37,309 nt of DNA from Alkalimonas sp. (GTDB lineage: Bacteria; Pseudomonadota; Gammaproteobacteria; Enterobacterales; Alteromonadaceae), in contig JAFIFR010000006.1 in assembly GCA_020831935.1 (NCBI GenBank), forward strand, positions 1-37,309, read 5' to 3'. The notes beneath the pieces are model-generated. The model saw only the letters and a list, made by a program, of their open reading frames with translations, was not told the DNA's origin and did no database searches. This document shows, piece by piece, positions 1 to 37,309 of the stretch. The translations under genes were made by a program, and so were the position numbers. The first letter of the stretch is position 1, and the number at the start of each line of letters is the position of its first letter.

Positions 1-77
1 ACAAGGCTTGTTCTGCTACTCAATGCTGGTTATGCTGTCAAATAACGGACTGGTTAGAAACGGCAAATGATGCGGCA

Positions 78-2726
78 ATGAGATTAAGACAAACACTGCT
101 GGTGTATCTGGTCCCTTTAATGCTGTTGCCAGCTTTGTTGTTTGGTGTGCTTGCTATCAAGTTCAGCCAGTCGTTTTACTGGCAACAAGCAAATCTAAAA
201 GCCAGCAGTTTTTTGCAGCAGCAACAGCTGGCCATTCATACCGAGCTGATGCAACTGAGCATTCAACTGCAGGATCTGACATCCAGCGGCCAGCTGATGA
301 ACTACCTGACCGCTGAGCGTGCAGAGCCTCAGTTATTGTTTGAGCAGTGGCAACGACGATTGCAGCCCTTTGCTGCCCAACAGGCGAGCATCAAATTGGT
401 TCGGTTAAACGGCGCTACCGAGCTGGTGTGGCCAATCATCAGTGATACCTTGCCTTCGGCTCGCTTTCAACAACGGCATTTGGCCCGGTTGCAGGGAATG
501 ATTCAGGAAGAGCTGCTGTTTTTTGCCACCGAAGCTGATGCCAGCGAGCCACGACTGTTTATCGCTCGAAAAGTTTACAACCCGTCGGCCGCCAACAGCG
601 ACACACGGCAGCTTTGGGGGTATCTGGTGCTCAGTCTTGAGCCTGAGGCTGTGCGGACGATATTGCAGCAATCGTTAACACCTGGCAGCATTTCACTGAT
701 TATTAGCCCGGCCGCAACGATCGCTTTTTCAGACAGGCTACCCTTGATTGGCAGCACTTTCGCTCCCAGCCACTTCCGCACCATTCAACAAAGCATTCAG
801 CAGCAGGACATGGTGCCTGGTACTTTATTGGGGCAACCCATGCTGCTAAAAGGAGCTGAGTTGCCAGGGGGCTTTCAGTTATTGCTTGGCATTAACCAGC
901 AAGAGTTGATGGCTGCGACCCGATTTCAGCCTTGGGTGATCGGGGCCTTGTTGGTAGCCATCATGCTGCTACTGCCTTTTAGTATCTATGGGTTGCTGAT
1001 CCGCCATGTATTTACCCCTATTCGTAAATTGACTCAAGCCAAAACGGCTGTTGGGCGGGGGGATTTGTCAACCTTGTTGCCGGTAAGCAAACAGGACGAG
1101 TTGGGAGATATGTTTGCGGCTTTCAATGTGATGGTCCGTCAGCTGCGGGTGTACCGTGAGCGGGAAAGAGCATACAAGCAGCAGCTCGAAGACAAGGTAT
1201 TAAAGCGAACCCAGGACTTAGCCCGGGCCAATGATGATTTAGCCGCCGCGAATCAGGAGCTGATTGTTGCCCGGGAAACTGCCGAGCAGGCCAGTCGATT
1301 GAAGAGTGTGTTTTTGGCCAATATGAGCCATGAAATTCGCACGCCACTGACGGCCATCATTGGTTTTAGCGAGCAGAGCGTGCAAACGGAAAATCCTGAA
1401 CAGATCAAAGATTATCAGCTACGGGTATTAAAAAGCAGCCAACATCTGCTGAACCTGATCAACGACATCCTGGATCTGTCTAAAATTGAAGCGGATAAGC
1501 TGGAGCTGCAACGACAGCCGTATTGCTGCCTGGAAATCATTGACGATGTTTACCAACTGAGTTTGACGCAGGCCAAAGCCAAGGGACTGGATTGCGAACT
1601 GCAGCTGCGTTTCCCATTGCCCAAACAGATTGTTGGTGATGAAGTTCGCTTCCGTCAGGTGCTGTTAAACCTGGCCAGCAATGCCATTAAGTTTACCGAG
1701 CAAGGTCGGGTGCTGATTCGGGTTGAGTATGAGTTGATGGCACAGCAACTTAAAATTTCAGTGAAAGATACCGGCATTGGCATTGCCCCGGCAGAGCTGT
1801 CCCGGTTATTTCAACCTTTCGTGCAGGCTGATGCTACTGTCACCCGTCATTTTGGCGGTACCGGTTTAGGTTTGTGTATCTCGAAAAAGTTGATCCAGCA
1901 AATGGGGGGCGACATTCGGGTCGACAGTGTGAAAGGTGTTGGCAGTAATTTTGAAGTGATCCTGGATTGCACAGGGATGTCGATTGAGCTGGTGCAGTCC
2001 TATCAGGCTCCACAGCCACAGCAACCTGCGGCCCTGGTCAACGAGCAGTGCCCACTGCATATTCTGGTGGCAGAAGACAATCCCGACAATCAATTGTTGC
2101 TGTGCATCTTGTTGCAACAAGTGAACGCAAGTTATGTGATGGCTGTGAACGGCCATGAAGCGGTTGAAAAAGCGTTGAGCGAAGATTTTGACTTGATATT
2201 TATGGACATGCAGATGCCGACTATGGGAGGGGAGGAGGCAACCGGCTTGATACGGCATGCCGGTATTAACACCCCTATCATCGCCGTGACGGCCAATGTG
2301 ATGAGTGAAGATATCGAGCGTTATAAAGCCTCGGGCTGCCAGGACGTCTTATCCAAACCAATTGATCAACAACAATTTTTGAAGCTGGTACAGTCGTATC
2401 GGCCAGATCAACCTCAAAGTGATCATCGGGAGTTTGAACGCCGTCTGGCCGAAGACCCAGTGGTGCAGGCTTTGAAAAACAATTTCCGTGAACGGTTGCC
2501 GGATTTGGTACAGCAGTTGGCCCAGTCTAGTGCAGCAGAGCGTTGGCAACAGCTGGCGTTTGATGCGCACAGCCTAAAAGGCAGTGCTGGCAGTATGGGG
2601 TTTCAGCAACTAACTGAATTGGCGGCTGAGTTGGAGCTGCAAGCTCAACAACAATCAGCCCAGGCTTGCCAACAATTGGTAACCAGGATGGAGCAAATTG
2701 TGCTGGAGGAGCTTACGGATGTCTGA
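78..2726 (+). CDS. Hybrid sensor histidine kinase (TM sensor, HAMP, HisKA, HATPase, REC, C-terminal Hpt)
   Basis: 882 aa ORF; H-box '[18 protein letters not shown]', ATPase '[12 protein letters not shown]', REC '[11 protein letters not shown]...LIFMDMQMP...LSKPID', Hpt-like '[14 protein letters not shown]'. Confidence 0.93.
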
Positions 2727-3168
2727 ACCGATCCCATTTCAACTGGCTGATGCGCTGCAGCGCGACAGCAACTTTGTTGCGGACTGGCCTTTATGTCAGC
2801 TTCGAGTGATGAACGATCAGCAGTATCCCTGGTTCGTGATGATTCCAAGACGGTCCGCAGTGACAGAGTTGATTGACTTGACCGAGCAGGATTACTGGCA
2901 GTGTCAGCAAGAAATTCGGGCCTTTTCCGGCTGGTTGCAGCAGCAGTTCCAACCCGACAAATTAAATATTGCCGCTCTTGGCAATATGGTGCCACAATTA
3001 CATATTCACCAAATTGCCCGCTTTCGGACAGATCTGGCCTGGCCTGCTCCGATCTGGGGCAAGGTGCCGATGCAGCCTTATCCAGAGGTCAAGTTGCAAC
3101 AGCTGATTGAACTGTGGCAGCCAAGCCTTGTCGCGAGAATGCCATCGCCATCATCCAACGGAGTTTAA
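2719..3168 (+). CDS. HIT-domain protein
   Basis: ORF 2698..3168 with likely start ATG 2719 ([13 protein letters not shown]...), overlapping the kinase stop; HIT-like motif 'VPQLHIHQIARF'. Confidence 0.85.
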   Translation: MSEPIPFQLADALQRDSNFVADWPLCQLRVMNDQQYPWFVMIPRRSAVTELIDLTEQDYWQCQQEIRAFSGWLQQQFQPDKLNIAALGNMVPQLHIHQIARFRTDLAWPAPIWGKVPMQPYPEVKLQQLIELWQPSLVARMPSPSSNGV

Positions 3169-3170
3169 AT

Positions 3171-4010
3171 ATGTCAGCAGAGCACACACTCATTTCCATT
3201 CTGGTTGACAAATTGCGCCACGACCGCCTGGTGCTGCCCACCTTGCCGGAAATTGCACTCCGGGTACGGCGCACTGCCGATGATCCAGAAGTCAGCCTGG
3301 CCGATATGGCCGAAGTGATTAGTATGGATCCAGCTTTGGCAGCCAGGATGATACGGGTGGCCAACAGTGCTTTTTTAGGTCGAACCATCAAAGTCAGTAC
3401 ACTAAGCCAGGCTGTGACCCGCATTGGGCTGAGCCAGATTAAAACCATTGCCACTGCCATGGCCATGGAGCAACTCTTTGTCAGTCAGAACAAGCAAATT
3501 CAGCAGATGATGGATAAAGCCTGGCGTGATACCGTGCAGGTGACCAGCATTGCAGTAGCCTGTCTCAGCTACTACCGCTCGACTCAGCGGCAGTGTGCCC
3601 TTAGCATTGATGAAATGACGCTGGCAGCACTGCTGCATCACATTGGTTTACTGCCGATTTTGACCGAGGCGGAGCAGCATCAAAATGCTTTTGGTCATCC
3701 TGGCTTTATGCGCCATGCGATGGTGAAGCTATCACCAAAAATTGGTCTGGCTATTTTACAAGCCTGGGGCTTTTCAGAGATGTATCAGCGAGTGATTGCT
3801 AACTGGCAAAAGCCGGAGCACTCAGCGCAACCGGATTACACCGACTTTGTCCGTATCGCCACCATAGTGCAGCAAAGCTTTCCTGTACAAGACCAGCAGC
3901 AGGCTCTGCTCAACCACTACATTGAGCAAGGTGTGCTGCCGGACGCTGATTTTATGCAAGAGCCGGCCATCACTGCTGTGTATCAGGATGTCCGGGCTCT
4001 GTTTGCTTGA
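3171..4010 (+). CDS. HDOD-domain protein
   Basis: ORF with likely start ATG 3171 (MSAEHTLISILVDKL...); HDOD-like 'LPTLPEIALRVRRTADDPEVSLADMAEVISMDPALAARMIRVANSAF' and 'LLHHIGLLPIL'. Confidence 0.88.
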   Translation: MSAEHTLISILVDKLRHDRLVLPTLPEIALRVRRTADDPEVSLADMAEVISMDPALAARMIRVANSAFLGRTIKVSTLSQAVTRIGLSQIKTIATAMAMEQLFVSQNKQIQQMMDKAWRDTVQVTSIAVACLSYYRSTQRQCALSIDEMTLAALLHHIGLLPILTEAEQHQNAFGHPGFMRHAMVKLSPKIGLAILQAWGFSEMYQRVIANWQKPEHSAQPDYTDFVRIATIVQQSFPVQDQQQALLNHYIEQGVLPDADFMQEPAITAVYQDVRALFA

Positions 4011-4027
4011 AGCTTTTCTGAAGGCGG

Positions 4028-4924
4028 TTACTCGGCCGGTGTGACGGCTGCGGCGATGTGATCCAGCGCGGCAGTTAAGGTCGAAGCCATCAATAGCGAG
4101 TCGGCAGCCAGCCGTGCTTCGGCATCCTCAAAGCCTAACTCGTCGTTTTTACTGCTGATGCTGTCATGGAAGCGCAGGCTCTTGACACTGCCATCCTCAC
4201 AGACTTTCAGGCTAATGCCTTCTTCCTGCACCAGCTCCAGTCGAATTACGGCTTTATCCTGCAGATGGCTGAGTACCTCATCGGTGCTCAGTAGATGGTT
4301 GCTAAAACGCACTTTAGCACCTTCCTCATCCGGGGCTTTTAATTCAACTTCGTGACCCAGTTGAAAGCTGGCTGGTAACTGCTGCGCCTGCAACCAGTGC
4401 TGCAGGGCATCGCTTAAGCGGTAAGGGTCCAGCCAGGGCAGTGCAGGTAAAGAACCCAAAGCTTTGCGCAGCAACGCCAGCACATCTTCTGCCCGGCTAC
4501 TGCTGCTAGTGTTAATGATAATACGCTGTTTGTTCAAATCCAGGCAGGCAATCACGCTTTGAGTTTTACTAAAAGCGCGTGGCAGCAAACTAAAGGTGAC
4601 TTCTTCTTTGATGCTGTCTTTTTCCTTGCGACTTAACGGCCGACCTTTCTCTGTCGTCAAGGCCTCAATTTTCGGCTGCATTTCGTCCTGCACTACAGCG
4701 GCGGGCAGAATTTTTTCCTGCCGCTTCAGGGCAAAAAACAAGTACTGTTGATTTTGGTAGCAATAATTCTGCACCGACTCAAACGGAAAGCTAAAGCCCT
4801 GGCTGGATGGTTGTTGACCGCTGCAGGGCGTGAAGCGAAATTCGTGCAGGGCTTGCTCCAGACTGGCTTTATCCACAGTGACTGGGGAACTTAACTGATA
4901 AATACGACAATTCTTAAACCACAT
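4028..4924 (-). CDS. rdgC: Recombination-associated protein RdgC
   Basis: 298 aa; N-terminus MWFKNCRIYQLSSPV and overall length typical of RdgC. Confidence 0.93.
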   Translation of the reverse strand: MWFKNCRIYQLSSPVTVDKASLEQALHEFRFTPCSGQQPSSQGFSFPFESVQNYCYQNQQYLFFALKRQEKILPAAVVQDEMQPKIEALTTEKGRPLSRKEKDSIKEEVTFSLLPRAFSKTQSVIACLDLNKQRIIINTSSSSRAEDVLALLRKALGSLPALPWLDPYRLSDALQHWLQAQQLPASFQLGHEVELKAPDEEGAKVRFSNHLLSTDEVLSHLQDKAVIRLELVQEEGISLKVCEDGSVKSLRFHDSISSKNDELGFEDAEARLAADSLLMASTLTAALDHIAAAVTPAE

Positions 4925-5009
4925 ACCAAGCTCTTAACGACAAAAAAGGGAATCAGTATAACGTGCTGCAGCCGCAGGGTATAGCGCCCAGAAGTCCGGG
5001 AGCTGGGTG

Positions 5010-6755
5010 TTAAGCAGTTTGTTTCTTGGGAAAACGTATATGGTAGCTCAGCCCTTTGCCGGGCTCGCTGCTGACTTCGATGCTGCCTTTTAAGGTTTGC
5101 CGTACCAGGTTGTAGGTTATATGAGTCCCTAAACCACTGCCTCCGGCTTCTCGTTTGGTGGTAAAGAAAGGATGAAACAGTTTCTCCAGTTGCTCGGGGG
5201 TTAAACCCTTGCCGTTATCGCTGTAGCGAATATCAATGTCATCGTCATCGTCGAGAACGGTGATGCGGATTTGTCCTTCTGCCATCTCTTCAAAGCCATG
5301 GATCAAAGAGTTCATCAGTAAATTGGTGAAAATTTGCGAGATAGCGCCGGCAGGGCAGGTTAGCTGCAAGTCGGCCGGGCAGTTGACATCCACCTGGTGC
5401 TTGGTTTTTTTAAAGTGCGGATGCAAGGAGCGGATCACTTCCTGCAAATAAGCATCCAGCCGTATGGTGCGTATGGCTTCGCTGGTCTGATCGACCGCAA
5501 TCTGTTTAAAGCTGGCAATCAGATCCGAAGCCCGGTTTAAGTTGGATTCCAGTAAGGTGGCGGTTTCGGTCGCCTCCGCAATGAATTGCTCCAGGTTTTT
5601 CGGAGACAGGGTTTTGGCCTGGTAAGCCTTTTGCAAGTGCTGAATTTTTTCCGATAAAAAGCTGGTGGCCGTGACGCCAATACCGACCGGCGTATTCACC
5701 TCATGGGTGATGCCTGCAACCAGGCCTCCCAAAGCGGCCATTTTTTCCGATTGCACCAAGCGATCCTGGGTTTGTTTTAAATCTTCCACCAGATTTTCCA
5801 GCTCGGTTTGCTTGCTGCGCAGCGCTTGCTCAATATGACGGCGTCGCTCGATCTCTTCTTTTAAACTCTGCTGTTTGACTTCCAGTTGCTGCTTTTGTTG
5901 CTGCAAGTCCATCATGGCCTGGCTTAAACCGGAGGTTTTTCGTGCCACCTCTTGCTCCAGTACCAGGTTGTGTTGGTCCAGCTTTTCATTGCTAACCACC
6001 AGTTCTTTTTGGGTGCTTTCCAGCCGGGATTTGTAATCCTGCACCCGGTTGATCAAGCGGTTAAAAGCTGTGGTCATCACGCTGAGTTCAATGCTGCTTT
6101 CGCTGCGGCCGGTTTCGATGCGGGCGCCATCGAGATGGTCCAGTTCCAGTTCTTCGATTTGCTGGGTGAGTTCGGCCATCGGCTCGGTTAAATAACGGCG
6201 AAACGCCAGTAAGAATAGAATAATAAGGAAGGTGGTTTTCAGCATGGCATTGCCGATCAGAAAGAAAATACCAATTTTAATCCGATCAATCACGATGGCC
6301 CGGCTTGAAAACAGGGTGACATCGCCTACCTGAGTGGCTCGGCCAGAAAACTCAAAAATCAATGGAAAGGTGTAACCAAAGAGACCGGATTGTTGCTCCG
6401 CCAGTTGGATCCCTTCTCGCACCAGTTCGCTGCCATGGCGTTGGCTAATATCGACATGGCGGCCAAGTTGGGTAATGACCGTACCGCTGTCATCCCGAAC
6501 GATAATGCCTTCGACTGCAGGAATGGCCAGCAGGCCATCAGCAATCACCAGCGCTTGCTGGGTATTGAGTTCCCAGATGGCCCGGGTCAGACTACCGGAA
6601 AAGGTTTGCTGCAAAGTGGCCAGTTCGCTGTTGATGTAACGTTTGGTATTCAGGTACTCGGCACCGATTTGCGCCAAAGTGACGACAAAGGTCAGTATAA
6701 AGTACACCGATAAGACTTTGGTCAACAGGGTTCTGGACAAACTTCTTTGCTGCAT
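5010..6755 (-). CDS. Sensor histidine kinase (TM/periplasmic sensor, HAMP-like, long coiled coil, HATPase)
   Basis: 581 aa; 'MAALGGLVAGITHEVNTPVGIG' phospho-acceptor region; 'DNGKGLTPEQLEKLFHPFFTTKREAGGSGLGTHI' ATPase domain. Confidence 0.92.
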   Translation of the reverse strand: MQQRSLSRTLLTKVLSVYFILTFVVTLAQIGAEYLNTKRYINSELATLQQTFSGSLTRAIWELNTQQALVIADGLLAIPAVEGIIVRDDSGTVITQLGRHVDISQRHGSELVREGIQLAEQQSGLFGYTFPLIFEFSGRATQVGDVTLFSSRAIVIDRIKIGIFFLIGNAMLKTTFLIILFLLAFRRYLTEPMAELTQQIEELELDHLDGARIETGRSESSIELSVMTTAFNRLINRVQDYKSRLESTQKELVVSNEKLDQHNLVLEQEVARKTSGLSQAMMDLQQQKQQLEVKQQSLKEEIERRRHIEQALRSKQTELENLVEDLKQTQDRLVQSEKMAALGGLVAGITHEVNTPVGIGVTATSFLSEKIQHLQKAYQAKTLSPKNLEQFIAEATETATLLESNLNRASDLIASFKQIAVDQTSEAIRTIRLDAYLQEVIRSLHPHFKKTKHQVDVNCPADLQLTCPAGAISQIFTNLLMNSLIHGFEEMAEGQIRITVLDDDDDIDIRYSDNGKGLTPEQLEKLFHPFFTTKREAGGSGLGTHITYNLVRQTLKGSIEVSSEPGKGLSYHIRFPKKQTA

Positions 6756-6890
6756 CAGGTGGTCCTTTTAAAACAGCACGGCACGCTTTCGGGCAGTCTT
6801 GCCTTCCGCGATCGCTACCGGAAGGGGTTCTAAGGCTGCCAGCTATAGACTATAGCCTAATTTCTTCTGTATAGGTGGTATTATCCAAGC

Positions 6891-6943
6891 CATGCAAGAC
6901 TCAAGCTGCTGGTATTCAATGCAAATTTTTGAGTCTTTACATG
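6891..6943. repeat. Extended inverted repeat in the divergent intergenic region
   Basis: CATG-c-AAGACTCAA (6891-6904), 24 nt, TTGAGTCTT-ta-CATG (6929-6943); 9 bp perfect arms. Confidence 0.7.
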
Positions 6944-6969
6944 CTTAAACTAGCAGACTTTTAGCCAAC

Positions 6970-6998
6970 TTGCATTGTATTTGGCTTCTGGTTATAGT
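6970..6998 (+). promoter_or_regulatory. Putative sigma70 promoter for the 7062-9024 operon
   Basis: TTGCAT (6970-6975), 17 bp spacer, TATAGT (6993-6998); 64 bp upstream of ATG 7062. Confidence 0.45.
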
Positions 6999-7061
6999 CG
7001 AGTGATTGATTCGGAGCAATCGAACAACACTCATAAAAACAACCCTCAGAGAGCTGTGCGC

Positions 7062-7427
7062 ATGAGCTTAACCGCTTTAATCTGTGATGACTCTGTCCTG
7101 GCCCGCAAACAGGTTAAAAAAAGCCTGCCGGAAAACTTCGCTGCTACCGTTTTAACGGCATCCAATGGTCAGGAAGCACTGGATATATTGAGCACGCAAG
7201 AAATTGGCGTGGTTTTCCTCGATTTGACCATGCCGGAGCTCGATGGCATTGGTGTGCTGGAGGCTATTAAAGCCCGGCAGTTGAAGTCCTGTGTCATTGT
7301 TATTTCTGCCGATATTCAGCCCGAAATGCAAAAGCGGGTTGCGGAGCTTGGCGCCCTGGCCTTTATTCAAAAACCGGTGAACCCGGACAAACTCAACCAG
7401 ATACTGTCGCAGTATGGTTTGATCTGA
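7062..7427 (+). CDS. CheY-like single-domain response regulator
   Basis: ORF track starts at 6975, but MSLTALICDDSVLARKQ at 7062 is the natural receiver N-terminus; DD, 'VVFLDLTMP', 'ISA' and 'QKPVN' conserved positions present. Confidence 0.9.
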   Translation: MSLTALICDDSVLARKQVKKSLPENFAATVLTASNGQEALDILSTQEIGVVFLDLTMPELDGIGVLEAIKARQLKSCVIVISADIQPEMQKRVAELGALAFIQKPVNPDKLNQILSQYGLI

Positions 7428-8029
7428 TGGCGATGTTATCTGCTGACCAACAGGATGCGTTGCAAGAGCTAATGAATGTCGCTATGGGCATGGCCAGCGA
7501 TCAGCTGGCTCGTTATTTAAACACCCTGGTGCATTTGCAAGTACCAGCCATCCGGCTGGTCCAGCCTTCGGATTTGTTGGCGCAGCTCGAGCCTGACGAT
7601 GCTGAGCATCAACGACAAGTGGTGAGTCAGGGCTTTATTGGCGATGCCGGCTTTCAGGGCGAAGCGGTGTTGTTTTACCAGTTGAGCAATGCCCGTCAGT
7701 TGGCAACGATGCTGGGCTACCCGGCAGATGATGCCAACGATGCCGAAATGCTGACCGATATCAGCTCCATTTTGACCACCACCTTTCTCAACAGTCTGGG
7801 CGGGCAGTTGAGTGCTCAGCTGTCTTACAGTGCTCCCAGGCTGTTAAGTGATCAGCAGGAACTGTTGGTGCAGCGTATCGAGACCCCTGGTTGGCGTGCT
7901 GCTTTGCAGGTCAGCATCCACTATCAGGTGATTGACTATGCGTTTCAATGCGAGATGGTGCTGTTGATCCCAGAACTTGGCTTGCAGACCCTGCAGCAGC
8001 GGTTGGATGCTATTTTGCTGGAGTACTAG
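7427..8029 (+). CDS. CheC/CheX-like phosphatase family protein
   Basis: 'DALQELMNVAMGMASDQLARYLNTLVHLQVP' fits the CheC D-x3-E-x2-N-x22-P signature; ATG abuts the RR stop. Confidence 0.82.
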   Translation: MAMLSADQQDALQELMNVAMGMASDQLARYLNTLVHLQVPAIRLVQPSDLLAQLEPDDAEHQRQVVSQGFIGDAGFQGEAVLFYQLSNARQLATMLGYPADDANDAEMLTDISSILTTTFLNSLGGQLSAQLSYSAPRLLSDQQELLVQRIETPGWRAALQVSIHYQVIDYAFQCEMVLLIPELGLQTLQQRLDAILLEY

Positions 8030-8040
8030 CAGGAGGACGG

Positions 8041-9024
8041 ATGGACGCACAATGGCTGGCAATGCCTATTTTGCAGCAGTTAAACAGCGGTGTGCTGGTG
8101 CTCAGTACTGACTATCATATCTGCTTTTACAATCAGTTTATTGAGCGCAGGCTGGGTGTGCCCTTGGCCGAGGTGCGTCACAAATCCGTCTTTGATGTTT
8201 TCACCGATTTACCGGAAGCCTGGTTAAAGCGCAAGCTGGACAGTGTGGTCGCTTTGAACGCGCCGGTGTTTAGCTCCTGGGAGCAACGGCCTTATGTGTT
8301 GAAACTGCCTCACCTGCGTCCGATCAGCAATGTCAGTGATTACATGATTCAAAATTGCAGCATGTTGCCCTTGTTGCATCCGCATACCGGTGAAACCTTT
8401 GTCTGTCTGCTAATCGAGGATGCCACCGATGTCAGCCTGTATCAGCAGGAGCTGCAACGCAACATGCAGGCGTTGCAACAAGCCAACCGCATGGATGGTC
8501 TCACCCAGGTGTTTAACCGCAGTTATTGGGAACAGTTGTTGAATGCGGAGATCTTGCGCGCCAGACGTTACCACCAACCTTTATCATTAATTTTATTTGA
8601 TTTAGACAAGTTTAAGCAGCTGAACGATATCTATGGCCATCAGGGAGGCGATTATGTCCTGGTTGAGTTGTCTGCTTTCATTCAAAGCTTGCTGCGGGAG
8701 TCGGATTTGCTGGGGCGCTATGGTGGCGAAGAGTTTGGCATTATTTTACCCAATACTGGACAACAAGGGGCCAGTGAGGTGGCTAAGCGTATATGTCGTC
8801 AGGTCGCTGCGCATCCTTTGCATTATCAGCAGCAGGACATTCGTGCCACCATCAGTTTGGGGGTGGCTGAGTTGAATCCTCACCGGCAGCAGGATGTGCA
8901 TGACCTGGTGCAATGTGCGGACCTGGCACTGTACTTATCCAAGCGTGAAGGCCGCAATCGCAGCACCAGTTATCGGGATGAATTGCGTCACTACCTGCAG
9001 AAGATCACCGAAAGCGCCCATTAA
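8041..9024 (+). CDS. Diguanylate cyclase (PAS-like sensor + GGDEF)
   Basis: Start ATG 8041 (MDAQWLAMPILQQLNSG...); GGDEF 'RYGGEEFGIILP', upstream RxxD (RESD), 'SLGVAEL'. Confidence 0.9.
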   Translation: MDAQWLAMPILQQLNSGVLVLSTDYHICFYNQFIERRLGVPLAEVRHKSVFDVFTDLPEAWLKRKLDSVVALNAPVFSSWEQRPYVLKLPHLRPISNVSDYMIQNCSMLPLLHPHTGETFVCLLIEDATDVSLYQQELQRNMQALQQANRMDGLTQVFNRSYWEQLLNAEILRARRYHQPLSLILFDLDKFKQLNDIYGHQGGDYVLVELSAFIQSLLRESDLLGRYGGEEFGIILPNTGQQGASEVAKRICRQVAAHPLHYQQQDIRATISLGVAELNPHRQQDVHDLVQCADLALYLSKREGRNRSTSYRDELRHYLQKITESAH

Positions 9025-9027
9025 CGG

Positions 9028-9057
9028 TTGACAGACGTCTATAAGTCTGTGCATTAT
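9028..9057 (+). promoter_or_regulatory. Putative thr operon promoter
   Basis: Perfect TTGACA at 9028-9033; weak -10 candidate CATTAT 9052-9057 (18 bp spacer). The -10 assignment is uncertain. Confidence 0.4.
9033..9048 (+). promoter_or_regulatory. Putative MetJ operator: two tandem met boxes
   Basis: AGACGTCT (8/8 to met box consensus) followed directly by ATAAGTCT (6/8), next to the TTGACA element upstream of thrL. Confidence 0.5.
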
Positions 9058-9121
9058 GAAGCCTATGAAAAATTTAATGACACTCACCACCACCATTATT
9101 ACCACCACCCTGTCGGGGTAG
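9056..9121 (+). CDS. thrL: thr operon leader peptide (MKPMKNLMTLTTTIITTTLSG*)
   Basis: Short ORF with 7 Thr and 2 Ile codons just upstream of an attenuator and thrA; start could instead be ATG 9065 or 9077. Confidence 0.87.
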   Translation: MKPMKNLMTLTTTIITTTLSG

Positions 9122-9179
9122 GAGGTCGGTGGTGCTTTGTCATCAGAAAACCCGTGACCTCAACCGTCACGGGTTTTTT
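9122..9179 (+). terminator. thr attenuator (2:3 antiterminator and 3:4 intrinsic terminator)
   Basis: CACCACC of the leader can pair with GGTGGTG (9128-9134); GAGGTC 9122-9127 pairs with GACCTC 9156-9161; terminator CCCGTGAC 9151-9158 / GTCACGGG 9166-9173 followed by T6. Confidence 0.88.
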
Positions 9180-9255
9180 GTTTAAGGGCACTAAGACCCG
9201 GCAAATGCAACCAGGACCAACACAATTTCGATGTTGAATGATTCAGGAGTAAAAC

Positions 9256-11715
9256 ATGCGCGTGCTTAAATTTGGCGGTTCGTCGCTGGCCTCGGTCACA
9301 CGCTTTCAGGGGGTGGCCAGCATCGTCGCTGACCGTGCCCGGGAAGGGGAGCTTTGTCTGGTGTTGTCGGCCCCGCAAGGGGTGACCAATCTGTTGGTGG
9401 AGTTGACGGATCTGGCTTACATGGGAGCGGATTATCAGGAGGTACTGCTCAGCTTGCAGCAGCGCTACCAGCAGTTGCTGGATGAGGCAGCAAGTCATAT
9501 TGGTGCAGAGGCTTTAAGCCCGGTTCGGACCCTGATGCAAGCCCAGCTGGAGCAACTAGCGCAGCGCTTGCAAGGGGTGCAGCTGCTCAGGCACTGCCCC
9601 GATCACATCAAGGCGCAGTTGCTTGGTCTTGGGGAGCAGTTCAGTGTCGGCCTGATGCAAGCCTTGCTGCAGGCCGAGGGCGTTCGGGTGCGGTTATTGC
9701 CGGCCGCACACTGTGTGCGCAGTGAAGGCGACTACCTGAACGCGACGGCCGATATACCCGCTTCCGAGCAAGCCTTGGCCAGTGCCATTGCGGAAGCCCC
9801 GGCCGAGGTTTATCTGTTGGCAGGCTTTGTCTCCAGCAATGCGCAGGGCGAGCTTTGCTTGCTGGGCCGCAATGGTTCGGATTACTCGGCCGCCATAGTC
9901 GCTGCCAGCTTAAAAGCCACTGCCTGTGAAATCTGGACCGATGTGGATGGTGTCTACAGTGCCGATCCCCGTCAGGTCAAACAAACCCAATTGATTGAGC
10001 GGTTATCGTACGATGAAGCGATGGAGCTGTCGTACTTTGGCGCCAAAGTATTGCATCCTAAAACCATCGGCCCGTTGGCACGCTTTAATATTCCTTGCTT
10101 TATTAAAAATACGCTGAATCCCAGCGCAGCCGGTACCTGCATTTCGACTCAGGGCGATGGTGATTCGCTGGTTAAGGGCATCTCCAGTTTGCAGCATTTG
10201 GCATTAATTACCGTTTCCGGTCCTGGTCTGAAAGGGGTGGTTGGCATGGCGAGCCGGGTTTTTGCAACCATGGCCCGTGCCTCCATTTCAGTGAATCTGA
10301 TCACTCAGTCGTCGTCTGAATTCAGCATCAGCTTCTGTGTCCCGCAGCTGCACCTGACTGCCGCAAAAAAAGCGTTGGAAACCGAGTTTGAACTGGAGCT
10401 GCAAAGCAAGCTGCTGCGTCCGCTTGATATTGCACCGGATATGGCCATTGTCAGTCTGGTCGGGGATGGCATGCGGCAGCACCGCGGTGTGGCTGCCAAG
10501 TTTTTTGCTTCCCTGGCTCAGGCTCGGGTGAATGTGGTGGCCATTGCGCAAGACAGCAGCGAGCGTTCCATTTCGGCCGTGGTGGCGCAGTCGGCCTGTC
10601 AGGATGCGGTCAAGGTGTGTCATGAAAACTTCTTTAGTCATATCCCCAGCATCGATGTTTTCCTGGTGGGCTGTGGTGTGGTTGGGGCGGAGCTGTTGGC
10701 ACAAATTGAGCGACAGCAAGGCTTCTTGCAGCAGCGTCACGTGAAATTGAAAGTCTATGGCATCGCCAACAGCCGGCAACTGTTGCTGCAGCCGGAAGGG
10801 GTGGATTTAGCCGCCTGGCAGCCGCAACTGGCGCAAAGCAAACAGGCTTTTAGCCTCGATGCCCTGAACCAGTTTGTGCAGGAGCAGCATTTGATCAATC
10901 CGGTGTTGGTCGATTGCACCAGCTCGGAAAGCATTGCTGCTCAGTACGCCGATTTCCTGGCCGCTGGCTTTCATGTGGTGACCCCAAATAAAAAAGCCAA
11001 CACCGCCAGCATGGCGTATTACCGTGAGCTGCGGCAAAAGGCACAGCAGCATCGACGCCGTTTTTTGTATGAAACCACGGTCGGGGCAGGTTTGCCGGTG
11101 ATTGATACTTTGCAGGGCCTGCTAAACGCGGGCGATGAGCTGCTGGCTTTTGAAGGCATTTTGTCCGGTTCCCTGTCCTACATTTTTGGCATGCTGGAGC
11201 AAGGGCTCAGCTTGTCAGAAGTCACCGCCAAAGCCAAAGCCATGGGCTTTACCGAGCCGGATCCCCGCGATGATTTGTCGGGGATGGATGTAGCGCGCAA
11301 GCTGCTCATCATGGCGCGGGAGTCCGGTCTTGAGCTGGAGCTGGAGCAGGTAGAGGTCGAGTCGGTGTTGCCGGCTGGCTTCGATGCTAGCGGCAGCATT
11401 GACACCTTTATGGCGCGATTGCCTGAAGCCAATGCGGCTTTTGCCAAGCGGGCGGAGGCGGCCAAAGCAGAAGGCAAGGTGCTGCGCTACATCGGTGAGA
11501 TTCGGGACGGGCAGTGCAAGGTCGCCATCAAGGCGTTGGAGCCGGATCATCCGCTGGCAAAAGTGAAAGACGGGGAAAATGCCCTGGCCATTCACAGCCG
11601 TTATTATCAGCCGATCCCTTTTGTGCTGCGTGGTTATGGTGCAGGCGCTGCGGTTACCTCCGCTGGGGTATTCAGTGATATTCTGCGGACCTTGTCCTGG
11701 CAGCAGGAAGTCTAA
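9256..11715 (+). CDS. thrA: Bifunctional aspartokinase I/homoserine dehydrogenase I
   Basis: 819 aa; N-term '[13 protein letters not shown]', '[14 protein letters not shown]', HSD domain '[14 protein letters not shown]', '[16 protein letters not shown]'; followed by thrB and thrC. Confidence 0.97.
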
Positions 11716-11730
11716 GCGGAGCGCATAACA

Positions 11731-12687
11731 ATGACACAGTATTATTATGCGCCGGCTTCAACGGGCAATCTGAGCGTGGGCTTTGACCTCTTGGGTGCGG
11801 CTTTTGAGCCCGTCGATGGGCAACTGCTCGGTGATGTGCTGGCCATTCATGGCGAGGCAGTTCAGAGTCGGCTTCGACTTAGCGGTCGTTACCAGCACCA
11901 GCTGCCGGCCGATACCGACGACAATCTGGTGCTTCGTTGTTACCGCTTATTCCAGCAGCGATTGGGGAAGCCCTTGCCGGGGCTGGAGCTGGAGCTTATC
12001 AAAGCGTTGCCGGTTGGCAGCGGTCTGGGGTCCAGTGCCTGCTCCATTGTGGTGGCCTGCTACGCCTTTAACCATTATTTTGGCGAACCACTGAGCCAGT
12101 CGGAGTTGTTGCAACTGATGGCCGAAGCCGAAGGTGGCGTCAGCGGCTCCGTGCATTACGACAATGTGGCACCCTCTTATCTGGGCGGGCTGCAATTGAT
12201 GTTGCCAGGCAGCCGACAACTTTGCCGCGTCCTGCCTTGGTTTGACCACTGGCGGGTGGTATTGAGTTATCCTGGCACCACCTTGTCGACCAAGGCCGCG
12301 CGTGCCGCTATCCCGGCGCAGTTGCCGCTGGCAACCAGCATCGCTTTTGCTGCCGGTCTGAGCCGCTTTGTTTCAGCCCTTTACAGTCAGGATGAAGCCG
12401 ATGCGATGGCGGCCTTGAACGATGTGGTCGCCGAGCCGGCGCGGCTTCATTTAATGCCTGAGCTGTCGCAGCTGCGAAGCGCACTGCACGCCCTTGGTGC
12501 TGTCCATCTTGGCATTTCCGGGGCTGGCCCAACGGTGTTTGCACTTTGCCCAACCGACTCCGCTGCCCGTGATGTGGCCGCTTATCTGACGCAGCATTAC
12601 CATAAGAATCAGGATGCGATGACGCATCTTTGTCGGCTGGCACCAAAGGGTGCCCGCCTTGTGAAGGATCCAAACTCATGCAATTAG
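11731..12687 (+). CDS. thrB: Homoserine kinase
   Basis: 318 aa GHMP kinase with 'ALPVGSGLGSSACSIVVA'; between thrA and thrC. Confidence 0.97.
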   Translation: MTQYYYAPASTGNLSVGFDLLGAAFEPVDGQLLGDVLAIHGEAVQSRLRLSGRYQHQLPADTDDNLVLRCYRLFQQRLGKPLPGLELELIKALPVGSGLGSSACSIVVACYAFNHYFGEPLSQSELLQLMAEAEGGVSGSVHYDNVAPSYLGGLQLMLPGSRQLCRVLPWFDHWRVVLSYPGTTLSTKAARAAIPAQLPLATSIAFAAGLSRFVSALYSQDEADAMAALNDVVAEPARLHLMPELSQLRSALHALGAVHLGISGAGPTVFALCPTDSAARDVAAYLTQHYHKNQDAMTHLCRLAPKGARLVKDPNSCN

Positions 12688-13964
12688 TCAATTTGAAAGT
12701 ACCTGCCGAGCAGGTCAGTTTTTTACAGGCGGTCCGTACCGGCCTTGGCCAGCAACAAGGCTTATTTTTTCCGACCCAGTGGCCACAACTTGATTGCGAT
12801 GTCTTGCTGCAATTGCCACTGCAAGCGCGCAGCACAGCCATTATGCAGGCCTTATTCGGCGATGAGCTGACCGAACAGCAAATTCAGCAGATGGTGGAGC
12901 AGGCCTTTACCTTTCCGGCTCCGTTGCAACCGGTCACAGATGAGCTCTATTGCCTTGAGCTTTTTCACGGGCCCACGCTGGCTTTTAAAGACTTTGGTGG
13001 CCGTTTTATGGCGCAGGCTCTTGGGCAGGCCAAGCAACAGGATAAAGTTACCATTGTCACCGCCACATCGGGCGATACCGGAGCTGCGGTTGCGCAGGCA
13101 TTTTACCGTCAACCCGGTGTGCAGGTGGTGATTTTGTATCCGAAAGGCAAGATCAGCAGCCTGCAGGAAAAATTGTTTTCCACCCTGGGTGAGAACATTA
13201 CTACTCTGGCCATTGACGGGGACTTTGATCAGTGTCAGGCGCTGGTGAAACAGGTTTTCGATCATCAGGCGCTGGTCAAGCGTCTGAATATCAACTCGGC
13301 CAACTCCATCAACATCAGTCGGCTATTGGCGCAGGTTTGCTACTATTTTGAAGCTTTGGCCCAGTTGCCTGCTGAGCGGCGGCAGGATGCGGTCTTTGCT
13401 GTACCCAGCGGCAACTTTGGCAATGTTACTGCCGGTTTAATTGCCAAGGCGATGGGGTTACCATTCAAGCGGATGGTGGCAGCCACCAATATCAATGATA
13501 CGGTACCGCGTTATTGGCGTGATGGTCAGTGGCAACCTAAGGCCACGCAGGCCACTTTATCCAATGCGATGGACATCAGTGCGCCAAACAACTGGCCGCG
13601 GGTGGAAGCACTGCTGCAACAAGGTGTTATTCAGCGCGCTGATCTCGAAGCCGTGGCGGTAGATGAAGACGATACCCAGTTGGGGATGCGTCAGCTGGCG
13701 GCTGAGGGCTACATCAGTGAGCCGCATGCGGCGGTGGCCTACAAAGCACTCAAACGCTCCTTGCAGCCAGGGGAGATCGGCATCTTTCTTGGCACCGCCC
13801 ATCCGGCCAAGTTTAAAGAGCAGGTCGAGAATATTCTTGGTTGCCCAATCGCCTTGCCACCGGTACTGGCCAAGTGCCAGGCCGAGCCAAGCCTGAGCCG
13901 GGAACTGCCTGCTGATTTCGCAGCTTTGGAGCAACTCTTGCTGGAGCTGGAAGACCATGCCTGA
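12678..13964 (+). CDS. thrC: Threonine synthase
   Basis: Start ATG 12678 ([15 protein letters not shown]...), overlaps thrB end; '[19 protein letters not shown]' PLP site and '[15 protein letters not shown]'. Confidence 0.97.
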
Positions 13965-14628
13965 GTGGCAGGATGTACTCGGGGCTGAAAAAAGTCAGCC
14001 CTATTTTCAGCAAATTATGCAGCAGCTGCAGCAGGCCCGCGCCAGTGGCCAGGTGATTTACCCGCCAGAAAAAGAGGTGTTCAACGCCTTTAAGCTGACA
14101 CCCTTTGCCAGTTTGAAGGTGGTGATTCTGGGGCAGGATCCTTACCATGGTCCGAACCAGGCGCACGGATTGGCGTTTTCGGTCCGGCCTGGGGTGAGGA
14201 TCCCACCGTCGCTGCGTAACATGTACAAGGAGTTGGCGCTGGAGTATCCCGATTACCGGATCCCCACTCATGGGTACCTGACGGCCTGGGCAGAGCAAGG
14301 GGTATTGCTGCTCAACACCGCTTTAACCGTGGTGGCCAACCAGGCAAACTCGCATCGGGATCTGGGCTGGGAACAATTTACCGATCGGGTGATTGCAGCC
14401 ATCAGCGAGCAGGCTGAACATCTGGTATTTTTGTTGTGGGGCTCACATGCCGGCCGTAAAGCCAGATTGATTGATGGCAACAAGCATACCGTGCTGACAG
14501 CACCACACCCATCGCCGTTATCGGCACACCGTGGTTTTTTTGGCTGCAACCACTTTCTGCAGGCCAATCAGGCATTGCAAGCGCATGGCCAAAGCCCGAT
14601 CGATTGGCAATTGCCGCTGCTGCCTTAA
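13957..14628 (+). CDS. ung: Uracil-DNA glycosylase (family 1)
   Basis: '[21 protein letters not shown]' and '[17 protein letters not shown]' motifs; ATG lies inside the thrC 3' end. Confidence 0.97.
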
Positions 14629-14651
14629 GCCTTCTGAACCAGAGCACAAAT

Positions 14652-14684
14652 AAAAACGCCTGAACGAAGTGTTCAGGCGTTTTT
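14652..14684. terminator. Bidirectional intrinsic terminator between ung and a convergent small gene
   Basis: AAAAACGCCTGAAC / gaagt / GTTCAGGCGTTTTT, 14 bp perfect stem including A/T tracts. Confidence 0.9.
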
Positions 14685-14685
14685 A

Positions 14686-14865
14686 TTAAAATAACTCAAT
14701 GTCATCCAGTTCTGGTTCAATGGTCCAGTCCATGTCGGCCAGCTCACGCTTTAAGCGTTGCCGCTCTTTCATGGCTTCAATTTCCCGCCATTTGCGCTTC
14801 CCCGTACTGCGCGCTTTTTGCGCCGGACGTTCCAACATATTCAGTAAATCTTCGAAGCTTTCCAT
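14686..14865 (-). CDS. Small protein, DUF3545-like (59 aa)
   Basis: Hand translation of the minus strand: MESFEDLLNMLERPAQKARSTGKRKWREIEAMKERQRLKRELADMDWTIEPELDDIELF*. Just below the ORF track's apparent length cutoff; family name from memory. Confidence 0.75.
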   Translation of the reverse strand: MESFEDLLNMLERPAQKARSTGKRKWREIEAMKERQRLKRELADMDWTIEPELDDIELF

Positions 14866-14959
14866 TGTTGTGCCTCTCTGATGTTGTTGTTATTTTCAAC
14901 AAATAAGTACCACAGACATCGTCAAAAATAAAGCACCAAAGTGACAGCGTGATGACATT

Positions 14960-16591
14960 TTAGGCATTTTCGCTACTGGTCAGATGTCTTTGTAGGCTGG
15001 CCAGTAAGGCATTGGTGGAGCTATCGAATACCGACGACTTTCCGTTAAGTGCTTGATAAATAGGCCCTGATAGCTGCTTTCCTAACTCAACACCCCACTG
15101 ATCAAAGGAGTTGAGCTGCCAGATAGCCCCCTGACAAAATACCTTGTGCTCGTACAGCGCAAGCAAGGCTCCAAGGTAATAGGGTGACAACTCGGGCAGC
15201 AGCAGAGTGTTGCTGGGCTTATTGCCTGGAGAGGCCCTGTGGGGTGCCAGAGCGCTGGCTGCGGCTTCACTCATGCCTTGCGCCAGGCACTCGGCTTTGG
15301 CTTCTTCGACTGTCTTGCCTTGCATCAATGCCTGCGTTTGTGCAAAGCAGTGGGCAGCTAAGCGCAGCTGGTGGTCGTGCAATCCGTGCTGTGGTTTGGC
15401 GGCCAGAATAAAGTCTGCCGGGATCACCAGCTGGCTTTGGTGCAGCAACTGATGGTAAGCGTGCTGACCATTGGTGCCGGCATCGCCCCAGATCACCGGG
15501 GCGGTGGCACAGGGCAGAGGCTGGCCCTGATGATCCACCTGTTTGCCGTTGCTCTCCATATCCAGCTGTTGCACGTAAGACGGTAGCAGTCGCAAATAAT
15601 GGTTGTATGGCAGCAGTGCCTGGCTTTGGCAGCCCATGCCATTGATGTACCAAACTCCCAGCAAGGCCAGAATGACTGGCATGTTGCTGGCCGCATCGGC
15701 CGACAAAAAATGCTGGTCCATCGCATAAGCACCGGCCAGAAACTGGTCAAACTGCTCGTTGCCCAATTGCAGTGCCAGTGGCAGGCCGATGGCCGACCAG
15801 ATGGAGTAACGGCCGCCGACCCAGTCCCACATCGGCAGAATGTGCTCTGGCACGATGCCGAAGTCAGCCGCAGCCTGGATGTTGGAGCTGGTTGCCCAAA
15901 AGTGGCGGGCAATGGCCGCCTGATCGGCGCCTTGGTCCAAAAACCATTGCCGCAGGGTCAGGGCATTTTGGCGGGTCTCTTCGGTACCAAAGGACTTGGA
16001 GGCTACCACCACCAAGGTGGTTTCCGGTTGCAAGGAGCGGCACAAGTCATGCACCACGGCACCATCAATATTGCCGGCAAAGTGAATGCTGACCGGACTT
16101 TTATTAAAGGGGTTGAGCGCTTCACAGGCCATTTGCGGGCCCAATAAGGAGCCGCCGATGCCGACCCAAATCAGATCGCGTATCGGTTGGCCGCTGTAGC
16201 CGAGGTAACTTTGCTGATGCAATTGATTGACCAGCGCTGTCATCTTTTGACGGCACTGCCGGATCTCTGAGGCCACACTGGCATCGTTCAATTGTTGCAG
16301 GGCCTGCTCTGGCAAGCGCAAACGCATATGACCAACGGCCCGTTGTTCGGTGTGATTGATGGCTTCGCCCTGCACCATACGCTGCCGCAAAGCGACGATA
16401 TCGCTTTGCGCAGCCAGCTGCAGCAAACTTTGCCAGCGCTTCGCATCAATCAGGTTTTTGGAGTAATCCAGCTCAATGCCACAGGCGTCAACACGGTAGC
16501 GGTTGGCACGCTCAGGATCGGCTGAAAATGCCTGCCGCAATGAAAATGGTTCGGCAGCTTGTTGCTGCAAGGCCTGCCAAAGGGCGCTCAT
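14960..16591 (-). CDS. pgi: Glucose-6-phosphate isomerase
   Basis: 543 aa; 'VGIGGSLLGPQMACEAL', 'VVASKSFGTEETRQNA', 'WDWVGGRYSIWSAIGLPLAL'. Confidence 0.97.
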   Translation of the reverse strand: MSALWQALQQQAAEPFSLRQAFSADPERANRYRVDACGIELDYSKNLIDAKRWQSLLQLAAQSDIVALRQRMVQGEAINHTEQRAVGHMRLRLPEQALQQLNDASVASEIRQCRQKMTALVNQLHQQSYLGYSGQPIRDLIWVGIGGSLLGPQMACEALNPFNKSPVSIHFAGNIDGAVVHDLCRSLQPETTLVVVASKSFGTEETRQNALTLRQWFLDQGADQAAIARHFWATSSNIQAAADFGIVPEHILPMWDWVGGRYSIWSAIGLPLALQLGNEQFDQFLAGAYAMDQHFLSADAASNMPVILALLGVWYINGMGCQSQALLPYNHYLRLLPSYVQQLDMESNGKQVDHQGQPLPCATAPVIWGDAGTNGQHAYHQLLHQSQLVIPADFILAAKPQHGLHDHQLRLAAHCFAQTQALMQGKTVEEAKAECLAQGMSEAAASALAPHRASPGNKPSNTLLLPELSPYYLGALLALYEHKVFCQGAIWQLNSFDQWGVELGKQLSGPIYQALNGKSSVFDSSTNALLASLQRHLTSSENA

Positions 16592-16612
16592 AGGTTCATC
16601 CTTTTGCTGAAG

Positions 16613-17569
16613 TCAGTTCGACAATTGATGTTGGATCAGGGCTTCCAGTTTGCACTGATCAACGGCGAATTTTCGGATCCCTTCGGCCAGTTTTTCGGTA
16701 GCCATGGCATCCTCATTCATGGCCCAGCGAAATGCCGCTTCGGACAGTGGCTTTGGTTTGGCTAAGCTGGCACCTTCATCTTGTAACATGATGGCCAGTT
16801 TGCCTTGCTGCTGCTCCAGCTCTTGTAGCAGGGCCGGGCTGATGGTCAGTCGATCGCAGCCTGCCAGCGCCAGCACTTCACCAGTGTTGCGGAAACTGGC
16901 ACCCATCACGATGGTGGCATAGCCGTGTTGTTTGTAATAACGGTAGATTTCACGTACCGACTGGACGCCAGGATCGGTTTCAGCACTGTATTCCTGCCCG
17001 GTATTGGCTTTGAACCAGTCCAGAATCCGGCCGACGAAAGGGGAGATTAAAAAGACACCGGCTTCGGCGCAGGCGATGGCCTGTGCTTGGTGGAACAGCA
17101 GTGTCAGATTGCATTGGATGCCTTCTTGCTCTAGCACCCGGGCCGCCTGGATCCCTTCCCAGGTTGAGGCAATTTTGATCAGCACCCGCTCTGCGCCAAC
17201 GCCATTTTCCTGATACAAGGCGATGAGCTGACGGGCTTTGTCGATGGTGGCTTGCTGGTCAAAAGACAAACGGGCGTCTACTTCGGTAGAGACCCGGCCT
17301 GGCACCAGACGGCTGATGGCGGTGCCAATTTCGACAGCAAACTTATCACAAGCCAGTTGCAGCTGTGTTGTGGCATCGCTACTTTGAGCGCGGGCATACG
17401 CCACGGCCTGAGCCAACAAAGGCTGACTAAAGGCTTGTTGGCTGGCATTGAGCAACAAGGATGGATTGGTGGTAGCATCCACCGGCTTAAATTCGGCAAT
17501 GGAATCCAAATCACCGGTATCAGCAACCACTGTGGTTACGGCTCTAAGCTGTTCGAGTAATGTGCTCAT
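16613..17569 (-). CDS. tal: Transaldolase
   Basis: 318 aa; '[12 protein letters not shown]', '[14 protein letters not shown]', '[15 protein letters not shown]', '[31 protein letters not shown]'. Confidence 0.97.
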
Positions 17570-17775
17570 ATTGTTTTATTACCATCATTATGGCTGAAAA
17601 ATAGCTTTTCCAGCCGCAATCATAAATTAATGTAGGAAAATTACAACATCAAGGTTGCTTTCCCTGCGATCAGTGTGGTCCGAAGCGGGCAAAATCCGTT
17701 GCGCAGACCAGCTGATATTACTATAGTGCCATAATTAGCAAACTGCGCGAGCCCGTGCTGGAAACTTATCACAGG

Positions 17776-19416
17776 ATGTCCATGATTTTCCAAAGCAGTT
17801 TTTATCAAACCAAACGTATTTTGCTGGTCGAAGACTGTGAGCCGATCCGGGCTTCGATTCGGGGCATGCTACAGCAGATAGGTTTCGAGCAGATTACCGC
17901 AGTTGCCGATGCGGCCAGTGCATTGGAGAAAGCCGAACTGACGGCTTTTGATTTTGTGTTGGCCGACGTTCAGCTGGAAAATGGACTCAATGGTGTGCAA
18001 CTGTTCGAGACGCTGAAAAAGCGCCAGTTGCTGAAAGAAAGCAGTTGCGTGGCACTGATTAGCGCCGACTCGATTCGCAAAGTGGTGTTTGGCATCAGCC
18101 AGCGTCAGCCAGATTGCTACATACAAAAACCCTTCACGTATCTGACACTGGAAAAACAATTGGCCAGGGCGATGCAACAGCGTCTGGCCTTGCGCAAGGT
18201 GTTTCAGGCACTGCCGGCGAAGCCTGAGCAGGCATTGCTGGAGTGCGACCGGGTGGTGAAAGAGGCGCCGGCGCATGCGCTCCATGCACTGCGCCTGAAA
18301 GGGGAGTTGTTGCTGCAATTAGGTCAGGCGCAACAGGCGGTGGCCTTGTACCAGCAAATCTTGCAAAGCAGGGAGTTAAGCTGGGCCTTGCTTGGCAACG
18401 CCATTGCCTTGTTTCAGACTGGGAACAGCCAGGCTTTAAAGCAGTTGCAGTTGCTGAGTAAAGCTGAAGAAACCCGACCGGAAGCTCTGGATTGGCTGAT
18501 ACGACTGTCGTTGCAGCAGCAAGAACCCGAGCAAGCGCTGAGTTATGCTCAGGAACTGGCCCGCGCTATGCCGCAGTCGGTTGAGGTGGTTCAGGTGCAG
18601 GCTCAGCTTGCGGCCTTGTGCCAGGACACCGATGAGGCCATTCGCTATTGGCAAAAAGCCAGCCAACAGCATCGATACAGTGCACTGGATTCGGCGCAGC
18701 ACTACCTGAACCCAGCTCGATTGCAGCTGCTGAAAGTGGCGCAGAGCAAGGCGCTGCGGCCTGCCAGCTTGCTGGCCAAAGCCGAAGAGTCCTTGCAAGC
18801 ATTGCCGAAACGTTTTTTGACCGACAGCCTGCAACCTGAGCTGCAGCTGGTGCAAGCCCGTATTGCCTTATTGCAGGGGCTGTTGACGCAGGCTCATCAC
18901 TATTTGAATGAAGCTTTGCAGCAGGATCCCAACAACTGGTCCTTGGCAGCAAGGGTGGATTTGGCACTGCTGAAACTGGCCTTTGGCGACCAAAAAGGAC
19001 TGGAGCAGGTGGCCGCCAGCTTGCCGGTTGCTGCCGTCAGTACGGATTTATCCGGCGCTGTTGAGTCCGCTTTAGCCGCTTTTTGGCAGCAGCAGCTGAC
19101 GCAGTTATGGTCACAGACGAAGGGCTGGATGCAGCAAGGGCAAAAAGAGTACCGGGCTCAATCCTTTGCTCAGGCACTAGGTCGATTGTGGCAGGCTTTT
19201 TTGTACATGCCGGCCAACAGCAGCCTGGGGCTTAGTTTGTGGCAAACACTGGCCAATCTGCCACCGGCAGAGAAGTTGCGGCCTATGGCGCAGTTGCTGA
19301 GTCAGCTGTTGCAGCAGAGTCAGCTTTCCGGCAGCAATGCCGAACGTTTTACTGCTATTTATCAGCAGTTGGCTGAGCCCTACAAGTTAACCGCTTCGCA
19401 GTCGGCCAAAGCCTGA
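17776..19416 (+). CDS. Response regulator with N-terminal REC and C-terminal TPR-like repeats
   Basis: Likely start ATG 17776 (MSMIFQSSFYQTKRILLVEDCEPIR); receiver D in 'FVLADVQL', K in 'YIQKPF'; helical repeats after it, no DNA-binding domain evident. Confidence 0.8.
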   Translation: MSMIFQSSFYQTKRILLVEDCEPIRASIRGMLQQIGFEQITAVADAASALEKAELTAFDFVLADVQLENGLNGVQLFETLKKRQLLKESSCVALISADSIRKVVFGISQRQPDCYIQKPFTYLTLEKQLARAMQQRLALRKVFQALPAKPEQALLECDRVVKEAPAHALHALRLKGELLLQLGQAQQAVALYQQILQSRELSWALLGNAIALFQTGNSQALKQLQLLSKAEETRPEALDWLIRLSLQQQEPEQALSYAQELARAMPQSVEVVQVQAQLAALCQDTDEAIRYWQKASQQHRYSALDSAQHYLNPARLQLLKVAQSKALRPASLLAKAEESLQALPKRFLTDSLQPELQLVQARIALLQGLLTQAHHYLNEALQQDPNNWSLAARVDLALLKLAFGDQKGLEQVAASLPVAAVSTDLSGAVESALAAFWQQQLTQLWSQTKGWMQQGQKEYRAQSFAQALGRLWQAFLYMPANSSLGLSLWQTLANLPPAEKLRPMAQLLSQLLQQSQLSGSNAERFTAIYQQLAEPYKLTASQSAKA

Positions 19417-19463
19417 CTCGTTAGTGGCAACTTTTATAGTGAACTGAACAGGATACCTAGACA

Positions 19464-20240
19464 ATGTTAATGGTGATTTCGCCAGCCAAAGATCTGGCTA
19501 TGGACAGAGCAGCGCCTGCTATGGCGTTGACCCAACCGGCCTTGCTGGATGACGCCAGCCGTCTGATTGACGTCTGTCGTCAGCTGACCCCGGTCGATAT
19601 TGCCCGTTTAATGAAGCTCAGTGATAAGCTGGCCGGGCTGAACGCAGCACGCTTTGCCGAGTGGCAGCGCCCATTTACCCAGGACAATGCCACCGCAGCC
19701 ATTTTGGCCTTTAATGGCGATGTTTATCAGGGACTGGATGCGTCCAGCCTGAGCCAACCGCAGTTGGAATTTGCCCAACAGCACCTGCGGATTTTAAGCG
19801 GTCTTTACGGCGTGTTGCGGCCGCTGGATTTGATGCAAGCGTACCGCTTGGAAATGGGCACCCGCCTGCACACCGAAGCCGGTGAGACCCTCTATGCATT
19901 TTGGCAGGATCGCATCACCGAGCAGCTTAATCAGCAGTTGGCAACCCTTGGCAGTGATCTGTTGCTGAATCTGGCATCGCAGGAGTATTTTAAAGCGGTC
20001 CGTCCCAAAGCCCTGAACGCCAGAGTTGTCAATGTGCAGTTCAAAGACGCCAAAAATGGTCAGTACAAAGTCATTAGTTTTTATGCGAAAAAAGCCCGGG
20101 GCCTGATGGCGCGCTACGTGATTGAGCAGCAGGTGGATTCGGTAGAACAGCTAAAAGCTTTTGATTCTGCGGGCTATTATTTTTGCGCCGCTCAATCGAC
20201 GGAGCAAGAACTGGTTTTCCTGCGGGATCAAGTAGCCTGA
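19464..20240 (+). CDS. yaaA: Peroxide stress protein YaaA (DUF328/UPF0246)
   Basis: 258 aa; '[14 protein letters not shown]', '[11 protein letters not shown]', '[23 protein letters not shown]', '[11 protein letters not shown]'. Confidence 0.96.
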
Positions 20241-20296
20241 GGCCGGGCAATCAAGTAAACTAGCGCCCCTTTTTTTGTGCAGAGGCAAGACCCGCC

Positions 20297-21595
20297 ATGA
20301 AGTTTCCCGGCCACCGCAAGATCAAACACTACTTTCCGGTGTCAGCTCCCAAGCCGGAGCTGCCGCGCTTTGAAGTGGATCCGGGGCGGGATACCTATGT
20401 GGTCGGGCTGGATCAGGTCATTGTCGATGTGGTGGCCAAGGTGGAGGATGCCTTCTTAGCGCAGCATGGCATTGGCAAGGGGCTGTCCAATCTGGTGGCG
20501 CACGACAAAGCCAATGACATCTACCAGCAATTGCTCAACTGTGGTGCCATTTCGGATCATTTTGCCGGCGGCACCATTGGCAATACCGTGCACAATTACT
20601 CGGTGCTGGCCGATGACAAGTCGGTGTTATTGGGTGTGATGTCGGCCAATATCACCCTTGGCTCGCCGGCCTACCATTACCTCTGCCATACCAGCAGCAA
20701 AGTAGACTTAAACCACCTGCAAGGGGTCGCCGGTGATATTGGCCGCGGCATTACCCTGATTACACCCGATGGCGAGCGCACCTTTGTGATTGATCCGGGC
20801 GATATGGATCAACTGACTGCGGCAGCCATTCCAGCCGAGCTGGTCAGCAATGCCTCGGCACTGGTGCTCAGTGCCTACCCACTGCGTGCCACTGGTCAGC
20901 CGATCATTGCTGCTATGCAGCATACGCTGGAATTGGCCAACCAGCAGCAGGTTCCGGTGGTGATGAGCTTAGGAACCCGTCATCTGGTCGAGGCGTTGCG
21001 CGACAGCATTCAGCAGACGGCTATGCAGCATGTGCAAATTCTGGCGATGAATGAGCAGGAAGCCGAAGCGTTAACCGGCTTTGCCGATCCGCTGCTGGCA
21101 GCCGAGCAGATTTTGCAGTGGGTCGATATGGTATTGATTACCGCTGGTGCAAAGGGTCTGTACTTATGCGGTTACACCGACGAGGCGCTAAAACGTGAAA
21201 CCAGCCATCCGATCAAATCCGGCAGCCTGGCCGACTTCAACCGTTTTGAATTCAGCCGGCCAATGCTCAAACGCGATTGCCAGCAGCCACTGAAAGTCTA
21301 TTCTCACATCGATCCCTATCTGGGTGGGCCCGAGCGGATAGCCAACACCAACGGGGCCGGTGATGGCGCCCTGGCGGCTTTGCTGCACGATATGGCGGCC
21401 AACCACCACCACCGGCAGTTGCAGCCCAAATCCAGCAAACACGAGTACCCTTATTTGGCGTATTCCTCTTTTGCCCAAATATGCAAATACGCCAACCGGG
21501 TCAGCTATGAAATCCTGGTGCAGTATGGCTCCCGTCTCAGCAAGGGGCTGCCAGAGCGCGAAGACAGCCTGGAAGAAGCCTACTGGGAGCGTTAA
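20297..21595 (+). CDS. gsk: Inosine/guanosine kinase
   Basis: 432 aa PfkB-type kinase; 'MKFPGHRKIKHYFPV', 'GGTIGNTVHNYSVL', 'NTNGAGDGALAALLHD'. Confidence 0.95.
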   Translation: MKFPGHRKIKHYFPVSAPKPELPRFEVDPGRDTYVVGLDQVIVDVVAKVEDAFLAQHGIGKGLSNLVAHDKANDIYQQLLNCGAISDHFAGGTIGNTVHNYSVLADDKSVLLGVMSANITLGSPAYHYLCHTSSKVDLNHLQGVAGDIGRGITLITPDGERTFVIDPGDMDQLTAAAIPAELVSNASALVLSAYPLRATGQPIIAAMQHTLELANQQQVPVVMSLGTRHLVEALRDSIQQTAMQHVQILAMNEQEAEALTGFADPLLAAEQILQWVDMVLITAGAKGLYLCGYTDEALKRETSHPIKSGSLADFNRFEFSRPMLKRDCQQPLKVYSHIDPYLGGPERIANTNGAGDGALAALLHDMAANHHHRQLQPKSSKHEYPYLAYSSFAQICKYANRVSYEILVQYGSRLSKGLPEREDSLEEAYWER

Positions 21596-21664
21596 CGGCG
21601 CATTGCTGTTTGGCATTATCTTGGCTACATTATCCGTAAATCGCAGCAATAAAGCAGGTGACGA

Positions 21665-22141
21665 ATGGACTTACAGCGACTGGAAAAATTGAACGAACTG
21701 CGGGAAAAGGGCATTCTCACCGAGCAAGAATACGCCGAGCAAAAGCAGAAAATCCTTGATCAACCCAGTCATGGGCTGACAGAGTTTGTGATGCAAACCA
21801 ATCACTACAGCATGCTGATGCATCTGGCCCAGCTGTGCGTCTTTATTTTGCCGCTGTTGGGCTGGGTGGTCCCTTTGGTGATGTGGTTGGCGCGCAATGA
21901 AGACAGCACCATCGACCGGCACGGCAAGGTGATTTTTAACTGGATATTAAGTGTGGTGTTGTACGGCTTTATTGCGCTGCTGCTAACCGTCATTATCATT
22001 GGTTTTCCGATGTTGTTGGCGTTGGTGATCTGTTCCATTGCCTTCACGGTGTTGGGGGCCATCAAAGCCAAAGAGGGGGTGATTGCCAATTACCCGCTGT
22101 CGATCCGGTTTTTTCGTGTTGATGAGTCGGAATCTGAGTAA
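21665..22141 (+). CDS. SHOCT-like plus DUF4870-like membrane protein
   Basis: N-term 'LEKLNELREKGILTEQEYAEQKQKIL' (SHOCT-like), then a multi-TM segment with 'NEDSTIDRHGKVIFNWILS'. Confidence 0.75.
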   Translation: MDLQRLEKLNELREKGILTEQEYAEQKQKILDQPSHGLTEFVMQTNHYSMLMHLAQLCVFILPLLGWVVPLVMWLARNEDSTIDRHGKVIFNWILSVVLYGFIALLLTVIIIGFPMLLALVICSIAFTVLGAIKAKEGVIANYPLSIRFFRVDESESE

Positions 22142-22151
22142 AAAAAATTTT

Positions 22152-22210
22152 ATGCAGTCGCACCCTGCCTTTGGCCGGGCCACTAAGGCTCGCCGGGTGC
22201 TGCGCTGCAT
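22152..22210. repeat. Long imperfect hairpin downstream of the DUF4870-like gene
   Basis: ATGCAG-tc-GCACCC-t-GCCTT ... AAGGC-tcgcc-GGGTGC-tgcg-CTGCAT. Confidence 0.65.
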
Positions 22211-22269
22211 GAGCATCCATTCTGACTGCATCCTTTAGCACCGTCAGCAGCCGCTATCCGGCCGGGCGC

Positions 22270-22298
22270 TTGGCGTTGGCGAAAAAACTTGCTATAAA
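22270..22298 (+). promoter_or_regulatory. Putative sigma70 promoter for the malic enzyme gene
   Basis: TTGGCG (22270-22275), 17 bp spacer, TATAAA (22293-22298). Confidence 0.4.
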
Positions 22299-22490
22299 TC
22301 ATTCCAGACGGCTTTACATCCAGAGTAAATGCACTAATCTTTGGATGGCAGCAGTGACTGGTACGAGGTGACGAACAACGATTCTTTTCCGCAACGTCCG
22401 CGGATAAAATAGCAGCCCTGTACAAAGCCCGCCTGTGATGAACTGAATCCATCACCCGAATGCACCCTACAACCCATTCAGGAAACGACG

Positions 22491-23708
22491 ATGTCCGATT
22501 TTAAAGCGCAAGCTCTGAAATACCATGCCGAACCCAAACCCGGCAAAATCAGCATTGAAATCAGCAAGCCGGCCGAAACGGTCCGCGATTTGGCTCTGGC
22601 CTACAGCCCAGGCGTGGCCGAGCCTGTGCGCTGCATTGCCGAAGATCCCAACGATGTGTACAAGTACACCGCCAAAGGCAACCTGGTGGCGGTGATTTCC
22701 AATGGCTCTGCCATTCTGGGCCTTGGCAATTTGGGGCCGATGGCGTCCAAGCCGGTGATGGAAGGCAAGGCGCTGCTGTTTAAACGCTTTGCCAACCTGG
22801 ATTCGATCGACATCGAAGTCAGCCATCGCACCACCGAAGAGTTTATCAACACCGTGGCCAACATTGCCGATACCTTTGGCGGCATCAACCTTGAAGACAT
22901 CAAAGCGCCCGAGTGCTTTGAGATTGAAAAAGAGCTGATCAAGCGTTGCAATATTCCGGTGTTTCACGACGATCAGCACGGCACTGCCATTGTCACTGCA
23001 GCGGGTATGCTGAATGCACTTGAAATTCAGGGCAAAGACATCAGCAAAGCCACCATTGTTTGCATGGGGGCAGGTGCTGCCGCCATTGCCTGCATGGAGT
23101 TGCTGATTAAGTGCGGTGCCAAGCGTGAATACATTTACATGCTGGATACCAAAGGCGTGATCCACACCCGCCGCGACGATCTGAACGAGTACAAAAAGCT
23201 GTTTGCCAACAACACCGACAAGCGCACGCTGGAAGATGCGCTCGATGGTGCCGATGTCTTTGTCGGTGTCTCCGGGCCGGATGTACTGTCACCGGAAGCT
23301 CTTAAGTTGATGGCGGAGAAGCCGGTTATTTTCGCCTGCTCCAACCCGGATCCAGAGATTAAACCAGAGTTGGCCCATGCCAGCCGCAGCGACATCATCA
23401 TGGCAACCGGTCGGTCGGATTACCCGAACCAGGTGAACAACGTGCTGTGCTTCCCTTTTATCTTCCGCGGTGCTTTGGATGTGCGTGCCAGAGAAATTAA
23501 CGATGAAATGAAAATCGCTGCAGTAGAAGCAATTCGCAGCATTGCCAAAGAGCCGGTGCCTGAGGCGGTATTAAAAGCCGCCGATGTGGTCGCACTGGAG
23601 TTTGGCCCGGAGTACATCATTCCCAAGCCGATGGATCCACGGCTGCTGGAGCGGGTTTCCAAAGCCGTATCTGAGGCTGCTATCGCCTCTGGTGTTGCCC
23701 GGATTTAA
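22491..23708 (+). CDS. Malic enzyme (oxaloacetate-decarboxylating), short form without a phosphotransacetylase domain
   Basis: 405 aa; 'LALAYSPGVAEPVRCIAEDP', 'VFHDDQHGTAIVTAAGMLNAL', 'MGAGAAAIACMELL'. Confidence 0.93.
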   Translation: MSDFKAQALKYHAEPKPGKISIEISKPAETVRDLALAYSPGVAEPVRCIAEDPNDVYKYTAKGNLVAVISNGSAILGLGNLGPMASKPVMEGKALLFKRFANLDSIDIEVSHRTTEEFINTVANIADTFGGINLEDIKAPECFEIEKELIKRCNIPVFHDDQHGTAIVTAAGMLNALEIQGKDISKATIVCMGAGAAAIACMELLIKCGAKREYIYMLDTKGVIHTRRDDLNEYKKLFANNTDKRTLEDALDGADVFVGVSGPDVLSPEALKLMAEKPVIFACSNPDPEIKPELAHASRSDIIMATGRSDYPNQVNNVLCFPFIFRGALDVRAREINDEMKIAAVEAIRSIAKEPVPEAVLKAADVVALEFGPEYIIPKPMDPRLLERVSKAVSEAAIASGVARI

Positions 23709-23727
23709 CCTGGTGCAAGCCTGGAAT

Positions 23728-23758
23728 AAAAAACCGCAGCTCAGGGCTGCGGTTTTTT
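23728..23758. terminator. Bidirectional terminator between malic enzyme gene and metJ
   Basis: AAAAAACCGCAGC / tcagg / GCTGCGGTTTTTT, between convergent genes. Confidence 0.9.
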
Positions 23759-23773
23759 TAGCTGGGGCTCGGG

Positions 23774-24109
23774 TTAATCTTCAGCGTTTTCGGCTTCGAT
23801 GATTTCCGGGATGGGTTTGCCCATGCTGGTCAGGATATCGCGCACTTCTTGTGGGATCTGATGTGGGCTGTCTTTGCGTAAGTCCTCGTCGCTGGGCAAG
23901 GGCTGGCCGGTAAAGGCATGCAAAAACGCTTCGCACAGCAGTTCGCTGTTGGTGGCATGGCGCAGGTTGTTGACCTGACGGCGGGTGCGTTCATCGGTTA
24001 AAACTTTCAGCACATTCAGCGGAATGGACACCGTAATTTTTTTTACTTGTTCGGATTTTTTACCGTGTTCCGCATAGGGGTGAATGTATTCACCATTCCA
24101 TTTAGCCAT
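23774..24109 (-). CDS. metJ: Methionine repressor MetJ
   Basis: 111 aa; '[72 protein letters not shown]'; divergent from metB. Confidence 0.97.
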
Positions 24110-24265
24110 AACAATACCTTGTAGTTGTTGTCGTTGGATGCTTCACCGCCCGCACTTTCAATCCATTGCTGCATCGGGTGGTAGCAAGTGCCGAAATTTT
24201 AACTCTTTTACCGCTTCAGTCAAATAGCCATCCAGCAATAAGCTTTATCTTAGCAGAGAAAAGTT

Positions 24266-24293
24266 TTGACATCGCCATTTATCTGGTTATACT
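24266..24293 (+). promoter_or_regulatory. Putative metBLF promoter
   Basis: TTGACA (24266-24271), 16 bp spacer, TATACT (24288-24293). Confidence 0.6.
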
Positions 24294-24312
24294 TTTAGAC
24301 GTCTAAACATCT
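24289..24312 (+). promoter_or_regulatory. MetJ operator with 2-3 tandem met boxes upstream of metB
   Basis: ATACTTTT (5/8), AGACGTCT (8/8, 24297-24304), AAACATCT (6/8, 24305-24312), at the -10/start-site region. Confidence 0.85.
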
Positions 24313-24331
24313 AAAATCATGTGGAGCTGAT

Positions 24332-25645
24332 ATGAGCCAACGTCACTTTGCCACCATCGCGGCCAGAGCGGGCATTGCCCAGGATCCTGCCCATGAGGCT
24401 GTGACGCCGCCGATGTACCTGACGACAACCTACCGGTTGAAAGCTCTGGGGCAGGCCGGGGCTTATGATTACAGCCGCTCCAACAACCCAACCCGCGATC
24501 TGCTGGCTGAGGCGCTGGCCGAACTGGAAGGCGGAGCCAAAGCCATTGTCACCAACACCGGCATGTCCGCCTGTGTGCTGGCGTTGCAACTGCTAACGCC
24601 GGAAGACACCCTGGTGATCCCCCACGATTGCTATGGCGGCAGCTACCGGTTGTTTACCAATCTGGCCGAGCGCAAGCGCAGTTTTAAGCTGGAGATTGTG
24701 AATTTCCAACAAGCCGACTGGGCCGAGCGCATTCAGGCCGCCAAGCCTGCGATGATCTGGCTGGAAACACCCAGCAACCCCCTGTTGCAGATTACCGATA
24801 TCCGGGCGGTGTGCCAGTTGGCCAAGCGGCTTGGTTCCAAAGTTGTGGTGGACAACACCTTCCTGACACCGGTGCTGCAACAACCACTGGCTTTGGGAGC
24901 CGATATTGTGGTGCACTCCACCACCAAGTACATCAATGGCCACAGCGATGTGGTGGCCGGTGCGTTAATTTGCGCCGATCAGAGCATTGGCGAGGAACTC
25001 AAGTGGTGGGCCAATTGTCTGGGCATTACCGGGGCGGCTTTTGATGCTTACCTGACGCTACGTGGTTTGCGCACTTTATTGCCACGGATGCAGCAGCATC
25101 AGGCCAACACCGCACGCATAGCTGAATTTTTGCAGCAACAGCCGCTGGTCAGTCAGGTGTATTACCCCGGGCTTGCGCAGCATCCGGGTCATGCTATTGC
25201 CAAGGCTCAGCAGCAAGGCTTTGGGGCCATGCTCAGCTTTGATCTGGCGGTGCAGCCGGCGCTGTTGCAGGTGTTTCTGGATGCTTTGCACTGTTTCACA
25301 CTGGCGCAATCCCTGGGAGGCATTGAAAGCCTGATTTGCCATCCCGGCAGCATGACGCATGCCTCGATGAGCCCGGAAGCACAGAAAACTGCCGGCATAG
25401 GGCCAACCCTGCTGCGGTTATCGGTCGGGATTGAAGGCATTGAGGATCTGTTGGCCGATCTGGCCCAAGGCTTTGCGGCGCTGGATGCGGCCATTCAGGT
25501 AGCCTCGACGCCAACTGGCGGGGCGGGCTCAGCCAAGAATTCAGCCTCGGCCAAGAATAGCAACGCGGAGGCGACCGAAGTGCCGCCGCAGCAAGAATCT
25601 TCACAGTCGTTCCGGTTAAATCCGGCTCTGACTGCTTTATGGTGA
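24332..25645 (+). CDS. metB: Cystathionine gamma-synthase
   Basis: 437 aa PLP enzyme; 'YDYSRSNNPTRDLLAEALAELEGG', 'VVHSTTKYINGHSDVVAG', 'SLGGIESLICHPGSMTHASM'; adjacent to metJ and metL. Confidence 0.95.
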   Translation: MSQRHFATIAARAGIAQDPAHEAVTPPMYLTTTYRLKALGQAGAYDYSRSNNPTRDLLAEALAELEGGAKAIVTNTGMSACVLALQLLTPEDTLVIPHDCYGGSYRLFTNLAERKRSFKLEIVNFQQADWAERIQAAKPAMIWLETPSNPLLQITDIRAVCQLAKRLGSKVVVDNTFLTPVLQQPLALGADIVVHSTTKYINGHSDVVAGALICADQSIGEELKWWANCLGITGAAFDAYLTLRGLRTLLPRMQQHQANTARIAEFLQQQPLVSQVYYPGLAQHPGHAIAKAQQQGFGAMLSFDLAVQPALLQVFLDALHCFTLAQSLGGIESLICHPGSMTHASMSPEAQKTAGIGPTLLRLSVGIEGIEDLLADLAQGFAALDAAIQVASTPTGGAGSAKNSASAKNSNAEATEVPPQQESSQSFRLNPALTALW

Positions 25646-25649
25646 CAGC

Positions 25650-28040
25650 ATGACAACACAAGCTTTAACGACAGCACACTGGGCGGGTTCGGCTCAGGTG
25701 CATAAATTTGGTGGAACCAGTCTGGCCGATGCCGGACGTTTTCGTGCTGTGGCAGCCATAGTGCAGCAGCACTGTGCGACGCCAGAGCAGTGCTGGCTGG
25801 TGGTTTCTGCCCCCGGTAAAACCACGGACCAACTGTGCCAGTTGCTGGATTTGGCGGCCCGTGGCGAAGCGCTGGAGCCGGTTCTAGCCGAAGTGCAGCA
25901 CAGCCTGACCACGCTAGTGCAGCAAAGCCTGACCGAGCCTGAGCAAAGCGACGTATTGGCTCAGCTGCAACAATGGTTGGTGGTGTTGCCAGAGCTGGCG
26001 CAGGCTGGCCGTGCTGCCGATGTGCTGGCGTTGGGGGAATCGGTATCGGCCTTGTTGCTGAGCCGTTTACTGCGCCAGCTGGGGCTGGCGGCCGATTGGC
26101 TCGACAGTCGGCAGTTTTTGACGGTGGATGGTCAGCAAGTCCGCTGGGATCAATCCGAGCACGACTTACAAGCGCTTTGCCAGCCCGGTATCCGGGTGGT
26201 CACCGGCTTCATTGGTCGGGACCTGGCGGGCAACAGTCTGACGCTGGGGCGCAATGGCAGCGATTACTCCGCCACCATTCTTGGCCGACTGGTGCAGGCA
26301 GAGCAAGTGACCATCTGGACCGACGTTGATGCCATCTACAGTGGCGATCCTCGTCGTCTGCCGGCTGCAGTGCCGTATCAGCAGGTCAGTTGGCGCCAGG
26401 CCTGTTTGCTGGCCGAGCTTGGCAACCCGGTGCTGCATGCCCGCACCTTATCGCCACTGCACAACAGCCAGACCAAATTGCTGGTGCGCTCCAGCTTTGA
26501 ACCGGAGCACTGCGGCTGCCATATTCTGCCGGATGCCGATTGTTTGGCCAGCTTTGTCACCGACTTGCACGACATGGTGCTGCTAAGCATGCATCAATTG
26601 CATGGCTTGAATGCCAGCTGGCTGGCCAATGCTTTGCATCAGCCAGTGATTGCGCTGCCACAAAGCTGCGATGCTCATGTTTGGTTGTTGCCGGCCAAGG
26701 TCGCCGATGAGGCGGTGCAACTGCTGGCCAAGCATCAGGTGCATGCCGTGCATGACACCAGTCGCTATTATGCCGTCGCCTGGTTAAAACCCGCTCAGGT
26801 ACAGCAAGCAGACTTGCCAGCCGATGTAGCGGCTTGTGTGAAGCGGCTGGCCCCGGCGCATCGTTATCAAAACCATGAACTGGCCATCTGGCTGTTCGAC
26901 CAGGAGTTATCTGCAGTGAATCTTGCCCAGTTGCATCAATGCTGTACTCAGCCCCGCCCGGAAGTTCAATTGATCGTCGCCGGCACCGGCAATGTCGGCG
27001 CCGAGTTTTTGCGGTTACTGCCAGGGCATCAGCAGCGTTGTCACAGCCATGCACTGCGCTTGGCGGTGCTGTTTAATTCGCGTCAGATGGTGTTTGCACC
27101 AGACAGCGGTCAAGAGCTGGCGCAGCAAATGCAGCAGGGCAGGCCATTGGATCAGAAGGCCTTGCTGGCCGAAATCGCTCAGCTGAAGGGGCCAAAGGTT
27201 CTAATCGACTTAACCCCAAGCCAACAACTGGCCGAGCAGTACCCGTCTTTTATTGAGGCGGGTTGTCATCTCATCAGTGCCAACAAGCAAGGTGTTACCT
27301 TGCCAGAAGCCGAGTATCAGGCCATTCTGGCCCGTTTGGACCAGCAGCAGCTGCATTGGTACAGCAATACCACGGCTGGCGCCGGTTTGCCGGTGCAACG
27401 TGCTTTGCAGGAGCTTAGCAGCGCTGGCGATCAGGTACGCCGGATCAGTGGCATTTTTTCCGGCACCTTGTCCTGGTTGCTGTGTCAGTACGATGGCAGC
27501 AGTGCCTTTTCCGATCTGCTGCTGCAAGCCAGAGAGCTGGGTTACACCGAGCCGGATCCGCGCGAAGACTTATCTGGCCGTGATGTGCAGCGTAAGTTGC
27601 TGGTGTTGGCGCGTACCATGGGGTGCTCGTTGGAGCTGGATGATATTGCACTGGAGCCTTTGCTGCCTGAATCACTGGCCGGTGACAGTTGGCAGGCATT
27701 CTGGCAACAGCGCGCTGAATTCGATGCGCTGATGCAGGCCGCCTGGCAACAAGCGCAGCAGCAAGGCTTGCAGCTACGCTATGTCGGTGAGCTGTCGCTA
27801 AACAAAGCCGGTGTCCAGGCCAGAGTTCGCTTAGTGCAGGTGCCGGCCAGTGATCCGCTGGCGGCCATTTTACCTTGTGACAATGTATTTGTGATTGAAT
27901 CCGACTGGTACCAGGAGTTGCCTTTGGTGATCAAAGGACCCGGTGCCGGTCGTACCGTAACTGCAGGCGGCGTGCATGCCGATCTGGCACAGCTTTGTCA
28001 GCAGTTGCCCGCTGCTGCCTATTCATCGAGGTTGTCGTAA
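25650..28040 (+). CDS. metL: Bifunctional aspartokinase II/homoserine dehydrogenase II
   Basis: 796 aa; 'VHKFGGTSLADAGRFRAVAAIV', '[13 protein letters not shown]', 'VAGTGNVGAEFLRLL', 'TTAGAGLPVQRAL'; between metB and metF. Confidence 0.96.
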   Translation: MTTQALTTAHWAGSAQVHKFGGTSLADAGRFRAVAAIVQQHCATPEQCWLVVSAPGKTTDQLCQLLDLAARGEALEPVLAEVQHSLTTLVQQSLTEPEQSDVLAQLQQWLVVLPELAQAGRAADVLALGESVSALLLSRLLRQLGLAADWLDSRQFLTVDGQQVRWDQSEHDLQALCQPGIRVVTGFIGRDLAGNSLTLGRNGSDYSATILGRLVQAEQVTIWTDVDAIYSGDPRRLPAAVPYQQVSWRQACLLAELGNPVLHARTLSPLHNSQTKLLVRSSFEPEHCGCHILPDADCLASFVTDLHDMVLLSMHQLHGLNASWLANALHQPVIALPQSCDAHVWLLPAKVADEAVQLLAKHQVHAVHDTSRYYAVAWLKPAQVQQADLPADVAACVKRLAPAHRYQNHELAIWLFDQELSAVNLAQLHQCCTQPRPEVQLIVAGTGNVGAEFLRLLPGHQQRCHSHALRLAVLFNSRQMVFAPDSGQELAQQMQQGRPLDQKALLAEIAQLKGPKVLIDLTPSQQLAEQYPSFIEAGCHLISANKQGVTLPEAEYQAILARLDQQQLHWYSNTTAGAGLPVQRALQELSSAGDQVRRISGIFSGTLSWLLCQYDGSSAFSDLLLQARELGYTEPDPREDLSGRDVQRKLLVLARTMGCSLELDDIALEPLLPESLAGDSWQAFWQQRAEFDALMQAAWQQAQQQGLQLRYVGELSLNKAGVQARVRLVQVPASDPLAAILPCDNVFVIESDWYQELPLVIKGPGAGRTVTAGGVHADLAQLCQQLPAAAYSSRLS

Positions 28041-28943
<903 letters not shown>

Positions 28944-29005
28944 AGCTGGCTTGTCATCTGTCGGTCATGGAAGGCCGGCAGACTGATTATTTGACACTCT
29001 GCCTT

Positions 29006-29044
29006 TTTGGGTAGAAATTCACAAAAACAGCATAATAATTCTTG
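29006..29044 (+). promoter_or_regulatory. Putative pair of ARG boxes (ArgR operator) upstream of argC
   Basis: 18-mers 29006-29023 (tttgggtagaaattca core, 11/14) and 29027-29044 (agcataataattct core, 11/14) vs WNTGAATWWWWATTCANW, 3 bp apart (21 bp centre-to-centre); the second covers a CATAAT -10 candidate. Confidence 0.6.
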
Positions 29045-29100
29045 TGTTTTGCTGCCTCAATCCGTAGACTGACGGCTTATCCTAGTATGGAAGGCTGCTG

Positions 29101-30150
29101 ATGTCGTCATCTCAATCTATTGTCTTGTCTAAAAAACGGGCTATCGTGCTGGGCGCTGCCGGCTACAGTGGTGCTGAGCTGGTGCAGCTGCTCAGTCAGC
29201 ATCCGGCCATCGAGCTGGTGGCTGCTTATGCATCGGCGGGGCGGGAACCTGAAGCCTTTTCTTCGTTGTACCCACGCTACACTGGTCAGCTGGAGCTGCA
29301 GGTCCTGCCGTGGCAGGACACCCTGTTGGAAGGGCTAGCTGAGCGCGCCGAGCTGGCCTTTTTGGCCTTGCCGCACGAGGCAAGTGAAGCCCTGGCACCG
29401 AAACTGCTGGCTGCGGGCCTGGTGGTGTTTGATTTATCCGGTGCCTTCCGGTTAAAAGACCCTGCTTTGTACCCCAAATTTTATGGCTACGATCATGCGC
29501 ATCCGGATCTGCTGGCACAAGCCCCTTACGGCTTGGCCGAGTGGATACCAACCGACCAGCTAGCGCAGTCCCTGTTTGCTGTGGCGGGCTGTTACCCAAC
29601 CGCGTCGGCACTGGCCTTGTTGCCATTGGTTCGCGCCGGCCTTATAGCCGAAGGCGCTGTACCGGTGATCAGTGCGATCAGTGGTGTCTCCGGTGCCGGC
29701 CGTAAAGCCAGCCTCAGCACCTCCTTTTGTGAAGTGGGTTTAGCGGCCTACGGCTTTTTCGGCCACCGGCACCGGCCGGAAATTGAACAGACACTAGGGT
29801 GCTCTGTGGTCTTTACCCCACACCTGGGAAATTTTAAGCGGGGCATTCTGGCCACCATCAGTGTTGGTTTAAAGTCCGGAGTCAGTCCGGCGGATGTCAG
29901 CGCGGCCTATCAACATTGTTATCAGCACAAGCCGATGGTGCGCTTAGTCAAGCGCTCCCCCAATGTGGCCGATGTGGCTGGTACCGCTTTTTGCGATCTT
30001 TACTGGCAGCAGGATGGTCAGCAGCTGGTGGTGGTGTCGGCCATCGATAACCTGTTAAAAGGCGCAGCGGCACAAGCGGTGCAACTGGCCAACCTGAAAT
30101 TTGGGTTTGACGAGCCGACTGGCCTGTTGGCAGGAGGGTTCCGTGACTGA
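29101..30150 (+). CDS. argC: N-acetyl-gamma-glutamyl-phosphate reductase
   Basis: 349 aa; 'AIVLGAAGYSGAELVQLLSQHP', 'FAVAGCYPTASALAL', 'SGVSGAGRKAS'. Confidence 0.96.
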   Translation: MSSSQSIVLSKKRAIVLGAAGYSGAELVQLLSQHPAIELVAAYASAGREPEAFSSLYPRYTGQLELQVLPWQDTLLEGLAERAELAFLALPHEASEALAPKLLAAGLVVFDLSGAFRLKDPALYPKFYGYDHAHPDLLAQAPYGLAEWIPTDQLAQSLFAVAGCYPTASALALLPLVRAGLIAEGAVPVISAISGVSGAGRKASLSTSFCEVGLAAYGFFGHRHRPEIEQTLGCSVVFTPHLGNFKRGILATISVGLKSGVSPADVSAAYQHCYQHKPMVRLVKRSPNVADVAGTAFCDLYWQQDGQQLVVVSAIDNLLKGAAAQAVQLANLKFGFDEPTGLLAGGFRD

Positions 30151-30913
30151 ATCAACGCCTTTGGTGGTGAAACTTGGAGGGCGTCTGCTGCAGGAGCCTA
30201 AGGCTATTGCTGAACTGCTGGCTGTTTGTCAGCAAATAAAAGCCAACCGGCCACTGTTGCTGGTACACGGCGGCGGCGCTCAGGTCGAAAGCTGGTTGCA
30301 CACCTTTGGTTTTGTCACCGAGAAAGTCGATGGCCAGCGGGTTTCGCCACCAGAACAGATGCCGGTGATTGCCGGTGCTTTGGCCGGTGCGGTCAACGCC
30401 GAGCTGGTGGCGCTGGCGGATCAGGCCGGGTTGGCACCTGTCGGCCTGACACTGGGAGCCGGTGGCAGTTGCCGCTTTGAGCGCACCCCAGCGCTGGGCG
30501 CTGTCGCCAAAGCATTGCCAGGACAGCCAGCCTTGCTGCAAAGCTTATTGCAGCAACACTTTACCCCAGTGCTAAGCTCGATTGGTCACTACGACGGCGC
30601 CCTGCTGAACGTCAATGCCGATTTGGCGGCAGCTGCCTTGTGTCAATTACTGCAGGGCGACTTGCTGCTGCTGACCGATGTGCCCGGTATTCTGCAAGAC
30701 GATGGTCGTGTAATGACTAAGCTCAGTGCTGCCGAGGCCAAGGTATTGGTGGCAGAGGGCGTTATTAAAGGCGGCATGAAAGTGAAACTGGATGCGGCCC
30801 TGGACACCGCTCAGGCATTGCAACGTCCGATCGTGGTGGCAGGCTGGCAACAGCCGGAACTGTTGCTGCCTTTGTTGGCTGGTCAGGCGGTAGGAACCCG
30901 CATTGATCCCTAA
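30143..30913 (+). CDS. argB: Acetylglutamate kinase
   Basis: Likely GTG start at 30143 (VTESTPLVVKLGGRLLQ) after an AGGAGGG-like SD, overlapping the argC stop; 'LLVHGGGAQVESWL', 'LLLLTDVPGIL', 'GGMKVKLDAAL'. Confidence 0.94.
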   Translation: MTESTPLVVKLGGRLLQEPKAIAELLAVCQQIKANRPLLLVHGGGAQVESWLHTFGFVTEKVDGQRVSPPEQMPVIAGALAGAVNAELVALADQAGLAPVGLTLGAGGSCRFERTPALGAVAKALPGQPALLQSLLQQHFTPVLSSIGHYDGALLNVNADLAAAALCQLLQGDLLLLTDVPGILQDDGRVMTKLSAAEAKVLVAEGVIKGGMKVKLDAALDTAQALQRPIVVAGWQQPELLLPLLAGQAVGTRIDP

Positions 30914-30921
30914 AAAAACGA

Positions 30922-31848
30922 ATGAGTACGCTTATGACATCCATGCATCAACTCCTTTCGCTGCAGGAGCTTAATCCGGAACAATTGCAGCAACTGCTGC
31001 AGCTGGCATTGCAGGTAAAACAGCAACCTGCCGCGTATCAGCAGGCACTGGCTGGCAAAAGCATCGCGCTGTTGTTTGAGAAACCCTCGCTGCGAACCCG
31101 GGTCAGTTTTGATGTTGGTATTCAGAAACTGGGCGGCCACAGCGTCTATCTTGATCAGCAAAACGGCGACCTGGGTGGTCGCGAAACGGTGGAAGACTTT
31201 GGCCGTAATCTGGCCTGTTGGACCGACGCCATTGTCGCCCGGGTGTACCGGCAGAGCACGCTGGAGAAACTTGCAGCCAGCAGTGGGATCCCGGTGATCA
31301 ACGCTCTCAGCGATCTGTACCATCCCTGTCAGGCGCTGGCCGATCTATTGACCTTGCAAGAGACCTTTGGCGATTTACGCAAAGTGCAGCTAGCCTTTGT
31401 CGGGGATGGCAACAATGTTTGTCACTCGCTGATGCTGGGCGCTGCTCTGGCCGGCATGTCGCTGGTGGTGATTACGCCACCGAACCACGGACCCGATGGT
31501 CATGTGCTGCAACAGGCCCAGTTACTGGCCGCCAAAACCGGCGCCAAACTGACACTGAGCCACCATTTATCCGAAGCCCATGGCAGCCAGGCGATTTACA
31601 CCGACACCTGGGTGTCGATGGGGGACTCGATGGATGCCGCAGAGCAGCAGCAGCGCTTTGGCGCCTATCAGTTGTCCAGTGAGGTGCTGGCGCGACTGGA
31701 TATCGGCTACCTGATGCATTGCCTGCCAGCCCATCGGGGCCAGGAAGTGACCAGTGAGCTGTTGGACAGCCAGGCTTCTTTGGTGTTGCAACAAGCGGAA
31801 AACAGAATGCACGCGCAAAATGCGGTGCTGATCCAACTTTTAGCATGA
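30922..31848 (+). CDS. argF: Ornithine carbamoyltransferase
   Basis: 308 aa ORF (start could be internal, e.g. [11 protein letters not shown]); '[17 protein letters not shown]', '[18 protein letters not shown]', '[12 protein letters not shown]'. Confidence 0.95.
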
Positions 31849-31856
31849 GGTGCGAG

Positions 31857-33092
31857 ATGAGTGTAAAAAAAGTCGTATTGGCGTACTCCGGTGGTTTGGA
31901 TACTTCGGCCATCGTGCCTTGGTTAAAAGACAATTATGGCTGTGAAGTGGTGGCTTTTGTGGCCAATGTTGGACAGGGCGATGAGGAGCTGGCCGGAGTG
32001 GAAGAAAAAGCCATTGCCTCCGGTGCTTCCAGCTGCTACGTGGTGGACCTGCGTGACGAACTGATGCGCGAAGTGGTGTATCCAACCTTAAAAACCGGGG
32101 CGGTCTACGAAGGCCAGTACCTGCTGGGTACTTCGATGGCGCGCCCGGTGATTGCCAGGGCTCAGGTTGAGCTGGCTTTAAAGGTGGGTGCCGATGCGCT
32201 CAGTCATGGTTGTACCGGCAAGGGCAACGATCAGGTGCGCTTTGAAGGGGCCTTTGCTGCGCTTGCACCGCAGCTCAAAGTGATTGCTCCCTGGCGGGAA
32301 TGGGACTTCACTTCCCGTCAGTCCTTGTTGGATTACCTGGCTGAAAAGCAGATCCCAACCACCTCCTCGGCGACCAAAATCTACAGTCGGGATGCCAACT
32401 TGTGGCACATTTCACACGAAGGCGGTGAGCTGGAAGATCCCTGGTGTGAGCCGTCCGAGCAAGTCTGGACCTGGACCAAATCACCAGAGCAGGCACCCGA
32501 TCACCCTGCCTATGTTGAGTTATCCTTTGCCGAAGGTGAACTGTGCAAAGTCAATGGTCAGGCACTGGAGCCGGTGGATGCCCTGACGTTGTTAAACGCC
32601 ATTGGTGCTGAGCATGGTATCGGCCGGATTGATATTGTTGAGAACCGTTTGGTGGGCATGAAATCCCGTGGCTGCTATGAAACGCCGGGCGGCACCATTT
32701 TGTTGGCGGCGCTGCAGGGTCTGGAAGCGTTGGTGTATGATCGGACAGCGCTGAATTACCGCGAGGAAATTGGCCTGAAATTCGCGCAGCTGGTGTACGA
32801 TGGCCGCTGGTTTACCCCCTTAAAAGATGCGCTGTTGGCGGCGGCGAGTAGTTTGGCGCAACTGCTGACCGGCGATGTGGTGGTTAAGTTGTACAAAGGT
32901 CGGGTCACAGTGGCGAAACGTCGCTCGGTTCACAGTCTGTATTCGGAAGCCTTCGCGACTTTTGAAGACGATGAAGTCTACAATCAGCAGGATGCGGCCG
33001 GTTTTATTCGCCTGTACAGCCTGGCCAGTCGGATCCGCGCCATGCATGCAGCGGACAGTCATGCGGCTGACAGCAAAGCACAGGAGTCCTGA
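31857..33092 (+). CDS. argG: Argininosuccinate synthase
   Basis: Likely start ATG 31857 ([23 protein letters not shown]) after an AGGTG SD; '[13 protein letters not shown]'. Confidence 0.96.
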
Positions 33093-33094
33093 TT

Positions 33095-34480
33095 ATGGCG
33101 ATGTGGGGCGGGCGTTTTACCGAGGCGACGCTGGAGGAGTTCAAGGCATTTAATGACTCCATCCGCTTTGACTACCAACTGGCGCAGCAGGATATTGCCG
33201 CTTCCAAAGTCTGGGCCGCGGGTCTGGCGCAAGCGGGCTTGATTGCTGCAGAGGAAGCCGAGCAGCTGCAACAGGCGTTGCAGCAACTGGCCGATGAGCT
33301 GCTGGCAGAGCCGACCTTGCCGGTGACCAGTGGTGAAGAAGACATTCACAGCTGGGTGGAAAGCCAACTAACGGAGCGCCTCGGCGCGGTGGCGCGTAAG
33401 CTGCATACCGGCCGCAGCCGCAACGACCTGGTGGCAACCGATTTGCGGCTCTGGACCCGGACCGCTGCGACTGGGGTTCGCAGCAGTTTGCTGGGCAGCA
33501 TTCAGGCGCTGCTGAATTTTGCTGAAGCGGCCGGTAGTGCTGTGATGCCGGGTTACACCCATTTACAACGCGCTCAGCCAGTGATGGTGGCGCATTGGGC
33601 GTTGGCTTATGTCGAGATGCTGAAACGCGATCTGGGCCGCTTGGACGATGCCAGCAAGCGCCTGAATGTGTGTCCACTTGGGGCCGGTGCTCTGGCGGGC
33701 ACTGGTGTACCGGTGGACCGCAGCTGGCTGGCGCAGCAACTGGGTTTTGAGGCTGCTGCTGCCAATAGCCTGGATGCAGTGTCGGATCGTGACTTTGTGG
33801 TTGAGTTGTCGGCAGCCGCCAGTTTGTGCATGACGCATGTCTCGCGTTTATCCGAAGATGTGATTTTTTTCTGCTCGGGCGAAGCCGGTTTTTTTAAGCT
33901 GGGCGATGCCATCAGCAGTGGCTCCTCCTTGATGCCGCAAAAGAAAAACCCGGATGTATTTGAGTTGCTGCGCGGAAAAAGTGGCCGCATCTTAGGCCAG
34001 CTGGTGGCGATTATTCATGTGCTGAAAGGCTTGCCACTGGCTTACAACAAAGACATGCAGGAAGACAAAGAAGGCTTTTTTGAGCTGATGCAGCAGTGGC
34101 AGCAGTCGTTGCAGGTATTGGCCACGGTGCTACCGCACTTAACGGTCAAAGCCGATGTCTGCCGCCAGGCAGCAGAGCTTGGTTACAGCAACGCCACCGA
34201 CCTGGCGGATTATCTGGTCGGCAAGGGCATTCCGTTTCGTGATGCCCATCATTTGTCCGGTCAGTTGGTGTTGCTGGCATCGCAGCAGCAACTACCGCTG
34301 GAACAGTTGCCATTGGCACAGATGCAGCAGATCAGCCCACAGATTGCCGACGACGTCTATCCGGCGCTAACACTTGAAGCCGGCATGGCCAGGCGTAATG
34401 CATTGGGTGGCACCAGCCCAGAGCAGGTGCAGGCCGCTTTAGCCGCAGCCAAAGCCTGGTTCACAGCACAGCTGCAGTGA
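33095..34480 (+). CDS. argH: Argininosuccinate lyase (not fused to an acetyltransferase domain)
   Basis: 461 aa; 'MWGGRFTEATLEEFKAFNDSI', 'HTGRSRNDLVATDLRLW', 'SGSSLMPQKKNPDVFELLRGKSGRI'. Confidence 0.96.
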   Translation: MAMWGGRFTEATLEEFKAFNDSIRFDYQLAQQDIAASKVWAAGLAQAGLIAAEEAEQLQQALQQLADELLAEPTLPVTSGEEDIHSWVESQLTERLGAVARKLHTGRSRNDLVATDLRLWTRTAATGVRSSLLGSIQALLNFAEAAGSAVMPGYTHLQRAQPVMVAHWALAYVEMLKRDLGRLDDASKRLNVCPLGAGALAGTGVPVDRSWLAQQLGFEAAAANSLDAVSDRDFVVELSAAASLCMTHVSRLSEDVIFFCSGEAGFFKLGDAISSGSSLMPQKKNPDVFELLRGKSGRILGQLVAIIHVLKGLPLAYNKDMQEDKEGFFELMQQWQQSLQVLATVLPHLTVKADVCRQAAELGYSNATDLADYLVGKGIPFRDAHHLSGQLVLLASQQQLPLEQLPLAQMQQISPQIADDVYPALTLEAGMARRNALGGTSPEQVQAALAAAKAWFTAQLQ

Positions 34481-34496
34481 GGTTAAGTGCGGGAAG

Positions 34497-34529
34497 AAAC
34501 GGCCAGCAGTTGCGCTGGCCGTTTTTTTT
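34497..34529 (+). terminator. Intrinsic terminator after argH
   Basis: AAACGGCCAGC / agttgc / GCTGGCCGTTT followed by further T. Confidence 0.9.
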
Positions 34530-34549
34530 GAGCGGCTGGACGCTGCGGT

Positions 34550-37105
34550 TTAATCAAAGAGCTCCAGCAGCTCGGTGTCAGGTGCTTCATCATCAAAAGA
34601 GAAGCTGGGCGCGCCCGGTTGGGCATGCTGACTGGGTTCGGTACCGCGTATAAAAAACTCAAACATGCTGGTGTGATCATTGGCGCGGCTTAGCAAGCCC
34701 GTCTCAGCATCGATCCGCACTGAGCTGATACCCGAAGGGGGCTCTGCCGGATCGGCGGCCATATCCTGCATGGCCACTTGCATAAAGCTGATCCAGGCTG
34801 GCAGGGCGGTGCGGGCACCTGCTTCAAGGCCGCTGCTTTGATCGTGACCAAGGTTGGCATTCCAGGTGGCCCGGCCCAAACTGCGGTTGGCATCGTCAAA
34901 GCCAACCCAGCTGATGCCGACCAGCTGGCGATTGAAACCGGCAAACCAGGTGTCCTTGGAGTCGTTGGTGGTACCGGTTTTCCCGGACAAATCACGCCGC
35001 TGCAAGCTTTGTGCACGCCAGGCGGTACCATTCCAGCCGGTGCCGCGGTTCCAGTTGCCACCGCCCCAAATACTGGTCTTGAGTGCTTCGCGAATTAAAA
35101 AAGCATTTTGTTCACTTAGGACTTGCGGAGCTGCAGGTACAGCTGCGTTGTCGGTGTCTTCCTGTTCGGCATCCAGGGTAGCAAACAACTGAGCCAGTTG
35201 AGCTTCACTGTCCAGCTCAGCCGGCTGCTCTATTGCTTCCTGCTGGCACTCAGGACAAGCAATCCTGGGCTGGTGCTGGTAAATCAGCTCGCCTTCCTCG
35301 TTGTAGATGCGGTCAATGACATAGGGATCAACCAGATAGCCGCCGTTGGCAAAAACGGCATAGCCATTGGCCAGCTCCAGCGGCGTTAACGACGCAGAGC
35401 CCAAAGAGAGAGTTTCATTGCGTGGCAAATCCTGCTCGGCAAAACCAAAGTTACGCAGGTGGGCAATGGTCTCGTCCAGACCGACACCACGCATTAAGCG
35501 CACCGAAACGACGTTCTTGGACTTGGCCAGGGCTTCCCGTACCCGGATAGGGCCATCGTACACCGCCGGAGAGTTTCTGGGACGCCAGGCAATGCCCGCT
35601 CCCTGGTCCCAATGGTGAATGGGGGCGTCGTTGACAATGGAAGCCAGGGTATAACCATGCTCCAGTGCAGCTGAATAGATAAAGGGCTTGATGGTAGAAC
35701 CGACCTGGCGCTTGGCCTGCGTTGCCCGGTTAAACTGGCTTTGGGCAAAGCTAAAGCCACCAACCAGGGCCTGAATGGCGCCGGTGTTGGGATCCATCGC
35801 GACGAAGGCACTGCTGGCAGCTGGTACCTGACTCAGTTGCCAATGCTCACCATTGTGACGCACCCGAATGTGCATGCCGGGCTGCAGAATATCCGCTGCT
35901 TGTCTGGGCGCATGCCCCTGGCGGTGATCGCTGATAAAACTTCGCGCCCACTTTAACCCTTCCCAGGGCAGAGTGATGTGCTGGCCATCGGCCATCAGCA
36001 CCTGAGCTGTCTGTTCCTCGGTAGCAAGCACCACCGCATGCAGCAGATCTTCCAGGCTGCTTTGCCCGGCTAAATAGCGCAGCAGCTCGGATTCAGGCCA
36101 GGCATCCTGGCCTTCTTCGTCATCCTGTTGCCATAACTCGGCTTCCGGCCCCCGGTACCCATGGCGCTCATCGTAGTCGTACAGATTTTGCTGCACGGCG
36201 CGACGGGCTGCATCCTGAATCGGTTTGCTCACGGTGGTATGCACTTGCAAGCCTGCACTGTAGGCAAAGTCTTCGCCATACATATCCACCACTTGCTGTC
36301 GGACCATTTCGGCGACGTAAGGGGCGGAGGCGGTGATCTGGGCGCCATGGCGGCGGCTGATCACCGGCGCTTGCAGCGCCTCGCGGTACTCCTGCTCGGT
36401 AATGTAATTCATCGTCAGCATCCGACCGAGCACAATGTTGCGTCGATTGCGCGCATTGGTTGGCGAACGGACAGGGTTTAGTACGGATGGTGCCTGGGGC
36501 AAGCCTGCGATAATGGCGATTTCATCCAAGGTGAGCTCATCGACGGTTTTACCAAAGTACACCTGAGCCGCAGCACCGACGCCAAAGGCACGATGGCCGA
36601 GTTCGATTTTATTGAGGTACAACTCGAGGATTTCATCTTTGCTCAGCACCCGCTCAATTTTGACTGCCAGGAAAATTTCTTTAATTTTCCGGATGATTTT
36701 CTTTTCCCGGGTCAAAAAGAAATTTCGCGCCAATTGTTGGGTGATGGTACTGGCCCCCTGGGTTGCATCGCGGGTGCTGGCGACCACAAGGGCGGCCCGC
36801 ATCATGCCAATCACGTCAAAGCCTGGGTGATCGTAAAAGCGACTGTCTTCTGTAGCCAGGAAGGCCTCAATCAGTTGCGGGGGCATTTGATCCAGTGTGA
36901 GAGGAATACGGCGCTGCTCGCCAAACTGCGACATCAGCTCACCATCGGCGGTAAAAACCCGCATTGGGGTTTGCAAACGGACATCTTGCAACTGCCTTAC
37001 ATCAGGCAGATCATCCTTCACATACCAGTAAGCTGCGGCCACCCCCAGGATGGCGACAACAAGCCCAGTCAGGCACAAAATCAGTATTTTTTTTAGCCAG
37101 GACAC
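34550..37105 (-). CDS. mrcA: Penicillin-binding protein 1A (bifunctional transglycosylase/transpeptidase)
   Basis: 851 aa; 'AFLATEDSRFYDHPGFDVIGMMRAA...QGASTITQQLARNFFL', 'KRQVGSTIKPFIYSAALEHG', 'SGKTGTTNDSKDTWFAGF'. Confidence 0.95.
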   Translation of the reverse strand: MSWLKKILILCLTGLVVAILGVAAAYWYVKDDLPDVRQLQDVRLQTPMRVFTADGELMSQFGEQRRIPLTLDQMPPQLIEAFLATEDSRFYDHPGFDVIGMMRAALVVASTRDATQGASTITQQLARNFFLTREKKIIRKIKEIFLAVKIERVLSKDEILELYLNKIELGHRAFGVGAAAQVYFGKTVDELTLDEIAIIAGLPQAPSVLNPVRSPTNARNRRNIVLGRMLTMNYITEQEYREALQAPVISRRHGAQITASAPYVAEMVRQQVVDMYGEDFAYSAGLQVHTTVSKPIQDAARRAVQQNLYDYDERHGYRGPEAELWQQDDEEGQDAWPESELLRYLAGQSSLEDLLHAVVLATEEQTAQVLMADGQHITLPWEGLKWARSFISDHRQGHAPRQAADILQPGMHIRVRHNGEHWQLSQVPAASSAFVAMDPNTGAIQALVGGFSFAQSQFNRATQAKRQVGSTIKPFIYSAALEHGYTLASIVNDAPIHHWDQGAGIAWRPRNSPAVYDGPIRVREALAKSKNVVSVRLMRGVGLDETIAHLRNFGFAEQDLPRNETLSLGSASLTPLELANGYAVFANGGYLVDPYVIDRIYNEEGELIYQHQPRIACPECQQEAIEQPAELDSEAQLAQLFATLDAEQEDTDNAAVPAAPQVLSEQNAFLIREALKTSIWGGGNWNRGTGWNGTAWRAQSLQRRDLSGKTGTTNDSKDTWFAGFNRQLVGISWVGFDDANRSLGRATWNANLGHDQSSGLEAGARTALPAWISFMQVAMQDMAADPAEPPSGISSVRIDAETGLLSRANDHTSMFEFFIRGTEPSQHAQPGAPSFSFDDEAPDTELLELFD

Positions 37106-37256
37106 CCAATCGCCTCAGTTACAACGGTCAATTTTGACACTAAACTACTAGTATATAGTTGTTTGTTTTTGAATAAACTCTTTTTATTCCTTTAAAAAGG
37201 ATCTAAGCTACATTGTATAACAATAACAAATGTAATCACTACGGCTGTGTGTTGCT

Positions 37257-37309
37257 ATGATAAAACAACTGTTCCAAAAGCAGTCTCCAATGATGGTAGG
37301 CATCGATAT
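37257..37309 (+). CDS. pilM: Probable N-terminus of PilM (truncated by window end)
   Basis: MIKQLFQKQSPMMVGID...; divergent from mrcA, the usual location of pilMNOPQ. Only 17 complete codons visible. Confidence 0.6.
   Translation, partial: MIKQLFQKQSPMMVGID

Follow-up and report, generated by a model that had tools for sequence, protein, structure and literature searches.

The promoter of the threonine operon (thrLABC) in this Alkalimonas sp. contig carries at positions 9033–9048 what is very likely a two-box operator for MetJ-SAM, by which methionine control would be laid on top of the attenuation by threonine and isoleucine. We infer binding, SAM dependence and repression from the sequence. 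The features concerned are listed below for the window, i.e. the whole stretch of 37,309 nucleotides that was analysed.

9028–9033, + strand: −35 hexamer TTGACA of the thrL promoter (TTGAC is kept across the aligned thr promoters of the family)
9033–9040, + strand: met box 1, AGACGTCT, 8/8 consensus match
9041–9048, + strand: met box 2, ATAAGTCT, 6/8 match, in phase with box 1
9052–9057, + strand: −10 hexamer CATTAT, at an 18-nt spacer from the −35 hexamer
9065–9121, + strand: thrL leader peptide, MKNLMTLTTTIITTTLSG, with its ATG 37 nt past the first −35 base; predicted leaderless
9072–9182, + strand: threonine attenuator (Rfam RF00506 and fold), with the terminator stem-loop at 9144–9180
9256–11715, + strand: thrA, bifunctional aspartokinase I / homoserine dehydrogenase I (NF006959, 1179.9 bits)
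11731–12687, + strand: thrB, homoserine kinase (TIGR00191, 257.7 bits)
12630–13964, + strand: thrC, threonine synthase (TIGR00260, 366.4 bits), open reading frame as listed, with a putative start
23774–24109, − strand: metJ, the proposed repressor (NF003622, 193.5 bits; E. coli MetJ structure 1cma, E 5.6e-49)
24289–24312, + strand: metB operator with three in-phase boxes, ATACTTTT AGACGTCT AAACATCT, taken as reference site
25650–28040, + strand: metL, second aspartokinase/homoserine dehydrogenase, downstream of metB (NF007003, 696.7 bits)

A MetJ operator is composed of two or more 8-bp boxes that resemble AGACGTCT and directly follow one another in phase. The thrL promoter matches the sigma-70 consensus in 10 of 12 positions; box 1 begins on the final base of its −35 hexamer, and the tandem boxes cover the −35 end and fill the spacer towards the −10 hexamer. 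Both the boxes (8/8 + 6/8) and the TTGACA had been described in an earlier note on this DNA, and sequence and positions proved exact. The genes metJ, metB, metL and metF are located 14–20 kb from the thr operon in the same window, and the DNA-contacting strand of the window MetJ, KKITVSIP, is identical to that of E. coli MetJ. With tandem boxes, a MetJ encoded in the genome, a position suited to block the promoter, and conservation in relatives, the thr site has the sequence features expected of a MetJ operator.

An independent MetJ matrix was derived from 90 boxes that lie between metJ and metB in the window and in 29 relatives, excluding the thr sequence. Scored in this way, the thr site reaches 20.55 bits and ranks second in the window, after metB with 22.38 bits, while the next unrelated site displays 9.6 bits. 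The earlier note had regarded the thr and metB boxes as equal in score. The pair of 8/8 and 6/8 is indeed real, but metB possesses a third in-phase box (ATACTTTT, 24289–24296) upstream of the other two, and the thr site is slightly weaker. Elsewhere in the window, AGACGTCT is found only as the metB box at 24297. In the window as a whole, tandem 16-mers with up to 3 mismatches were observed 3 times versus 0.02 expected. A lone 8-mer can of course arise by chance, although the expected count of perfect matches in the window is 0.14 on dinucleotide shuffles, and thus lower than the approximately 0.6 given in the earlier note. However, when the 450 bp upstream of thr were shuffled 5000 times with dinucleotide content kept, no shuffle attained the score of the thr site (maximum 17.99 bits), and the same promoter site is conserved in 21 genera; a chance resemblance is ruled out on these grounds, its probability being practically negligible.

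A mismatch scan against the tandem consensus was extended to the genome, which is 81% complete. Matches with up to 2 mismatches are restricted to thr, metB and metA–metH. Allowing 3 mismatches yields 10 places: thr, metB (two overlapping registers), metA–metH (two registers), and, at exactly 3 mismatches, metK, metR, mtnB/methionine aminotransferase, an NhaC-like transporter and one ArsR-type gene. The raw number is similar for the reversed consensus used as control (11 matches versus 10 for the real pattern), hence the specificity rests on the gene location of the matches, and the strong tandem sites other than thr are mostly found at methionine genes. MetJ targets established earlier include the transporter gene metT (Augustus and Spicer, 2011; PMC3228920), to which the NhaC-like transporter found here may correspond. 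The site at the ArsR/SmtB-type regulator gene (L164, near 1501; G000:C104:10202-10217) is a met-box-like ACATGTCTAGACGGCT at the start of the gene; the regulator is BigR-like with a score below the cut-off, and G001 and G005 contain similar 16-mers (ATATGTCTAGACGGCT, AAATGTCTAGACGGCT).

Conservation was assessed in the thr upstream regions of 135 Alteromonadaceae genomes from 49 genera. A thr box of at least 10 bits (nearly all at least 15) is present in 62 of the 135 genomes and 21 of the 49 genera, the remaining genomes scoring below 10; 28 genera comprise no genome with a thr box. Two layouts can be distinguished. Type I, with the pattern TTGACAGACGTCTA.AAgTct and a box overlapping the last −35 base, is displayed, among named genomes, by Alkalimonas, Rheinheimera, Arsukibacterium and Alishewanella. 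In type II (TTGACATATAGACGTCTATACGGCAAATT; Alteromonas, Glaciecola, Lacimicrobium and relatives) the box is placed 4 bp further in from the −35 hexamer. Box 1, AGACGTCT, is invariant in all 13 type I genomes and recurs, in the different register, in 46 of the 49 type II genomes. Box 2 reads A[T/C/A]AAGTC[T/C] in Alkalimonas, the R. baltica group, Arsukibacterium and Alishewanella; it is weaker in the R. soli group (AAAACTTT, 3–4/8) and matches at just 5/8 in two Alkalimonas genomes. The thr promoter layout of the window is repeated in other genomes of its genus, and the window ThrA shares 89% identity with its closest named relative, an Alkalimonas metagenome-assembled genome. In one genus (g6; G118, G146, G168), an extra met-box pair, AGACGTCTAGACGGTT, is located just upstream of the −35 hexamer, shifted by one base from the phase of the spacer box.

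The thr promoters of Pseudoalteromonas, Colwellia, Thalassotalea and Catenovulum have no met box. Within the order but outside the family, about 50 thr promoters contain no comparable site, with one weak match of 12.2 bits (L304, 140 bp before thrA); together with the E. coli promoter, these rule out a general gammaproteobacterial feature. Alignment and matrix scoring of thrL upstream regions, put forward as a check in the earlier note, thus show a box that hardly varies within two clades and is missing from the rest of the family; the proposal of the note withstands this check, in which a lack of conservation would have counted against it.

The spacer might also be kept for promoter strength or for another palindrome-binding regulator, its likeness to met boxes being secondary. 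Inverted repeats are visible in both layouts (CAGAC-N8-GTCTG in type I, the palindrome TATAGACGTCTATA in type II), and in type II the conservation extends past the central box to include the −10 region. However, the letters that the two layouts have in common are exactly AGACGTCT with in-phase partial boxes, placed at two different offsets from the −35 hexamer, and the same letters are borne by metB and metA in the same genome. Furthermore, the spacer is nearly invariant in genomes with a box, whereas the 65 alignable boxless promoters keep the −35 hexamer and, in part, the −10 region, but display an unconserved spacer. We therefore consider this explanation very improbable, and the thr met-box site very probably real.

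Taken as an operator, the site would act at high SAM, when two MetJ dimers may bind side by side over the −35 end and the spacer. Bound MetJ-SAM would compete with RNA polymerase and block it, and transcription of the thr operon would fall; this step is derived from established MetJ biology and from the position of the site. Transcripts that escape MetJ would still face threonine/isoleucine attenuation at thrL. Since MetL is placed behind the metB boxes, both homoserine dehydrogenases, ThrA and MetL, would answer to methionine status. The repression of thrABC by MetJ-SAM that was suggested in the earlier note is supported by the conservation in two clades, by MetJ being encoded in the window (and in all Alteromonadaceae genomes among the sampled relatives), and by the methionine genes that accompany the thr site genome-wide. 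One argument against an operator is that repressing the threonine operon in response to methionine would appear to be costly for cells that have ample methionine but little threonine. Alternatively, MetJ may bind, yet trim expression merely to a small extent at a weak two-box site, with attenuation dominating threonine control. The thr promoter has two boxes where metB has three, at a score that is a little lower, and the box has been lost in G127 and Aestuariibacter AA17. On the other hand, the near-invariance of box 1 across genera and its apparently independent origins suggest selection, and we regard such a minor role as rather unlikely.

The attenuator downstream of the proposed operator is a diverged relative of RF00506. 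It aligns over the full length of the model at 39.1 bits (E 7.6e-6), which is under the gathering score of 55, and it is not called a member. The predicted fold has −51.7 kcal/mol (z −5.95), with a 15-bp terminator stem at 9144–9180 before thrA, and a simple terminator scan reported no terminator at this attenuator. As in E. coli thrLABC (RF00506, Thr_leader), a leader peptide rich in threonine and isoleucine codons, MKNLMTLTTTIITTTLSG, is followed by a terminator hairpin. In E. coli, however, thrL starts 79 nt past the first base of its TTGACT, and the promoter has no met box, unlike that of the window. Here and in most Alteromonadaceae (120 of 135 genomes), the thrL ATG is found 35–37 nt past the first −35 base. 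So short a distance predicts an mRNA without 5′ UTR, and translation of the leader peptide probably starts on a leaderless mRNA whether or not a genus has the box.

Homoserine, the product of ThrA, is the precursor common to threonine and methionine. At a threshold of E ≤ 1e-100, MetL was found in none of the 49 type II genomes, 48 of which possess a single homoserine dehydrogenase domain, that of ThrA. The association of box and MetL absence has a Fisher p of 1.6e-8, a value that overstates independence, since type II is largely one clade; 22 boxless genomes likewise have no MetL. At three loci of the Alteromonas/Glaciecola clade (L347, L348 and L349, in G008, G011 and G030), metJ is directly divergent from metF, and metB–metL is missing between them. 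Without MetL, ThrA must supply the homoserine for methionine in type II genomes, and MetJ control of ThrA makes sense. The type I clade, including the window, retains metL, and the logic of the missing MetL that applies to the Alteromonas clade fails to account for recruitment there. A degenerate aspartokinase domain of MetL was considered as a reason for control of ThrA in type I and found no support, as the motifs KFGG and GRNGSDYSA are intact in the window MetL and in all seven MetL proteins of the type I clade that were checked. In one type I genome (G174:C27:252988-254073), the MetL match spans only residues 427–786 in a 395-amino-acid frame, i.e. the homoserine dehydrogenase half, which suggests a broken or split gene. 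In Vibrio natriegens, deletion of thrA causes methionine sensitivity, possibly via repression of metL (PMC12925634), a phenotype that shows how tightly the ThrA and MetL isoenzymes are linked.

In a tree of ThrA, types I and II are located on separate branches with boxless lineages between them, and four changes are required. An AU test on ThrA rejects a single clade of all box-bearing genera (p 1e-54), based on a quickly searched single-gene tree in which some branches are long. One ancestral site common to all box genera is disfavoured by this test on one gene's tree, and the rejection, along with the differing registers, favours two recruitments. That an identical 8-mer occurs at two distances from the −35 hexamer, differing by 4 bp, on ThrA branches kept apart by the AU test, also argues against a promoter element. 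The simplest history probably comprises two recruitments and at least two losses, in G127 (Rheinheimera group) and in Aestuariibacter AA17, where absence of the box indicates that the site is dispensable. One ancient gain followed by many losses and re-registering is less likely, though conceivable given that only one gene's tree was used. We hypothesize, with somewhat better than even confidence, that the thr operon was recruited twice and independently to the MetJ regulon, in different registers of the same promoter, in the Alteromonas line alongside loss of metL, which left ThrA as the sole homoserine dehydrogenase, and that MetJ repression, threonine/isoleucine attenuation and a leaderless leader mRNA are combined within about 150 bp.

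The link of MetJ with thrABC is a previously predicted one: thrABC is listed among the newly predicted MetJ targets of Alteromonadales (Leyn et al., 2014; PMC4239095), with the same regulator, box and operon as here. The main text of that report presents no thrABC sites or species, and Rheinheimera and Alishewanella are not named in it. What is new is the Alkalimonas/Rheinheimera lineage and the layout; in the literature searched, we found neither a separate type I lineage nor two registers nor a connection with absence of metL. The MetJ operators of metB, metA and metF are tandem 8-bp boxes over the promoter, as at thr here (Augustus and Spicer, 2011; PMC3228920); the regulon table of that study, which covers 206 species, includes no thr genes and reports metL for 26 of 29 Alteromonadales. 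Among publications that treat MetJ together with thrABC, thrA or Alteromonas, we identified none in which binding of MetJ at thrABC, or its effect on expression, was examined experimentally. Boxless sister genera and the existence of two registers provide natural controls for reporter work.

If the proposed operator is true, the threonine/isoleucine branch would respond to methionine status in a large set of marine and alkaliphilic bacteria, in contrast to E. coli. In the Alteromonas line, the regulatory site would have shifted to the enzyme that replaced MetL in its task, which would offer a clean comparative case of regulatory rewiring, with the repressor site at a different gene where the usual regulated isoenzyme is missing.
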